Below are positions 1 to 64,000 of a stretch of 64,000 bases of DNA, piece by piece. Numbering within the stretch: the first letter of the stretch is position 1; each line of letters opens with the position of its first letter. The notes under the pieces are model-generated. The model saw nothing but the letters and a program-made list of their open reading frames with translations. It was not told the DNA's origin and did no database searches. The DNA is from Leptonema illini DSM 21528. GTDB taxonomy: Bacteria; Spirochaetota; Leptospiria; Leptospirales; Leptonemataceae. The DNA is taken from positions 1,509,989 to 1,573,988 of the forward strand of contig NZ_JH597773.1 of the NCBI RefSeq assembly GCF_000243335.1. The letters run 5' to 3'. A program made the translations under genes and the position numbers.

Positions 1-2
1 AA

Positions 3-626
3 GAAAGGCCGCGAGAATTCCCCGCCCGATCGGCGGCGAAGCTACTCGGAGCAATTGAATCGTTTAAAGCGTTCGCCCTCGAAAAGCGCATCGCGGGCCA
101 CATTTGCGTCGATCTTGGCGCCGCACATGGCGGATTCACGCGCGTGCTTCTCGACCACGGAGCAAGGCGCGTCTATGCCGTCGATGTTGCGCGAGGGCTT
201 CTTGATCATACGATACAGAGAGACGAACGGGTAACGGTGCTTGATCGACATAACGTGAAGTCCATCGACGCCTCGTGGTTTGATCCGGCCGATCTTGCCG
301 AGCAGCCCTGGTTCTTCTCCTGCGACATCTCGTTTTTATCGCTGGGTAGCGTATTTGAGGCCGTCGCCCGATTCGCTGATCAGAGCGATATCTCTTTCAG
401 CGGCATCTTTCTTTTGAAGCCGCAGTTTGAGGCCTCGGCGCAAACTGAGAAAGGGATTCTACGAGACGAAGCGCTACGCCTCCAGATTCGCGAGCAGATG
501 ATCGCTCGCGCCACGGAGCTCGGTTATACAGTCCGTGCCGCGGCCGATTCCACGCTTGCAGGACGCAAAGGCAACGTCGAGATCTGCCTGCTGCTTGAAT
601 ACGGGCCTCTTTTCAAGAGTTCGTAA
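3..626 (+). CDS. tlyA: TlyA/FtsJ-like rRNA 2'-O-methyltransferase (5' end missing)
   Basis: The reading frame is open from the window edge, so the N-terminus (the S4-like RNA-binding part in TlyA proteins) lies outside. What remains is a Rossmann methyltransferase: motif I VDLGAAHGGFTRVLL binds S-adenosylmethionine and YAVDVARG follows. The K-D-K-E tetrad of the TlyA/FtsJ family can be traced as K in RSAAKLL, D in SCDISFLSL, K in LLKPQFEA and E in GNVEICLL. The family methylates ribose 2'-OH groups of rRNA and was first named a haemolysin. The usual SRGG before the first lysine reads ARSA here. The 3' end overlaps the convergent glutamate dehydrogenase gene by 14 bp. Confidence 0.85.
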   Translation, partial: ERPREFPARSAAKLLGAIESFKAFALEKRIAGHICVDLGAAHGGFTRVLLDHGARRVYAVDVARGLLDHTIQRDERVTVLDRHNVKSIDASWFDPADLAEQPWFFSCDISFLSLGSVFEAVARFADQSDISFSGIFLLKPQFEASAQTEKGILRDEALRLQIREQMIARATELGYTVRAAADSTLAGRKGNVEICLLLEYGPLFKSS

Positions 627-3600
627 AGGCCTGCTGTTCCTCGAGGATTTCGCGAAAGAGCTCGTGCAGGGCAATGGGCGCCGGTCGTTCTTTAACGATA
701 CGGCGCGCCTCTTTCAGGCTTTTCATCAGCTTACGCAGCCGTCGGGCATCGACGCGCTCATGCACGGCGACGGATCGAATCTGCTCCAGCTGTAACAGTA
801 GCCTTCCTTGAAAGCGCATCTCGGCGCGATCTAAAGCCGGAAGCAGGCGTATAGAATTCTCCAGTTCATCAAGATGCAGTTCCTGTAGCCGATGCAGCCC
901 CTCTGGCGCCCAGTAAAGAAACAGACGGATGCGATCCAGCATCCTCTCGTAGTCTGCTGATTGTAGAATGTCGGCCGGCAGTGGCGATTGGTCGAAGGGA
1001 AGCTGTGAGGGCACAACGAAAAAGGCGCGCTCCATCATCGTCTCCAGTTCAAGCAGGCGATCGAATCCACGTTTTTGCGCATCGATGCGCAGGCGGTCGG
1101 CTTCGATCCAGCGTTCCAGACGAAGGCGGTGGGCGACGGCCGCTTCGTAAGAAAGGCCCAGTTGATGATGAAGACGAAAGAGAAAGGTCGGCCCCGCATG
1201 GTGCACGATATGATTGATGACCTCGGTTTTTGCTATGGCATCGCGCAGCGGATGACGCTGCACACAGTCACGCAAGGTCTCATCGCCGAGCGGCATGCCT
1301 TTAAAGCGACGCTCGACAAACTCCGGATAATCCTCGAAACGCAGGTCGATACGGGCACGGTAATAAAGCTTGCTCCATCCGACAAGATTGCCGACCAGAG
1401 GCGACGTGAGCCTCTGCATATCGGGCGGCAGCTCGTCGCTTTCACAGGCGTCATTCTCAAGCAGTTCCTGTATCAGAAGAGGAAGCATGGCGCCATTCTC
1501 TGAAAGCCGGCGCTCTTCCATGCGAATACACCGATTAATCGCTCTGTTATTTGCAATCACCTGATCGATCATAAGCGGCTCAAGCTCGCGAATCATCTCA
1601 TTACGTCTTTCACGCGACGCTATGAGTTTGCGCGAAAGCATGTCTTCCAGCAGAATTTTCAGGTTAACTTCGTGATCTGACATGTCTACGCCGCCGGAAT
1701 TATCGACCGCATCTGTGTTTAACAGAACTCCGGCAGCGGCGGCCTCATACCGGCCCTGCATGCTGAAACCGAGATTGCCGCCTTCACCGACGACGCGGGC
1801 ACGTAAACTACTACCGTCGACGCGCACGGCATCGTTAGCCGGATCGCCGATCTCTTCGTTCCTTTCACTTCTTGCCTTCACATAGGTGCCGATTCCGCCG
1901 TTCCAGAGCAGATCGACGTCGGCACAGAGGATGGCCCGCACCAGTTCGTCTCCACTAACGGAATCGGGAACGTCTCGGGGTCCGCTCTTGCTGCCGTTGC
2001 TGATCGCGTTTCGGTTTTGCATTCCGAGCGCTTTGCGCGCCTCTGGCGAAAGCGTCAGATCGGCGCGGTCTCGTTCGTAGACCGCTCCGCCCGCAGAGAT
2101 CAGCTCTTTTGCATACGCATCCCAGTCGAGGCCGGCCTCAAAGAGCCGCTTGCGTTCTTCAAAAGATCGGGCTGGATCGGGGTCGGGATCGATAAAGATA
2201 AACCGGTGATTGAAGGCGGCGATCAGCTTGATCGTGCGCGAAAGCAGCATGCCATTACCGAATACATCTCCACTCATGTCGCCGATGCCGACGCAGCGGA
2301 TAACGTCCGATTCGGGATCGATATTCATCGAAGCGAAATGAGATTTCACGGACTGCCAGGCGCCTTTTGCGGTGATGCCCTGCTTTTTATGATCGTAGCC
2401 GTTACTGCCGCCCGAGGCGAAGGCGTCGCCGATCCAGAACCGGTGCTCCGCCGAAACCTCGTTTGCCGTATCGCTGAACCGTGCCGTGCCCCGGTCGGCG
2501 GCGACGACAAGATAGGGATCAAAGCCGTCGAGGCATACAAGCCCCTCCGGCCTGATCTGGCGACCGGGTTCCTCTTCGTTGTTGGATAGGTTATCCGTCA
2601 TACGCAGCAGAGCGCCCATAAAACGGCGATAGGCCGCCTTACCCGCCGCCGGATTCATTCCCGTCTGCTTGAGTACAAACCCTCCTTTGCTGCCCTCGGG
2701 CACGATCATCGTATTCTTGACGCGCTGCGTATGCACAAGACCGAGAATCTCGACGCGAAAATCGTCGATCCGGTCCGACCAGCGGATTCCTCCCCTTGAT
2801 ACGGGTCCGAAGCGAAGATGCACGCCTTCGAAATCGACGGCATAGACGAATATCTCGAACAGTGGCTTCGGGTCCTGAACAAAGCTGAGCCGACGACTCT
2901 CTATCTTGAGGTTGATCTCGTTTTCATCGAGAAGGAAGTTCGTTCGAACGACGGCGAACAGAAGCTCCTTGAGTCGCAGGCCGGCCATGCGCTCGGGCAG
3001 GGTGCGTAGAAGGGCGATCTGCGCATCGAGCGATTCGGTATGAATATGCTGCGCTCGATTTCGCTGCTCGGCATCGTCATGAGCGAAGGTCGCCTCTGCA
3101 TACTCTAATAGGGCAAGGGCGAAGCCTGCGTGTGCGAGCATCATCTGCATGAGAAAGAGGCGTGACACCGAACGATCCATCTGATACAGGCATGCAAGAA
3201 GCGCCTTCAACATACGCAGGCGGCGAAGAGTGAAATCCGATCTGCGCGAAAGGCGGTTCAACAGCTCCACCGACGTCCTGCCGTTCAGAATACCCGATAG
3301 AACTTCGCATAACGTTGCCGCCTCGGATTCAGGCAGAGCGTCGCTGATGAAGAAAAGATGGCGATAGTGAGTCTGCTCTTTGCAGAACATATCCAGCTTG
3401 ATAGCATGTTCGACGGAAAGGCCGCAGCTATCAAAGGCCGGCGTCATCTCGCTTAACAGAGCGGCATGCTTGCTGAATACGTGAAATGCCGGGGCCGGGT
3501 GAGACTCATACTGCACCGAGAAGGCATCGCTCTGTTTCTCGATATGCAGAAGGCCATCAAGAAATTGCCCGGGCGTCAGATGCTGCCTGATGTCTTCGTT

Positions 3601-5067
3601 CAGCGCATGCAGCGCCATCGCCGATCGTTCACGAATCGCCTGCGCTCCCGTGATGCGATCTGCGATTAGAGATAATAATCGGGCTCGATACGATCGAAGC
3701 AAGGAGCCTTCGTTTTCTACGAGCAGATCTCTGATCGCGCCTGCGCCCGCCTCAGATTGGAGCCACAGGAACTCGTATTCGATGCCTTCATTATGTCGGT
3801 GCAGCTCCGTGCGAACGACGATATTGTGCCGGTGAAAAAATGCACGCAGAGCGAGGGCGATCTCTTCGCCGTCAAAAACGGTGCGCACAAGCCAGCATCC
3901 GCCGTATTCCTCGTCGACCAGAAAGAGATGAGCCCCTTCGTCAATATGCTGACGGTCGAGTAAGAAGCCGAACCAGGCCTGCCAGAAGGCGATAGATCTT
4001 GTAAAGAGAAAACCGAGCGGAACAAGCTGCGTTAACCTGTACAGTTCGCGCCAGCTGTGCGAACCGAGAGGAATATCGAGGGCCGCCGCTACGGCGTCGA
4101 TCTTGCGATGAAGCGGCGGGATGGTGAACCGCGGGCTCAGTTCCCCTTTTGAAGCGAAGCTGCCGATCAGCAGCCTAATTTCAGAATCCGAAGTGAATAA
4201 CGCAACGTGCAGAGGCTTGCGGCGCTTCACTTCGCTCGGTAGATCGGTTTCATAGATATGCAGGCCACGCAGCTGCCAATGGCCTCGGTGAGGTTGATCG
4301 ACAAAAAAGCGGTTCATCCAGTCTGTCAGCCGATTTGCGAATTCTGTGTTACGCAGGATGCCGAGGCAGTGTGTAAGACCGACGCGACGGCCCTGAGTGG
4401 TTACCCTGGCCGTTCCCATCAGAACAAAGTGTTCGATCAGCCAATGTCGATCGGTCTGAAAAAAATCATCACCCTGCACCTCGGCCAGTGAAGCAAGTTG
4501 CTCGGGAAAATCCTCGACCATGCGTTCGAGGTCGTTTAGGTTATGTTCAAGGGAACGTAAAAATGAATCCCGGACAGACTCATCATAGCTTTCAAGAGAG
4601 AAGTATGTCCAGGATTCGAGGTGCAGACCCGCTTTCTCAGTCTTCTGAGTTTTATCAACGGAGAGCAGGTTGCCGGCCTCGTCTCTCTGCACAGAGAAGA
4701 GGGCCGTAATGCGAAATCGCGTTCGCATTTCATATGAGCCCAACAGGTTGAGGACCATGTCCACGAGAAACGGCAGATCGGGCAGGGCTATTTCGAGAAA
4801 ATCTCCGTTCCACAGAACGGGATCTTTTTCGAGCCTGATATGCCTTCTTTTGAGCTGGCGGACGGCTTCGAAGCGCTCTGCAAGGAAGGCCTGACGGTCC
4901 GGCTCAGAAAATACGTCTCGCAAAAGCGGAGGAAAGAAAGGCTGGTAGAGTTCGGCAAAACGGCGGAATGTCTCAGATGACGTCACGCCCCGTTCTCGCG
5001 AACGCAAGCTATCGGGCAACCGAAAGATTTCACTTGTAAATCGAGGCAGGCCGTCGAATATGTGCAT
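613..5067 (-). CDS. gdh: NAD-specific glutamate dehydrogenase, large (about 170 kDa) type
   Basis: This 1484-residue protein belongs to the large bacterial NAD-GDH family (PF05088), which oxidatively deaminates glutamate to 2-oxoglutarate and ammonia in the cytoplasm. The catalytic core is recognisable near residues 755-800: FGPVSRGGIRWSDR, then PEGSKGGFVLK with the substrate-binding lysine. DMSGDVFGNGML and the GNLGFSMQGR segment follow in the nucleotide-binding half. About 700 residues of regulatory N-terminal sequence precede the core, as usual for the family, and the length is in the 1500-1600-residue range. It starts at ATG; the divergent STAS gene starts only 32 bp away, so the two promoters must overlap each other or the genes. 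No metabolic partner gene is adjacent. Confidence 0.93.
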   Translation of the reverse strand: MHIFDGLPRFTSEIFRLPDSLRSRERGVTSSETFRRFAELYQPFFPPLLRDVFSEPDRQAFLAERFEAVRQLKRRHIRLEKDPVLWNGDFLEIALPDLPFLVDMVLNLLGSYEMRTRFRITALFSVQRDEAGNLLSVDKTQKTEKAGLHLESWTYFSLESYDESVRDSFLRSLEHNLNDLERMVEDFPEQLASLAEVQGDDFFQTDRHWLIEHFVLMGTARVTTQGRRVGLTHCLGILRNTEFANRLTDWMNRFFVDQPHRGHWQLRGLHIYETDLPSEVKRRKPLHVALFTSDSEIRLLIGSFASKGELSPRFTIPPLHRKIDAVAAALDIPLGSHSWRELYRLTQLVPLGFLFTRSIAFWQAWFGFLLDRQHIDEGAHLFLVDEEYGGCWLVRTVFDGEEIALALRAFFHRHNIVVRTELHRHNEGIEYEFLWLQSEAGAGAIRDLLVENEGSLLRSYRARLLSLIADRITGAQAIRERSAMALHALNEDIRQHLTPGQFLDGLLHIEKQSDAFSVQYESHPAPAFHVFSKHAALLSEMTPAFDSCGLSVEHAIKLDMFCKEQTHYRHLFFISDALPESEAATLCEVLSGILNGRTSVELLNRLSRRSDFTLRRLRMLKALLACLYQMDRSVSRLFLMQMMLAHAGFALALLEYAEATFAHDDAEQRNRAQHIHTESLDAQIALLRTLPERMAGLRLKELLFAVVRTNFLLDENEINLKIESRRLSFVQDPKPLFEIFVYAVDFEGVHLRFGPVSRGGIRWSDRIDDFRVEILGLVHTQRVKNTMIVPEGSKGGFVLKQTGMNPAAGKAAYRRFMGALLRMTDNLSNNEEEPGRQIRPEGLVCLDGFDPYLVVAADRGTARFSDTANEVSAEHRFWIGDAFASGGSNGYDHKKQGITAKGAWQSVKSHFASMNIDPESDVIRCVGIGDMSGDVFGNGMLLSRTIKLIAAFNHRFIFIDPDPDPARSFEERKRLFEAGLDWDAYAKELISAGGAVYERDRADLTLSPEARKALGMQNRNAISNGSKSGPRDVPDSVSGDELVRAILCADVDLLWNGGIGTYVKARSERNEEIGDPANDAVRVDGSSLRARVVGEGGNLGFSMQGRYEAAAAGVLLNTDAVDNSGGVDMSDHEVNLKILLEDMLSRKLIASRERRNEMIRELEPLMIDQVIANNRAINRCIRMEERRLSENGAMLPLLIQELLENDACESDELPPDMQRLTSPLVGNLVGWSKLYYRARIDLRFEDYPEFVERRFKGMPLGDETLRDCVQRHPLRDAIAKTEVINHIVHHAGPTFLFRLHHQLGLSYEAAVAHRLRLERWIEADRLRIDAQKRGFDRLLELETMMERAFFVVPSQLPFDQSPLPADILQSADYERMLDRIRLFLYWAPEGLHRLQELHLDELENSIRLLPALDRAEMRFQGRLLLQLEQIRSVAVHERVDARRLRKLMKSLKEARRIVKERPAPIALHELFREILEEQQAFTNS

Positions 5068-5099
5068 GCAGTCGCCGTTTCGATTCGGTGAGGAAAGGC

Positions 5100-5426
5100 A
5101 TGACAGATCTCTTCTCTGTAGAAATTCAAAACATAGCGCAGCGTCCCGTTCTGCGCATGGCAGGCGAGCTGACGGCAGAGGGGGAAAGTCGGCTGACGGC
5201 GGCCTTCGAAAGCCTGATCCAGGCCTCTCCCGAGCAGGTCGTTTTTGATTTTTCTGAGGTGAAGTACATCAATTCCGGCGGCATTTCCATTCTGCTCAAC
5301 CTGATTTCTCGCTCGCGCTTCGAGGGAAAAAAGATCCTGTTTGCCGGCCTGACGCGCCATCTGCGCAAGGTCGTCGAGATCGTCGGCATGGATGAATTCG
5401 TTCAGATCGTGGACCGTCTCGACTGA
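5100..5426 (+). CDS. STAS-domain anti-sigma factor antagonist
   Basis: A 108-residue single STAS domain of the SpoIIAA/RsbV type. Such proteins bind anti-sigma kinases when unphosphorylated and are switched off by phosphorylation of a serine. The phosphoacceptor loop is YINSGGISIL, with Ser59 as the likely target, preceded by VVFDFSEV, the central beta strand. I chose the ATG at 5100 because AGGAAAGG lies just upstream; a GTG four codons earlier is possible. No kinase or sigma factor is adjacent, so its partner is unknown; a GHKL ATPase gene at 51664-52407 and two SpoIIE-type phosphatase genes elsewhere in the window are candidates only by family logic. Confidence 0.85.
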   Translation: MTDLFSVEIQNIAQRPVLRMAGELTAEGESRLTAAFESLIQASPEQVVFDFSEVKYINSGGISILLNLISRSRFEGKKILFAGLTRHLRKVVEIVGMDEFVQIVDRLD

Positions 5427-5543
5427 TCGGTTTTCCCGAATCGGTTAAGGTCCCTATTTCCGCGCCGGATCGCAGTCCTGCCTGACAGCTCTGGCAGCGA
5501 ATTTCGTTTTGCCTCACGGTTTTTCTGTCGATGATAAAGGGGG

Positions 5544-6461
5544 ATGCGCCTCTCCGTTTCTACGCTTGCACTTCTGCTTCTCTGCACGCCCGTCCTGGCG
5601 ACGTTTGCTGCGCCGGTCGCACGCCATCTGCCTGACCCCTATTATCCGCAGCAACCGAAGGGCGAGCTGCGACTGAACTATTATTACGACCGCACCGGAC
5701 GCTGGGTAAAGTTCTCGGACTGGATTCCCTTCAAGCAGAAGAAGTATGTTCCCGTCTTCTTCGAGGATTTCTACTCGCTTTACGGCCTGCCGCCCGCTTA
5801 CAGACCATCCGACGTTAAAGAGAGTATCTTCTTCCTTTACGCCTCGTTAGGCAGCAAATTCCGGCATCCGCGCGGATCGCTCTGCAAGATCGAAACCGAA
5901 GAGCAGTTTCATAAATATCGCCTGCTCATGTTTATGGAGACGAATCTTTTGATCATGCGCATGTATTTGCGCCTGGGATCGCTCTACGATAAACGTGTTC
6001 TCTATTTTCACGATCTCGACGTCGCCGATGATCTTGAGGTATCGTTCTTGATCGCCCGCACCTATTATACCGAGGCGCAGAAATACTGGCAAGAAGCGAA
6101 GAAATACGCCGGGCTTGCCCATGCATATCCGTTTGAGCTTGATCTGCCGACCATCGAAACGCATCGCTTCGAGATTGTGAACGGCAAGCTCGACTTTGAA
6201 AGGATCATCGATCGTCATCTGGCGCGCATTGAGGCGAAACTGGATACGACGGCGGCCTTCCTTGACGAACACGGACGGCCGAGACCCGTGAAAGAAAAGA
6301 TGCTCGAAGACGTTTCCCGCATCTACGATGATAAGTTTCCCGCTGATCCGCTTGAGAAGCCTGTTCTCAACCCGCACTGGAACGAAAAACCGCTTTTCAA
6401 CGACACCGACGACATGTTCGCTCCCCTTGATGAGCCGTTGCCGCCATATCAGGAGCGTTAG
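5544..6461 (+). CDS. Secreted protein of unknown function, 305 aa
   Basis: I do not recognise this family. The first 22 residues form a clear signal peptide (MRLSVSTLALLLLCTPVLA), so the protein is exported. The mature part is rich in Tyr, Phe, Arg and Asp, has no further membrane segment, and ends with the proline-rich tail EPLPPYQER. A GGGG run sits just upstream of the ATG as a ribosome site. The 3' end overlaps the convergent ferritin-like gene by 4 bp. Nothing around it points to a job. Confidence 0.75.
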   Translation: MRLSVSTLALLLLCTPVLATFAAPVARHLPDPYYPQQPKGELRLNYYYDRTGRWVKFSDWIPFKQKKYVPVFFEDFYSLYGLPPAYRPSDVKESIFFLYASLGSKFRHPRGSLCKIETEEQFHKYRLLMFMETNLLIMRMYLRLGSLYDKRVLYFHDLDVADDLEVSFLIARTYYTEAQKYWQEAKKYAGLAHAYPFELDLPTIETHRFEIVNGKLDFERIIDRHLARIEAKLDTTAAFLDEHGRPRPVKEKMLEDVSRIYDDKFPADPLEKPVLNPHWNEKPLFNDTDDMFAPLDEPLPPYQER

Positions 6462-7114
6462 GCCGAGAAAACACGACGTTGCAAGGCCAGAGCGAAGCGC
6501 GCAAAGATCTCACGCTCGAAACGGCGCATCGAGTCAAGACGCTCTATCCATCGCCCATCATGCAGAGGCAGCATCTGTTGCATCTCGTCCAGATGTCCCT
6601 CTTCTTCGCGAATGATCCCGTCAAGCCGCAGCGGCAGCCCGGCGCGAATGAGAGCTTCGTTATAGGCGAGAAAAACCGACATAGCCCGTTCTTCGACAAG
6701 CGTCGTTACATAAAGATAACAGAGCAGATTGCGCGTCGATCGATCTTTGCCTTTTAGCTCCGGATCTCCATGCACACGTCGCTCGATACCCGAATCCAGC
6801 GATTGAAAATAGCGAAAGCCCGAATAACCGCAGAGCATACGACTGAAATCAAAATCCGTCGGCGCCGAAGGATCGATCTTGCGCACCATTTTCTTGTAAA
6901 AGAGGGCATGCCGCGCCTCTTCGGCCGCATGCGATAGGATGGTTTCATCGAGATGAGAGCCGAAGTCGGTGCGGTGGATCTTTCGCGCTCCGCAGTGTTC
7001 AAGAAAACTGAGCGTATTGATCCAGGCGGTATGAAGATTCGTATCGGCGACGATGCGATCGAGCATATCGTCCAGTCCGGTTAACTGTGTTTCGTTCAGC
7101 GTCTGCGTGTTCAC
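6458..7114 (-). CDS. Ferritin-like di-iron protein
   Basis: A mostly helical 218-residue protein with two EExxH-type metal motifs. These are AEEARH (Glu66, His69) and EEEGH (Glu171, His174), with further acidic residues at Glu39 and Glu141-Glu142. This is the spacing of the ferritin-like di-iron superfamily (rubrerythrin, ribonucleotide reductase R2 and related oxidases). The exact reaction cannot be told from sequence. The start is a GTG that overlaps the stop of lgt (GTGA), so it is translationally coupled as the last gene of the aroE-folC-pepP-lgt operon. Homologues annotated only as ferritin-like are the best comparison. Confidence 0.72.
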   Translation of the reverse strand: MNTQTLNETQLTGLDDMLDRIVADTNLHTAWINTLSFLEHCGARKIHRTDFGSHLDETILSHAAEEARHALFYKKMVRKIDPSAPTDFDFSRMLCGYSGFRYFQSLDSGIERRVHGDPELKGKDRSTRNLLCYLYVTTLVEERAMSVFLAYNEALIRAGLPLRLDGIIREEEGHLDEMQQMLPLHDGRWIERLDSMRRFEREIFARFALALQRRVFSA

Positions 7115-8106
7115 GTGAGGTTCCTTGCTTCTTTATTTGTGGATTTATAAAGTCGTCCATAAAGCATCCATAACAGGCCCGACAGGAAGAGTACGAAACC
7201 GACGATCTGACTCTGTGTGAAGCCGTACCAGTGCCAGTTCTCAAAGTAATAGGCCTCGGGATTGGACGGCCAGTCATTATGATGCAGAAGGGCCGTGCCT
7301 GCTATCTGCGGATGCGGAAGCACGGGAATGGCCGCATCGTTGATGCGTAGAAACTCTACGGCAAATCGCGAAAGGCCGTCCCAGATAAGAAAGAGCGCCG
7401 CGAAAAACCCCGGCCTGTAATCCCTGAATCGACCGACAAGCATCATCCACGCGAAAAGCGCCCAGCTCAGAATAGCTTCGATCAGCGGAGTGTTCCATAC
7501 GCGCACGCCGGCCGAAGGCATCGCCGATCCCGATCCATAGACCATCGTTAACAGAGGGATGTTCACCGAAGAGGCATATCCATAGCAACCGTCGCCGCTT
7601 ACAAGGCAGCCCATGCGCCCGATGCCATAACCGAGGGCCAGACTCATAAAAAAGACGTCGGCGTAGCGCAGCACATCGAGACGGCGCATGCGCAGATAAA
7701 CGTAAATGAAGATCACCGATGCAAGAAGGCCGCCATAAAAGACAAGACCTCCGCGAGAGAAGAGAGTCTCCCACAATCCGACAGCTCCTGGAACTTTCAC
7801 GCCCATGCCCTCACGGTAAAGCCAGAGATGCATAATCGTATCAGAAACCGAATCTGTCACGACCCAGATGTCATCCCAGATCTCGAATACGTAGCCGATC
7901 TTTGCTCCGATAAAGGTGCCGAAAACGCCGAGCACGATCACCCACTCTGAAACCGCCGGATCAAGGCCTCGTCGCTGCAGCTCGCGCGGAGCGAGGATCG
8001 CCCCGGCGACGAAAGAGAGAAAGAGCAGCAGGGCAAAGCTCGATATGCTATGAACGGGACCGAACGGACCGGGAACTGAAAAGGGCAGAGGGATCTCGCT
8101 GATCAC
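7111..8106 (-). CDS. lgt: Prolipoprotein diacylglyceryl transferase
   Basis: Lgt transfers a diacylglyceryl group from phosphatidylglycerol to the lipobox cysteine of prolipoproteins in the inner membrane. The 331-residue protein has about seven hydrophobic segments. The Lgt signature is at residues 160-176 (YGIGRMGCLVSGDGCYG), with the essential arginine at 164. The earlier conserved loop SRGGLVFYGG is at 117-126, with Tyr where the E. coli enzyme has His103. The segment RFAVEFLRIND carries the C-terminal conserved arginine. The start is a GTG overlapping the pepP stop by 4 bp. The protein is somewhat longer than the E. coli enzyme (about 290 residues), mostly in a loop after the first third. 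Confidence 0.93.
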   Translation of the reverse strand: MISEIPLPFSVPGPFGPVHSISSFALLLFLSFVAGAILAPRELQRRGLDPAVSEWVIVLGVFGTFIGAKIGYVFEIWDDIWVVTDSVSDTIMHLWLYREGMGVKVPGAVGLWETLFSRGGLVFYGGLLASVIFIYVYLRMRRLDVLRYADVFFMSLALGYGIGRMGCLVSGDGCYGYASSVNIPLLTMVYGSGSAMPSAGVRVWNTPLIEAILSWALFAWMMLVGRFRDYRPGFFAALFLIWDGLSRFAVEFLRINDAAIPVLPHPQIAGTALLHHNDWPSNPEAYYFENWHWYGFTQSQIVGFVLFLSGLLWMLYGRLYKSTNKEARNLT

Positions 8107-9536
8107 GCACGACTCCGCTTTATAAACTCTTCAATCTCATCGGCCGACCGGGGAATCCCTGTCGTGAGGATGCGCGGCTCCGTCGCCGTCACAAGGACGT
8201 CGTCTTCGGTTCGGATGCCGATGCCGCCGAAATGCCTGCTTTCCGAAAGGCCTGGAGAGAAGTATAACCCCGGTTCGACCGTGCAAACCATACCGGCGCG
8301 AAACCGCCGCGGTCCGGTCTCGGCCTCGATCCATTCCTGTCCGCCGTAGTAGGCGCCGACGTCGTGCACGTCATAGCCTATAAAGTGCCCCGTTCTGTGC
8401 ATATAAAAAGGTTTATACAGCTCCTCTTCAAGACAGGCATCGCGGCTTTCGAGAAGTATCTTCTCGTCGATGAGAAAATCGACAAGCACTTCGATCGCAG
8501 CGCTGTTGCTCTCGTCCATGCTCGAACCGACGATCGTTTTTTTCAGAGCGGCGTCGTGGGCGCGCGAAACGGCGTCATGCACGGCGCGCTGTTCGGGCGT
8601 GAAGCGGCCCGATGCAGGAAAGGTGCGCGTCACGTCGCTGTTGATGTTGGCCTTTGCCGCCCCGGCATCGACAAGGATGAGGTCGCCCTCTTCGATACAG
8701 CGGCGATTCTCGACGTAATGCAGGATGCAGGCGTTAACCCCGGAGGCGACGATCGACGGATACGCCCAGGATGCATCATGGCGGCGAAAGGTTTGGAGAA
8801 TGAGGGCCTCAAGCTCGTATTCAAACATGCCCGGCCGCACGGCCGCCTGGATGGCCCGGTGCGCCTCTGCCGTGATGGACGCCGTCTCAAGCATCTGTTC
8901 GATCTCGTAGGCCGATTTAATCATGCGCATCTCGTGCAGAAGCACCTGCGTATGAAAGACTCCGGTCGGTCCGCTCTGGCCGGCGCGCCCCCGGCGGATC
9001 ATGAAGTCGAGTTTCGACAGTATCTCATGGTCCTGGGCGGCATTCTGCCCGAAGCTATAATAGAGACGCGAACGTCCACGCAGCAGAGCGGCCAGCTGTT
9101 CTTCGTAATCTGAAAGACTGTAGACGGCGTCGACGGGACAGAGCTCGCGCAGCTCCTCATGCGAAGGACGCAGCCCCTCCCAGATCTCTTTCTCGGGATC
9201 GGGCTGGTCGCTGAAAAGCACCATTTTCTCGCCCGTAATGACGAGCCGCGATGGGAAAATCTCAAGACCCGTAAGATAATAGAAATCGGAATCCTGCCGG
9301 AACGGAAACGAAACGCTGCCCGAGTGCGTTTTCTCGCCGGCTGAATACAGCACTAACACGCCGCGCTCAGACAGGCGCCGCTGCACCTCTTTGCGACGTT
9401 CGCGAAGAACGGCCAGCGGAATGCCCGGCTCAAAGTGTCGGGGCAGGTTCCACTGCATCGGGGGCTTAGAAGCCGGCTTCTCCGCGGTCGGAGTTCTGGC
9501 AATCCCGGGCTTCGCTTCCGTTCCTTTCGTATTCAT
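8103..9536 (-). CDS. pepP: Xaa-Pro aminopeptidase, M24B family
   Basis: This 477-residue enzyme removes N-terminal residues that precede proline. An aminopeptidase-P N-terminal domain (residues about 40-180, including the FPFRQDSDFYYLTGL block) is followed by a pita-bread metallopeptidase domain. The five metal ligands can be placed: two Asp in VDAGAAKANINSDVTRTF (near 290 and 301), His in HRTGHFIGYDVHD (near 385), Glu in TVEPGLYF (near 419) and Glu in IRTEDDVLV (near 443). The first 30 residues are a proline- and lysine-rich tail not usual for the family. Its ATG overlaps the folC stop as ATGA, and its stop overlaps lgt as GTGA, so it sits inside one translationally coupled operon. Confidence 0.92.
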   Translation of the reverse strand: MNTKGTEAKPGIARTPTAEKPASKPPMQWNLPRHFEPGIPLAVLRERRKEVQRRLSERGVLVLYSAGEKTHSGSVSFPFRQDSDFYYLTGLEIFPSRLVITGEKMVLFSDQPDPEKEIWEGLRPSHEELRELCPVDAVYSLSDYEEQLAALLRGRSRLYYSFGQNAAQDHEILSKLDFMIRRGRAGQSGPTGVFHTQVLLHEMRMIKSAYEIEQMLETASITAEAHRAIQAAVRPGMFEYELEALILQTFRRHDASWAYPSIVASGVNACILHYVENRRCIEEGDLILVDAGAAKANINSDVTRTFPASGRFTPEQRAVHDAVSRAHDAALKKTIVGSSMDESNSAAIEVLVDFLIDEKILLESRDACLEEELYKPFYMHRTGHFIGYDVHDVGAYYGGQEWIEAETGPRRFRAGMVCTVEPGLYFSPGLSESRHFGGIGIRTEDDVLVTATEPRILTTGIPRSADEIEEFIKRSRA

Positions 9537-10882
9537 CGTTGTTCATCACTTCTGAGGCGAGTTTCTCTGTCAAAAAGATCATAAAGCCGGTGCGAGCCCA
9601 TAAAAAGAACGAATGGCTCAGAAATCCGATCTGCGAGCTGCGCGGATTCAAGAGGCATCGTCGAGACGCGATCGATTCCCGTCCATCGACGCACGTCTTC
9701 GATCTCGACATCCTGTAAGCCATGTCCTGTTACGACGATCAGATGGGCAAAGCGGTATCGGGCGATCAATCGTAGAATGGGGGCCGGGCGACGATCGGCA
9801 GAAAGCGCAAGAACGACGGCCGTCTGCGCGAAGGGCAGCCCCTCAAGTCCCTTTAACAGCATGAACATCGCCGGAGCGTTATGCGCGTTATCAAAGATCC
9901 ACGTCTTCCCGAATGCCTGCCGTCTTTCTCTGCGCCCGGGCGGCGAAGGGATTTCAAAGGCGTTCAGATCGGGCAGGGCAAGCGATGCGCGCAGCGTACC
10001 ATAGATGAAACGCGCATAGTCGGCGCCTGCGATCAGATAATCAGGATCGGCCAGGCGCGGATTCACGAGAATCTGGGGTCTCTCTTGTGTGTGAAGAGAA
10101 CTCTGCGGGCGATGCTCTGCGCGCTGACTGTGCGATCTGAGTTTGAGCAGCAGTTCCTGTGCAAGCCAGCGCTCATAGCGAGGCTCGGGTAAAAACAGAA
10201 GCTGCGTATTCTCAGACAGGATGCCGACCTTCTCTTCGAAGATGCGCCTTCGCATATGACCGAGCAGGGCGGTGTGATCAAGGCCAATCGACGTAAGAAC
10301 GACGACATCGGCCCGCGCGATACGCGTAGCATCGAGCCGTCCGCCCAAGCCGGCCTCATAGATCTGCACGGGCGTGCGCTTCGATTGGAAGAGAAGCAGG
10401 CCAAGCAGCGTTAACAGCTCAAAATAGGTCAGCGAATCAAAGATCTCTTTATAAAGACGATCCGAAGAAAGGCCATCAGAAAGACCGTCGGGCAGCGACG
10501 CAATCAGATCGTTCACTTCACGAAAGAGGCTGTCGAGCTCAAGTATCGACGCCGGCATGCCATCGATGCGGATGCGCTCGGTAAAATCGATCAGATGCGG
10601 CGATGTGTACAACCCAGTAACCGAAGCCCAGCCTCTCATGGCCTCGCGAAAGAGCGACTCCAGGGCGAAGGCGACGGTGCCTTTGCCGTTTGTTCCGACG
10701 ACCGAGATACGCAGGGCGGGGCGGTATAGAAAAGGCGGCTGCGATACGAGAAAAGCGGTCAGGGATTCGAGGCGCTGTAATCCGACTTCGAACTGGGCGG
10801 CCGAGAAGCGTCGCGAACGTTCCGGGTTCGCCCGCCTGTCGAGCTCGGTGATCAGATCAGACGCACGGTCAGGGGAAGTCAT
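9533..10882 (-). CDS. folC: Folylpolyglutamate synthase / dihydrofolate synthase
   Basis: FolC adds glutamate to dihydropteroate and to folates, using ATP. The Mur-ligase fold is shown by the P-loop VVGTNGKGTVAFALE (near residues 62-76), the TSPHLIDFTERIRI block, EAGLGGRLDATR and TSIGLDHTALLG. The C-terminal half contains FDNAHNAPAM, the second nucleotide-contact motif of the family. The 449-residue length is normal. The ATG lies 4 bp after the aroE stop and the end overlaps pepP. Pairing of folC with aroE places two chorismate/folate-related enzymes together, followed by envelope and peptidase genes with no obvious pathway link. Confidence 0.93.
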   Translation of the reverse strand: MTSPDRASDLITELDRRANPERSRRFSAAQFEVGLQRLESLTAFLVSQPPFLYRPALRISVVGTNGKGTVAFALESLFREAMRGWASVTGLYTSPHLIDFTERIRIDGMPASILELDSLFREVNDLIASLPDGLSDGLSSDRLYKEIFDSLTYFELLTLLGLLLFQSKRTPVQIYEAGLGGRLDATRIARADVVVLTSIGLDHTALLGHMRRRIFEEKVGILSENTQLLFLPEPRYERWLAQELLLKLRSHSQRAEHRPQSSLHTQERPQILVNPRLADPDYLIAGADYARFIYGTLRASLALPDLNAFEIPSPPGRRERRQAFGKTWIFDNAHNAPAMFMLLKGLEGLPFAQTAVVLALSADRRPAPILRLIARYRFAHLIVVTGHGLQDVEIEDVRRWTGIDRVSTMPLESAQLADRISEPFVLFMGSHRLYDLFDRETRLRSDEQR

Positions 10883-10886
10883 TCGT

Positions 10887-11765
10887 TCAGGAACGCAGCG
10901 CCGTCAGCAGATTCAGGCGCATGAAGTTCTCGACATCGGGCCCTGCCTTCATACCTGTAAAGAGCTCGAACTGTAAAACGGCCTGATAGAGAAGCATCCA
11001 GTAGCCCGGAACGATCGTCGCACGGTTCTTCTTTGCCGCAATCAGAATGGGAGTCATCTCGGGTCTGTAGACGATGTCCATCACGGCTAACCCCGGACGC
11101 AAGAAGGACTCGGGCACGGGAAGGCTCAGGTCAAATCCCTTCATGCCAAGCGGCGTCGTATTGATGAGGATGTGCGCCTCATAATCGAGCAGCGCCTCTT
11201 CTTTTAGCGGGATGAGCTTTGCCGCCCAATCCGGACGCTTCTTCGTAAACGAACGAATGAAGGCCTTGATCTTCGGCATGTTGCGACCGGTGACGGCGAC
11301 CTGTTTCACGCCCGATGCAAGCAGAAGCTGCCCGACGATGGCGCGGGCCGATCCGCCATAGCCGGCGATGACGACGCGTCGTCCCTTCAGATCGGGAACG
11401 GCCGTCTGCAGCGCTCGCATCGCCCCGGGGCCGTCTGTATTATGAGCTGAAAGAATGCGTCCGTTTCGCGTCTCGCGCACAAGCAGCGTATTGGCCGCTC
11501 CGGTGAGCTCACTGAGCGCATCCCGCTGGTCGGCAGCCTTCGCCGCCCAGAGCTTATGAGGGATCGTCACCGAAAGGCCGCTCAGGCCCATATGAAGCAC
11601 GGCCTTTTTTAAGAAGGGACCCGTTTGATCGACGCAGAAGGGCACATACACGCCGTTGAAGCCCATCTTCTCAAAGGTGCGGTTGTGCAGGATCGGACTG
11701 ATCGAATGCGATACAGGATTTCCAAAGATGCCAAAGACGGCGCTCTGCCCCGTGATGCCCTTCAT
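10887..11765 (-). CDS. aroE: Shikimate dehydrogenase
   Basis: AroE reduces 3-dehydroshikimate to shikimate with NADPH in aromatic amino-acid synthesis. The substrate-binding block SHSISPILHNRTF lies near the N-terminus. The catalytic lysine is in SVTIPHKLWAAK and the partner aspartate in HNTDGPGAMRAL. The dinucleotide loop VIAGYGGSARAIV begins the NADP domain, and INTTPLGM is the usual later motif. I prefer the ATG at 11765 because AGAGGA precedes it; an upstream start ten codons earlier (11795) would add MVHRREKEDF. It is the first gene of the aroE-folC-pepP-lgt-ferritin-like operon, whose promoter should lie between 11766 and about 11890. Confidence 0.92.
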   Translation of the reverse strand: MKGITGQSAVFGIFGNPVSHSISPILHNRTFEKMGFNGVYVPFCVDQTGPFLKKAVLHMGLSGLSVTIPHKLWAAKAADQRDALSELTGAANTLLVRETRNGRILSAHNTDGPGAMRALQTAVPDLKGRRVVIAGYGGSARAIVGQLLLASGVKQVAVTGRNMPKIKAFIRSFTKKRPDWAAKLIPLKEEALLDYEAHILINTTPLGMKGFDLSLPVPESFLRPGLAVMDIVYRPEMTPILIAAKKNRATIVPGYWMLLYQAVLQFELFTGMKAGPDVENFMRLNLLTALRS

Positions 11766-11891
11766 GAAATCCTCTTTCTCACGGCGATGAACCAAAGCGA
11801 GCGAAAAAGACCGGGCGGCCGGATCTACGCGCAGTGCCCCGGCATGGCGCAGATCTTCAAGCCACGCGAATCTGTTGATAAACTGAGGGGC

Positions 11892-12254
11892 ATGAAAAAA
11901 GGTGTACGTACAGAGAGATATATGGAGTCACTTGCAATCGTTCTTCGCCAGCTGGCGGATTTTGTCGTTTATGGCATTTCGGGCCTTGCTGCAGCCTATT
12001 ACTACTACACCCATCAGAAAAAGGAGCTTCCCGGAGGATTCTGGGGAGCAGCCTTTGTCGCCATCATCGGCGCCGTCCTGGTCACCATGCTCGCCGGCCT
12101 TGAGGCCTGGTTCATCCGACTTGTGTCGTGGCTGATGCAGCCGAAGTTCGGCGACGTCCTGCTTGTGCGCGTCAACCTGATCACCGCCTTCATCGGCGCC
12201 TTCCTGTTTGTTTACATCCTGAACCGCATCAACCAGAACCGCACAAGAAGGTAG
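11892..12254 (+). CDS. Small membrane protein of unknown function
   Basis: About 120 residues with three likely membrane helices (LADFVVYGISGLAAAYYYY, FVAIIGAVLVTMLAGL, LITAFIGAFLFVYIL) and a basic C-terminal tail NRINQNRTRR. I do not recognise a family. The open frame extends upstream to 11625, but that part lies over the aroE start on the other strand. The ATG at 11892 follows GAGGGG, and another ATG at 11922 would remove ten basic residues. It is divergent from aroE. A hairpin with CTTCGG/CCGAAG arms at 12261-12291 lies just after the stop; it lacks a T tract, so I do not call it a terminator. Confidence 0.6.
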   Translation: MKKGVRTERYMESLAIVLRQLADFVVYGISGLAAAYYYYTHQKKELPGGFWGAAFVAIIGAVLVTMLAGLEAWFIRLVSWLMQPKFGDVLLVRVNLITAFIGAFLFVYILNRINQNRTRR

Positions 12255-12384
12255 AAGTAGCTTCGGCAAGGCCTCTTGCGGGGGTCCGAAGTCACTGCGA
12301 TCAGGCGGTAAAAAGCGGAAGTCGTCTCTCAAAAAGGCTTGCGGAACCCCGGATTGCCTGCTACCTTCGTTTGAGGCAGGGTAT

Positions 12385-12633
12385 ATGGCAAGGACACTGG
12401 CAGAGATTGAACTGGAAATCTCGTCGCTCACAGAAGAAGATAGGGTCAGCCTGATGGGTTACCTCTCTGAAACTCTGTGTAAACCTACGGATCCGCAGAT
12501 TGAAGCAGCCATCCAGACGGAATTGAGGAAAAGGCTCAGCATGCTCGAAGTGGGTGAGGCCCGATGGGTAGACGGAGATCAAGCCCTCGCAGAGATTGAA
12601 GCCCGCCTCCATTCGAAGCATGCTAAACTATAA
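12385..12633 (+). CDS. Antitoxin of a RelE/ParE-type addiction module
   Basis: An 82-residue, strongly charged helical protein resembling the putative addiction-module component family (TIGR02574). The features are LAEIELEISSLTEEDRVSLM at the N-terminus and the short block WVDGDQALAEIEARL at the C-terminus. Such proteins bind and silence a RelE/ParE-like toxin and often repress their own promoter. The toxin gene starts 14 bp before this gene ends, the usual antitoxin-first overlapping arrangement. AGGCAGGG precedes the ATG. A possible promoter (TTGCGG, 17 bp, TACCTT) lies at about 12340-12368. Confidence 0.78.
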   Translation: MARTLAEIELEISSLTEEDRVSLMGYLSETLCKPTDPQIEAAIQTELRKRLSMLEVGEARWVDGDQALAEIEARLHSKHAKL

Positions 12634-12916
12634 GCTACATACTTCGGCGATCTCTGACATCAATCATTCCATCGATTATTACGAAGAAGAACGGCAGGGG
12701 CTCGGTGCCGAATTCTATGATGAATTCCTGGCAACACTGAACTTTCTGCGGCGTTTTCCGTTCGCAGGAACGCAATATCTTAATGAAATTCGCCGCTTTT
12801 CCATCGCACGATTTCATTACACTGTGTTTTATGAATTGAAGACCGGTGAGATACACGTTCTGGGTGTGATTCATCAGAGGCGCCACCCGAATTCATGGAA
12901 AGGTCGCCAGGTTTGA
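12620..12916 (+). CDS. RelE/ParE-type toxin
   Basis: A 98-residue toxin-like protein. SAISDINHSIDYYEE and GLGAEFYDEFLATLNFL are the helical hairpin, and RRFSIARFHYTVFYEL plus IHVLGVIHQRRHP form the C-terminal sheet with the basic residues typical of the RelE/ParE superfamily. ParE members poison DNA gyrase while RelE members cut mRNA on the ribosome; which of these applies cannot be decided from sequence. The ATG at 12620 gives MLNYKLHTSA and overlaps the antitoxin gene by 14 bp. The local sequence is more AT-rich than the housekeeping genes around it, consistent with recent gain. Confidence 0.8.
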   Translation: MLNYKLHTSAISDINHSIDYYEEERQGLGAEFYDEFLATLNFLRRFPFAGTQYLNEIRRFSIARFHYTVFYELKTGEIHVLGVIHQRRHPNSWKGRQV

Positions 12917-12999
12917 GTAAGGTTAGTAGAATGATAACCGATCAGAATGCACGAGGGCAGTTCGAAAAGCTTCGAGACTTTACTGAATGGAACTTTCCT

Positions 13000-13055
13000 A
13001 TCGATACTATGACTGCAAAGATGGTGATTCTGGTGTTTGCAGTCATAGTATCGAT
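13000..13055. repeat. Perfect 20-bp inverted repeat with 16-nt loop
   Basis: The 20 bases at 13000-13019 are the exact reverse complement of 13036-13055, with a 16-base loop at 13020-13035. The left arm covers the ATG at 13009 and the loop holds the ATG at 13021, so the transcript would fold the start region of the lipoprotein-like gene into a long hairpin. There is no T tract after it, which argues against a terminator. Confidence 0.9.
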
Positions 13056-13512
13056 GCAGTGTCGGCTGGAAAAAGAGCGAGTCTCATCTGTTTCGGAGTT
13101 ATCGACTGGGCTGGAGAATAGCCAGAATATCGACGCAACATCAGTATCGAGACATATAGATTTGGGTAATTTTACAGGGTTTCAGTACATAACGTTTTTC
13201 CCTGCACGGCAAATAGCAGTCGGTCCATTTCACCTTTCTCAAGATGGCACTATAAAAGGTGCACAGCTGGCGCAGTGCAGCTCTGACCTTACAGGTAGAT
13301 GGATGCTACGGAAAGGCCGACTCTTACTGAAAATCACAGAATCATATGCATTTGAAACATGTATGGAAAGAGCAGCTCCTTACAAAAGCAGAGAATATGC
13401 CTACGTCGTAGCCGAATTGGTCTGTGAAGATGGAAACGATGGAAGTGGTGGAAGAGGAACCGCTGTAACCACAGACGGCGGTGAATTCGATGTTCTCTGC
13501 GAATTTGACTAA
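13009..13512 (+). CDS. Putative lipoprotein of unknown function
   Basis: About 167 residues. The N-terminus MTAKMVILVFAVIVSMQC looks like a signal sequence ending in a cysteine, but the residues before the cysteine (SMQ) are a poor lipobox, so lipidation is uncertain. The mature part has four further cysteines and a glycine-rich DGNDGSGGRGT loop. No family recognised. The open frame reaches back to 12895, overlapping the toxin gene end. The start could be ATG 13009 or 13021; both lie in or beside a perfect 20-bp inverted repeat described separately. Base composition is AT-rich. The stop is 4 bp from the convergent HicB stop. Confidence 0.55.
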   Translation: MTAKMVILVFAVIVSMQCRLEKERVSSVSELSTGLENSQNIDATSVSRHIDLGNFTGFQYITFFPARQIAVGPFHLSQDGTIKGAQLAQCSSDLTGRWMLRKGRLLLKITESYAFETCMERAAPYKSREYAYVVAELVCEDGNDGSGGRGTAVTTDGGEFDVLCEFD

Positions 13513-13516
13513 GAAA

Positions 13517-13681
13517 TCAAACGGCCTTCTGGTTCTCAGCCCAGAGCCATGCAGTAATGGCCTCTTTGATGTTTTCGATGGCTTCTTTTTCGTCTTTCCC
13601 TTGCGAAACACATCCCGGTAGAGCAGGACATTCGGCAATAACCCATTCGCCTTCTTTTTCGAGAATAATGTTGAATAACAT
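13517..13681 (-). CDS. HicB-like antitoxin domain protein, no HicA partner
   Basis: A 54-residue protein: MLFNIILEKEGEWVIAECP, then LPGCVSQGKDEKEAIENIKEAI, is the classic HicB partial RNase-H-like fold (V-A-x-C-P-x-L-P-G-C-x-S-x-G). HicB proteins neutralise HicA mRNA interferases. The ATG at 13681 is preceded by GAGG six bases upstream; the longer frame starting at 13699 would begin inside the -10 box of the promoter called at 13699-13727. No HicA-like double-stranded RNA-binding fold ORF is found upstream or downstream, so this is an orphan. It also lacks a C-terminal DNA-binding domain. Confidence 0.75.
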   Translation of the reverse strand: MLFNIILEKEGEWVIAECPALPGCVSQGKDEKEAIENIKEAITAWLWAENQKAV

Positions 13682-13698
13682 ATCGCGCCTCGCATTCA

Positions 13699-13727
13699 AA
13701 TATGCCTCTTTGCTGTAGTGAAGTCAA
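13699..13727 (-). promoter_or_regulatory. Sigma70-type promoter of the HicB-like gene
   Basis: On the minus strand TTGACT (13722-13727) and CATATT (13699-13704) are separated by 17 bp, a near-consensus housekeeping promoter, about 18 bp upstream of the HicB ATG. Confidence 0.6.
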
Positions 13728-13844
13728 GTCAGAATCCGCAAAGGGGTTCACATGGTGGCAGGGAAACCGTCGAGCCCAGGCACCTGTTGACTGATCGAAT
13801 CAGCAAGGACCGGAGCTTTCCGCTACGATAACTCTTCCGCGCTC

Positions 13845-14258
13845 TCAACGACCCGGAGCAGTCGGCCAGCCCGGGCCCGTATCTTCAGGAATCTTAACGC
13901 CGGGCTCGGTCATCTTCAGTTTCTCGCAGAAGATGCGATAGAAGATATCACCGTCTTTGCGGTCCTGCGTCGTCACTTTCACAAGCGAGCCTTTTGTCCT
14001 GTCGTCTGCGAGAAAGCTAATGTCGGCAAAACGCTCGCCTGGAAGCAGCGAGAGCACGAATCCGAGCTTGCCGTCCTTCGCTTCGTTGTAGTTGCGCTTC
14101 ACGCGGAACTGGATCGACGCCGCACCGAGCTCGTCGATGAAAAGCGGGATGACCTCATGCACGGGCCTTGAGCTCTGGTAGACGCGGGTCTCGGCGAAGA
14201 GCGAGGCGGGCAGGGCCATCAGAATTAAAAGAAGGGCTATCAGTCTTGTTCGTTTCAC
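13845..14258 (-). CDS. Secreted or periplasmic protein of unknown function
   Basis: A 137-residue protein with a clean signal peptide (MKRTRLIALLLILMALPASL, cleavage probably after LFA). The mature part is mixed alpha/beta with no motif I recognise; it holds one cysteine (FCEKL) and ends in a proline- and glycine-rich tail GPGWPTAPGR. It is divergent from the next gene, with 66 bp between the starts. GC content is again that of the core genes, so the low-GC accessory patch ends near 13.8 kb. Confidence 0.68.
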   Translation of the reverse strand: MKRTRLIALLLILMALPASLFAETRVYQSSRPVHEVIPLFIDELGAASIQFRVKRNYNEAKDGKLGFVLSLLPGERFADISFLADDRTKGSLVKVTTQDRKDGDIFYRIFCEKLKMTEPGVKIPEDTGPGWPTAPGR

Positions 14259-14324
14259 ATTCTCATCATCGGAGTCGTTCCAAAAGACTTGACCCCGTTT
14301 CGGGCATTCTGAAGCTTTCCGAGA

Positions 14325-14651
14325 ATGATTCTAACTGATCTGCTTTCCTTCGACAATCTCGCTCTTTTCTATCTTCTGCGTGATACGCCGCCAAACGTGC
14401 TCGCCAGGGTCTTCGTCAGGGCAGACGCCCGCCTCAGCGGTGCGCTGCTCGGACTCATGACTCCGAAACAGCGTGAGGCCATCCACTATCTCATGGCAAA
14501 AGAGAACGACGGCGACGAGAAGCTCTTCGCCGAGGCCAACAGCGCTCTCTTAATCCTCGCCGACGACCTGATGCGCAAAGGCCTTGTGATTAAAGAAGGC
14601 CGCTACTACTACGGCAAACCCGTAGAAGAAAAGGCCCCCGCTGAGGCCTGA
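14325..14651 (+). CDS. Small helical protein, weak resemblance to a FliG domain
   Basis: A 108-residue protein without signal peptide. The block NVLARVFVRADARLSGALLG followed by LMTPKQREAIHYLM recalls the short helical repeats of FliG (in which helices rest on the surface of the motor switch), but the match is weak and may be general helical character. The C-terminus has GLVIKEGRYYYGKP and an alanine/glutamate tail. The start follows CTTTCCGAGA. It stands alone between a divergent secreted-protein gene and a noncoding repeat region. Confidence 0.6.
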   Translation: MILTDLLSFDNLALFYLLRDTPPNVLARVFVRADARLSGALLGLMTPKQREAIHYLMAKENDGDEKLFAEANSALLILADDLMRKGLVIKEGRYYYGKPVEEKAPAEA

Positions 14652-15208
14652 GAAGCGCCTTCTCTGAACAAGGCCGAGTTTACCGCGGAGGGCACAGGGA
14701 ACTCAGAGAAAGCCCGCTGAGGTATGTTTCAGTCTTCTTTCGCGCTTTTCGTGTTTTTCGTGGAAAGGGTTTTAATCGCGAAAGGCGCAAAATACGTGAA
14801 AGCGATCCGGTCCAGTGCCTCTTGTATGCCAGTAAAACAGAGCCTGTTCCTATCAATAGTTATTGCGAATCCTATCCTTTTCCTCTGTTAATTGGTTACT
14901 CTCAGACGTTTATCTCTTCTCCTGTCTTCTCAGTGTCCTCGGTGCCCTCCGCGGTTAACAATACTCTTTTCCTTGTAATCTCTGCAGTTCATCTCTGCCT
15001 GTCTTCTCCGCGTCCTCGGAGCCCTCAGTGGTTTAAACTTTCCGAACCAGATACTCGTAACTTCCGATAATGTATCTTATGTCCCCTGAAATTGAGATTT
15101 CCTGGAGGGACCAGGTTACAGAATACCCATCTGAGAATTGGCTTATTTAACAGAAAGGCCCGGATTTCTCCAGGCCTTCCTCCAATATCGTTAGCAAATG
15201 TCGCAGCG
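14652..15208. repeat. Noncoding region with dispersed and inverted repeats
   Basis: No convincing gene is seen in this 557-bp stretch. It holds two repeat types. Type 1 (consensus near GTCCTCGGTGCCCTCCGCGG) occurs inverted at 14679-14715 and direct at 14925-14958 and 15001-15036. Type 2 (TTTCGCGCTTTTCGTG) occurs at 14737-14776 and inverted at 14770-14803, forming a large imperfect hairpin. The remainder is AT-rich. It follows the 108-residue protein gene and precedes the convergent leuC stop. Confidence 0.65.
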
Positions 15209-16645
15209 TTAGACGCCCACCGATGCCTTCGCATACTCGCGAATATCGACGAAGTGGCCTTCGATGGCAGCGGCCGCGGCCATTTCGGGGCCGACCAGAT
15301 GTGTGCGGCCTCCGCGGCCCTGACGGCCTTCGAAGTTACGGTTCGACGTCGACGCCGAACGATCGCCCGGATTCAGGAAGTCGTCGTTCATGGCCAGACA
15401 CATCGAGCAGCCGGCGAAACGCCACTCAAAGCCGGCCTCGCTGAAGATCTTATCAAGCCCTTCGGTTACGGCCTGACGGAATACGCGGCCCGAACCAGGC
15501 ACGACGATGGCACGCACGCCTGTTTTTACCTTGCGTCCTTTTGCGATGGCCGCCGCACGGCGCAGGTCTTCGATGCGCGAGTTAGTACACGAACCGATAA
15601 AGACGGTATTGACCGTGATGTCGCTGATCTTCTGTCCCGGTTTCAGTTCCATGTAGGCCAGAGCATGTCGGGCCGACTCGCGCTCAACCGGATCGCTGAT
15701 CGATTCCGGATCGGGCACGACGCCGTTAACCGGAGCAACCTGCCCGGGGTTCGTTCCCCAGGTAACCATCGGAACGATGGAAGCGGCATCCATATCGATC
15801 ACTGCATCAAACTTCGCTCCTTCGTCGGACGGCAGCGTCTTCCAGTATGCCACCGCCTTATCAAAGGCCTCTCCTTTTGGAGCAAAGTCCTTTCCGCGCA
15901 GATACTCGAACGTCGTCTCGTCGGGAGCGATGAGTCCGGCGCGAGCGCCCGCTTCTATCGACATGTTGCAGACGGTCATGCGTCCTTCCATGCTCAGGTT
16001 GCGGATGGCCTCGCCTGCATACTCAATGACGTAACCGGTGCCGCCCTGCGTGGTCAGTCGACCGATGATGGCAAGCACGATGTCTTTCGCCGTCACACCC
16101 GGACCGGTCTTTCCGTTCACGCGAATCAGCATCGTCTTCGACTTGCGCTGCTGCAGCGTTTGCGTGGCAAGCACGTGTTCGACCTCCGACGTGCCGATAC
16201 CGAAAGCGAGCGCTCCGAAGGCACCATGCGTGGATGTGTGCGAATCGCCGCATACGATCGTCGTACCGGGCAACGTGATGCCCATCTCCGGACCGATGAC
16301 GTGCACGATGCCCTGATCGGGATTATTCAGATCAAATAGCGTTACGCCGAACTCGTCGCAGTTTTTCTTAAGAGCTTCCATTTGAATGCGCGAGATTTCG
16401 CCGGCACCGTTCCAGTCCCTGCTTCGCGTAGAAACGTTATGATCCATGGTGGCGAAGGTGAGCTCCGGATGTCGGAGCTTGCGGCCGTTCATGCGCAGGC
16501 CGTCGAAGGCCTGAGGCGACGTTACCTCGTGAACGAGGTGGCGATCGATAAATAGCAGAGCTGCCGTTTGCGGATCATCGTGCACGAGATGCGCATCCCA
16601 GATCTTCTCATACATGGTGCGAGGGGCAGAATTGTGACTGGACAT
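15209..16645 (-). CDS. leuC: 3-Isopropylmalate dehydratase large subunit
   Basis: LeuC with LeuD isomerises 2- to 3-isopropylmalate in leucine synthesis. The aconitase fold is clear: MYEKIWDAH at the start, [17 protein letters not shown], the cluster cysteine in [14 protein letters not shown], and the paired cysteines [13 protein letters not shown], which together hold the [4Fe-4S] cluster. The C-terminal blocks [17 protein letters not shown] and [14 protein letters not shown]-type (here [13 protein letters not shown]) are typical. The 478-residue length is normal. Start ATG 16645 or the downstream ATG 16612. The small-subunit gene leuD is not beside it; both sides are unrelated, so LeuD must be encoded elsewhere. 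Confidence 0.95.
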
Positions 16646-16721
16646 GGTACCAATTTACTGAAACAATGCTACAGAGCAAACAAAAGACGCTCGGGCCGGT
16701 CCCCGGTTGAACACGGAAGCC

Positions 16722-18563
16722 ATGATCGATTTTTTAAAGAAATTGCTGCCTGTGGCGAATATGGACGAGGACGAACCTGTTCCCGCCGTTCGCTCCGAGG
16801 CAGTGGCCGCCTGGTCCATTCCCGACCGATATCGCATCAAAAAGGCCGACGACGGTTCCGTACTGACCTGTCTTGAATCTCCGAATCTTGTCGTGCGCGT
16901 GCAGAAAGGCCGCGTCGTCAGCGCCCCGAACGCCCGCAAATCCCCCGAGCGAACGATCTTCCTCGACGGAGCGGCCGGCGGCGAGCCTTTCATGGATCAT
17001 GATCGGCAGATCTATAACCTCGACCACCATGAAGGCGTGGAGCGCTCGTTCACATTGTCTACATGCGAGCAGTCGCTTGTGATGGTCCGCAAAGGCCTGA
17101 ATCTTAAAGACAAGAACTGGACGATCTACGCGAACGAGCCCGATCTCGACACCGTTCTTGCCATCTGGATATTGCTGAACCACCTTCATATAACTCCCGA
17201 GCGCTCGCACGTACTCGGCGAGATCGTTCCGCTGATTCGGCTCGAAGGCATCATCGACGCTCTCGGCCTCGAACACATCGATCTGCTTGCCTTCCCGCCC
17301 GAACTTCTCGAACGTACAAGAAGACGCCTTGAGAAGCTTCGCGAAGAAGAGCTGACTCTTAAAAAAGAAGGCAAATGGAACGATCTCGATTATACGAGTT
17401 ATACATACGGCATGCTCAAGAAGATCGACAATGTCATCTTTCGCGTGCAGGACTTTCGCGATTTCAAAGGCGTCGTCGAGGTGGCCCGAGCCGACATCAC
17501 CGAAACCGACGCCGCCGTCGTCTATCATTGCGACATGGGCATCTACGAGCTCGAGGAATACCTGACCAAGCTTTACGGAAAGAAGCCCACCTTCATCATC
17601 TTACAGAAAGATCGCCGTCACTATACGATTCGCAAAGGCGATATGTTCTCTCCTCTGAAGCTTGATCGCATCTACGAACGATTGAATCTCTTTGATCCGG
17701 CCGTTTCGGGTCAGGACGCTGAGAACCGCTGGGGAGGCTCAGGCGATATCGGTGGCTCTCCGCGCGGAACGGGCACGGGCCTTTCTGCAACGCGCATCGT
17801 GCGCCTGTGTCGTGAGGCCTTTGAAGAGATCGATTCGGTTACACGGCTGAAGCTTCTCGGTCGCGCCGCTATTTACGGCGTCATTCCGCAATTGCTCGGC
17901 TGGATGTCGATGGTGGCCGGACTGTTCTTCAGTCCATTCGAACGATTCCTGACCGAACCGATGCTCGGGTTATCCACCGGCTTCTTCACGTTTCTCGTGA
18001 CGCTTACGGTCGTCGCCTTCTACTTCAGCGAGATTCGCCGATCGCCGACGTCGTACGGTCTTCGGCTTCCGGTCGGATGGGACTGGCTCCGTTTTCTGCC
18101 CGTCTCGGTTCTGGCCGGCGTCATCGGCGGAAGCTGGCTGACGCTGCAGTATAACCTGAACGGCGGCGGCCTGGAGTGGCTGTTCGGAGCTCTGATTCTT
18201 CCCGTGATGACGGCGCTTCTGTATTTCGGCGGTATTCACGGCAACCTTGTGCCACACTTTCTCATTCAGCGCTTTCGCGGGCCTTTTTTTATCTCTTCGC
18301 CGGCGATATTCGCCGCCGTCGCCTTTGCCTGTGGCAGCGCTTTTCTACCGGTGAGCACCGTTTCGCTTTTCGATTTTCTTCAACCGACGACGATTCCCGG
18401 CATTGATAGCGAGCACCTCGATCTCATCGGCAAGGTGATGCTTTTGCCCGTCTACTTCGTCTATGGACTTTCTCTGAGCGTTATTCGCGAAAGGACGGAA
18501 AGCATCCTGCCGGTAATCGGTATTCACACGACTCTGACGGCGATGCTCTTCTTCTTTCTTTAA
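16722..18563 (+). CDS. DHH-phosphoesterase-like domain fused to CPBP-like membrane domain
   Basis: A 613-residue two-part protein. The soluble N-terminal half (to about residue 370) has YNLDHHEG near 100-105, matching the DHH motif, then NEPDLDTVLA near 140, and the glycine-rich GGSGDIGGSPRGTGTGLS near 338-355, which resembles the substrate loop of DHHA1 domains. The order DHH before D-x-D differs from canonical DHH enzymes. The C-terminal half has about eight membrane helices and ends in GLSLSVIRERTESILP then IGIHTTL, a pattern of CPBP (CAAX protease-like) proteins. The EExxxR motif position reads ILPVMTALLYFGG, so the catalytic glutamates are missing. The ATG at 16722 has GGAAGC upstream. 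Function unknown. Confidence 0.75.
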   Translation: MIDFLKKLLPVANMDEDEPVPAVRSEAVAAWSIPDRYRIKKADDGSVLTCLESPNLVVRVQKGRVVSAPNARKSPERTIFLDGAAGGEPFMDHDRQIYNLDHHEGVERSFTLSTCEQSLVMVRKGLNLKDKNWTIYANEPDLDTVLAIWILLNHLHITPERSHVLGEIVPLIRLEGIIDALGLEHIDLLAFPPELLERTRRRLEKLREEELTLKKEGKWNDLDYTSYTYGMLKKIDNVIFRVQDFRDFKGVVEVARADITETDAAVVYHCDMGIYELEEYLTKLYGKKPTFIILQKDRRHYTIRKGDMFSPLKLDRIYERLNLFDPAVSGQDAENRWGGSGDIGGSPRGTGTGLSATRIVRLCREAFEEIDSVTRLKLLGRAAIYGVIPQLLGWMSMVAGLFFSPFERFLTEPMLGLSTGFFTFLVTLTVVAFYFSEIRRSPTSYGLRLPVGWDWLRFLPVSVLAGVIGGSWLTLQYNLNGGGLEWLFGALILPVMTALLYFGGIHGNLVPHFLIQRFRGPFFISSPAIFAAVAFACGSAFLPVSTVSLFDFLQPTTIPGIDSEHLDLIGKVMLLPVYFVYGLSLSVIRERTESILPVIGIHTTLTAMLFFFL

Positions 18564-18627
18564 GAAGCGGCGCAAGCCAGAGGACGATTGAGTGGAAGAA
18601 CCGAAAGACGTGAGCCTTCGCTACCGC

Positions 18628-19044
18628 TTATTCCATGCGGTATTGCTTGCTTCGCGAAAGATACTTTAAAAGATCCGTCGATGTGAGGATGCCGACTACG
18701 GCATCATCGGACTTCGCTACCACAAGGATGGCGTGAATGTTGTTGTCGACCATGGCGCCGGCCGCCTGATCGATGCCGACGTCTTCGTAGTAAGAGAAGA
18801 TAGGCGTCGTCATGATATCGCGCACTCGCAGATCGTAGTTTTCGGTCGTCAGCATGCGCGTGATGCTGATAAAATGGTCGAGGTCTTTGCGCGAAAGCAT
18901 CCCGATAATCTCGCCCTTCTCTTTTACGGGAAGATGATGGATGCGATTCTTCTGGTAGATTTCAAGCTGGTCGATAGCCCTGGCCTCCGGATCGATGGTG
19001 ATCGGATTCGGAGTCATCAGTTCAGATATCGTAATGGGCTTCAT
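18628..19044 (-). CDS. CBS-domain pair protein
   Basis: A 138-residue protein consisting of a Bateman module. The first CBS domain starts with ISELMTPNPITIDPEA and runs through HHLPVKEKGEIIGMLSRKDL; the second starts with VRDIMTTPIFSYYEDV and ends in AILVVAKSDDAVVGILTSTDLL. Such stand-alone pairs bind adenine nucleotides and regulate partner proteins, here unknown. The frame is open 50 codons further upstream, but the ATG at 19044 gives the normal N-terminus (MKPITISELM). Its start is 72 bp from that of the divergent DUF429-Nudix gene, so they share a control region. A TTGATT/TGTATA pair on the minus strand within it is a possible promoter, though its 19-bp spacing is long. Confidence 0.85.
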   Translation of the reverse strand: MKPITISELMTPNPITIDPEARAIDQLEIYQKNRIHHLPVKEKGEIIGMLSRKDLDHFISITRMLTTENYDLRVRDIMTTPIFSYYEDVGIDQAAGAMVDNNIHAILVVAKSDDAVVGILTSTDLLKYLSRSKQYRME

Positions 19045-19116
19045 CGGTTCGACAGTCCTCGACAGTTTTTCTGTATACAGAATGAAGCGGCGATTCGAAA
19101 TCAATTTATTTTTGTC

Positions 19117-20217
19117 ATGACTGCGAAAAACGGGAAAGAAAAGGACGCACAGTTTGCCGGCATTGATATCGGCGGCGCTAAAAAGGGCTTTCATCTCTGT
19201 CTGATCAACGAACAGGGCGCCGTCACCGATCTTGTCAGGTTGAAAACGCCCGAATCCGTTTCGCGCTATCTACAAGAGCGAAAGCCCTCCTGCATTGCGA
19301 TAGACGGGCCTGCGCGCTCCATGCGCACGACGGCGAGGACGCGAGAAGCCGAACGACAGATCCGCACGCTTGATTACCGCCTGCAATGGACGCCGCAAAC
19401 GGGCGGGCGGGCTCAGGAGTGGATGCAACAGTCCGAGTATCTCTGGACGGTGCTGCGGCGGGACTTTCCACAGATCCCAATCTGTGAAACGTTTCCCACC
19501 GCCATTCAGGACAGGGTGCTGACAGAAGAGGTGCAGCTTCCGCTCGCAATGCTACAGAGCCGCCTGCTTCGCGAACATACGAAAGATTTCTTTGATGCCA
19601 TACTGGCGGCTACGGCGGCCCGGCGCATCCACCGCAAAGAAGCCGAAGTCTTCGGCGTGAACGATGAAATCGGTTCCATCTATCTGCCCGCCGATCCTTT
19701 TCGGGATTATACGCTGACGCTGATCGTTGCCGGCGAGCAAATTCTGCTCGGGCGCAAGAAGCGCGGACTCGGTGAAGGCTACTGGAACGGATTCGGCGGC
19801 AAGGTGGAGGTCGATGAAACGATTGCGGCCGCCGCTGCACGCGAGATCCTCGAAGAGGTGGGCCTCAGAGTGAAGGCCCGCGATCTCATTCCAGCAGGGC
19901 TGCTTTTCTTTACGTTTGCCGATCCGAATGTCAGGCCGATTCGCGGCACGGTCTTTCGCGCCGAAAACTTTTCAGGTGAACCGGCGGAATCCGACGAGAT
20001 GGCGCCGCAATGGTTCGATATAAGCGCGATCCCCTATGATCGCATGTGGGGCGACGACGTCTTCTGGTTTCCGTTGATGATTGAAAAGCGCCCGTTCGTC
20101 GCATCCTTTCATGTCGGTGTGGATAACGCCATCGAGCGCCGCACGCTTGTCGAGACCGAGGCCGCCTTTGCCGCCGTTCAACGCGGAAAAAGCCGTCGGC
20201 CTTTTGCGTCGATATAG
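19117..20217 (+). CDS. DUF429-like domain fused to MTH1-type Nudix hydrolase
   Basis: A 366-residue fusion. Residues 1-185 resemble the DUF429 (RNase H-like) family: GIDIGGAKKGFHL at the start and CIAIDGPARS, with a conserved ETFPTA block. Residues about 195-350 are a Nudix domain closest to MTH1/NUDT1. The motif GYWNGFGGKVEVDE...REILEEVGL is a complete Nudix box (about 227-249), and the later PQWFDISAIPYDRMWGDD matches the MTH1 element that shapes the purine pocket. MTH1 hydrolyses oxidised purine nucleotides such as 8-oxo-dGTP. The open frame runs back to 18733, but the ATG at 19117 fits the domain start. The 3' end overlaps the convergent WG-repeat gene by 40 bp. Confidence 0.82.
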   Translation: MTAKNGKEKDAQFAGIDIGGAKKGFHLCLINEQGAVTDLVRLKTPESVSRYLQERKPSCIAIDGPARSMRTTARTREAERQIRTLDYRLQWTPQTGGRAQEWMQQSEYLWTVLRRDFPQIPICETFPTAIQDRVLTEEVQLPLAMLQSRLLREHTKDFFDAILAATAARRIHRKEAEVFGVNDEIGSIYLPADPFRDYTLTLIVAGEQILLGRKKRGLGEGYWNGFGGKVEVDETIAAAAAREILEEVGLRVKARDLIPAGLLFFTFADPNVRPIRGTVFRAENFSGEPAESDEMAPQWFDISAIPYDRMWGDDVFWFPLMIEKRPFVASFHVGVDNAIERRTLVETEAAFAAVQRGKSRRPFASI

Positions 20218-21227
20218 TACCAGGCAAGCTTCCCGGGTGCGACGGGAGCCGGATTCTCTTTGATAGAATCGGCCGATGTATAACTCTCAGGACCCTGAAC
20301 AAGCGCCAGTCCTCTGAAATGCGTGAAGGCCTCGAAGAAGACGGCCGGTACGACGAGGCGTCCGCTGCGGTCGATATATCCCCAGCGCAGATTCGCCGTT
20401 CTTCTGACCGGAGCAAGCTCGCCGCTGAAATCGCCGACCAGATCAAACTGCGGGATGTTAATATGCCTTTTTCCTTTACTGTCAATGAAGGCAAAACCCT
20501 CGTCTTTTAAGATATATGACAGGCCTCCGTCAAAGTTGCCGCCAAACTTGTAGGCGAAGTTAAGCACAGCCGTGCCGCGTCGGTCGATGTAGCCGTACAG
20601 ATCCCACATGCGGGCACGGGCCAGGCCGTCGGCCGTAAAATTAAAGGCATCCTGATACTTGCATGGCAGCGCCTGCTTGCCCGTGCGATCGATATAGCCA
20701 TAGTTATACACGCCCGTATCGCACTGGGCGAACGTCATTCCATTGACGAAGCGGCCGGAGCGCACAAAACGAGCCGGAATTACCATGCGACCGCTTCGGT
20801 CGATATAGCCGTATCTGCCATTTAAACGCACACGCGCAAGGCCTTCAGAGAAACGATCGGCGTCTTCATAACCTTCTCCCGATGCGGGCAGGATCGTCTT
20901 TCCCGATGCGTCAATATAGCGCCATCTGCCGTCAGGTAGGCGAACCGGTGCCAGGCCCTCGGCGAATTCGCCCATGGCCTCTCTGATGAAGTCCGGCAGG
21001 CTGGAATCTGAAAGGTTGCTCGCCACAAAACCGGCCGAGCACTTCAGTCGGATCTTCTCGTCGCCCTGGCGATTATAATAAATGCAATCCGACCCGTCGC
21101 GAAAAGGAAAGAGGTCGGATTCCGGAGCGGCAACGACCGCAACCGGTAGTATCAGACAGAGGAACAGGCTCGATAAAAAGCGAATCGGACTTGCATGCAG
21201 GAAGCGTCTGGCCAACATTTGATCCAT
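20178..21227 (-). CDS. Secreted WG (KWG) repeat protein
   Basis: A 349-residue exported protein: signal peptide in the first 34 residues, ending near VAVVAAPES, then seven WG repeats. Each repeat carries a variant of GYIDRSGRxVIPARF (RYIDASG, GYIDRSG, GYIDRTG, GYIDRRG, AFIDSKG, GYIDRSG, YYIDAKG). WG repeats (PF14903, first named KWG Leptospira) form beta units of unknown ligand; expansions are common in Leptospira, which supports the taxonomic guess. Start ATG 21227 or 21218. The start codon overlaps that of the divergent neighbour by two bases, which leaves no room for a shared leader. Confidence 0.85.
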   Translation of the reverse strand: MDQMLARRFLHASPIRFLSSLFLCLILPVAVVAAPESDLFPFRDGSDCIYYNRQGDEKIRLKCSAGFVASNLSDSSLPDFIREAMGEFAEGLAPVRLPDGRWRYIDASGKTILPASGEGYEDADRFSEGLARVRLNGRYGYIDRSGRMVIPARFVRSGRFVNGMTFAQCDTGVYNYGYIDRTGKQALPCKYQDAFNFTADGLARARMWDLYGYIDRRGTAVLNFAYKFGGNFDGGLSYILKDEGFAFIDSKGKRHINIPQFDLVGDFSGELAPVRRTANLRWGYIDRSGRLVVPAVFFEAFTHFRGLALVQGPESYTSADSIKENPAPVAPGKLAWYYIDAKGRRLFPR

Positions 21228-21627
21228 GAGCTATCTTCGCTATCCGGGCGCAATGCTTTCTATACTTCTGATGCCGCTGTTTGTGACGGCAACGGCAGCC
21301 CAGAGCGGCGTAGAGAAAACCGAGAGGATGGAGCGATTCGAGAAGGACGGCATCGTCATCGAGCTGAAGCCGCTCGCCCTTGAGATGGACGGATACCGGA
21401 ATTTCGAGCTGCGCATCATGAACCTGACCGAGGCGCCTCGCAGCGTGCACGGTCGCTTTCGCCTGCTCAGTCGATCGGGCCAGGAGGCGGGCAGCTGCAC
21501 GCTTTTCGTCGAACTGTCGCCCGGCGAATCAAAGACGCGCACCAAGGCCTGCAAAGAAACGGCCCTGTCGCGATCCTATCGATTCGAGATCGTGCGCGTC
21601 TATTCGTTTGTGCTCGATCAGGAGTGA
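21226..21627 (+). CDS. Exported protein of unknown function
   Basis: A 133-residue protein with an N-terminal signal sequence; an alternative ATG at 21253 would give the cleaner signal MLSILLMPLFVTATAA. The mature part is a predicted beta-rich domain (GIVIELKPLALEM, FELRIMNLTEAPRSVHGRF) resembling small immunoglobulin-like periplasmic domains, but I cannot name a family. Two cysteines (GSCTLF, KACKET) could pair. No clear ribosome site precedes the first ATG. It ends 3 bp before the convergent kinase gene. Confidence 0.62.
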   Translation: MSYLRYPGAMLSILLMPLFVTATAAQSGVEKTERMERFEKDGIVIELKPLALEMDGYRNFELRIMNLTEAPRSVHGRFRLLSRSGQEAGSCTLFVELSPGESKTRTKACKETALSRSYRFEIVRVYSFVLDQE

Positions 21628-21630
21628 AAA

Positions 21631-23112
21631 TCAGGCCCTGCAGTACCGCTGAATCACGTCGATCAGCGCTTCTTTCGTAAAAGGCTTCGTAATATGAGCG
21701 GCAAAGCCGGCGCTTGCCGTGCGCCGCCGGTCTTCGTCTGAGGTGCGCCCTGTTAACGCTATGACAGGCGGCAGCGGACCGGTGATTTGAGCCTGGAGCT
21801 CTGCGAACGTCGCAAATCCGTCCATGCCTGGAATCTGCAAATCCAGCAGGATCAGATCAAATGAGTCTTTCTGGCAGGCGGCGACGGCCTCGGCACCCGA
21901 CTCCACAATCGTCAGGTCAAAAGGCTCGTCGGTAAGAAATCGCTCGATCAGCCATCGTTGTTCGGGGGTGTCTTCGACGATGAGGATGCGCCTTCGCCCT
22001 GTGGCTTCGGGCTTTTTATGTTCGGTGCCCTCAAACGAGACGGGTAGAACGACGGTAAACGTCGATCCTTTACCCTTTTCACTCTCCACCGATATGGTGC
22101 CACGGAACAATCGAACAAGCTCGCGTACGATATTCAAACCGAGCCCGCTGCCGCCGTATAGCCGTGCGATCGTGCCGTCTTCCTGAACGAATCGTTCAAA
22201 GAGGCGGTCTATGCGATCCTGCTCGATGCCGGTTCCCGTATCGATGACGTCGAACCGCAGAGCGTCGCTACCGAGTTTGCGAACATGCAGCGTTATACTT
22301 CCCTGCTCGGTGAATTTCAGCGCATTCGAAAGCAGGTTTGAAAGGATCTGACCTATGCGATAGGAATCCGAAGATATAACGGTCGGTACGTCGTCGTCGA
22401 TGATCAGATTCAGTTCCACATCCCGTCTGAAACGATGATGGCGGAACTGCTCGATCAGTGCGACAAGATGATCGTGAAGCGGAAAGGGAATGCGCTCGAC
22501 TTCCATGTGTCCCGATTCGACGCGCGAAAGGTCGAGCACCTCGTCGACGATACGCATGAGGTTATTCCCGGTCTGCGCAAGCACGTCGACAAGCTTCTGC
22601 TGATCGGCGTTAAGACTCGAATCTTGCAGAAGGTCGACGATGCCGAGCACCGTTCCAAGCGGATTGCGCAGTTCATGGCTGAGATTCGAAATAAAAGCAT
22701 CTTTGTTTTTATTGGATTGATGCAGCAATCCCTGAAACCGATCGCTGATGGCGATGAGCTTGTTCAGACGGTTCTGTAGTTTGCGGTATCGGATCAGCTG
22801 ACGCTCCGCCTGCGAAGCGAGATCGGCGTCGACCGTCTTCAGTCGCTCGACAAGCTGCTGCATGTCCTCCGTCGCCGCCTCGTTAACCGGAGCCCCCGCT
22901 TTTTCAGGAGGTTGCAGTCGTTCGGATTGATAGAGATCGCTGATAAAGAGCGTGCGGTAGAGCTTGCGGTTCAGTGTGCGGTAGGCCTCGGCCAGGGCTC
23001 TGTACTCGGCCAGTATATCAAAATCTTCCGGGCCGTTCAGCACCTCGTCGATGCGAAAACGGACGGCATCCTCCGTTTCCTGTTTAATGTAGGAGGAGCG
23101 CTGAGGCTTCAT
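21631..23112 (-). CDS. Hybrid histidine kinase with C-terminal receiver
   Basis: A 493-residue cytoplasmic kinase with no membrane segment. A coiled N-terminal region (about 1-135) is followed by HisKA with the phosphoacceptor in FISNLSHELRNPLG (His near 147) and the GHKL ATPase with DTGTGIEQDRID and GGSGLGLNIVREL. The C-terminal receiver (about 375-490) has phosphoacceptor aspartate in LILLDLQIPGMDG (near 422) and lysine in AHITKPFTKEAL. It takes no signal that can be seen from sequence, so input probably comes through the N-terminal coil or a partner. The ATG overlaps the siaC stop by 4 bp, which ties it to the sia operon, in the place where Pseudomonas has the cyclase siaD. Confidence 0.9.
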   Translation of the reverse strand: MKPQRSSYIKQETEDAVRFRIDEVLNGPEDFDILAEYRALAEAYRTLNRKLYRTLFISDLYQSERLQPPEKAGAPVNEAATEDMQQLVERLKTVDADLASQAERQLIRYRKLQNRLNKLIAISDRFQGLLHQSNKNKDAFISNLSHELRNPLGTVLGIVDLLQDSSLNADQQKLVDVLAQTGNNLMRIVDEVLDLSRVESGHMEVERIPFPLHDHLVALIEQFRHHRFRRDVELNLIIDDDVPTVISSDSYRIGQILSNLLSNALKFTEQGSITLHVRKLGSDALRFDVIDTGTGIEQDRIDRLFERFVQEDGTIARLYGGSGLGLNIVRELVRLFRGTISVESEKGKGSTFTVVLPVSFEGTEHKKPEATGRRRILIVEDTPEQRWLIERFLTDEPFDLTIVESGAEAVAACQKDSFDLILLDLQIPGMDGFATFAELQAQITGPLPPVIALTGRTSDEDRRRTASAGFAAHITKPFTKEALIDVIQRYCRA

Positions 23113-23480
23113 GACTCGCCCGGCACGATATCAAAGGGCATCGTAAACTCTTCTTTGAATTCTTCGGCCAGCTCTCGCGATCGTGGATTCTCGGAATCGA
23201 AACGCCAGACGACGCCCGTCTTCACACCGGCCTGATGTCCTTCGTCCAGTATATCAAGCATATCAAGCACGCATTTCGTCGAGCTGCTGTTCATGTAGCT
23301 GATGTTAATATCGATTCGGATGTCTTTTTTTTCGTCTACGAGAGCGCGCAGCCAGCGCACGACGGGCGTGTAGATCTCAAACGAATTCTCGGGATACGAT
23401 TCTCCCTCGATAAAGACCGTTCCCTCTCTATAGAAGATGGAAGGTGTGGAGGCCGTTTTTGTCACTTCCGGAAAATCCAT
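23109..23480 (-). CDS. siaC: SiaC-type regulatory phosphoprotein (DUF1987)
   Basis: A 123-residue protein matching the SiaC family. FIEGESYPENSFEIYTPVVR and NISYMNSSSTKCVLDMLD are the two signatures; the threonine in the SSSTK segment is the region phosphorylated by SiaB in Pseudomonas. VVWRFDSENPRSRELAEEF closes the domain. In P. aeruginosa unphosphorylated SiaC binds and activates the diguanylate cyclase SiaD; here the downstream gene is a histidine kinase. I chose the ATG at 23480 because GAGGA lies 7 bp upstream; ATG 23504 is possible. It lies 45 bp after the stop of the broken siaB gene. Confidence 0.88.
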   Translation of the reverse strand: MDFPEVTKTASTPSIFYREGTVFIEGESYPENSFEIYTPVVRWLRALVDEKKDIRIDINISYMNSSSTKCVLDMLDILDEGHQAGVKTGVVWRFDSENPRSRELAEEFKEEFTMPFDIVPGES

Positions 23481-23826
23481 GCAGCAATCCTCTTCAGTTA
23501 TCATAAATTCTCATATAAAAGCGGTCAGACTGAAAAAATCGTAGCGATCGTCGACCGGCCGGATGTTTTATATTCCATATTCGACGACGTTTTTCTCGCA
23601 ATGTCTATCAGGCCGATGCCCGCTCCTCTTGCCCCTTCGGGTCGCTCGCTGCGCAGCTGTTTCTTATACAGGGCCTTCAAATCGTCGGCATTCATGGCGT
23701 TGATCTGTTCGATGCGCTCTTTCAGGGGCTGAACGTCATCTTTTAGAATGTAGTTGCCCGATGTGACGGCATGGGTCTCGTCTTTGCGAGCGACAACGAC
23801 GATCGTGCTGCTTAACTCGCCGGGCG

Positions 23827-23864
23827 GAAGCTGCGACTATGTCCCAGTGATAGTTAGACTTTGA
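23827..23864. repeat. Target duplication and terminal inverted repeat, low-coordinate end of the IS
   Basis: GAAGCTGC (23827-23834) is the duplicated target, followed by the inverted repeat beginning GACTATGTCCC. Its counterpart is at 25183-25220. Confidence 0.93.
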
Positions 23865-25212
23865 GGCAGGACCCACTGAATGCATCCTATGCCGAGATCC
23901 GCTCGTCAATCTTTTTATCCAGGAAGGTGTTTAAGAACTCATGGATATGAGTGTATGACCGCACCTTACGGAATTGTTCCTCCTGTGATAGCAGGAGACT
24001 ACCGACCCATCGGAGCACCTGGTCTGTCTGAGGCCTTGACCGTTTAACCCGGTTAAGCTGAGATCTGGGATTCGAGAATGCCGAATCGATCAGATTGGTT
24101 GTGTAAAAGGATGTTCTCAATTTCGGCGGCATATTGATGCGATGCAGCGTTAACAGTGCCTCTAAACCCTCCTGAAGACTCTGAGAGGCACTGTAGCTGA
24201 TGGATTCGAGCCATGATAGAACGGACCGCATCTCGCTTGCGACATCTTCGTAACTGTTAGCGCTGAATGCCTGCTTGTATCTCTTGCAGAATTCTGCATG
24301 ATACTTCCGTGGGAGCTTGGCAAGAACATTTCTCTGTTTATGAAGGTAGCAGAGTTGGATCTCTGCCTTCTTTCCGAAGAACTCTCTGGCCGCTTTTTCA
24401 AGAGCCTTTGATCCATCCATGACGACAAGCACACGATCTGTGAAGCGGATATCACGGCTCTCGATTGATTGAAGGACACTGAGTGCGCTATCAGCATTCT
24501 CTGTAGACCCCTCAGAAATGCCCAGAAAATGCTTGTTTCCGGCCGTATCGACCCCGAGAGCAACGATTACGACAGAGCCGCCGAATACGATGCCATCAAG
24601 AACAATACACCAGAATGTCTGATCAGGAAACCTGCGTGAATTCAAATGATTGAGCGACTCACGGCTGGACTTCACAAACTCCCGCGAAACCGCACTCCGC
24701 GAAAGGCCGAGAGAGGCTTCTGTCTTTCTCAGCGTCTTTTCATAGTTCCGGGTGCTGATGCCTGCCAGCATCAGGCGCTCAACATGCTCGCGAAGATCAG
24801 AGCGATCCTGAAGGATCTCATATCGCTCCAGCTTCACTTCCTTGCCATTGCTTCGAGCTCTGGGCCTCTGGATGGCCACCCTTTCACCATCGAGCACAAT
24901 GGAACCACGCTGGCTGCCGCCTCGATGGGCAAGACCACGGCCTCTCTTATGCTCCCCTGTCTTGCCGCATAACGTTTCGATTTCTTCGAGAATCAAAGCT
25001 CCTACGTAACCGAGTGCAAATTCGCGCACTCGAGCATCGAGGCTGGTTCGAATATAATCCCGAAAACCTTCGGCCGTAAGGCTTTGTGTTTGACTGGTTT
25101 CTGCCCGTTCGTTCTTCTTCATATGGAACCCTCCGTAAGGGAATGTGGTGTTCGGCCCATTTTGGGCCAGGGTTCCGCCTTTTCAAACTCTAACTAAATT
25201 CGGGACATAATC
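23835..25212 (-). mobile_element. IS256-family insertion sequence, 1378 bp
   Basis: The element has imperfect terminal inverted repeats (30 bp, 23 identical), each starting GAxTATGTCCC with TAGTTAGA further in, at 23835-23864 and 25183-25212. It is flanked on both sides by the 8-bp target duplication GAAGCTGC (23827-23834 and 25213-25220). It carries one transposase gene on the same strand as the interrupted operon. The 8-bp duplication and single transposase fit IS256. The exact duplication and uninterrupted transposase suggest a recent insertion. Confidence 0.95.
23887..25122 (-). CDS. IS256-family (Mutator-type) transposase
   Basis: A full-length 411-residue transposase. The first catalytic aspartate is Asp176 (CIVLDGIVFGG), the second Asp236 (VLVVMDGSKALEKAA), followed by the family block QLCYLHKQRNVLAKLP. 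In most members the third acidic residue is Glu in TTNxIES; here the segment reads TTNLIDSAFSNPRSQL, so an aspartate (Asp346) stands in its place. A zinc-less N-terminal DNA-binding region precedes the catalytic core. GGAGG lies 8 bp upstream of the ATG. It is read in the same direction as the sia operon. Confidence 0.93.
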   Translation of the reverse strand: MKKNERAETSQTQSLTAEGFRDYIRTSLDARVREFALGYVGALILEEIETLCGKTGEHKRGRGLAHRGGSQRGSIVLDGERVAIQRPRARSNGKEVKLERYEILQDRSDLREHVERLMLAGISTRNYEKTLRKTEASLGLSRSAVSREFVKSSRESLNHLNSRRFPDQTFWCIVLDGIVFGGSVVIVALGVDTAGNKHFLGISEGSTENADSALSVLQSIESRDIRFTDRVLVVMDGSKALEKAAREFFGKKAEIQLCYLHKQRNVLAKLPRKYHAEFCKRYKQAFSANSYEDVASEMRSVLSWLESISYSASQSLQEGLEALLTLHRINMPPKLRTSFYTTNLIDSAFSNPRSQLNRVKRSRPQTDQVLRWVGSLLLSQEEQFRKVRSYTHIHEFLNTFLDKKIDERISA

Positions 25213-25220
25213 GAAGCTGC
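25183..25220. repeat. Terminal inverted repeat and target duplication, high-coordinate end of the IS
   Basis: The inverted repeat ends GGGACATAATC at 25212 and is followed by the second copy of GAAGCTGC (25213-25220). Confidence 0.93.
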
Positions 25221-25493
25221 CTTTCGATGATGTAATTGCGCGCGTTCTGCGTCAGTTCGATATAAATCGAGAAAACATCAGAGATTGCCGCCTTCGTCAC
25301 ATTCTCATTATCGAGGTGATTGCGAATCGCTATGCCTATCTCTTCGAGGATGCTGTGCGAGAACGGGCCGTTAAAGCAGATCAGGATATTACTGTCGTTG
25401 AATTCTTTCTTTATCTGAAAAAGATCCATGCCATCCTCACTCTTCTTTTTTCAGCCATCTCTATTCTTTCGGGCAATCGCACTCGGCCTTTCA

Positions 25494-27512
25494 TCACAGC
25501 CTGAAGCCGATCAGCGTCTGATCGTCCCGCTGCCTGTAGTCGCCTCTGTATTCACGCAGAGTCTGCTCAAAGGCCGACTGCTGCTCCGGCATGGGCCGGT
25601 GACCGTTCTCACGGATCATCTCCTGAAACCTCTGCGAGCCGAAGCCGAAGCCTTTGCTTCCTCCAGGCTCGTCGAGAATTCCGTCTGTCGTAATATAGAA
25701 CGATGATCCCGAAGGATTCCCTATCGTCAACGCCTGATACGCAAAATCCGTCGATGAGCTGCGATAGCCAATTCTCTGAATGTCGCCTCTATGTTCCAGC
25801 ACGTTACCGTCCCGGAACTCGAAAAGCGACAGGCCGGCCCCTGAATAGGAAAGCCCTTTCGACTGCCTGTCGATGACGCACAATCCGATGTCCAGCCCCG
25901 CGTCGATCTCTTTGAAGCGCAGGGTCTCTTTCATGATGCGATTCAGCTCAGAGAGCATCGTAGCCGGGTTCAGCTGCGGCGACGACTCTACGATATGATT
26001 GAGCGCCGAGGCCGCCGTCATCGTCATAAAGGCGCCGGGCACGCCATGCCCCGTGCAATCGACGACAGCAAGCACGATGCTGGAATCGGTAAGGCGAAGG
26101 TAATGGAAATCGCCGCCGACCACAAGCTTCGGGCGATTGAGAAGCAGATAATCCGAAAAGCAAGATTCAAAGAGCGCCGTATCGGGCAGGATCGACGACT
26201 GGATCATCGACGCATAACGAATGCTTTCGTCGATCTCCTTCTGCGATTGCCTGAGGGCCGTATTTGCGCTTTGCAGTTCGGTCGTACGCTGCTGCACCTT
26301 TGCCTCGAGGTCGGTCGTGTATTCCTGGATGGTGCCGGCCATCGAGTTAAACGAAGACGTTAGCCTTCCGATCTCGTCGCTGCGTTCGACGGGCAGCCGG
26401 ATGCCGTAACGACCGGCGGCCACCTCAGCCGTCGCTTCGGTCATGCGCTCCAGCGGACGAAGTACCAGGCGATGCATGAGCAAGCCGATAAGCACGCTCA
26501 AGAAAAGAAGCGAAATAAAGAGGCCGATCAGAATCGGCAGAAACTCCCGAACGCTGATCACACGCCCCACATCAAGGATAACGACGTTATACCAGCCAAG
26601 ATGCCGCATATACGAAACGGCGGCCACCTGGGTGCGTCCTTTCAGCGTAACGGGAAAGGTGATAACGTCATCCTGTTCGTTTTCGTTTTGCCCGATCTCG
26701 ATCGTCTCGCTGCCGCTCTTTTTGTATTCGGCGGCATCGGCCCGCAGCCTTTCGATCGCCGCTTTCAGCTCTTCGCCGAAGCGCCCCTGCTCCATCACCG
26801 TAAAGATCGTGATCTTATCGGCATCAAGGGCCTGGGCGTTATGCAGAACGATCTCATGATCTTCTGAGGCCTGGATAACGCCTTTTTCGTCGACGAGATA
26901 GACCGAGATACCGGGCTCCTGATTACCGATGATCTCTTCGAGAATGACCGTGATGTTGACGCCTGATCCGACGACGGCGATCTTACGGCCTGCATGATCG
27001 CGCATGATCGTATTGATCCAGACCTTCGTGCGGTGAACGAGCAGATCTTTATCGGTATTCAGAGCGAACGTATCGACGTTCTTCATCGTCTGAAAGAACC
27101 AGCGATGCTCGGGAACTTCGGCCTTCAGAGTGGCGACGACGGGTCTGCTTCCTCCTGTGAACGTATAATAGTTCTGCGATGAGGCGATCGTTAAGAAGGA
27201 CTCTTTATCGCGGGCCAGCTTGCGATAGCCTTCGATCTGAAGATAGGCCGTTTTTCGAGCCTCTTCGTTATTCTCGTCAAGCACCCATCGCCGGATCACA
27301 TAATCGTCGGCCAGGCGGCCCGATAAGACGACCTCTCTGTCGATAAGCGTTAGCAGGCGGTTCTTCTGGATCTGCGCCTCTTTGGCGGCGAAGCGCTCGG
27401 CAAAGCCGGCGATCACGTCCCCCGTTACCGAATAGAAAAGATAGACGGTTCCCAGACCGACCAGGATATAGAGGACGCTGACGACAAGCAGGAAGCGCGT
27501 GCGCAGTTTCAT
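25494..27512 (-). CDS. siaA: SiaA-like membrane-bound SpoIIE/PP2C phosphatase
   Basis: A 672-residue sensor phosphatase. A first membrane helix (about 7-28), a large extracytoplasmic region to about 325 with a Cache-like fold, a second helix (FLPILIGLFISLLFLSVLIG), a HAMP linker (VLRPLERMTEATAEVAAG) and a coiled coil. The C-terminal SpoIIE domain starts near 440 with RYASMIQSSILPD; metal ligands are in VVGGDFHYL and VDCTGHGVPGAFM. SiaA in Pseudomonas dephosphorylates SiaC in response to an outside signal. It heads the siaA-siaB-siaC-kinase operon, 64 bp before siaB. AAGGGGATGC precedes the ATG. Confidence 0.88.
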   Translation of the reverse strand: MKLRTRFLLVVSVLYILVGLGTVYLFYSVTGDVIAGFAERFAAKEAQIQKNRLLTLIDREVVLSGRLADDYVIRRWVLDENNEEARKTAYLQIEGYRKLARDKESFLTIASSQNYYTFTGGSRPVVATLKAEVPEHRWFFQTMKNVDTFALNTDKDLLVHRTKVWINTIMRDHAGRKIAVVGSGVNITVILEEIIGNQEPGISVYLVDEKGVIQASEDHEIVLHNAQALDADKITIFTVMEQGRFGEELKAAIERLRADAAEYKKSGSETIEIGQNENEQDDVITFPVTLKGRTQVAAVSYMRHLGWYNVVILDVGRVISVREFLPILIGLFISLLFLSVLIGLLMHRLVLRPLERMTEATAEVAAGRYGIRLPVERSDEIGRLTSSFNSMAGTIQEYTTDLEAKVQQRTTELQSANTALRQSQKEIDESIRYASMIQSSILPDTALFESCFSDYLLLNRPKLVVGGDFHYLRLTDSSIVLAVVDCTGHGVPGAFMTMTAASALNHIVESSPQLNPATMLSELNRIMKETLRFKEIDAGLDIGLCVIDRQSKGLSYSGAGLSLFEFRDGNVLEHRGDIQRIGYRSSSTDFAYQALTIGNPSGSSFYITTDGILDEPGGSKGFGFGSQRFQEMIRENGHRPMPEQQSAFEQTLREYRGDYRQRDDQTLIGFRL

Positions 27513-27569
27513 GCATCCCCTTTTTCATCGGAGGCGGAAGGGGGTCGAGCGGTTTTTGTCAGGTCTATC

Positions 27570-30500
27570 TCAGGCCACCCACTTCTCGCCTTTTTCGGCA
27601 TAGGTGCGGATGACTTCGAAGGTGCGCTCGCATTTTTTCGAAAACAGAACCCGATCATAGGAGTCTGGCAGAGTTTCTTCGAGTATGTCGGTAACGGCTT
27701 CTTTCACTCTGATGAGGGAGGTAGAATCGCGGAACCAGTCCTGGACGAGCACCTTCGGGCTCTCTTCTTTCAATCGATGCAGCAGGGCCTTCGCCGCCTT
27801 TTTCACAGAGATCTCTTCGTCCTTTGTCATCTTTTCTTTTTTCAGAAGATCAAAGAGTTCCAGCTCATCGGGCGAAAGGTTCTCGCGAATATGCCGCTCC
27901 TCCTCCACTTTCAGATCGGAAGCGAAGTTTACCAGTTCTTCATAAGTGCTTTCGTGAATCACGGTGCCTGAATTATAGTTTTCAATGATGGATTGCAATC
28001 GTTCTACGAACGGCGCTCGCTCTCCGTTCTCGCGCATCATGCGATCCAGTTTCTCGATGAGAAACTCTTTGAGCACAGTGATCTCGATATTCTTATGAGG
28101 CTTCGTTTTGAACTCATTCTTGAGCTGCTCAAAATCGAGTTTGCTGAGATCCCAGACCTTGCCCTTCTGCCTGATCTGATACTCCGGCGCCGGTTCTTTA
28201 ACGAGAATGCCCTCTTCGGTCGTAACGACGCTTTCATCAAGAAGGGCCGATACGCGCTGCACGGCGCTATCGATGTCTTTCGTTTTGATAATAGCTTCGA
28301 TCATCTCTCGCAGGTACGAGAATAGAGGAACGATGGGGCGCGCTTGCTCTTTCGTTACCTCGGGTCTACAGGCATCGTAAAGAGACGAGATGGCGTTCTC
28401 GTAAAGAAAGAATTCCTGCCTCGTAAGATCGTCGGCAAGCAGAGTATCGGAAAACTCTTTGAAAAGCGCCGTTTGCTTTAAGACGCTCTTCTTTGTGGGG
28501 ATCTGCATCAGGTCGATATCGTGCTTACTCAGAAAGGTCACGCCTTCTTCGATGGCAGCATCAAGCAACTCAAATAGATTGCTCTTAGGCGGAATGACGT
28601 CCTCACCCGTCGCTTCAGTCTCTTTTTGCGTTTGCCCTTCACTACCCGTTGCATAATCGCTAAGAGCTTGCTGCATATTCCGAAATACGTTGTAATAGTC
28701 GATAACCTCGCCGTTCGTTTTCGAGCGTCCATAGATCAGATGCCCCGTCACTCGATTCGCACGTGCAAGGGTCTGCATGAGCGTATGCCCCTTCATCGGC
28801 TTGTCGAGATAGAGCGTCGATACGGAAGGGGCGTCAAAACCGGTCAGCCACATCGCACAGACAAAAACAAGGTTCAGCGGATCATCTTCTTTCTTGAAAC
28901 GATCCTCTATGGTCTGCCCTTCTTCGTTGGGCGTGTTCAACAGCTTGCGATGTGACTCGATTTCAAGTCCCTTTGCGGCGAATTTCTCTTTTTCGCCGAC
29001 CTCTTCGCTGAGAACGACGGCCATCTGCGTGTTACGCATAAACTCGAGAGATCGTTTCAGCGCCTGCCGCTCGACCTCAGAGGCCTGCGTCATGGCCTTC
29101 TGGATATTGCGCTTCTCAATCTCCCAGTGATGCTTGACCTTTTCATACATGCGCACGGCCGTGTACTTGTCGACTGAGATTACCATCCCCTTGCCGAGAT
29201 ATCCCCTTCTGGGAAAATGATAGGCAATATCCCTTGCAATGGTTTCAAGACGATCGTCACGCCTTATAACTTCCAGTTCTTTTGCGAACTTATTCTCAAG
29301 GCGCTCGCGCTGCTCGGTATTAAGCTGCTCGTCTTCGACGATCTCGGCAAAATCCTCGCTGAGATTCGGATTCTCAATCAGGACTTCAGGCACTCTTTTC
29401 TCGTAGTAGAGCGGCAGTGTAGCCTCATCTTCGATGGACTGCACATAGCTGTATTCACTTACATAACCGCCAAACCATTCCTGCGTCTTACCCTTTTCGC
29501 TGCCCGCAAGCAGAGGCGTGCCCGTGAAGGCAAAGTAATGCGCGCCGGGTAACCCGCGACGCATATTCTCAGCAAGTGAAAGATACTGTGTGCGATGCGC
29601 CTCATCGACAATGACGATAATCTCACGACTGGAATCTGTAGAGTCGTGCAGGATCGGGAATTCTTTTCCCCTCGTCGATTGGAACTTTTGAATCAAGGTA
29701 AAGATAAATGGCTTGTTCTTCACAAGGTCTTCGCGAAGGGCCATGCTGCTGGTTGGCCGTGCTGCATCGCTTTTTTTTACCGTATCGGTATCGACAAAGT
29801 TGCCATAGATCTGCCCGTCCAGATCGGTCCGGTCCGTAATAATCAAGAAAGTGAAGTTGCCGGTGAATTTACGATGGATCTTTCGCGATAAGAAGATCAT
29901 CGAGTAGCTCTTACCCGATCCCTGCGTATGCCAGAACACGCCCAGCCTTCCCTCGCGCACCTTACGATCAGCAAAAGAGGCCACAGCCTTGTTCACGCCG
30001 TGAAACTGATGGTTCTTTGCGATAATCTTCGCTGTATCTTTATGATAGAGGATGAAGTTCTCGATATAGTCGAGAAGCCTCTCTTTGCCGAGAAGGCCGC
30101 CGATGACCCGCTCGATGCTCGTTCCCTCACGTTCGATGGCCTTGCGATCGACCTTCTCGGTTTCGTCATCGACGCGCAGCCATGAAAAGAAGAACTTCCA
30201 GTCGGCAAAGCTGCTGCCCACCCTCGTCTCAACGGCATTGGAAAGGATACAGAAGGCATTGAAATCAAACAACCGAGGAATGTCGTTACGGCAGTTCGTC
30301 AGGTTATCGGTATAGGCGTTTTCGATTTTAACGTTGGAGTTCTTCAGCTCGATATACACAAGCGGAAGGCCGTTGATATACAGAAGCACATCGGGAATAC
30401 GGGTGTAGCGGTCGCCCTTGATGTTCAACTGGCGAACGGCCAGGAAGTCGTTCTTCTCGCCGTTCTGGAAGTCGATAAGCCGCAGCGTGCCGCTCTCCTT

Positions 30501-30839
30501 CTTGCCCTTCTCGCCTTCGTATTCGAGAGGGATGCCGTCCCGGATCATCTGATAGATCTCTTTGCTGGCCAGAAGCGGACTCATCGCCCGCCGCGATACA
30601 AGCAGCCGCTCTTCGACGGCGCGCTGCCGGTCTTTAGCGGGGATGCCCGGATTCAGCTCGGCCACTTTCTCAAGAAGAAGGCCCTTTAACACGACCTCGC
30701 TTCGACTCTGCCGTCCGCTACCGTCGTCGCTGCTCGTATCGCCGTAAGGAACGGCGGCATTGATCACCCGGTAGCCATGATCCTCTTTGAGGATCTGCAC
30801 CAGTTCCCGCTCCAGGTCTTCCTCTGTGATTACGGCCAT
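27570..30839 (-). CDS. hsdR: Type I restriction enzyme, R (motor/nuclease) subunit
   Basis: A 1089-residue HsdR. The N-terminal nuclease domain shows RIPDVLLYINGLPLVYIELK (PD-x(n)-ExK, near 147-162). The translocase follows with Walker A HTQGSGKSYSM (near 308), LIITDRTDLDGQI and the DEAH box IVDEAHRTQY (near 412), FAFTGTPL, then the second RecA fold with ARANR. It cuts unmodified DNA after translocation when bound to HsdM and HsdS. The ATG at 30839 has AGGA upstream; a TTG start at 30875 would add 12 residues. It is the last gene of the hsd operon, and its GC content is clearly below that of the neighbouring sia genes. Confidence 0.94.
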   Translation of the reverse strand: MAVITEEDLERELVQILKEDHGYRVINAAVPYGDTSSDDGSGRQSRSEVVLKGLLLEKVAELNPGIPAKDRQRAVEERLLVSRRAMSPLLASKEIYQMIRDGIPLEYEGEKGKKESGTLRLIDFQNGEKNDFLAVRQLNIKGDRYTRIPDVLLYINGLPLVYIELKNSNVKIENAYTDNLTNCRNDIPRLFDFNAFCILSNAVETRVGSSFADWKFFFSWLRVDDETEKVDRKAIEREGTSIERVIGGLLGKERLLDYIENFILYHKDTAKIIAKNHQFHGVNKAVASFADRKVREGRLGVFWHTQGSGKSYSMIFLSRKIHRKFTGNFTFLIITDRTDLDGQIYGNFVDTDTVKKSDAARPTSSMALREDLVKNKPFIFTLIQKFQSTRGKEFPILHDSTDSSREIIVIVDEAHRTQYLSLAENMRRGLPGAHYFAFTGTPLLAGSEKGKTQEWFGGYVSEYSYVQSIEDEATLPLYYEKRVPEVLIENPNLSEDFAEIVEDEQLNTEQRERLENKFAKELEVIRRDDRLETIARDIAYHFPRRGYLGKGMVISVDKYTAVRMYEKVKHHWEIEKRNIQKAMTQASEVERQALKRSLEFMRNTQMAVVLSEEVGEKEKFAAKGLEIESHRKLLNTPNEEGQTIEDRFKKEDDPLNLVFVCAMWLTGFDAPSVSTLYLDKPMKGHTLMQTLARANRVTGHLIYGRSKTNGEVIDYYNVFRNMQQALSDYATGSEGQTQKETEATGEDVIPPKSNLFELLDAAIEEGVTFLSKHDIDLMQIPTKKSVLKQTALFKEFSDTLLADDLTRQEFFLYENAISSLYDACRPEVTKEQARPIVPLFSYLREMIEAIIKTKDIDSAVQRVSALLDESVVTTEEGILVKEPAPEYQIRQKGKVWDLSKLDFEQLKNEFKTKPHKNIEITVLKEFLIEKLDRMMRENGERAPFVERLQSIIENYNSGTVIHESTYEELVNFASDLKVEEERHIRENLSPDELELFDLLKKEKMTKDEEISVKKAAKALLHRLKEESPKVLVQDWFRDSTSLIRVKEAVTDILEETLPDSYDRVLFSKKCERTFEVIRTYAEKGEKWVA

Positions 30840-30895
30840 TGACGATTCCTGAACAGCGCCATCATATTTCAACAAGATTCCACAGATGCCTGTGG

Positions 30896-32098
30896 TCAGT
30901 TCTGCATGCCCGGTGGAAAGGCAATGTCAAGGTTTTCTACATCAAGCTTGCCGCTCATGAGCCGGGGGAGCAGGGCGTCACGGGTTTGTTTGAGGAGGGT
31001 ATTCTGCTGAAGGAGGTTCTCTTTGACCTTCAGCAACTCGCCGATTTCGAGGTCGAATCTCTTTAAAAGGTTTGCGTCTGGTAAAAGCATAAAGTTTGAA
31101 TAGGCCTGCGACCGATTTAATCCCGGCACGGCCGAATCATTGTTAACAAAATTCAACGAATGAAGAGCAAAAAATAAGTACCTGAAACTGATTTCCGCAC
31201 GAACAAAGTATGCTGTATCAATGACGTAGTAGTCAGTAGCCGACCAGAATATACTACCAACATTACCCTTTCTACCAACGATGATGCCTGGACCTTCAGC
31301 GAGTTTGATCTTGTGATAGCCTACTATTCCACTCGAGCCGTATACGGGAAAACCACTACCCGATCGTTCCTCTTCTTTCAATGCCTTACCATAGCACAAT
31401 TCCACCACCTCCGCCAGCTTCTTCACCTCCCATCCTTCGGGGATGCCTTTGTGGAACTTCGTCTTCTCGTGGCCCGGAAAGCGCATGCGCACAAACCATT
31501 CGCGGTAGATCTCTTCGGCCATCTTTTCGAGCAGGGCGATGCGGCGGTTGTTGTTCTCGATCAGCTCGTCGTAGGCGCTGAGGATGGCGGCGATCCTTTT
31601 CTGGATGGGAAGGGGTGGGAGGGGGAGCCAGATCTTTTCAATATCCTTCGGGCTAACATTAGCTTGATTTGCAGCACCATGGGCAAGCATGGCAATTTCC
31701 GTCATTACAGCTTTTGTCGATAGGAGATAAAACCAGAAACCAAGGTGGCTCTTTTCTTCATCTTTGACTATAATTTTCCCGGCTCTTTGATTGAGTACGC
31801 TAATGGAATCGTAATAATATCGCCCCACTCGCCCTACAACTGACCCGGGTTGAGTCAAATGTGATCCAGTAAGAGAAATAAGGACGTCACCTTTTCTTAC
31901 AATAAACTTCCGACCAAGCTTATCTGCAATCGCACGCGGAATACACTCGGTATTCCCGTCATCAAGAGATACATGGCCCAACTTAATGTTACCGATTTTT
32001 ATAACCGGTACGCCCACGGCCTGGAAATCTTCGCTCTTGAATGCGTAGCCAGACAAGACAGTAACATACTCCCCAATTTTGCAAAAGCCATACTTCAT
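30896..32098 (-). CDS. hsdS: Type I restriction enzyme, S (specificity) subunit
   Basis: A 400-residue specificity subunit that recognises the DNA target and holds two HsdM subunits. Two target-recognition domains (about 1-140 and 205-350) are each followed by a conserved helical spacer: LPIQKRIAAILSAYDELIEN with LEKMAEEIYREWF, and LLKQTRDALLPRLMSGKLD at the C-terminus. The two recognition domains differ, so a bipartite target of two unlike halves is expected; the exact sequence cannot be read from the protein. ATG 32098 or an in-frame GTG at 32110. The region is strongly AT-rich (24 of 60 G or C in the line at 31201), a usual sign of horizontally exchanged hsdS genes. Confidence 0.92.
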   Translation of the reverse strand: MKYGFCKIGEYVTVLSGYAFKSEDFQAVGVPVIKIGNIKLGHVSLDDGNTECIPRAIADKLGRKFIVRKGDVLISLTGSHLTQPGSVVGRVGRYYYDSISVLNQRAGKIIVKDEEKSHLGFWFYLLSTKAVMTEIAMLAHGAANQANVSPKDIEKIWLPLPPLPIQKRIAAILSAYDELIENNNRRIALLEKMAEEIYREWFVRMRFPGHEKTKFHKGIPEGWEVKKLAEVVELCYGKALKEEERSGSGFPVYGSSGIVGYHKIKLAEGPGIIVGRKGNVGSIFWSATDYYVIDTAYFVRAEISFRYLFFALHSLNFVNNDSAVPGLNRSQAYSNFMLLPDANLLKRFDLEIGELLKVKENLLQQNTLLKQTRDALLPRLMSGKLDVENLDIAFPPGMQN

Positions 32099-32212
32099 TT
32101 CACGCCCCACCCATATCCGGTTATGCTAAGATCACGTTCTTTGCTCCACGCGACCCTTATGCTATACGGCCACTTGCCGCCTCTGTGGTTTACCCTCTCT
32201 GACGGAAACCAT

Positions 32213-32683
32213 TCAAAAGCTCCAGCCCTGTTCCAGCATAAATGTCTCCAGGTTCACCGAACGAATTTTGTAATGATCGCATACGTTAGGAATCTTAGCT
32301 GCCCCTTTCTTGAATCTCTCTTCTGTGACGACCGCAGCTTCTCGGACTTTGGCTAACGCGATAACGAAGGGGTCAGCTACCGGATCGCCGCGCAGCCTCT
32401 GTTTTTCGCCGATCAACCCCTGAAACAGACTGTTTGAAAGGATGTCTCTGACCATCTGAAGCTCTTCAATTGAGGGTGTTAGAAAGATGCGCTTATTCTT
32501 TTTCACCCAGGCCTTCAGATCATCGCTGATATTCTGCCTTTCCAGTTCGTTCCATGACTCTCGTACCGAGATGATCTGGCCCTCTTTCACAAGTTCATCC
32601 ATCCCTTTCCACACCGAGCGAAAGATGCCGGGGTAGAAATGCTGCAACGAACGGATGGAACTCGTATCAAAGACGTAGATCAA
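32213..32683 (-). CDS. DUF4411-type PIN-domain protein, probable toxin
   Basis: A 156-residue PIN-like nuclease-fold protein. Acidic residues that would bind the metal are Asp6 in MIYVFDTSSI, Glu42/Glu46 in SVRESWNELER, and Asp100 and Asp104 in RGDPVADPFVIALA. This set fits the DUF4411 family found beside XRE-ImmA proteins. The start overlaps the preceding gene stop by 4 bp, which indicates a coupled pair. PIN toxins cleave RNA; no activity is proven for this family. It sits between hsdM and hsdS in the restriction operon. Confidence 0.85.
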   Translation of the reverse strand: MIYVFDTSSIRSLQHFYPGIFRSVWKGMDELVKEGQIISVRESWNELERQNISDDLKAWVKKNKRIFLTPSIEELQMVRDILSNSLFQGLIGEKQRLRGDPVADPFVIALAKVREAAVVTEERFKKGAAKIPNVCDHYKIRSVNLETFMLEQGWSF

Positions 32684-33879
32684 CGCGAAGCTCCGGATAG
32701 GATTTTCGCCTCCAGGCCATCAAGGTTTTTCGGATGGATCCCCAGAAGCTCGGCAGCCTTCGTATCGTTATAGATATGCCGGTCGTATTTGCGCAGCACC
32801 TCTCTTGTAAACGTTGAGCTGAGATACGATGCATGCGTCGAGAACCAGTTTCCTCCGCTGCCTTTCTTCATCTGTGCGGACCACTCCTCTGCCTTCTGCT
32901 TATAAAAGCGTAGCGAGACCTTGCTCTGGTTTAGAAGGCGCCTCAGAATGGCCTCTCGGCTAACGGAATAAACGCCGGCCAGCTGTGAAAAAAAGGAATC
33001 GGGGAACGATTCAAACGATCCCTTTTGAGATGAGATTCGCGCCTGAAAATCAGCTTCAGGAATTAATACTTCAGCCGCTATGGCATTACAGAACTGCTCC
33101 AGCTTTTTCTCTCTGGCTGGCAAGCGCTGAATATAGCTCTCGTCCTCTTTCGATATACCGTTCACATGACAGAGAAGATGCGCAAGCTCATGCAACAGAC
33201 TGAATATCTGCCTTGAAAACGTGGTGCTGTTGTTCAGGTAAATAACAGGGAATTCATCATGAAAAAGGCAGAAACCCGAGATTTCTTTCTGCTTGAAGCT
33301 TTCTTTGAAAACGAAAACGCCTCTGGCCTCGATTCGCTCTCGCCATCCTTTCATGGCCTGATCGGTGGTCCGCCAGTCGGCCTGCTCTTGCAGGGTAACG
33401 CCAAGGAACTCGCGAATCGCTCGCGCCTGTGCAGGCACAGGCTTTGTAGGCGAAAGGGCTATTTGCTTCCAGATTTTTTCGTCTGATGGGTTTCTTTCGT
33501 CAAAGGTCTCGATGAGGGAGAGTTGATATGCATGAGCCTTACGGATATGCAGATGCGTGTCGGCTGACAGCTTCTTTAGATCTTCATCGGGCAGGGTGCG
33601 AAATTCCTTCCTGTGGATTTTTTCTGCAGGGGGTTCGGGAAAAAAGAATACGGCAATAGGTCTTTTGTAAATGTCGTAGGCCAGTTTTTCAAGCTGCGAA
33701 TACGTCGGGAAGGATTCGCCTGCCTCCCAGGCTGTGATGAGGTCGGGCTGCTTCTTCAACCTCTTTGCTACGTCATGAACAGTGAGGCCAAGAGATTCCC
33801 TTGCCCATTTGAGAACGGCGGGTTGAACCACTGTAACCTGATCTTTCTTAGACACAGAAATCTTCTCTCTTTGTTGCAT
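32680..33879 (-). CDS. XRE-family regulator fused to ImmA/IrrE metallopeptidase
   Basis: A 399-residue protein with an N-terminal helix-turn-helix of the XRE type (residues about 20-75: ARESLGLTVHDVAKRL and LITAWEAGESFPTYSQLEKL). It is followed by the FFPEPPAEK linker and an ImmA/IrrE (M78) domain with zinc motif HELAHLLCH near 230. Such proteins cleave a repressor or act as the antitoxin-like partner of a neighbouring PIN protein. The start lies about 84 bp after the hsdM stop, and its stop overlaps the PIN gene by 4 bp. Probable role: control of the PIN protein and perhaps of the hsd operon itself; this is inference from position. Confidence 0.88.
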   Translation of the reverse strand: MQQREKISVSKKDQVTVVQPAVLKWARESLGLTVHDVAKRLKKQPDLITAWEAGESFPTYSQLEKLAYDIYKRPIAVFFFPEPPAEKIHRKEFRTLPDEDLKKLSADTHLHIRKAHAYQLSLIETFDERNPSDEKIWKQIALSPTKPVPAQARAIREFLGVTLQEQADWRTTDQAMKGWRERIEARGVFVFKESFKQKEISGFCLFHDEFPVIYLNNSTTFSRQIFSLLHELAHLLCHVNGISKEDESYIQRLPAREKKLEQFCNAIAAEVLIPEADFQARISSQKGSFESFPDSFFSQLAGVYSVSREAILRRLLNQSKVSLRFYKQKAEEWSAQMKKGSGGNWFSTHASYLSSTFTREVLRKYDRHIYNDTKAAELLGIHPKNLDGLEAKILSGASR

Positions 33880-33962
33880 CTCTGGAAAAGTGCCTTTTCG
33901 AATGACGCCCAGCCTGAGTTTATCCCGACTCTGCCCTATCTGACCGCAAAGTCCAGGGATTT

Positions 33963-35987
33963 TTACGCTTCACCCAGGATTGCCGCCATATTTTTACCGA
34001 TCACCTTTTCCAGTCTGGCCGCCTCTTTGCTTAAAGCCGAAAACTCATCGTGCATGGAGGACAGGTCTGACAGGAACTCTTCTTCGGTCTTGCCGTCTTC
34101 CTCGATGACGACGCCTACGTATCGCCCCGGATTAAGAGAGTAATCCTGCTCGGCAATCTCGGCCTGTGTTGCTGCCTTACAGAGCCCGGTCACGTCGGTG
34201 TAGGCGGCGTCCGGAAAGCGTTCCTGAAGCCACGCAATATGGGTAAAGAAATACTCAGTAGAACGAATCTCGCTATGAAGGAGTTCCAAGCTTGATTTCA
34301 GGGTCTTATGCGATTTAGCATCCTTGCCCTTCTTCTCAATACGTCGAACCCTTCCGTCAACATCTTTCAACAGAACATGCAAACTCTCAAAGAAGGGACG
34401 GTAACCACCTGCCAGCTTCCTCTGAGCATCGTTCGTCTTTTCAACGTCTTTCAGTTTTACGATTTTTTCGTAGTCGGAGTATTTCTTTAGAAGAGACTTT
34501 ACTTCTTTGACAATGCCCGAAAAATCCGGTACATCCTTCTCTCCTTCAGCCTTTAAGAATTCTTGAACCCTTCTGGCGACTTCCTGAATGCCGGACTCAT
34601 GCTGCAATAGCCCCGCATTCCCATCAGCGAAATACGCATGAATCAATTGAACGAACGACTCCCTGTTCCCGCGATAGAGTCGGCTAATGCAGGCAAGGTT
34701 CTGGATCTGCTCTTTGCTGAATTCGCGATGGGCACGGTCGATCTGCGTGAAGACATTCCGTGCATCGACGAAGAGGATGCGCTCGTCTTTCTTGGCTTTA
34801 TCGAAAAACCAGAGCGTGGCCGGCAACGTTACCGTATAAAACATATTCGACGGTAGAGTGACCATTGCGTAGATCAGGTTCTTCTCAATCAGTGTTTTAC
34901 GAATATCGGCTTCGCTATGCCGTGCATCCGAAGCGGAGTTAGCCATAACAAGCCCCGCTCTGCCTTTCGGGCTTTTCCCTTTTACGAGTGAAGTGGCAAA
35001 CAGGTTAATCCACAGGTAGTTCGCATTGGGAACCGTTTTGTTCTCTTTTGATTTCGTCTTATTCTGTGGAACGCCGTATGTGTTGAAGCGCCTGTCGGCC
35101 TTGACGCGAGCCAGAGCGACATCGTCGACATTAAACGGCGGATTTGCCAGTACATAGTCAAACTTTTCAAAGCTTTGAAAGGGATCTTCGTAGTAGGAGT
35201 TCGCCTGTCGCACATCTCCGCGGATGCCGTTCACGGCAAGGTTCATTCGTGCAAGTTTAACCGTTTCAAGGGTCTTTTCCATTCCCGACACGAAAAGGTC
35301 GTCCTTGTTACCGGCGTGCCTTTCTATATAGCGACCTGACTGAACGAACATACCGCCGGACCCACAGGCCGGATCAAACACAGTACCGCCTACGGGCTCA
35401 AGGATCTCCACCATCAACTGAACAACGGAACGCGGAGTAAAGAACTCCCCGCCGCTCTGTCCTTCGGCAAGGGCAAACTTGCCCAGAAAGTATTCGTAGA
35501 TCTGACCAAAGAGATCAGCGTCTGTATCGCGCGGAATATCGGCAAAGGTTTGTAATAGGCGTTTCGGAATCTCACGTTGTTCCGGGCGTCGAACAAGTCT
35601 AAAGTACTCCTCCTGGGGCAAAACACCTTCAAGCTCGGGCTTGAATTCCTCGATCGACTTCATAGCCTCTTTCAAAGCAGCGGCGATGTCTTCTTCATCG
35701 GGCAGATTTAAGAGGTAATCATATCGAGCGTTGTCGGGCAGATAAAAGCCACACTTGGCTATTGCAATTTCGTCAATCGGTTTCGACGCTCTTCGGCCAG
35801 ATCCCTTCTCAAATTCAGATAGGATTGCCTTTTCATGACGTGTGTAGATATTATCAGCAAAACGTAAAAAAATAATTCCCAGAACCGGCGTGACGTACTC
35901 CGAAGACTTCAGGTCCGAATTCGCTCGCAAATCATCGGCGGCTTTCCAGAGGTCATCTTCCAGCTTTTTCAACTCAGCGGCGTTCAT
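33963..35987 (-). CDS. hsdM: Type I restriction enzyme, M (N6-adenine methyltransferase) subunit
   Basis: A 674-residue HsdM. The N-terminal helical domain starts MNAAELKKLEDDLWKAADDL; the S-adenosylmethionine motif VFDPACGSGGMF is near 205 and the catalytic motif LANPPFNVDD near 283. The C-terminal 200 residues form a long charged helical extension (LLKKYSDYEKIVKLKD and others) that gives this protein more length than the classic 520-530 residues. The methyltransferase marks adenines in the target read by HsdS. It is first in the operon; the 172-bp gap to the divergently arranged upstream rod gene must contain the promoter, for which I see no clear boxes. Confidence 0.94.
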   Translation of the reverse strand: MNAAELKKLEDDLWKAADDLRANSDLKSSEYVTPVLGIIFLRFADNIYTRHEKAILSEFEKGSGRRASKPIDEIAIAKCGFYLPDNARYDYLLNLPDEEDIAAALKEAMKSIEEFKPELEGVLPQEEYFRLVRRPEQREIPKRLLQTFADIPRDTDADLFGQIYEYFLGKFALAEGQSGGEFFTPRSVVQLMVEILEPVGGTVFDPACGSGGMFVQSGRYIERHAGNKDDLFVSGMEKTLETVKLARMNLAVNGIRGDVRQANSYYEDPFQSFEKFDYVLANPPFNVDDVALARVKADRRFNTYGVPQNKTKSKENKTVPNANYLWINLFATSLVKGKSPKGRAGLVMANSASDARHSEADIRKTLIEKNLIYAMVTLPSNMFYTVTLPATLWFFDKAKKDERILFVDARNVFTQIDRAHREFSKEQIQNLACISRLYRGNRESFVQLIHAYFADGNAGLLQHESGIQEVARRVQEFLKAEGEKDVPDFSGIVKEVKSLLKKYSDYEKIVKLKDVEKTNDAQRKLAGGYRPFFESLHVLLKDVDGRVRRIEKKGKDAKSHKTLKSSLELLHSEIRSTEYFFTHIAWLQERFPDAAYTDVTGLCKAATQAEIAEQDYSLNPGRYVGVVIEEDGKTEEEFLSDLSSMHDEFSALSKEAARLEKVIGKNMAAILGEA

Positions 35988-36159
35988 ATCGTCTCAACTA
36001 CCCTTACCGGACTGCTTCCAGTGCATTGGCCGCCCTGTCAGGGCAGCCTCTATCGAACGCAGGATTCTGAATCCCGCCTGTCCGTCAAGATAACACAGGG
36101 GTGGGACGACCGCGCAGGCAGCCGACTTTTCAAATCAAAGATGAGGGTGAAGAATTCGC

Positions 36160-37020
36160 CTATCGCGCCACTTCATTTATCAGCTTGCCGAGCAGCGCAT
36201 CATGCGTCGTCACCGACTTCTGATTCGCCTCGTATTCACGCTGCACCTCGATCATCTTCGTCATCTCGCGCACGATATTGACGTTCGAGGCTTCGAGGAA
36301 TCCCTGTAAAACAAGGGGCTCCTGATCGGGCTTGAATTCAAGCATCGGTCCCGATTCGGGCGTTACGGTAAAGAAGCTGTTGCCTTCTTTCTTGATCTCA
36401 CGGGGAAACTCCACCGTGCGGATCTTGATCTTATCGAGCAAAACGGGATCTTCCCAGCGGTTCTGCGTTTCGTTTGTGCCGGCCTCGGCCTCGTTGCCGA
36501 TGCGGCGGTTAATCCAGACCTCGCCGTTATCCTTCACGGTCCAGTTCCAGCGGGCGACCTGTATAGGTCCTTTTTCTCCCATCAGAGGGAATCCTTCCGG
36601 AGTGACAAGATAGCCTTCTTTATTCAAAACAAACGAGCCGTTGCGGCTGAGGCGTTCGCCGCGATCCGTTTGAACTACAAAGAAGGCGGGGCTTTCTTTG
36701 CCGCGGTCATCGAGCATCAGGTCAAAGGGATTGCCTGTCGTCTTCACCGCTCCCTGTTCGAAGCGCGTATAGCTTTCGTTGAACTCCACACCCGTTCCCA
36801 GCTTACCGACCATCGGAGCGAGATCAAAGCTGCCCATCGGCGTCCATCCCAGCCCGTCTTCGCGGGTGCGCTGAAGCAGCAGCTCGGGAAAGGACTTAAA
36901 GATGGCGTCGTCGGCCTTGAAGCCGGTGCGATCGACGTTGGCCAGGTTATTCGAGATCACGTCCATCTTATACTGGTTCATGATCATGCCGGTGGAGGAT
37001 GTGTAGATGCCCCTTAACAT
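36160..37020 (-). CDS. Flagellar basal-body rod protein, FlgF/FlgG family
   Basis: A 286-residue rod-type protein. The N-terminal motif [13 protein letters not shown] with [18 protein letters not shown]-type (here [18 protein letters not shown]) is the FlgF/FlgG/FlgE signature, and the C-terminal block [20 protein letters not shown] with [11 protein letters not shown] is the matching second half. Such proteins make the rod that crosses the periplasm. Which of FlgF or FlgG (FlhO/FlhP in Borrelia terms) is meant cannot be settled here; the lack of the long FlgE middle rules out the hook. The ATG at 37020 matches the family start; a GTG at 37044 is upstream. It stands alone, next to the hsd island. 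Confidence 0.9.
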
Positions 37021-37093
37021 AAGTACAGTATCGGACGATTTCACTTGAAGCGAGAAAAAATATGCCGATGATGGATGCAGGTTTCTCAGAGTG

Positions 37094-38248
37094 ATGACGC
37101 AGTATTTCTTTTCCTGTGGAGCGGGCTCGCATCAGCTGCCGCTTCTTCTGGCCGCCCGCAGCCTGGGCCTCGGTGTGGCCGCCGCCGATCTGAACGAGGC
37201 GGCTCCGGGCTTTGAGCTAACCGACCGCTCTTTTGTCAGTTCGATTCTCGACCGTACCGCTCTCATCGATGCCATCGAAGGCGACGACGACCTTCGCCGC
37301 CATCTTGCCGGGGTCGGATGCCGTTCGTATGGCAAGGCCGTTGAGATCGCCGCATCGCTGGCGCGACATTTCTCGTTGCCGGCAAATCCGCATCGGTCGC
37401 TTCGCTTCTTTCGTAACAAAGCCCTATACAAAAAGACGATGCAGGACTGGCAGATCCCTGTGCCTGCCGACGTAAAGCATCCGGCAAAGTATATCGTGCG
37501 TCCGGCCGACGGACATGCGAAAGAAGGCCTGCAGATCGTCGAGCTGCCCGAGTCTCTTCTGGCCGAGACGTCTCCTGCGAAATCAATTACGAAGCCCTCA
37601 GCAAGGCCGTTCATCGAGCCGTTTATCGAAGGCAGCGAGTGTATTCTGCTTGGATTGATCGTGCAGGGAACGTTTTATCCGGTGCTTTTAAGCGATCGGT
37701 TCCGCAACGCCGACTTCTCGGATCGCATGCACGTCTTTCCGTCATCGCTTCCGGGCGGCGTGCGCTATGAGATGGTCGAACACTGTCGCCGCATCGTGCG
37801 TCGCAGTGGCCTTGAAAACGGCCCCTTTCTCGCCGAGTTCATCGTCGCCGGCAACACGCCCTACCTTGTCGAATGCGCCCCAGAAGTCGGAGGCGAGTTT
37901 CTTGCCGACGATATGATTCCTGCCGTTACAGGCCTGCCCTATTTCGAGATGCTGGTGCATATCTACTGCGGCACCGACAGCGAGCGCATGCGGCGTCTCT
38001 TAATCGAGCATCTGGAGCGAGAACGCTCGCAGGCGATGGTCATCGGCTTTCTACCGCCGACCTCTGCCGATGCAGGTCCGCTGCTCTTCTCGCCCTCGCT
38101 CTACCGACATCCGGGCTTTTACTCCGCACGCCCCCTGCCTGTTCTACCGGGTCAGAGGCCTAACGCAAGGCGCCCCGGCGTGATCGCCCTCACGGGTCAT
38201 GTCTCGGAGCGCGACAGACTGATGCAAGACATGGAAGGCTTTTTGTGA
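37094..38248 (+). CDS. ATP-grasp domain protein
   Basis: A 384-residue protein with an N-terminal PreATP-grasp Rossmann part ([20 protein letters not shown]) and an ATP-grasp ligase domain. Features: [37 protein letters not shown] (the nucleotide lysine region), [17 protein letters not shown] and the metal site [20 protein letters not shown]. Members join a carboxylate to an amine or thiol using ATP. The substrate is unknown. It ends in a 4-bp overlap (GTGA) with a SAM methyltransferase, so the two act together, perhaps in making or decorating a small molecule or cell-surface compound. Confidence 0.85.
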
Positions 38249-38895
38249 ATCTACGAACCCCCTGGAATCGACACTATCAGACCGAGAAATCGCGCCAGCT
38301 GTATCCCGATGAGAATCTCGTACGCCTGCTTGCAGCAGCTCGAAGCGAACTCAATCCAGAGAACGCATCGGCCCTGGACTACGGCTTCGGCTCGGGTCGT
38401 CATTTGTATCTTTTACAGGAGATGAGATTCGGCCGCATCGCCGGCTGCGAGATCAGCGAAGTCGCCTGTGAACAGGGCCGCCAGTCGTTTCCTGAAATGG
38501 ATCTGCGGCTTGTAACCGAGGCCGAGATTACCGGGGCTGTCATTACCGAGGCCGAGAGCAAACTGCCCTTCGACGATGCAAGCTTTGATGTCATCGTCTG
38601 CTGGGGCGTGCTTCATTATCTCTCAGACTCCGGACGCATGCGTCTGCTTGAAGAGTTCTCGCGATTGTTAACGCCCCGCGGCCTTTTTGTCGGGACGCTT
38701 CGCTCAAATCGAGATACGCACTTCGCGCATTCCGACGTTTCCGATGCAAGTATGACGCTTTTCTCAGAAGAGGATGCGCGGACGCTGCTCGACCGCTTCT
38801 TTAAAGACGTGGAGCTCGGCCACATGGAACGAACTCCGATTGGAAAGCTTGACCAGCGCATCGCTCACTGGTTCTTTCGCGCACGGCGGAGTTGA
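38245..38895 (+). CDS. Class I SAM-dependent methyltransferase
   Basis: A 216-residue methyltransferase with motif I ALDYGFGSGRHLYLL, motif II/III IAGCEISEVACEQG and motif IV DVIVCWGVLHYLSDS, then RGLFVGTLRSNRD. The fold is complete, but the acceptor cannot be read from the sequence. It starts at a GTG that overlaps the ATP-grasp stop, so the two genes are translationally coupled. The stop codon lies inside the first of the palindromes at 38893-38907. Confidence 0.88.
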   Translation: MNLRTPWNRHYQTEKSRQLYPDENLVRLLAAARSELNPENASALDYGFGSGRHLYLLQEMRFGRIAGCEISEVACEQGRQSFPEMDLRLVTEAEITGAVITEAESKLPFDDASFDVIVCWGVLHYLSDSGRMRLLEEFSRLLTPRGLFVGTLRSNRDTHFAHSDVSDASMTLFSEEDARTLLDRFFKDVELGHMERTPIGKLDQRIAHWFFRARRS

Positions 38896-39095
38896 GAATA
38901 TTTCTCAGTTCGCCCATAGCACAGCTAACCCTATCTGAGATTCGATTTCAGAACATATCTCAAATCGATATGAGCTATGACTGTGCCTGATTTAGAGCCT
39001 TTCTAAGCGCGAGTCAGAAATCTATGATTGATTGATGAGGCAAACTATTCTGCTAACATAGAATTGTAAGCGATTTTTAATAGGCTTGAAAGCCT
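38893..39095. promoter_or_regulatory. Cluster of short inverted repeats upstream of the ODP-SpoIIE gene
   Basis: The 224-bp gap before the phosphatase gene holds several palindromes: TGAGAA-TAT-TTCTCA (38893-38907), TCTGA/TCAGA arms spaced by 9 bp near 38934-38952, CATATC-TCAAATC-GATATG (38954-38972), and AGGCTT-GA-AAGCCT (39082-39095), which sits close to the start. The first three share the TGAG/CTCA core. They could be operator sites; no protein that would bind them is adjacent. Confidence 0.35.
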
Positions 39096-39119
39096 GCCCT
39101 TTGCGCCGAAAATGACTGT

Positions 39120-41189
39120 ATGAGCCCGACTGACCTTGAAGCTTTTCGAAACGAGCGGGGGTCCATCGACTTCAGCCGTCCGGTTGAAATCGCTCCTGAT
39201 ATCTTCTGGGTGGGTAACGTTCTTGAAAACGACCCCTTTCAATGCCATCCCTACTTCATTCGCAACGGAAAGAACTCCGTGCTTATCGACCCGGGCTCGA
39301 TGCTACAGCTCGAAAAGATCATCGAGAAGATCACGATGGCCTGTGATCTTTCTGACGTTCGCTACATTATTCTGCATCACCAGGACCCCGATCTCTGCGC
39401 CGCCGTGCCGCATCTCGAAAAGCTGATCAAGCGGCCCGATCTCGAGATCATCACACACAGCCGCATGTCGGTTCTGATCAAGCATTACGGCATCGACGCT
39501 CCTTATTATAATATCGATCAGCATAACTTCGTCATCGACGCCGGCGGGCGCACGCTTCGTTTTTATACGACGCCTTACTGTCATTCGCCCGGCGCCTTTG
39601 TCACCTATGATGAAACGTCGAAGGTGCTTTTTTCGTCTGACATTTTCGGCGGTCTTGAGGATTCCTGGCATTTCTATGCCGACGAGAACTATTTCAAGAG
39701 CATAGAAGGCTTTCACATGGCCTACATGCCCAGCCGCGATATTCTGAACTATGCTCTTCGCAAGATCGAGGCCCTTGATCTTGAGCTCATCGCTCCGCAG
39801 CATGGCTCGGTCATCCGCAAGCCCTATATCGCACCGCTCATCGAGCAGATGAAGCAGATGGAATGCGGCCTCTATATCGATCGCAAATACGGCAAGGATC
39901 TTCTTCGCACCATCGAAAAGCTGAACAATCTGCAGACGGAGTTCGAGGTTTCGCTCGACGAGATCAAGAATCTCAAACGGCGCCAGGACGGAGACTACTT
40001 CCTCACCTCGTTGCTCATGCGACCGCTGCTCAAGAACTTTAACAAAAGCGACGACGTAACGACGGATTTCGTCATCATACAGAAAAAGTCGTTTCTATTT
40101 AAGGATCGCCATTACCAGCTCGGCGGCGACCTCTGCGTCAGCGGCAACATGCTCTTCAACGGGCAGCGCTTTACCCTGTTCTTTAACGGCGATGCGATGG
40201 GCAAGTCCGTACAGGGAGCGGGCGGCGCCCTTGTGATGGGAACGGTGCTTAACTCTATCATCGCACGCTCGGCGGGTAACGATCGATCGCTTGACGTCGC
40301 TCCCGAACAATGGCTGCGCGAAACCTACGACGAGATACAGACGCTTTTTCTGTCGTTTGACGGGGCGATGATGGTTTCGGGCATCCTCGGCCTTCTCAAT
40401 GAAGAATCGGGCGAGCTGCTCTTTGTAAACGCCGAGCATCCGTTCCTGATCCTCTATCGTAACGGACAGGCACAGTTCATCGACGAAGAGCTTACGCTGC
40501 GCAAGTTCGGTAGCCCATCGGAGCTCGACTTCTTTATTCACAGCTTTCAACTGCAACCGGGCGACGTTCTTATCTCGGGATCAGACGGCAAAGACGACCT
40601 AAATTTACGGCCGGGCGAAACAGTTCCACAGATGAATCAGGACTACCGGCTCATCCTCAAGATCATAGAAAAGTCAAAGGGCAACCTGCGACGTATGGTG
40701 AAATCGATCTTCGCCGTCGGCGAGATCACCGACGACCTTTCTCTTCTGCGTGTAGGCTTCAAAGAGCCGGCGCATAAAAGAGAGCCTCAGGATCTGACCG
40801 ATGATCTGATCTATGAGCTTCAGATCTCTAACCACATCCGTAACCGAAGCTTCTCAAAGGCCCTTGACCTGATGGAAGGGCCGTCTGAAAAGCAGTCTCC
40901 CGAGATCCTCTTTTACAGGGGATTCTGCTTTATTCAGGAAAAACGTTACCTGAAGGCCCTGAAATATCTGACGAGAGCCATCCAGCTCAAGCCCGATTAT
41001 TTCAGAGCCTTGAAGTATGCGGGCATCGCGCATTACCGGCTGGGTAATCTGCGCAAATGTGAGAGCTACTGGAATCAGGCCCGCGCCATCCGGCCCGATG
41101 ATTCTTTAATCGAGAGCAAATACCCCGAGGTCATCAAGCGCCTCGAACGACAGAAGGTGCTTCTTGGCCGCAAGCAGATGAACGAATAA
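39120..41189 (+). CDS. ODP (di-iron oxygen-binding) - SpoIIE phosphatase - TPR protein
   Basis: A 689-residue three-part signalling protein. Residues 20-245 form a metallo-beta-lactamase-fold ODP domain, as in flavodiiron proteins. Its metal set is LHHQDPD (His86, His87, Asp89, Asp91), CHSPGAF (His155), SSDIFGG (Asp174) and PQHGS (His228). A coiled coil (255-290) leads to a SpoIIE/PP2C domain with QLGGDLCV (Asp337) and FNGDAMGK (Asp358), then PGDVLISGSDGKDDL. The last 100 residues hold about three TPR-like helical repeats (YRGFCFIQEKRYLKALKYL, LKYAGIAHYRLGNLRKCESY). It probably senses oxygen or redox state and acts on a phosphoprotein such as an STAS or SiaC protein. No ribosome site is clear; start ATG 39120. 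Confidence 0.85.
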   Translation: MSPTDLEAFRNERGSIDFSRPVEIAPDIFWVGNVLENDPFQCHPYFIRNGKNSVLIDPGSMLQLEKIIEKITMACDLSDVRYIILHHQDPDLCAAVPHLEKLIKRPDLEIITHSRMSVLIKHYGIDAPYYNIDQHNFVIDAGGRTLRFYTTPYCHSPGAFVTYDETSKVLFSSDIFGGLEDSWHFYADENYFKSIEGFHMAYMPSRDILNYALRKIEALDLELIAPQHGSVIRKPYIAPLIEQMKQMECGLYIDRKYGKDLLRTIEKLNNLQTEFEVSLDEIKNLKRRQDGDYFLTSLLMRPLLKNFNKSDDVTTDFVIIQKKSFLFKDRHYQLGGDLCVSGNMLFNGQRFTLFFNGDAMGKSVQGAGGALVMGTVLNSIIARSAGNDRSLDVAPEQWLRETYDEIQTLFLSFDGAMMVSGILGLLNEESGELLFVNAEHPFLILYRNGQAQFIDEELTLRKFGSPSELDFFIHSFQLQPGDVLISGSDGKDDLNLRPGETVPQMNQDYRLILKIIEKSKGNLRRMVKSIFAVGEITDDLSLLRVGFKEPAHKREPQDLTDDLIYELQISNHIRNRSFSKALDLMEGPSEKQSPEILFYRGFCFIQEKRYLKALKYLTRAIQLKPDYFRALKYAGIAHYRLGNLRKCESYWNQARAIRPDDSLIESKYPEVIKRLERQKVLLGRKQMNE

Positions 41190-41229
41190 GCTTCGGGAAC
41201 GGGCCTCACCGACCGATTCTGTTAATGAT

Positions 41230-42093
41230 ATGGAAGGTATGCCGTGCCCCGTCTGCCAGTCGCAGTTTGAGGCCCTCTACGAAATCGAGAGGTTCTCGCC
41301 GCCTCTTGAGATTATTCGCTGCCCTTCGTGCGGTCTGCAGAGGCAGGCAAGATTCCCGGCCGATCTCAGGGCGCTCTACGGCGAAGAATATTATACGGGA
41401 CAGGCCGATTACAGCTACGAAGACGAGCGCCGGCAGGAGCCCTACTACGGCCACGTCTGGAGGGCGCGTCTTCGCACCATTCGCAGGCATGTTCGTCCGC
41501 CGGCCGCTTTGCTCGATGTAGGATGCAGCTTTGGCGGATTTGTTCAGGCGGCAACCAGGGCCGGCTTCACGGCAACAGGCGTCGATCTTTCGGACTATGC
41601 GGTGAGCGAAGGCCGGCGCCGGGGGCGTAACCTGATTCACGGCGATCTTACAGACGTTCGCGGACGATACGACGTGATCACGGCCATCGAAGTGCTCGAA
41701 CATCTGCCCGACCCGGCCGAAACCGCATCGCGCCTTTTTGAGCTTTTACGCCCGGGAGGACTTGTCGTATTACAGACGGCTAACTTTCTCGGTCGGCAGG
41801 CGATAAATGCCGGCGCCGACTATCATTACTATCTTCCCGGTCATCTGTTTTATTATTCGACGTATAACCTGCGCCTGCTTCTCGAACGGCACGGCTTTCA
41901 GCGAGTGCAATTTTATAGAGGCGTCGATTTCGGCCTGCTACCGAAACTGCTGAAGATGCGCGGAAACTTCAAAACGCTCACAGATTACCGGCGCATGATT
42001 CCGACCGCTCTCTATCATCTGAAAAGCCGGATCGCCTTCGGCGACTTTGCGCTCACCTCGTCGATGGTCTGCTACGCCCGAAAGCCTCGCTGA
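41230..42093 (+). CDS. Zinc-ribbon SAM methyltransferase
   Basis: A 287-residue protein that opens with a zinc-binding ribbon (MPCPVCQSQ and IIRCPSCGLQ) followed by YGEEYYTGQADYSYEDE and a class I methyltransferase fold: LLDVGCSFGGFVQ, ATGVDLSDYAVSEG, DVITAIEVLEHLPDP and RPGGLVVLQT. The same architecture is common in methyltransferases acting on sugars, lipids or lipid-linked intermediates in envelope synthesis. It follows the ODP-SpoIIE gene by 40 bp and may be cotranscribed with it. Start ATG 41230, or 41239. Confidence 0.82.
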   Translation: MEGMPCPVCQSQFEALYEIERFSPPLEIIRCPSCGLQRQARFPADLRALYGEEYYTGQADYSYEDERRQEPYYGHVWRARLRTIRRHVRPPAALLDVGCSFGGFVQAATRAGFTATGVDLSDYAVSEGRRRGRNLIHGDLTDVRGRYDVITAIEVLEHLPDPAETASRLFELLRPGGLVVLQTANFLGRQAINAGADYHYYLPGHLFYYSTYNLRLLLERHGFQRVQFYRGVDFGLLPKLLKMRGNFKTLTDYRRMIPTALYHLKSRIAFGDFALTSSMVCYARKPR

Positions 42094-42109
42094 CAATCAA
42101 TCGATATTT

Positions 42110-42187
42110 ATCACCCGGTGATGACCGCGAGTGACGTCGATACAGGATTCCAGGGTCTTTCATGATTAATCATGGATAATCATGGAT
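42110..42187. repeat. Palindromes and a 10-bp tandem duplication in a convergent intergenic gap
   Basis: ATCACC-C-GGTGAT (42110-42122), the perfect 14-bp palindrome CATGATTAATCATG (42161-42174), and two adjacent copies of AATCATGGAT (42168-42177, 42178-42187) lie between the convergent methyltransferase and GerMN genes. Without a T tract they are poor terminators. Confidence 0.5.
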
Positions 42188-42188
42188 A

Positions 42189-43091
42189 TTACAGAGATCT
42201 GTATTCTTCGATCGGACGATCAATATGACGCACAGGCTGCGCCACAGGAATGGCATCTTTGCCGGTCCCAAGCTGCCTGACGACACGCCCATCGACGATG
42301 ATACGCACGCCTTTGATCTCACGGAATTGCAGAAGCGTCAGGCAGAGCTGATCCAGGCGATCCTGCCGGATCGGAGCGCTCATACGATGAACCGATTCGC
42401 TTACATAGACCTCGGCGATGCTGCCATCCATCGTAAGACGTTTCACCTGTAACGAAGCATCAAAGGCGTTTACAAGGCCCTTCTCTTTTGGTGTGGGCCC
42501 CTTCTGTAAAAGCGTAAGGGCCTTCATGGCATCGACGCTTTCAGGCAGGGTGCGGCGAACCTTCATCATCACCGTCTTTCTGCCCTGAAATCCCGGATAA
42601 TAGAGCGTGAGATGCGTCTGCACATGGCCGTCTTTTTTGATCACGGGAAGGACAGGCAGCCTTTCGTCAGCCGCCTGCATGCCATTTTCATCAAGCGAGA
42701 CCTCTTTGAGTTGCAGCTTCGCCTTATCAAGCGTCTGCGTCAGGCCTTTCTTAACGACGCGGGTAGCGTCCCGTGTCAGATCGTCGGCGACCTCTTCAGC
42801 CTGCAGACGCGCCGATTCCGATACGTCTTCGGCCCGCTCTTCGATCTCATCTCGGGCATCTTCCACACCGCGCGTGACGCTCTTTTTTACTTTGCGCTCA
42901 AGAGCAGGACGATGCAGACGATCAAGCCGTTCGGCTTCATCAAGGGCCGATTCGGTCAGCTCGTCGGCCGACAACCGCTCGACGCTGTCAACACCGGCAA
43001 GCTTCAACTGCCGGTCGGACTGATGGTCCAGAAAGACCAGCAGCACGACAACGCTGAACAGGATGAGGATGGTTCGGTTCTCGGTCTCCAT
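42189..43091 (-). CDS. Membrane-anchored GerMN-domain protein
   Basis: A 300-residue protein with one N-terminal membrane helix (TILILFSVVVLLVFL) followed by an extracytoplasmic region. Residues 60-130 are a charged, coiled-coil-like stretch (SADELTESALDEAERLDRL). The C-terminal 130 residues are a GerMN domain: ALTLLQKGPTPKEKGLVNAF and QLCLTLLQFREIKGVRIIVD, as in spore germination and lipoprotein LpqB proteins, here without sporulation. Start ATG 43091 with CGGGA upstream; the longer frame to 43160 runs over the terminator of the gene before it. Function in spirochaetes is unknown; an envelope role is likely. Confidence 0.8.
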   Translation of the reverse strand: METENRTILILFSVVVLLVFLDHQSDRQLKLAGVDSVERLSADELTESALDEAERLDRLHRPALERKVKKSVTRGVEDARDEIEERAEDVSESARLQAEEVADDLTRDATRVVKKGLTQTLDKAKLQLKEVSLDENGMQAADERLPVLPVIKKDGHVQTHLTLYYPGFQGRKTVMMKVRRTLPESVDAMKALTLLQKGPTPKEKGLVNAFDASLQVKRLTMDGSIAEVYVSESVHRMSAPIRQDRLDQLCLTLLQFREIKGVRIIVDGRVVRQLGTGKDAIPVAQPVRHIDRPIEEYRSL

Positions 43092-43107
43092 AATTCCCGG
43101 TACAAGT

Positions 43108-43130
43108 AAAAAGGGGCCGTAGCCCCTTCT
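43108..43130 (-). terminator. Rho-independent terminator after the AURKAIP1/COX24-like gene
   Basis: A 7-bp GC-rich hairpin AAGGGGC-CGTA-GCCCCTT (43111-43128) is followed on the minus strand by five T residues. It lies 54 bp after the small gene stop and 20 bp before the GerMN start, so the GerMN gene needs its own promoter or readthrough. Confidence 0.7.
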
Positions 43131-43181
43131 TTTATCGGCAGTCCGGCAGGAGAAATCCAATACCGGGAATGACTTAACCGA

Positions 43182-43277
43182 TCAGCGCAGTTTCTTTTTG
43201 TGACGATTCAGTTTGCGCTTCTTTTTTCTTTTATGAGTGCGAATCTTTCTTCGTTTTCTTTTCTTTCCGGACGGCAT
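43182..43277 (-). CDS. AURKAIP1/COX24-domain small basic protein, 31 aa
   Basis: A tiny reading frame, MPSGKKRKRRKIRTHKRKKR... to KKKLR, of 31 residues, 20 of them Lys or Arg. It matches the C-terminal domain of the AURKAIP1/COX24 (mitochondrial bS38-type ribosomal) family, seen as a short stand-alone protein in some bacteria and probably a small ribosomal component. Evidence that it is a real gene: AGGAGA at a good distance before the ATG, an intact motif of the family and a terminator 54 bp after the stop. It follows the nucleotidyltransferase gene by 47 bp. Confidence 0.85.
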   Translation of the reverse strand: MPSGKKRKRRKIRTHKRKKKRKLNRHKKKLR

Positions 43278-43324
43278 CTGGTTCTCCTGTACGATCTTGC
43301 CAGGCAGGCAACTCGGTCATTTTC

Positions 43325-44566
43325 TTATTGTAAGAAGCTCTGTAAAGCAGGTTTTTCCTTGAGCTTTGCGATGAGCTTCTTGATGTCGTTCAGCCGCTCT
43401 TTTGTGGCGATGAGCACAGAGGTGTCGGTCTCCACGTATACGAGATCCTTCACGCCAAGCAGGGCGATCAGGCGCTTTGAGTTCGGCACGATGATGTTTC
43501 CCCGTGCATCAAAAGCGGCGGTCTGCGTCTTCTCGCCGGCAAAGATGTTTCCGTCGGCATCGGCCGATTCGCTGCGAATGCGTTCGAGGGCCAGCCAGGA
43601 ACCGACGTCATCCCACTGAAACGAAGCGGGCACCACCGCCCTGCGCTGTGAACGCTCCATGATGGCTATATCTATGGGCTGCTCGGGCAGCGTCGGGAAT
43701 ACCTTTTTGAGAGCGGCTGCGCTCTTATACGTCTTTTCAAGCGGTTGCAGGATCTCGGGCGCATGCTTGCGGAATTCTTCAAGGATGACCGATCCCTTCC
43801 AGAGGAAGATGCCGGAATTCCAGAGGAAGCCGTCTTTTACATAGCCGGCCGCCTTCTCGATATCGGGCTTCTCGTGAAACTGCTCGATCATCCAGCCGGC
43901 CGGTTTAAGAACCTCGGATTTACGGGGCTGTATATATCCGTAGCCTGGATCAGGCCGTGTCGGAACAATCCCACACGTAACGAGATAATCCTGCTGCGCA
44001 AGGGTCATGCCTGCCTTCATGGATTCGGCAAAGCGGTCAAGAGGCTGAATAAAGTGATCTGCGGAGAGTATAACCTGAACACTTCCTGGAAAGCGAGACT
44101 CCAACTGCAATGCGGCAAGGGCGATGATCGGAGCGGTGTTGCGTCCTTCGGGCTCAAGCACAAACTGCGCATCGGGAATCTTATGGCCCTTCTGGATGGC
44201 CTTTTTCAGCGACGGATTGCATCCGATGAAGATGCGATCGGCCGAGGTGAAGGCCCTGGCTCTATCGATCGTTTCCTGTAAAAGGGTCTTGTTGGAGTAG
44301 ATCTTCTGCAGCTGCTTCGGCGTCGATACGGTGGAGCGCGGCCAGAAGCGCTCTCCTTTCCCGCCTGCCATGATCAGTACGACGGGCTTCGATGCATTCG
44401 CCGATGTCGCCTTCTTTGCAGGGGCTTGCTTTGCAGGCGCTTTTTTCGCTGACGCAGTCTTCGCCAGACCGGCTGCCTTTTTTTTATTGCCGCTATTCGA
44501 TGATTTCTTTGACTCTTTAAGATTCTTCAGGTTTTTCAGATTCTTAGCTTTCTTTGCCGTGGCCAT
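43325..44566 (-). CDS. manC: Mannose-1-phosphate guanylyltransferase with a basic N-terminal tail
   Basis: A 413-residue nucleotidyltransferase. The core starts at residue 61 with PVVLIMAGGKGERFWPRS (signature GGxGxRxxP) and TPKQLQKI, then NTAPIIALAAL, a DHF block and the ending VEFPRGN-type DARGNIIVPNSKRLIALLGV. It makes GDP-mannose from GTP and mannose 1-phosphate for surface polysaccharide or glycosylation. The first 60 residues are a Lys/Ala-rich, proline-containing tail (KKAPAKQAPAKKATSANASK and NLKNLKNLKESKK) unlike the normal enzyme; it looks like histone H1 tails. No isomerase domain is fused. It lies downstream of the SPFH gene with a 53-bp gap. Confidence 0.85.
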   Translation of the reverse strand: MATAKKAKNLKNLKNLKESKKSSNSGNKKKAAGLAKTASAKKAPAKQAPAKKATSANASKPVVLIMAGGKGERFWPRSTVSTPKQLQKIYSNKTLLQETIDRARAFTSADRIFIGCNPSLKKAIQKGHKIPDAQFVLEPEGRNTAPIIALAALQLESRFPGSVQVILSADHFIQPLDRFAESMKAGMTLAQQDYLVTCGIVPTRPDPGYGYIQPRKSEVLKPAGWMIEQFHEKPDIEKAAGYVKDGFLWNSGIFLWKGSVILEEFRKHAPEILQPLEKTYKSAAALKKVFPTLPEQPIDIAIMERSQRRAVVPASFQWDDVGSWLALERIRSESADADGNIFAGEKTQTAAFDARGNIIVPNSKRLIALLGVKDLVYVETDTSVLIATKERLNDIKKLIAKLKEKPALQSFLQ

Positions 44567-44619
44567 AGTTATATCCGGTCTGACCGATTTTTGGAGGGGT
44601 GACGCCCCGGCAACCGTTA

Positions 44620-45564
44620 TCAGGGCGGAGTCAGATCGCGAAAGCCGCCGTTCGACGGATCCGTTCCCTGATCGAAACGATGCAGGCCCGTATCGCCGCC
44701 CGGCAGTAATCCCGAACCGGAACGCTTATCGCCCGTAAACCGATCATAGGGCATGACGAATACTTGCACCCGGTCGTTGAGGCCGTCGATGGCGATATAC
44801 TCGCGAAGATCAGGATAACGACCGAGCAGCTCCCCCAGCTCGGCGAGGTGCTTGCGTTTCCCTGAAAGCAGGATCTCATCGGCGGCGCGCTTAACGCGAG
44901 CCTCTTCGATCTGACTCAGCCGTCTCAGTCGATCGTCGACAAGCCGCTGTCCGTTTGCGAGAACGGCTCTGTAGCGCGCCGGATCGGGCACGGCGATATC
45001 TTCGATGAGTACCGATTCAATGACGATGCCATCGGCGCTGAGAGTCTTATTCAGGTCAGTCACGAGCTCACCGCGAATGTACTGCTCGGCGCTTCGCTCC
45101 AGTGTATCGAGCTGGTCATCGGCACCCAGACGATCCCGGAAGGCCGTGAACCAGAAGTCGTCAAGACGAAGCTTGATCAATGCTCCGATACCCTCGACGT
45201 CGGGCGTTTCAGCCTGCGCAAGCAGAGCAGAAAGCGCAGGCGCGTCAATGCGGTAGCGATAGTTCAGCGTCAGCTGAACGGCAAAGCTCTGATCCAGGCC
45301 GAGGATCTCATGCTGAGAAAGAAAATAGAGCTGCTTGCTTCGCAGATATCTGCTGTGAAGCGACACCCGATTCAGCGTCGGCCCTGCGGGCAGCCATCGT
45401 TGCGGAAGAAAGGCAGTCTCGCCCGGCAGAACGATACGCTGCGCACCGCCCCCCGCATCGCCGAGGATCAGTACTTCGTTCTCATCAGCTCTGACGAAAG
45501 AAAGAAGAAGGATCGCAGCAAGAAACAGGAAGGGCAGCGCCCGGATTATCCAGCGTCGCAGCAT
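44620..45564 (-). CDS. SPFH/Band 7 (prohibitin-like) membrane protein
   Basis: A 314-residue protein with one N-terminal membrane helix (ALPFLFLAAILLLSFV) and a SPFH domain: YRYRIDAPALSALLAQ, a DLNKTLSADGIVIESVLIED block typical of Band 7, and a helical tail ARVKRAADEILLSGKRKHLAEL. Members make ring scaffolds and control membrane proteases or microdomains. The C-terminal 40 residues are low-complexity (DRFTGDKRSGSGLLPGGDT). It follows hfq by 5 bp, so it is probably cotranscribed, but no functional tie to Hfq is known. Confidence 0.78.
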   Translation of the reverse strand: MLRRWIIRALPFLFLAAILLLSFVRADENEVLILGDAGGGAQRIVLPGETAFLPQRWLPAGPTLNRVSLHSRYLRSKQLYFLSQHEILGLDQSFAVQLTLNYRYRIDAPALSALLAQAETPDVEGIGALIKLRLDDFWFTAFRDRLGADDQLDTLERSAEQYIRGELVTDLNKTLSADGIVIESVLIEDIAVPDPARYRAVLANGQRLVDDRLRRLSQIEEARVKRAADEILLSGKRKHLAELGELLGRYPDLREYIAIDGLNDRVQVFVMPYDRFTGDKRSGSGLLPGGDTGLHRFDQGTDPSNGGFRDLTPP

Positions 45565-45569
45565 TCCTT

Positions 45570-45809
45570 TCAGGATTCAGGATCGGCAGGTCGTTCCAGC
45601 GATACCGGCTTCGGAATAATTATCGTCGAAATCGCATGTTTGTAAATCAGACTCTGCTTCCCGTCATTTTCGATCACGATGGTGAAATTGTCGAAGCTCT
45701 GGACTTTGCCTTTTAAAGGCACGCCGTTCATTAAATAGAAAGTGAGCTCGATTTTCTCTTTGCGTGCGGAATTCAGGACAAAATCCTGGATGTTATTTTT
45801 TTCGTTCAT
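45570..45809 (-). CDS. hfq: RNA-binding protein Hfq
   Basis: A 79-residue Hfq. The Sm1 motif is [20 protein letters not shown] with TIVIEND, and the Sm2 motif [11 protein letters not shown] carries the YKHA nucleotide pocket. N-terminal [14 protein letters not shown] matches the family start. Hfq forms hexamers that pair small RNAs with mRNAs. The miaA-hfq order is the same as in E. coli, here spaced by 54 bp. The C-terminal tail is short and acidic ([11 protein letters not shown]). Confidence 0.96.
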
Positions 45810-45863
45810 CTGTTTGTGTGGTCCGCTTTTTTTGCCACAGAATCGCAGACGATTCAGAGTGCG

Positions 45864-46796
45864 TCAACTCCGAATTCCGGCAGCCATCAGTTTTTCAAGG
45901 TTCTGCAACGCCTCGTCTCTTCCCAGAGCGGGAAGAAGCTCGGCCTCACGTCGAAACCAGACCCTCTGTCGACGGCCATATTGAAGATGCGAGCGAATCA
46001 GGGGCTCTTCAAGGTCCTTTCGGCTCAGGTCGCCGGCGGCAAACTGGAGCGCCTCTGCGTAGCCTGGAGTTCGCAATCCCGGACAATCACCAAATTCTCG
46101 CTGCACGGCTACCGCTTCGTCCACAAGCCCATCTTCGAGCATCTGCAACGCTCGTTCGCGTACCTTCTGCTTCCAGGCCTCGGCTTCAAGGTCAAGCCAG
46201 ACTCCGGCAAAGGAAAGGTCGCCGCGCTTCTTGAATCCGGATTCATAAAACGATCGAAGAGGACGGTCGGTGAGTAGCAGAATATAAAGGGATCGCTCTA
46301 CGCGATAGACGTCGTTACGATGTACGCGCCCCGCGGCAGGCACGGCCCCGGCCTCGCTGAGCGAGAGCGGGTCCTTGGCTTCGAGCAGGGCAAGACGCTC
46401 GTCGTGACTCATCGCATGCACGGAGGCACGCAGCGCCTCGTCGTCGACAAGCTCGATCATTTCGGTGGTCAGCGCACGATAATAAAAGCCTGTGCCGCCG
46501 CTGATAACGGGGATTCGCCCTCTTTTTAGAATCTCGGGAATGAGTTCGTTGCAGGCCTTGCGAAACTGCCCGGCGCTGTAGCTCAAAGCAGGGCTCAGGA
46601 ATCCGACCAGATGATGCGGAATTTGTTCGAGGGTTTGACGATCGGGCTGCGCCGTTCCAACGGGCATGCCCTGATAGATCTGTCGCGAATCGCATGACAG
46701 GACTTCGAGATTATAACGCTCGGCCAGTTTCGCAAGAAGGGCGGTCTTACCCGTCGCCGTCGGGCCGAGCAGAACCGGTATAACGATCTCGCTCAA
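45864..46796 (-). CDS. miaA: tRNA dimethylallyltransferase
   Basis: MiaA adds an isopentenyl group to A37 of tRNAs that read U-starting codons. The P-loop LLGPTATGKTALL, the DSRQIYQGMPVGTAQPD block and HHLVGFLSP are present, and ISGGTGFYYRALT follows. I prefer the TTG at 46796 as start: it overlaps the gmk stop as TTGA and has AGGAG before it. The frame is open 15 codons further upstream, to 46841. About 310 residues, the usual length. Confidence 0.94.
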   Translation of the reverse strand: MSEIVIPVLLGPTATGKTALLAKLAERYNLEVLSCDSRQIYQGMPVGTAQPDRQTLEQIPHHLVGFLSPALSYSAGQFRKACNELIPEILKRGRIPVISGGTGFYYRALTTEMIELVDDEALRASVHAMSHDERLALLEAKDPLSLSEAGAVPAAGRVHRNDVYRVERSLYILLLTDRPLRSFYESGFKKRGDLSFAGVWLDLEAEAWKQKVRERALQMLEDGLVDEAVAVQREFGDCPGLRTPGYAEALQFAAGDLSRKDLEEPLIRSHLQYGRRQRVWFRREAELLPALGRDEALQNLEKLMAAGIRS

Positions 46797-47365
46797 ATGG
46801 CTCCTTCGCTTCGCAGGATGTCTTCGACCTGGTTCACACAATGATCAAGGTTATCGTTAATGATGCGATGATCGAATTCGTCGGCCCGGGCAAGCTCGTC
46901 GCGACCGATGCGCAGGCGCAGCTGCACCTCTTCTTCGGATTCCGTTCCCCTGTAGCGCAGGCGGGATTCCCAGGTCTTTTCGTCGGGCGGAAGAAGAAAG
47001 ATAGTGACGATTCGCGAGCCGTAGCGCTCTTTCAGCGTCGTCATGCCCTGCACGTCGATGTTGAGAATGAGCGTTTTGCCAAGGCTGTGCGCTCGATCGA
47101 CCTCGCTCACCGGAACGCCGTAGAGATTACCGTGCACCTCTGCATGTTCGATGAAGCCGCCCTGCTCCACACGCCTGCGAAATTCTTCAGGCGGTAAGAA
47201 ATGATAATGGACGCCGTCCTGCTCGCCTGCCCGCGGACGACGGCTTGTCGCCGTGACGGCCGCATACAGGCGATCGTTTCGTTCGAGCAATCGGTGCAAA
47301 ACGGTGTTTTTGCCGCCTCCGGAAACGGAGGACAGTACTACGATGCGGGCGCTCTCAGAGTCCAT
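46793..47365 (-). CDS. gmk: Guanylate kinase
   Basis: A 190-residue guanylate kinase that converts GMP to GDP with ATP. The P-loop reads SSVSGGGKNTVLHRL, with Asn-Thr in the place of the usual Gly/Ser-Thr. TATSRRPRAGEQDGVHYHF is the GMP-binding block, and GFIEHAEVHGNLYGVP and LILNIDVQGM follow. The ATG lies 16 bp after cheR. Its product feeds nucleotide pools; in the neighbouring order cheR-gmk-miaA-hfq it bridges motility and RNA genes. Confidence 0.95.
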   Translation of the reverse strand: MDSESARIVVLSSVSGGGKNTVLHRLLERNDRLYAAVTATSRRPRAGEQDGVHYHFLPPEEFRRRVEQGGFIEHAEVHGNLYGVPVSEVDRAHSLGKTLILNIDVQGMTTLKERYGSRIVTIFLLPPDEKTWESRLRYRGTESEEEVQLRLRIGRDELARADEFDHRIINDNLDHCVNQVEDILRSEGAI

Positions 47366-47381
47366 GCCCTTCCAGTATTTT

Positions 47382-48218
47382 TCACCCTTCCTTTCTGTAA
47401 AGAATTCCGAGCGGAGTGCTGATCGTCCTGAAATCCGTATTCAGCATCTGAAGGCTTTCTGCATGACCGATGAAAAGATACCCGCCTGGAAGAAGCGCTC
47501 TGTGGAAACGATCGACGAGCACCTTCTGCTCTTCGCGCTTGAAATAGATCATTACGTTGCGGCAGAAGATGACATGCATGCCTGACGGCGTCGACTGAAA
47601 GAGGTTCTCGACGCGAAACTCGATCTTTTTCTTTATATCGTCCCGCACCTCGAAGACCTCGGGATCGTCGGTCAGAGGCTTGAAATAGCGCTTGAGAATC
47701 TCGGGAGGAATCTTCTCGATCTTGCGGCCCGTATAACGACCTTCCTGGGCGAACTGCACCACGCGAGTCGAGATATCGGTGGCGACGATACGAAAATTGA
47801 AGAATCCCACCTTGCGCATCGATTCGATCAGCTCGATGGCAAGGTTATACGGTTCCTCTCCCGTCGAGCAGCCGGCCGACCAGAGCTTCAACTCCTGACC
47901 CCGGTACTGTTTGAGAACTTCGGGCAGCACGTGCGTTTTAAGAGCGTCATAGTTCTGCGTCGTGCGCCAGAAATAGGACTCGTTCGTCGTCACCACTTCA
48001 AGGAAATGAACCATCTCATTTCCTTTATCGTTCTGCAAGAACTGATAATACTCGTCGTAATCCTTCATGTTCAGCGTGCGCAGACGCTTGCGGATGCGAT
48101 TAGAAAGCAGCGTTATCTTGTGTTCTTTAAGATGGATTCCGGCTCGTTCATGGATCAGTTTCGCGAAACGATCGAATTGAACGGTCGTCATGTCGGGAAT
48201 ATCAGAAAAGGGGATCAT
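47382..48218 (-). CDS. cheR: Chemotaxis protein methyltransferase CheR
   Basis: A 278-residue CheR that methylates glutamates of chemoreceptors using SAM. An N-terminal helical domain (KITLLSNRIRKRLRTLNMKD) precedes the SAM domain: LKLWSAGCSTGEEPYNLAIE, FRIVATDISTRVV, FCRNVMIYFKREEQK and GYLFIGHAESLQML. It lacks any TPR or fused extension. The ATG at 48218 lies directly after the stop of the preceding gene (one base between) with AGGTG upstream; a GTG at 48236 would overlap that gene. No chemoreceptors or CheB are in the window. Confidence 0.93.
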   Translation of the reverse strand: MIPFSDIPDMTTVQFDRFAKLIHERAGIHLKEHKITLLSNRIRKRLRTLNMKDYDEYYQFLQNDKGNEMVHFLEVVTTNESYFWRTTQNYDALKTHVLPEVLKQYRGQELKLWSAGCSTGEEPYNLAIELIESMRKVGFFNFRIVATDISTRVVQFAQEGRYTGRKIEKIPPEILKRYFKPLTDDPEVFEVRDDIKKKIEFRVENLFQSTPSGMHVIFCRNVMIYFKREEQKVLVDRFHRALLPGGYLFIGHAESLQMLNTDFRTISTPLGILYRKEG

Positions 48219-48219
48219 A

Positions 48220-49299
48220 TCACCTGCCTCTTCCACGGTTTATACGACTGCCCTGGTTTTCCATCACTTTCCTGATAAATTCGATCTCACCGACGGGAAT
48301 TCCCGTAAAGGCGGCGATCTCTTCGACAGGAACGTTCCTCTGTAGCAGGGTGCGGACGAATGTGGCCCTTTCTTTCACGTTAGAAAGATCGGGTACGTTA
48401 AGGTCTGACAGCCACGTAGCTCGGGTCTCTTCGCTCTCCGGTGTCGCCGGGTTTTGAACTGCACGAGGCGGTGGAGTAGATTCTGCGCGAAAGTCCTCGG
48501 GCAACGGTGGCGGGATGGGGGCAGCACGCTCCGGATACGGCGTTTTCGGAGAGTATCCCATCAATTCCTCTTCGAAGCTGAGCCGCTGTTCAGGAGTCGG
48601 CTCTTGAGCTTCCGCAGTCCGCTGTCGCTCTGTCGAAGTGTTATCCTGTACGTAAGGCTCATCGACGGGCAGTGACGGCAATTCAGGCAGGCCAAGTATT
48701 CGTCGTGCAAATCGACCGACGCCCGAGAAAACCGTCTCTGCGCCCGGTCCCCCTTTCGGCTGCGGATTCTTCCCTGATGAATTCGAACGATCCTTTTTTG
48801 CTCCGATCAGATCGGCCAGATCACCAGGGTTAGACGCACCGGACCATTCGATGCGATCCTCACCGGCATCACGTAACAATCGCTCCACGGTCCGATCCGC
48901 TCTTACATCATCAGTCTGCCTCATCGGTGCAGCAGGCTTTTGAGGCCCCCTGGGTTCGGGCCCTGTCAGTTCAGGCGGGGTCTGCGACTCCTGTATCTCT
49001 GAAGAGGGTCGCTTTTTGCGGCGCTTTGACGACTTCTCGTATTCCACAAGAAGCGCTTCGAGCTCTTTTTTCAGCTCATCGGCTCGACTTACGACGCGAT
49101 AAAACGCTTCATTCTTTTGCGTTATACTCTCGAGCGTCGTATCAAGATAACGTACGACCATCTCGACGTTTTCATAGAATTCGCGCGGAATCCCCTGTTT
49201 CTTCGTTTTTTCAAGGGCCTTTCCAAGGCGGATCGAAAAAAGGAAATAGAAGAATCCCAGAAAGATCAGGTTGAGAAAGATGAGTATGCCGTAATCCAC
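48220..49299 (-). CDS. Membrane-anchored coiled-coil protein, SwrB/DUF6115-like
   Basis: A 359-residue protein: an N-terminal membrane helix (ILIFLNLIFLGFFYFLFSI), a coiled coil to about residue 90 with VEMVVRYLDTTLESITQKNE, a proline- and charge-rich middle that looks disordered (residues 95-310), and a C-terminal short helical module RNVPVEEIAAFTGIPVGEIE. This layout resembles SwrB of Bacillus (DUF6115), which works at the flagellar basal body, and the gene lies between FapA and CheR. The match is structural rather than by close sequence, so confidence in the family is moderate. Confidence 0.6.
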   Translation of the reverse strand: MDYGILIFLNLIFLGFFYFLFSIRLGKALEKTKKQGIPREFYENVEMVVRYLDTTLESITQKNEAFYRVVSRADELKKELEALLVEYEKSSKRRKKRPSSEIQESQTPPELTGPEPRGPQKPAAPMRQTDDVRADRTVERLLRDAGEDRIEWSGASNPGDLADLIGAKKDRSNSSGKNPQPKGGPGAETVFSGVGRFARRILGLPELPSLPVDEPYVQDNTSTERQRTAEAQEPTPEQRLSFEEELMGYSPKTPYPERAAPIPPPLPEDFRAESTPPPRAVQNPATPESEETRATWLSDLNVPDLSNVKERATFVRTLLQRNVPVEEIAAFTGIPVGEIEFIRKVMENQGSRINRGRGR

Positions 49300-49311
49300 G
49301 CGTATACCTGC

Positions 49312-49650
49312 TCAGGCCGAGAAATCGATATGCTGCGGTGAAGGCGAGCTTTTCGTCTTCCACATCATGCCGCCATAAACGCCGGGCTCAGATCGCCGCT
49401 CCGGCTCTTTCTCTTCGCGCTTCACGCGATTCGTGTAAGAGCGAACGCGCAACGGAGCCTGATCTGAAAGTGCGGCAGAGGCAGCCGTAGCTACCGCCGG
49501 TTGCGTCGATTCCTGACGCTGCAGATTCGTCTTTCGAGCCTGATCGACGTCATGCAGGAATCGATACGTATAAAGGGCCTGCGCCTGAGCGGTCTGCTGA
49601 CCTCCAGGAGCGGTGCCGTTTACGGATACCTGCATGTCGATCAGTCTCAT
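49312..49650 (-). CDS. Small protein of unknown function beside fapA
   Basis: A 112-residue protein, rich in Gln, Ala and Arg, probably disordered except for a helix around residues 25-45 (QALYTYRFLHDVDQARKTNL). No signal peptide and no family recognised. Its ATG overlaps the fapA stop by 4 bp, and the SwrB-like gene follows after 12 bp, so it is part of this operon and may belong to the flagellar assembly set. Confidence 0.65.
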   Translation of the reverse strand: MRLIDMQVSVNGTAPGGQQTAQAQALYTYRFLHDVDQARKTNLQRQESTQPAVATAASAALSDQAPLRVRSYTNRVKREEKEPERRSEPGVYGGMMWKTKSSPSPQHIDFSA

Positions 49651-51596
49651 CGCCGCCTGCCCGCTCCCGGACGATCGGGTTTGCCGATCTTGATATGGCC
49701 TTCATGATAGGAGAAGACGACTCCGGTTAACCTTTCAGTCACTTCATAGCTGGCGTTTCGTATGTTGATGATGACGCCGGGGAAAATCTCTTTCTCGACG
49801 ACGACCTTCCCCTCAGAGGCCATCTCTTCCATATACGTTTCGAGTTTTTCCTTCTCGGCCTTCAGTTCCTTCGATTTCTCGGTCAGAGTTCCGATTGCCT
49901 CGGCCGCCTCTTTCAGGCGGCGCACCTGTTCGGCGCCAAACGTCTCGGGGTCGTTCTTCTGGCGCGTTTCAAGCGTCGACTTCTCCCTCTGCTTTTCTTT
50001 CAGTTCGGTGTCGGTCTCGGTCACCATGCGCGTCAGATCCTCGTATTGATGCAGGATGCGCGGATCGGTGCCGACGGTGATCTGAGTCGCCGTGTAGGCC
50101 TGCGAGCCGATAATGCGAGCGCGCACCTCTTTCGTCGCCCGAATCACGCCGCCGACGATCTGTGCGCGACGGCCCGAACAGACGATCTCGTTCCCGGCTT
50201 CTACGTGGCTGTGCAGAATCGACTCTTGAACGGTGATATCCTGGGCGGCAAGTATCTTCGCCGACTGAATAAACTTCGCGATCACCGACCCTCCGGTCGA
50301 CTCGACGACGGCTTCGTCGCGGCCCATAATACCGGACTGAATAATGATATCGCCCTCACCTTCGATTTTCGCCTTCTGTACCGATCCACGAACTTCGACG
50401 TTGCCGGCCGCTTTGACCTCGTAGTTATCGAGGACGCTGCCGCCTACATGCACCGAGCCGAGGAACATGACGTTACCGCTTTTCGGACCGACGTCGCCGG
50501 CCACCCTGTAGATGGGCTCGACCGAAAGGCGGGTGCCTGAAAGCACGACCTGTCCGTTGATTTCAGCCGACAGCTTCATGCCATCCTGAGAGAGAATGGT
50601 GTTTTTGCCCGGCTTGAGATCCACGTCTTTGCCGTCACGGGCCGGCAGTATCCGGTTAAACAGCGATTTTCCGGCCGTTCCTTTTTCGGCGGGCATCTTT
50701 TCGGCGAGAATCTGGCCGACGACGACGTTCTCCACAAGATGCAGCTCTTTGAAGTCCACCTTGCCCTGTTCGTCCTCGCGCAGCTCCATCTCGCGCTTCA
50801 CCTTCACCTTGAAGTCGATGTAGGCATCGCGGCCATGTTTCGCCGGAACGCCCTCGGCGGCGAGTATGTCCTGCATATAGCGGTCTTCATTGAGAGCGGC
50901 GGCAATCTCGTCTTCTTTGAATCCGATCACGACGCCATGCGCCTTGAGAGCGCTGACGATATCGCCGACCTGTAAGTCTCGACCGCCTTTCTTCGGCGCC
51001 GTAATCGTTACGTAGGCCTTCATCTCGTCGGGAGTGATTTCCACACGACAGTTCGAGTCATGCTCGGGCCGTGGCTGGAATTCGGCGACCTTGATCATCT
51101 CGCCGCTCTGATCCTTTATGGCCTGCTCGATATGCCGCATGTTGTAGCTCTGGATGCCGCGCTGCTCCAGTCGACGCGTGCAATCCTCGACCGTCGCCGG
51201 TCGCCCGTTGCCAACTGCCGGCTGTACGACAATAAAAACCCCTGAAAGATAGATACGCACGGCGACAGACCCGTCTCTGTGTTTCGGCTCCACAAAGCGC
51301 TCCAGCTCGTCGCTGAGCAGGCGATCGCCCGCGCCGATCTTCATCGAAAATTCTTCAAGATCGGCGTAGGCGCTTGAGGCCGGCAGCAGGCTGACCATGA
51401 TCCGATAGGGCGATTTCGAAAAAAGAGAGCGCTTGCCTCGTTCGAGAATCTCATAGTCAAGCATCGTCAGGTCACGGTTGAAATACTCCGCCGCTCTGTT
51501 CAAACAGGTGGCGATGGAAAGACCGACGACGACGACCTTATCGTCGACCTGGGGGCTTTCTTCGGCATCAAGCAGCGTTTTTTTCAGTCGGTCCAT
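49647..51596 (-). CDS. fapA: FapA/DUF342 polymer-helix protein
   Basis: A 649-residue protein of the FapA (DUF342) family. The N-terminal portion (to about 170) is unrelated to the core. Residues 175-340 are the FapA N-terminal domain (MKAYVTITAPKKGGRDLQVG, YRVAGDVGPKSGNVMFLGSV). A right-handed beta-helix with VEVRGSVQKAKIEGEGDIII follows, then a coiled coil (about 545-600) and a C-terminal tail RKPD-type (IKIGKPDRPGAGRRR). FapA-type proteins polymerise and affect flagella or cell shape, e.g. in Vibrio; here the neighbours (cheR, SwrB-like) fit a flagellar link. It leads the run down to manC. Confidence 0.82.
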   Translation of the reverse strand: MDRLKKTLLDAEESPQVDDKVVVVGLSIATCLNRAAEYFNRDLTMLDYEILERGKRSLFSKSPYRIMVSLLPASSAYADLEEFSMKIGAGDRLLSDELERFVEPKHRDGSVAVRIYLSGVFIVVQPAVGNGRPATVEDCTRRLEQRGIQSYNMRHIEQAIKDQSGEMIKVAEFQPRPEHDSNCRVEITPDEMKAYVTITAPKKGGRDLQVGDIVSALKAHGVVIGFKEDEIAAALNEDRYMQDILAAEGVPAKHGRDAYIDFKVKVKREMELREDEQGKVDFKELHLVENVVVGQILAEKMPAEKGTAGKSLFNRILPARDGKDVDLKPGKNTILSQDGMKLSAEINGQVVLSGTRLSVEPIYRVAGDVGPKSGNVMFLGSVHVGGSVLDNYEVKAAGNVEVRGSVQKAKIEGEGDIIIQSGIMGRDEAVVESTGGSVIAKFIQSAKILAAQDITVQESILHSHVEAGNEIVCSGRRAQIVGGVIRATKEVRARIIGSQAYTATQITVGTDPRILHQYEDLTRMVTETDTELKEKQREKSTLETRQKNDPETFGAEQVRRLKEAAEAIGTLTEKSKELKAEKEKLETYMEEMASEGKVVVEKEIFPGVIINIRNASYEVTERLTGVVFSYHEGHIKIGKPDRPGAGRRR

Positions 51597-51663
51597 TTTG
51601 AGTTCAAGAGTAACGCACTCTTCTCATGCAGGCAAGCCCTTTCACTGCCTGTTTGCATTCTGT

Positions 51664-52407
51664 TCATTCATCGAGGAAGGGCATGCCTGCAATGCGAAGA
51701 TGTTCCCGCAGAACCTGAGGATCGGACTGGCGCTCTTTGACGAGGTTCTCGAAGCGCTGTCGCGGCGACCGGTAGTCCGAACTGCGTGGAATGATCAACC
51801 TGGAGACGGTGAGATCAAGTCGTTCTTCGGTAAAAATCGACAGAAGGCGCGGATCAAGGCCAAGCTGTTTCAGTAGAATATGAGCGAGGGCAATGCCCAT
51901 TCCCGAGCCCTCCGCCATATCGCTATAATTGAGATAAAACTGATACAACCCCTGAACCTTTTCCGAGGCCAGGAATTTACGCCGGATGCGTTCATCCTCC
52001 TGCCTGAAAAGCCGCCCCGGATTGCTGATATGCAGCACGCTAACCCGGCGATGAATGGAAAAGATCATCTCAAACCTGATGTTCTCGCGATTGAATTCCG
52101 AGGCGAAGTAATAGCGATCGTAGTCTGCAAGGCTGCGATGGAACTGTTCCATACCGCGTCCGTAGTCGCCCGGACGCAGGGGATTGATGTCGTTTCGAAA
52201 AAAGACCAGGCGTTTCAGATTGGCCTTGATGGAATTCTGCACGAGCTCGCGCACCACCGTCTGCAGCGGACCGGCCACAGAGCCGTCGACGGACGAAAAC
52301 AGAAAGCTCTCGATACGTTCTTCAAGCTCATCGGTTAACGAAGCGCCCGTTATGCACTCGGTTTCGAATCTCTGTTGAAGCTCGGGCAGGGAATCGATCA
52401 GACTCAT
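51664..52407 (-). CDS. Histidine-kinase-like ATPase (GHKL) protein
   Basis: A 247-residue protein with a GHKL ATP site: VVRELVQNSIKANLKRL is the N-box and EGSGMGIALAHILLKQLG the G-box. No HisKA or receiver is present, so it is more like an anti-sigma kinase or a regulator than a two-component kinase. The middle (VSVLHISNPGRLFRQED) separates the boxes by more than usual. It is separate from fapA by 67 bp and from thrC by 15 bp on the same strand. A partner would be an STAS protein (one is at 5100-5426), which is not proven. Confidence 0.72.
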   Translation of the reverse strand: MSLIDSLPELQQRFETECITGASLTDELEERIESFLFSSVDGSVAGPLQTVVRELVQNSIKANLKRLVFFRNDINPLRPGDYGRGMEQFHRSLADYDRYYFASEFNRENIRFEMIFSIHRRVSVLHISNPGRLFRQEDERIRRKFLASEKVQGLYQFYLNYSDMAEGSGMGIALAHILLKQLGLDPRLLSIFTEERLDLTVSRLIIPRSSDYRSPRQRFENLVKERQSDPQVLREHLRIAGMPFLDE

Positions 52408-52422
52408 CGCTGCCCTCTACTC

Positions 52423-53769
52423 TCAGACAGAACCGTGAATGCCGTCAAGGATTCTCTTCACCGCATCGACGTCGGGCTCGCATGAGATCGGCTGATTCGC
52501 GTAATCCGAGCGAACCCCGTCAAGCGATCGATTATGATAGCCTGTTTTGAATTCCGAGAACTTCAGCCCGTGCGCCGTTGAGATGACGACGACCTTCTGA
52601 CCCTTTTCGATCGTTCCGGCGGCGATGAGTTTCTCGGTGCAGGCAAGGGCGACACCCGTATGCGGATCATTGAAAAGCCCCGCCCTGTCGCCTCGCGCCG
52701 CGGCGTTTGCCAGCTCTTCTTCGCTGGCCTGCTCGACCACGCCTCCGAAACGCTCCAGAGCCCGGACAGCCCGGCGATAACTCACAGGCGCTCCGATTTG
52801 AATGGCTGAGGCAAGCGTCTTCTGCGCCTTTACGGGTCGGTATTCTCTGTAAGACGTTTGAAAGCTCTGATAGAGCGGATTCGCATGAGCGGCCTGGGCA
52901 ACACAGATGCGCGGAGCCTTTGAAATAAGCCCCATCTCAAGAAGAAGCTCAAAGCCTGCTCCCAGCGCCGATACGTTACCGAGGTTTCCTCCGGGGATGA
53001 CGATCCAGTCGGGCACCTGCCATGCCAGCTGCTGGATCACCTCGATGCCGACGGTCTTCTGGCCTTCGATGCGCAGCGGATTCATCGAATTCGCCAGATA
53101 GATGCCCGCCGATGGATCGGCCGTTACGTCGCGCACAACCTCCATACAGCCGTCAAAGTCCGTATTCAGCTGAATCACGGTTGCACCGCTTGCAAGCGGC
53201 TGCACAAGCTGTGCCGTCGAGATCTTGCCCTCGGGCAGAAAGATGATCACGGGAATGCCGGCCCAGGCTCCATAGGCGGCCAGAGCGGCGCTTGTATCGC
53301 CGGTCGAGGCGCAGGCGACGGCGCGGATGGGTTTGCCGGCCTTGATCAGATCATTCACATGACTGACAAGTACCGTCATACCGAGATCTTTGAACGATCC
53401 CGTATGTGAGATGCCACATTGTTTGATCCAGAGCTCGGCCAGTCCAAGCGGACCGGCAAGGCCGGGAACGGGAACAAGCGGGGTGGCGCCTTCGCCAAGG
53501 GAAACGATGTTCTCGTCTTTGATGCCCGGTAGCACCCATTCCTTCTTGCCCCACACGCCGGAGTTATACGGATGCTGTCCGGTACGGAATCGCTGTTCAA
53601 AGCGCTGCTTCCATTCCGTGGCCGGAATTGCCTTGAGCGGATTGACGTCATGATGGACGTCGAGTAGTCCGTCGCAAGAAGGGCAGCGAAATAAGACGGC
53701 ATCAATCGGATAAACGGAGCTGCAATCCATGCAGCGAAGTTCGGTGTGAAACGGTTGTGACTGAGACAT
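52423..53769 (-). CDS. thrC: Threonine synthase
   Basis: A 448-residue PLP enzyme that turns O-phosphohomoserine into threonine. A zinc ribbon opens the protein (LRCMDCSSVYPIDAVLF, RCPSCDGLLD), as in the long ThrC type, and the PLP lysine is in ISHTGSFKDLGMTVLV. The phosphate loop VIPGGNLGNVSALGAG and CASTGDTSAALAAYGA confirm the family. No thrA or thrB is adjacent. It sits between a small envelope protein gene and the GHKL gene on one strand. Confidence 0.95.
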   Translation of the reverse strand: MSQSQPFHTELRCMDCSSVYPIDAVLFRCPSCDGLLDVHHDVNPLKAIPATEWKQRFEQRFRTGQHPYNSGVWGKKEWVLPGIKDENIVSLGEGATPLVPVPGLAGPLGLAELWIKQCGISHTGSFKDLGMTVLVSHVNDLIKAGKPIRAVACASTGDTSAALAAYGAWAGIPVIIFLPEGKISTAQLVQPLASGATVIQLNTDFDGCMEVVRDVTADPSAGIYLANSMNPLRIEGQKTVGIEVIQQLAWQVPDWIVIPGGNLGNVSALGAGFELLLEMGLISKAPRICVAQAAHANPLYQSFQTSYREYRPVKAQKTLASAIQIGAPVSYRRAVRALERFGGVVEQASEEELANAAARGDRAGLFNDPHTGVALACTEKLIAAGTIEKGQKVVVISTAHGLKFSEFKTGYHNRSLDGVRSDYANQPISCEPDVDAVKRILDGIHGSV

Positions 53770-53775
53770 AGAGGA

Positions 53776-54426
53776 TTATTCTTCGTGTGGTGCGGCGTCG
53801 CCGGGACCGCGACCGAAATTGTACACTCCGCGCTTGCTCCGGCTTTTGAGATCAATTCCCGGATGGATGCGCTTGAGTTCAACGATAAATTTCATGCGCT
53901 CATCGCCGGCATTGTCGATGAAAAACCGCGTCGAAAGCTCGAATTCGATATAATGAACGGGCCGCTCGCCTTGCATGGCGGCCACAAGTCTGAAAAGCGC
54001 CGGATGGCCGATCAGCTCCCGGCTTTCGATGCGATCCCTGCCCTTCATGCGCTGCAGGTGCTGTTCATGCGGAGGCCTGTAGAGCACCGGACCGGAGGGA
54101 ATGAGCTCGATCTCGTATTCTTCGAGCGTCCGGTCTTTTCTGAAATCAAAGACAAGATGATCTTCAACGATTCCCTTCATGCGCAGCTTCCAGTCCGAAT
54201 CGACAAGGCCAAGACGGTAGCGCAGATGCCGCCCATTTTTCAGAATAAGTTCTTTGCTCTCGCCAAGAGCAGGCGGAGGAGAGCTTGTATCGGCCATGAC
54301 CTTGAAGGCGGGATACAGTATAAAATGATAGAAGAAGCCCAGAAGCACCATCACGCCCACCGCTCCGAGCACGACGAGCGTGATGTCGAGAGCAAGCGGC
54401 GTGATGAGCAGGGAGAAAGCGAACAT
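53776..54426 (-). CDS. Membrane-anchored protein of unknown function
   Basis: A 216-residue protein with one or two N-terminal membrane segments (MFAFSLLITPLALDITLVVL, VGVMVLLGFFYHFILYPAF) followed by a beta-rich soluble domain (LVFDFRKDRTLEEYEIELIP) and a disordered C-terminus with Asp/Gly/Pro. No family recognised. It is separated by 9 bp from the preceding lipoprotein gene and by 6 bp from thrC, so the three are likely cotranscribed. Confidence 0.65.
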   Translation of the reverse strand: MFAFSLLITPLALDITLVVLGAVGVMVLLGFFYHFILYPAFKVMADTSSPPPALGESKELILKNGRHLRYRLGLVDSDWKLRMKGIVEDHLVFDFRKDRTLEEYEIELIPSGPVLYRPPHEQHLQRMKGRDRIESRELIGHPALFRLVAAMQGERPVHYIEFELSTRFFIDNAGDERMKFIVELKRIHPGIDLKSRSKRGVYNFGRGPGDAAPHEE

Positions 54427-54435
54427 TCCTGAGTT

Positions 54436-55065
54436 TTACTGCTTCTGCGATTTCAGATACTGAATGGCCTTGAGTTTCGCCTCTTCATCGCTCAGGCCAG
54501 GACGGCGTTTAATCACCCAGCGAAAACGAACGTTGAAGCGGATGGGCTGGATCACCCCTTGCGGGAACTTGAAGCGGAATCGGGTCAGGTCTTCTTGAAA
54601 GAGTTTGGCCGCCTGATAGGTGCGCGGGTTATGCCCTGGAACGTACTGCAGCTGTTCGATCTGCCCCGTATGCGGGTTGAGACGAACATCAAGAACTCCT
54701 TCGATTTCCCAGTCGCGAAAATCGATCTCATCGTGGATTTCCTGATACGACTTCAACTGCTCTTTATCGCCTCGAGAATCTGAGGGCCTTTGAATCGACG
54801 ACGTCTGACCGTACTGGCGCACGCTATAATTTGTTCCCGTTATGAGAACACGATACAGTTCACCGGATACGGCCGGCTTCTGGAAAAAGAGATCATCGTC
54901 AGAGGCAGGTTCGGCCGGCTGATCTTCAACAAAGCCCTGAACCTCGGGTTTTGCCTTATCATCGCCTGTCGTTTCCTCGGTTTTTGTTCCTGAAACGCAG
55001 GCAAAGAGGGACTGGAATAAAAAAAGGACAATTGTGTATTTGAAAAGACGCGACAGAGAACTCAT
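54436..55065 (-). CDS. Lipoprotein with a TonB-like C-terminal domain
   Basis: A 209-residue protein with signal YTIVLFLFQSLFACVSG, where LFAC is a good lipobox. A disordered acidic stretch follows the cysteine. The C-terminal 100 residues (WEIEGVLDVRLNPHTGQIEQ, FRFKFPQGVIQPIRFNVRF) match the beta-alpha-beta fold of TonB C-terminal or energy-transducer domains: strand, RTYQAAKLFQEDLTRF helix, strand. A TonB role in transport is not supported by any ExbB or ExbD gene nearby. It is 9 bp upstream of the membrane protein gene. Confidence 0.7.
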   Translation of the reverse strand: MSSLSRLFKYTIVLFLFQSLFACVSGTKTEETTGDDKAKPEVQGFVEDQPAEPASDDDLFFQKPAVSGELYRVLITGTNYSVRQYGQTSSIQRPSDSRGDKEQLKSYQEIHDEIDFRDWEIEGVLDVRLNPHTGQIEQLQYVPGHNPRTYQAAKLFQEDLTRFRFKFPQGVIQPIRFNVRFRWVIKRRPGLSDEEAKLKAIQYLKSQKQ

Positions 55066-55106
55066 GCAAATCTCCGATTATAAAGAGGGATAAGGCAACT
55101 CTTCGA

Positions 55107-57347
55107 TCAGCGGTCCAGAAGGGCAATCAGTTTCTGCAGCGAATCGCCATCGTCAGGAAAATTGATCACTTCGAAGGAATATGCCGGAGCGACGGCCGAA
55201 CTGCGAAGCAGGCTGGCCTGTTTCAGTTCCATCTGCAAACGATCGGCGAAAATGCCCGCCTCCGTCTTTCCCCGTCCTGGAAGAAGCAGCACGTAGCGTC
55301 CGGCCCCCATCCGGCTTAAATAATCGCTCTGATGAAGGCTTCTCGAAAGGGTGCGGGAAAGCGACTGAAAATAGTCGGTCATGGCCGACATGGAGTTGGC
55401 GCCGAGTATCTTCTTCAGATTCCGCACGCGGAAATCGACGATAGAAAGAAAAGAATGGAATTCAAGCGCCTTCTGCACCTCACGTTCCAGACGCTTCTCC
55501 AGAGGACTGAACGGATCTCGAAAAAGCGTCTCTCGCTCCTGTAAAATCAGACAGTTGGCGAGAACGGGCGCCAGCTGCGCACAGGCGATCAGCGCGATCT
55601 CGCGTTCTTCATCGCTCCAGGCTCGCTCCGTGTGATGGACGGTGATAAAACCGACAAGCCAGTTCAGGTTGATCAGCGGTAAAATCCAGTAGTGCTGCAT
55701 CAGAGCGAGATCGTCTCCCGAATACGCCGCGACGATCTCGGGGTGTGTGCGGAAGTCGACAAGGTTATACACACCCGAGAGATTGGAGATCGTGCCCACA
55801 AGCTCCGAGCCCGAGACGGGTAACGAGAATCGTTTGAGGCTTTCCGGGCTGATACGACTGCCGGCAAATATTCGGTATGCCTGCTCCGTCGGATCGAGCA
55901 ACACAAGCGAAAGAGAGTCGACGGCCAGTACCTTCTTGAAATAGTCAAGAATCAGATCGTAGATTTCATCGACCGCTTTCTTCGTTTGAAGAGACGCCGT
56001 AAGATCGGCAAGGGCGCGATGCATGAGATTCTGACGCGTCAGGTTCTCGGTTTCCTCTTTATGCTTTCTGATGTTCTTAATGCGTTCGAGAGGGCCTATA
56101 AGGCTGCTGCCCAGCAAGCGCAGATACTCAAGATCGTCGATGATGTAGTCGGCGCGATCAAGCGGAGGACCGATCACGACAATTCCCTGTAGCTCCTTTC
56201 CCTGACGAAGCGGCATCAAAACAGAGGCCTTCGTTTTCTCGAGCATATCGCGCTCCAGATCACCGATGCCCGTCGTTTCTTTTAAGAACTCACCCGCATA
56301 ACGAATCTCATCTGAGGCGGCAAGAGCGTCGTAGATCTCGTCGCCGCCCTTGAGATTCCAGTCGTCGGCAGGAATCACGCCGCTGTGAGCGACGGGATAA
56401 AGTATGCCCTCCCGATCGTGCATACCGGCAAAGATGACGACCGTGCGCGCTCCGATCTGACCGAGAATGGAATAAAGCGCCGTATCCCAGAACTCCTCGG
56501 CATCGTCGATGGAATGCAGCTCACGGTTCAATTCAAAGAGAGAGAGATAGTTATCAATGCGTTTCTGAGATCCGATATGCGTCTCGACGGGCGTCGTCAT
56601 GATCTCTTCGTCTTCGAAAAGACGCCGTTCCTGTTCGCCTGTCAGTTCCCGGCTTTTCGATTCAGCCTCTCGAGCCGCCTCCTGCTCCCATTGTTCAAAT
56701 GGGTCCGCCTCGTGGGTATCATCCAGAAGCGCCGGATCATTTTCCTCAGAGCTCCGATCATCAAAAGTGAAGTCCGGAAAATCCGGAAGCTCATCGCTTA
56801 ACTGTTCACCATGCTCTAACTGATCTTCCTCTATCGTCGAATCAGCTGAAGAGAGAGGACCCTGAAGGTCGGCCAGCTCTTCGGCGGTCAGAGTGATACT
56901 TTCGTCTTCGAGATCTTCGTCTTGAACGCTTTCATCCTCGAACAGGTCTGCGTCCGGACTTTCGGCCGTGCCCTGGTCTTCATCAAAGAGCAGCGCCTCG
57001 GCCGTTCCTGCATCGATTTCAGGGGCCGGCTCGGGAAGGGCGCCGAATTCAGGGGATTCGGGAAGATCCTGGAAATCATCGACCGATGAAATTTCGTCGC
57101 TATCCAGAGAAAACGAGGGTCCTTCGGAGTCGCGCAGTTTCTGTGCACGCTGAAAAAGCCCGCGCCCGATGGACTCTTCGCGCAGTCGTCGAGCCCGTTC
57201 AAAGAGACCGCCCTTCTGCGCTGCTTCTCTCAGCCGCTCGGCACGCTGAAGCAGGCCGGTACGGGGTGGTGGCGATACGGACGCGGCTTGCGAACTCGAT
57301 GTCGGCGCAGCGCTCTGGACCTTTGTTGCTTTATCCAGGAGACCCAT
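55107..57347 (-). CDS. Tandem-GAF protein with degenerate GGDEF domain
   Basis: A 746-residue cytoplasmic protein. Residues 1-75 hold four copies of a short helical repeat (GLLDKATKV, GLLQRAERLREAAQKG, GLFERARRLREES, GLFQRAQKLRDSEG). A long acidic linker (75-240) includes ESITLTAEELADLQG (149-163). Two GAF domains follow (about 280-430 and 450-610), and the C-terminal 120 residues are a GGDEF fold in which the active-site loop is MGAGRYVLLLPGRG, so the catalytic GG(D/E)EF is lost. It is probably a sensor or scaffold rather than a cyclase. It lies 13 bp after the acidic repeat protein gene. Confidence 0.82.
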   Translation of the reverse strand: MGLLDKATKVQSAAPTSSSQAASVSPPPRTGLLQRAERLREAAQKGGLFERARRLREESIGRGLFQRAQKLRDSEGPSFSLDSDEISSVDDFQDLPESPEFGALPEPAPEIDAGTAEALLFDEDQGTAESPDADLFEDESVQDEDLEDESITLTAEELADLQGPLSSADSTIEEDQLEHGEQLSDELPDFPDFTFDDRSSEENDPALLDDTHEADPFEQWEQEAAREAESKSRELTGEQERRLFEDEEIMTTPVETHIGSQKRIDNYLSLFELNRELHSIDDAEEFWDTALYSILGQIGARTVVIFAGMHDREGILYPVAHSGVIPADDWNLKGGDEIYDALAASDEIRYAGEFLKETTGIGDLERDMLEKTKASVLMPLRQGKELQGIVVIGPPLDRADYIIDDLEYLRLLGSSLIGPLERIKNIRKHKEETENLTRQNLMHRALADLTASLQTKKAVDEIYDLILDYFKKVLAVDSLSLVLLDPTEQAYRIFAGSRISPESLKRFSLPVSGSELVGTISNLSGVYNLVDFRTHPEIVAAYSGDDLALMQHYWILPLINLNWLVGFITVHHTERAWSDEEREIALIACAQLAPVLANCLILQERETLFRDPFSPLEKRLEREVQKALEFHSFLSIVDFRVRNLKKILGANSMSAMTDYFQSLSRTLSRSLHQSDYLSRMGAGRYVLLLPGRGKTEAGIFADRLQMELKQASLLRSSAVAPAYSFEVINFPDDGDSLQKLIALLDR

Positions 57348-57360
57348 CTTCGCTCCTGTA

Positions 57361-58908
57361 TTACTTGAATACGCCCAGCTCTTCGATCACTTTTTTATAA
57401 AGATTGAAATATTCGGAGCGGCTGAACTCGCGCACCGTCTCTTCGGGCAACTGGCCGAGCAGATCATCGAGGTATCCGATGACCTTTTTCAGTTCTTCGC
57501 GCTTCACGCCCGTTTCAAGCGATAACTCGTCGGCCATTCGTTCGGAACGAGGCTCTTCGTGCAGGGCGACTTCGGGCTCCCCTTCAAGCGCACCTTGATC
57601 GATTGCCGTTTCTTCGATTGCAGTGCCTTCAAGAATATCGGCAAGCTCGTCATCGGTCAGAGCGACCGGACCCTCTTCCTCTTCCTGAAAAAAGGAAGGT
57701 TGAGCGGCCTCTTCAAGGTCAGAACCGAAAGAGGGCTCTGTGAGTTCTTCGCTTTCAGAGCCCGATTCGTCAAAGCCTTCAAACTCCTGAACGGCCTCCA
57801 TCTCATCGATATCGTCGGTCAGGACCTCTTCATCGGAGCCAAAAGGAGAAGGGCTGATGGCCAGGTCGTCCGAGACGATATTGGAAAGCTCGTCGGCGGT
57901 AAGCGTAATGCTTTCGTCATCATCAGAATCCAGAATGGAAAGCTGCGGCATCTGCACTTCGTCGCCCAGCACCTCGCGTTGCAGCTCTTCGTCCGAGAAT
58001 TCAAGCGGATCGACGTCTTCCATATCGTGCGCCATCTCGTCGCGCATCGCATGTTCCTCGTCCGCAGGCTCCGCAAGGCCCTGATCTACGTCGCCAAGGA
58101 TGTTATCGAGCTCGTCTTCAGAAAGAGCCACATCTTCATCGTCAGATTCAGAAAGGTTAACAGAGAGGTCTTCGGCGAGATCGGCAGGCGGTTCAAAATC
58201 AAAAGATCCGTCGATTTCGGGAAGTCCACTTTCAATCTCAGCGGTGTCGGCGGCAAAGCCCTGCTCCGAAATGTCGGCAAGATCCATATCAAGGTCATCG
58301 GGCAGGACAAGGTCGTCGGATTGTATCGAATCCTCGGGCATCTCAAGATCGAGTTCTTCGAGATCGCCGTAAGAGGCATTATCCGATTCAGGCATGGCGC
58401 CGAGTTCAAGATCGTCATCGGTCGATGAGCCGAGATTCATCTCGGTGCCGCCAAAATCCGAAAGCTCCGTCTCCATTTCAAGATCGGCGCCGACGATATC
58501 GCTCAATTCATCGGCAGTCAGCGTGACCGGCTCTTCCTCTTCATCAGAGGCAAAGTCACCGGAGGAAAGCCCTTCAGAGGAAAGGTCATCAGAGGAAAGG
58601 TCATTTGAGGCCAGCTCAGATCCGAACTCGTTGCTCGATTCGGACATCGGAAAACCGCCCGCATCAAAGGCGTCTTCTACGCTGTACGATGGTTCGCCCG
58701 ATTGCGACTCGCCCTCTTGCATATCGAGCGTGGACAGATCGCCAAAATCGCTATCGAGAGAAGGAAAATCCGAGGGGAAATCCGACCCCGACTCCAGGCC
58801 GACGAGATCAGAGTCCTCGATTGGCGGCAGCTCAAAATCAAGATTGAGCGGCTCAAGGTCGAGATCATCGGCGATATCAGATGATGACGTTTTCTCTTTG
58901 GAGTCCAT
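57361..58908 (-). CDS. Highly acidic repeat protein with LTxDELxxI motifs
   Basis: A 515-residue protein in which Asp, Glu and Ser dominate; it is very acidic and predicted mostly disordered. A short motif of the form (I/V)(T/A)L(T/S)xDEL(S/D/A)(D/N)I(L/V) occurs at residues 127-139, 260-271, 333-345 and 415-426, with a looser variant near 304-315. The motif resembles the N-terminal peptide of FliM and FliY (LSQxEIDALL). A structured C-terminal helix domain of about 50 residues (VKREELKKVIGYLDDLLGQL, SEYFNLYKKVIEELGVF) ends the protein. The long opposite-strand open frame is an artefact of the Asp/Glu/Ser codon bias. It is the first gene of a pair with the GAF protein. Confidence 0.75.
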   Translation of the reverse strand: MDSKEKTSSSDIADDLDLEPLNLDFELPPIEDSDLVGLESGSDFPSDFPSLDSDFGDLSTLDMQEGESQSGEPSYSVEDAFDAGGFPMSESSNEFGSELASNDLSSDDLSSEGLSSGDFASDEEEEPVTLTADELSDIVGADLEMETELSDFGGTEMNLGSSTDDDLELGAMPESDNASYGDLEELDLEMPEDSIQSDDLVLPDDLDMDLADISEQGFAADTAEIESGLPEIDGSFDFEPPADLAEDLSVNLSESDDEDVALSEDELDNILGDVDQGLAEPADEEHAMRDEMAHDMEDVDPLEFSDEELQREVLGDEVQMPQLSILDSDDDESITLTADELSNIVSDDLAISPSPFGSDEEVLTDDIDEMEAVQEFEGFDESGSESEELTEPSFGSDLEEAAQPSFFQEEEEGPVALTDDELADILEGTAIEETAIDQGALEGEPEVALHEEPRSERMADELSLETGVKREELKKVIGYLDDLLGQLPEETVREFSRSEYFNLYKKVIEELGVFK

Positions 58909-59036
58909 AAATACCCGGATTCATACTTATTTTCGGACGGCAGAAGCCGTGAATCCATCGCTTCTTTTTCAAAAAGGGGAAAAAGAATCATTCGGGTAGA
59001 GGCAGATCGTTGCTGGCGGGCGTGATGTACGGGCTT

Positions 59037-59072
59037 GAAAAAGAGAAAAGGACGGTCTCCCGTCCTTTTCTC
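59037..59072 (-). terminator. Rho-independent terminator of the atp operon
   Basis: A 13-bp perfect stem with a 4-base loop (arms 59043-59055 and 59060-59072; sense GAGAAAAGGACGG) precedes a TTTTTC tract on the minus strand, 20 bp after the atpC stop. Confidence 0.88.
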
Positions 59073-59091
59073 GTAACGGCTTCCACCGTTC

Positions 59092-59484
59092 TTATTTCAC
59101 AAGAGATAGCTTCGCTCTAACCGACCGCAGCTTTTCAAGCCGCTCCTCGATCTCTTCGTCGCCGGCCGTCTTGCGAGCAAGCAGCGCATCGCGCTCTTTT
59201 TCGGCGTCGGAGGCCTTGATCTCCTCGGGCGCCAGAGCGTTATGCGCAAGAACCGTAACCCTGTTACCGGCGACTTCGAGGAAGCCGCCATCCACAAACA
59301 GGATCTTTCTCTCGCTTCCCTGATGCACGGTAAGCTTACCGGGTCCAAGGCGGGCAAACATCGTCGCGTGTCCGGGCTGGATTCCGGCCAGTCCGTCAAA
59401 CAACGGAATCTGTACGGAATCGGCTACGCCCTCAAACATCGATCGGTACGGCGTTACCACGCTGATTTCGAGTTGCTTCGACAT
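59092..59484 (-). CDS. atpC: ATP synthase F1 epsilon subunit
   Basis: A 130-residue epsilon subunit. The N-terminal beta-sandwich (LEISVVTPYRSMFEGVADSV, IPLFDGLAGIQPGHATMFA) and two C-terminal helices are in place. It couples rotor to F1 and regulates hydrolysis. It is the last gene of the atp operon, 10 bp after atpD, and is followed by a strong terminator. Confidence 0.94.
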   Translation of the reverse strand: MSKQLEISVVTPYRSMFEGVADSVQIPLFDGLAGIQPGHATMFARLGPGKLTVHQGSERKILFVDGGFLEVAGNRVTVLAHNALAPEEIKASDAEKERDALLARKTAGDEEIEERLEKLRSVRAKLSLVK

Positions 59485-59494
59485 CTAAGCCTCC

Positions 59495-60946
<1,452 letters not shown>

Positions 60947-61819
60947 TTATTTAATGGCGTCTGCGCCGGCGACGATCTCGGCAAGTTCTTGCGTAATCGC
61001 AGCCTGACGTTTCCGGTTGTAGATCCGGGTCAGCGACTTGTTCATATCTCCGGCTGCATCAGATGCGGCCTTCATGGCGATACGGCGGGCGATCTGCTCT
61101 GACGTAACGGCCTCAAGCAGCGTCTTATAAAAGACATACTCGGCCATATGTGGAAGCAGCGTTTTCAGGATCTCCTCAGCGGAAGGCTGGAAGAGAACGT
61201 TAGCCGTTTTCTTCTCGGTCTCGGCCGACTCATCGGATTTCGTCATCGGGAAGAGCGTGAAATTTTCAGCGCGCTGTACGACGGCCGAGATGTAGCGAGT
61301 GGCGATCAACTCGAGACGATCGTATTCTTCGTGAACGAAACCGTGCATGTATTCGTCGGCAAGCGCCCGGGCGTCATGGTACTGAAAGTTATCGTCAAAG
61401 TTGGTCCAGCTTTTCGCAACGGGAACCTTAACGAACTTGAAGTAAGCAAGGCCCTTCTTACCGATCACATGCAGATCAAAGGCCGTTCCAGAATCCTGCA
61501 ACTCTTTGATGCGAGTGCGTGCCAGCTTCAGCAGCTGAGCGTTATACCCGCCGCAGAGCCCGCGGTTCGCCGTCACGATAAGAAGGATCACCTTCTTCGG
61601 ATTCTCGACCTTCCTCAAAAGAGGAAGGTCCAGTTCGCCCGTGACGCCAGAAAGTGTGTCAAGCAGCTCGATCATCTTGTTGCCGTAAGGCTGCGAGTCG
61701 TGCACCTTCACCATCATCTTCCGGGATTTCGCCGCGGAGACCAGTTCCATGGTCTTGGTGATCTTGCGGATGTTCTTTACAGAACCAATCCGCTTTTTAA
61801 TGATTTTAAGACCGGCCAT
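60947..61819 (-). CDS. atpG: ATP synthase F1 gamma subunit
   Basis: A 290-residue gamma subunit, the central stalk. The N-terminal helix AGLKIIKKRIGSVKNIRKIT with AMELVSAAKSRKM-type (here TMELVSAAKSRKM) and the C-terminal ARRIAMKAASDAAGDMNKSL with IYNRKRQAAITQEL are conserved. In the middle VILLIVTANRGLCGGYNAQL matches. It is 13 bp after atpA. Confidence 0.95.
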   Translation of the reverse strand: MAGLKIIKKRIGSVKNIRKITKTMELVSAAKSRKMMVKVHDSQPYGNKMIELLDTLSGVTGELDLPLLRKVENPKKVILLIVTANRGLCGGYNAQLLKLARTRIKELQDSGTAFDLHVIGKKGLAYFKFVKVPVAKSWTNFDDNFQYHDARALADEYMHGFVHEEYDRLELIATRYISAVVQRAENFTLFPMTKSDESAETEKKTANVLFQPSAEEILKTLLPHMAEYVFYKTLLEAVTSEQIARRIAMKAASDAAGDMNKSLTRIYNRKRQAAITQELAEIVAGADAIK

Positions 61820-61832
61820 TCATTTCCTCCGA

Positions 61833-63374
61833 TCAGGCGGATTTCTGCGCCCGTACGTCGGCGGAGCGGTTGTTCAGGAAGGCATCAACGAATTCTTTGA
61901 TGACGGCTTCCAGTTCCTTTTCGTTCTCGATAACCTTCTTCTCACGAATACCTTTACCGAACTCGGCATGGCTTTCGCTCATATATTTCAGGAGCTCTTT
62001 CTCGAAACGACGGCACTGGTCGACAGGCACCTTATCCATCAGACCGCGAGTTACGGCGAAGATGGCGATTACCTGATCTTCCGTGGAATACGGCTGCGAT
62101 TCATCCTGCTTCAGCATCTCCATCGTTCTATAGCCACGATCCAGCTGAGCCTGGGTGATCGGATCAAGTTCCGTTCCGAGCATGGCGAAGGCTTCAAGGG
62201 CCTTGAACTGCGACTGATCGGTGCGAAGACGGCCGGCAACGGATTTCATCGCCTTGGTCTGAGCGTTACCACCCACACGAGATACCGAGATACCGACGTC
62301 AATAGCCGGACGCTGTCCCGAAGCGAAGAGGTTCGGCTGCAGGTAGATCTGGCCGTCCGTAATCGAGATCACGTTCGTCGGAATGTAGGCCGAAACCTCG
62401 CCTTCCTGCGTTTCAATAATCGGAAGAGCCGTCAGCGATCCGCCTTTATACTTTTCGCTGAGCTTCGCTGCTCGCTCAAGCAGACGGGAGTGCAGATAGA
62501 AAACGTCGCCCGGATACGCTTCACGACCCGGCGGACGACGCAGAAGAAGCGACATCTGACGGTAGGCGTTCGCCTGTTTCGTGAGGTCATCATAGATAAC
62601 GAGCGTATGACGGCCATGCTCATACATGTAGTACTCGGCCATGGCACAGCCCGAATAAGGAGCGATATACTGAAGCGGCGCCGGGTCTGAAGCGGAGGCC
62701 GATACGATGATGGTGTAGTCCATACATCCGGCTTCTTTCAGCTTCTCATAAACGGCTGCCACTTTAGAGGCCTTCTGACCGACGGCAACGTAAACACAGA
62801 TCACGTCTCCGCCTTTCTGGTTCATGATAGCGTCGATGGCGATGGCGGTTTTACCCGTGCCACGGTCGCCAATGATCAGCTCGCGCTGTCCGCGTCCGAC
62901 GGGAATCATACCGTCGATGGCCTTGATGCCTGTTTGAAGAGGAATCTTCACCGGCTCACGAGCGGCAATACCGGGAGCGATACGCTCAACGGGATAGGTT
63001 TTATTCGTATTGATGGGGCCTTTTCCGTCGATGGGCTGACCGAGCGGGTTCACGATGCGACCGAGCATCTCGTCGCCGACCGGAACTTCAAGAATACGTC
63101 CGGTGCGCTTAACCTTGAATCCTTCTTGCAGATGCTGATAGTCGCCAAGAACGACCACACCGACCGAGGATTCTTCAAGGTTGAAGGCCAGACCGATCGT
63201 ACCGTCTTCGAACTCGACCATCTCGTTCGCCATAACGTTATCGAGGCCGTAAACACGGGCGATACCGTCACCTACGGAGAGAAGCTCGCCGACCTCGGCC
63301 AGATCAAGCTTCGATTCGAAGCTCTGAATCTCTTTTTTCAGAACGCTTACGATTTCGTCCGTATTAATTTTCAT
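61833..63374 (-). CDS. atpA: ATP synthase F1 alpha subunit
   Basis: A 513-residue alpha subunit. The P-loop is [19 protein letters not shown] (near residues 166-184), in which the usual GDRQTGKT glutamine is glycine. The remaining blocks are normal ([35 protein letters not shown] and [13 protein letters not shown]). The start at ATG 63374 has GGAGA upstream and overlaps atpH by 11 bp. Confidence 0.96.
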
Positions 63375-63927
63375 AGTAGTTCTCTCCAAAGATTTTTTTC
63401 GTCGTCATCTGCATGCGGATGCTGCGGATCTTTTTCAGAATGCTCACATCAATCTCACGTCCCTCAGAGCGGACTACGATGCCGCCGATGAGAGAGGCAT
63501 CCACTTCGTAATACACGTGCAGCTTCGACGCAAAGTACTTCTCAAGCGATTTCTCGATAATGCCTCTTGTGGCGTCATCGAGTGCAAAGGCGGTAACGAC
63601 GGTAACCGATCGTTTGCCCAGTTTGTTATCAACAAGGTATCGATACACCTCGTAGACCTTGTTCAGTTCGGCCAGTCGATTTCGCTGTGCCATCACGCAG
63701 AGAAAGTTTACCAGCGTCGTTGACGCTTTCCCGCGCAGGCTTTTTTCAAGCACCTGCACCTTGTTCTCGGCTTTGATGAGCGGACTGTCGAAAAAACTCT
63801 GCAGTCTTCCTTCAGCCTGCATCATGGTCACAAGCTCGCCGAACTCGGCGGCCACCGCTTCAAAATCCTTTTCGGTTAAATCAAGCAGGGCCTGTGCGTA
63901 TATTCCAGGTAATGTTTCAAATATCAT
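63364..63927 (-). CDS. atpH: ATP synthase F1 delta subunit
   Basis: A 187-residue delta subunit that joins the b-stalk to F1. The N-terminal helices ([20 protein letters not shown]) and the C-terminal strand block [20 protein letters not shown] are conserved. It starts 5 bp after the atpF stop and overlaps atpA at its end, showing translational coupling. Confidence 0.93.
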
Positions 63928-63932
63928 GGCTG

Positions 63933-64000
63933 TCAGTTCCTTGAAATGGATTCAAGGGCTTCCTGCAGTTGCTTCTTATGATCCTCGGCGGTGAGATTGC
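63933..64000 (-). CDS. atpF: ATP synthase F0 b subunit, C-terminal end only
   Basis: The last 21 codons (NLTAEDHKKQLQEALESISR and stop) of a helical reading frame that runs off the window edge. Position just before atpH and a helical, charged sequence fit the b subunit. Confidence 0.7.
   Translation of the reverse strand, partial: NLTAEDHKKQLQEALESISRN

Follow-up and report, generated by a model that had tools for sequence, protein, structure and literature searches.

The ODPs studied so far have been reported as sensors of O2 and Fe. The title of Muok 2019 presents the T. denticola ODP as a sensor of Fe(II) and oxygen, and the titles of the deposited structures indicate that metal-loaded and apo ODPs take different forms. 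The solved ODPs of T. denticola (6qnm/6r9n) and T. maritima (6qrq/6qwo) are stand-alone proteins with an MBL fold and six metal ligands, which couple to a separate chemoreceptor. ODPs fused to signal-transduction domains have also been reported as a class (PMC7319448).

STAS proteins are the substrates of characterised PPM phosphatases of the SpoIIE/RsbU type (PMC11418112). RsbU, RsbP and P. aeruginosa RssB share a sensor-helix-PPM design, in which the sensor is an RsbT-binding domain, a PAS domain (RsbP) or a receiver (RssB), but none is an ODP. The STAS antagonist and anti-sigma kinase of RsbU/RsbP-type phosphatases are usually encoded nearby and, likewise, SiaC lies beside its phosphatase in the SiaA-SiaC system. 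RsbU is activated via a coiled-coil linker (eLife 2025, PMC12143880), and the same work proposes that sensors are exchanged between phosphatases, kinases and GGDEF proteins. The B. subtilis SpoIIE phosphatase coordinates Mn1 through Asp628, Asp746 and Asp795 and Mn2 through Asp610; Asp628 sits in a DGMGN motif and Asp795 in an EDD motif (PMC3517971).

Here we describe a protein of Leptonema illini, an aerobic, non-sporulating spirochaete with a genome of 4,522,760 bases in 3 contigs (the main one of 4,325,094), in which an ODP is covalently joined to a SpoIIE phosphatase and TPRs. Judged from sequence, the fusion is real and conserved, carries two intact predicted active sites, and is a new sensor-output pairing of known parts. 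ODPs joined to other outputs have been described before, so what is new is the pairing with a phosphatase and not the kind of machine. The earlier note on this DNA knew of no described case of the pairing; likewise, searches of the open-access literature turned up no report of an ODP-SpoIIE protein.

Domain architecture and predicted active sites

The fusion gene lies at 39120..41189 of the window, by which we mean the whole 64,000-nucleotide stretch of DNA analysed; the gene and all features described within it are on the plus strand. Its ORF starts with ATG and codes for 689 aa. The union of ODP, SpoIIE and TPR in one chain, first read from the letters in the earlier note, is borne out by Pfam, which places an ODP domain (PF19583) at residues 40–229 (39237..39806; E 1.8e-60), a SpoIIE domain (PF07228) at residues 352–546 (40173..40757; E 1.2e-22), and TPRs with the best TPR_2 match at residues 594–627 (E 9.8e-12) and repeats to ∼664. 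These E-values are far beyond chance and thus indicate a real fusion architecture. A chance frame or artefact is excluded, because the fusion recurs in ten further genomes of the family at 56–71% identity, six of them at full length, and orthologues across this range keep the whole architecture.

The ODP match scores 204.5 bits against a curated cut-off of 27.2 and covers positions 1–194 of the 194-position profile. In a Foldseek search with the AF2 model, the T. maritima and T. denticola ODP structures were the top matches, with TM (target) of 0.79–0.84. Alignment to these structures (6qrq/6qwo and 6qnm/6r9n) identifies all six ligands: the His87-x-Asp89-x-Asp91 motif (39378..39392), His155 (39582..39584), Asp174 (39639..39641), and His228 (39801..39803). 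From established knowledge of flavodiiron proteins, we take Asp174 to be the bridging ligand. The six ligands are invariant in every orthologue covering the position, down to 56% overall identity; the earlier note had named ligand loss in close homologues as evidence that would count against it, and none was found. When the ODP parts of all retrieved relatives are aligned, a few of them truncated, 102 rows have the full HDDHDH set. The ligands are incomplete in five rows, which represent four kinds of spirochaete proteins (L054, L055, L056/L057, and L058). The earlier list of ligands contained a seventh residue, His86. Six of the seven match the solved ODPs, but the position of His86 is Thr or Ser there, so His86 is excluded as a ligand. 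It is nevertheless kept in 94 of 107 assessable ODPs of signalling fusions and, from this pattern of conservation, may be a second-shell residue.

Like the solved ODPs, the fusion lacks the final His of the HxExDH motif and a flavodoxin domain. The histidine that supplies a seventh ligand in flavodiiron proteins is absent after the HxDxD motif both here, where the residue is Leu92, and in all assessable relatives, which contain Leu, Ile or Val. Pfam finds no flavodoxin domain in the fusion, which has SpoIIE and TPRs instead. The absence of both features indicates an ODP-type rather than an enzyme-type site.

The phosphatase fold begins at approximately residue 310, upstream of the Pfam match (81.2 bits against a cut-off of 25). 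Its metal aspartates, in the motifs GGD337, D358AMGK, SD489G, and TD538D, are invariant in the orthologues and in nine paralogues. By motif and order, rather than by superposition, Asp337 of the invariant GGD (40128..40130) is equivalent to Asp610 of SpoIIE, Asp358 of D-A/G-M-G-K (40191..40193) to Asp628 of DGMGN, Asp489 of SDG (40584..40586) to Asp746, and Asp538, the first aspartate of TDD (40731..40733), to Asp795 (comparison with PMC3517971). All four Mn-related aspartates of B. subtilis SpoIIE therefore have equivalents in the fusion, although SpoIIE is a membrane-anchored sporulation protein and L. illini does not sporulate. The best PPM structural match in Foldseek is the RssB phosphatase domain (3f79), with a TM (target) of 0.79. 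When the phosphatase module was searched on its own against the PDB by phmmer and profile, the one PPM match was weak (Rv1364c, E 0.01).

The C-terminal TPR/helical array spans residues 561–688 (40800..41183), where TPR_2, TPR_1 and TPR_19 matches coincide with AF2 helices; pLDDT is mostly 86–98 from residues 590 to 680. Many HAMP-type SpoIIE paralogues also carry TPRs. The repeats came with the SpoIIE module and are not special to the fusion.

The helix between sensor and phosphatase

The AF2 model, run as a monomer from an 85-row alignment that covers both halves, has a mean pLDDT of 91.1 (an earlier nine-sequence model was poor, at 69.8). It contains one continuous helix of 49 residues, 255–303 (39882..40028), which links the ODP to the PPM fold as the linker does in RsbU/RsbP-type phosphatases. 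Local confidence drops to about 50–71 at residues 251–290, so the exact course of the helix is uncertain. After the solved ODPs, the next Foldseek match of the model is P. aeruginosa RssB, a receiver-helix-PPM protein, across 370 columns, and the linker helix aligns without gaps to the post-HAMP helix of the SpoIIE paralogues.

Linker lengths in related proteins point to a coiled coil. In 47 direct ODP-kinase fusions (L072, L073, L105, and 44 others), the distance from the conserved CG at the end of the ODP to the phospho-acceptor His is 44 (one protein), 51 (33), 58 (12), or 69 residues (one). Thus 46 of the 47 linkers are 44, 51 or 58 residues long, in steps of seven, though the counts are not independent, as most of the 51- and 58-residue linkers come from related kinases. 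The distance from HAMP to the phosphatase in SpoIIE paralogues is 48 (seven proteins) or 55 residues (15). A coiled coil predicts exactly such seven-residue steps, which back a coiled-coil relay as in RsbU. By analogy, a relay through the linker helix is plausible, and the fusion would fit the exchange of sensors among outputs proposed in PMC12143880.

Distribution and evolutionary origin

The fusion is present in 11 of the 22 genomes of the window's family, two of them with a split ORF, and is absent from the class's 26 remaining genomes. Elsewhere in the phylum, matches cover the ODP half or the SpoIIE half and never both; two candidates were scored per genome there, so this absence is less firm than that within the class. 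Among the best 80 of 342 ODP relatives found by a contig search, seven Leptospiraceae/Spirochaetaceae MAG loci contain the fusion and the others encode different outputs, a survey that leaves room for rare ODP-SpoIIE fusions elsewhere. In two draft genomes (L020 in G211 and L021 in G062), the orthologue is encoded as two overlapping ORFs.

Other ODP fusions reach a wide range of outputs. Pfam identifies HisKA-HATPase, PAS-HisKA, GAF-HisKA-REC-REC, GGDEF, PAS-GGDEF, GGDEF-REC, adenylate cyclase, and Trans_reg_C winged-helix outputs. For example, three Sulfurovum MAGs (L115, L118 and L140) encode proteins of 361–364 aa that join an ODP with all six ligands to an OmpR-type winged helix; from this composition they are apparently one-component ODP transcription factors. 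Stand-alone ODPs also occur beside signalling genes in genomes without the fusion. In one member of the family, the ODP adjoins genes for a PAS-Hpt-HATPase (CheA-like) kinase, a CheY-like protein, and CheX (L142:4278–7769), and in another it adjoins a similar PAS-Hpt-HATPase kinase (L143:2862–5635). In a close relative, a stand-alone ODP is found next to a cyclase gene (L144), and a T. denticola-type ODP is found next to a chemoreceptor gene (L147). Because ODPs are joined to so many outputs, or lie beside kinase, cyclase or chemoreceptor genes, we regard the domain as a general input module. The L. illini genome itself encodes one more ODP, with an adenylate cyclase domain as its fusion partner (L061:2933–4711, plus strand); on this evidence, di-iron signals of a single type may reach both cAMP and protein phosphorylation in this species.

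The two halves of the fusion have different closest relatives. Among the matches listed, the closest ODPs outside the fusion clade (55–66% identity) belong to the Campylobacterota/Gammaproteobacteria ODP-histidine kinases and ODP-GGDEF proteins (L067–L140). These proteins share the N-terminal ODP and the linker start CGLYI...LLxTIxxL with the fusion, but their output is a kinase, a cyclase or a winged helix instead of a phosphatase. The closest phosphatase modules (40–52% identity) are those of the Leptospiria HAMP/Cache/7TM-SpoIIE-TPR phosphatases (L002–L008 and L022–L040), which share the coiled-coil entry and, in many cases, the C-terminal TPRs; their sensors are mostly of membrane type, whereas the fusion has a soluble di-iron domain.

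Phylogenetic trees of the two halves agree on a single clade. In a tree of ODP domains sampled by similarity and rooted with two solved ODPs, the seven SpoIIE-fused sequences form one clade (99/96), which is nested among the Campylobacterota/Gammaproteobacteria fusions (97/97, then 98/85). The clade stands apart from most spirochaete ODPs, although long branches make the placement of the other spirochaete ODPs unsure, and belongs to a branch of signalling fusions distinct from the T. denticola and T. maritima ODPs. In the SpoIIE tree, the fusions again form one clade (100/99), within the Leptospiria HAMP-SpoIIE-TPR family (99/98). A single clade in both half-trees is most simply read as one event, in which a Campylobacterota-type ODP was placed onto a resident module. 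As read from these sequences, a soluble ODP took the place of a mainly membrane-bound sensor (HAMP, Cache or 7TM) on the SpoIIE-TPR module, and we infer that the transfer ran from the Campylobacterota type to the spirochaete module. We consider it slightly better than an even bet that the product is a covalent oxygen/iron-gated Ser/Thr phosphatase of the partner-switch type, under the direct control of a di-iron ODP that came from Campylobacterota-type kinases and was moved in register with the coiled coil of a spirochaete phosphatase.

Proposed mechanism, candidate partners and alternatives

We propose that the fusion is a soluble oxygen/iron sensor-phosphatase. Two chains would dimerise, and the state of the di-iron centre in each ODP (O2/peroxo-bound, reduced or iron-free) would report oxygen and/or iron. 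A change of state would be passed along the continuous coiled-coil helix (∼255–303) to the PPM switch helices, altering the manganese site and hence Ser/Thr phosphatase activity. The TPRs would help to dock a partner, and the likeliest class of substrate would be the phosphorylated form of an anti-sigma antagonist of STAS type whose gene lies elsewhere in the genome. The outcome, in a spirochaete that is aerobic, would be a partner switch that depends on oxygen or iron, arising where a Campylobacterota-type ODP replaced, once, the usual HAMP/Cache/7TM sensor of a resident SpoIIE-TPR module. We hold this account, from ODP state through helix to PPM activity on a STAS antagonist, to be reasonably probable. 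Through the fusion, the cell can probably turn a protein-phosphate signal on or off in response to oxygen or iron. We lean weakly, as a guess, towards a phosphatase that is activated on loss of the peroxo state, at low O2 or low Fe. Gating by NO, which the earlier note also suggested, finds no specific support; the sensing reported for studied ODPs is of O2 and Fe.

The ODP may instead sense iron availability, as the difference between metal-loaded and apo forms, with oxygen acting only indirectly. Both forms are represented in the structure titles cited above, the title of Muok 2019 names Fe(II) along with oxygen for the T. denticola ODP, and O2 is usually present for an aerobic host. Nonetheless, no first-shell ligand that a di-iron O2 site needs has been lost, and where flavodiiron proteins have their extra His, the residue is Leu, Ile or Val, which also holds for ODPs with a reported peroxo adduct. 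Sequence cannot separate the two signals; we regard sensing of iron alone as a minority possibility.

The substrate is the second point at which the account could differ. The fusion is flanked by two predicted methyltransferase genes on the same strand: a class I SAM methyltransferase upstream (38245..38895) and a SAM methyltransferase with N-terminal CxxC pairs downstream (41230..42093), both named from Pfam and both with homologues in the same place at L018, L019/L066, and L021. This methyltransferase-fusion-methyltransferase order is common to two genera, with neighbours that are 35–48% identical, and the ORFs downstream of the fusion overlap in L018 and L019/L066. A functional link of the fusion to the flanking methyltransferases is possible. 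Neither the fusion here nor the orthologues whose flanks were read have a STAS, anti-sigma or SiaC gene next to them, and a motif scan of orthologue and paralogue flanks finds no adjacent STAS. The lack of a SiaC gene beside the phosphatase sets the fusion apart from the SiaA-SiaC system.

Candidate partners do occur elsewhere in the genome, which has 18 STAS matches, six HATPase_c_2 matches above the cut-off, one SiaC, and 25 SpoIIE matches. One of the 18 STAS matches is a solo STAS gene in the window (5145–5420, plus strand), ∼34 kb from the fusion. The only SiaC of the genome also lies in the window, at 23109–23504 (also placed at 23121–23462), ∼16 kb from the fusion and near another SpoIIE gene. 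It belongs to a row of minus-strand genes (21631–27512) that consists of a SiaA-like HAMP-SpoIIE phosphatase (25494–27512), an IS256-like transposase named by eye (23887–25122), SiaC, and a histidine kinase-receiver (21631–23112). The row seems, from its gene order, to be a Sia-type operon with an insertion element inside it; no SiaB-like kinase was seen within 21631–27512. The earlier suggestion of a STAS or SiaC partner is thus not indicated by the neighbourhood, as neither gene is adjacent and a SiaA-like phosphatase that goes with SiaC lies 2 kb from it.

The same relay could accordingly act on a non-STAS substrate, either another phosphoprotein recruited by the TPRs, e.g. one linked to the methyltransferases, or the single SiaC. 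The gene order shared by two genera, the overlapping downstream ORFs, the lack of a STAS neighbour in the flanks read, and the presence of SiaC in this window all speak for such a substrate. The methyltransferase order is, however, absent from the marine MAGs L062–L065, which have different neighbours, so it may reflect only descent; SiaC sits near a phosphatase of its own, and the targets of characterised phosphatases of this type are STAS proteins (PMC11418112). We judge a non-STAS substrate unlikely, with a STAS antagonist preferred.

Finally, the ODP may not act as a sensor. In other spirochaetes, ODP-cyclase and ODP-GGDEF proteins (L054–L058) have lost some or most of the di-iron ligands, and their sequences suggest ODP domains that function without a di-iron site. 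Such loss in treponeme fusions means that an ODP fusion need not act via metal, and the proteins concerned are nevertheless kept. The ODP of the L. illini protein could then be a dimerisation platform or a remnant, with the phosphatase controlled elsewhere, e.g. by TPR ligands. The invariance of all six ligands throughout the fusion clade makes this improbable. That the ODP is an enzyme (an O2 or NO reductase, or a metallo-hydrolase) borne by the phosphatase draws on its superfamily kinship with flavodiiron proteins and is the least probable reading, given that it lacks both the flavodoxin domain for electron delivery and the flavodiiron His (Leu92), and that the family is consistently fused to signalling outputs.

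It is an open question how kinases, cyclases and phosphatases can all be driven by a single type of bacterial sensor; a modular coiled-coil toolkit was recently proposed in this context (PMC12143880). If the sensor-phosphatase account is true, the fusion would be the first phosphatase under ODP control and would illustrate that exchangeable sensor toolkit in nature. The ODP fusions provide a clean test set, with related sensors on a phosphatase, kinases, GGDEF, cyclase and winged-helix outputs, and the heptad-stepped linkers of the ODP-kinases are a ready set for tests of coiled-coil signalling. If the phosphatase is gated by O2 or iron, it would also give a first handle on how oxygen or iron is coupled to partner-switch signalling in the aerobic relatives of the Leptospiraceae.
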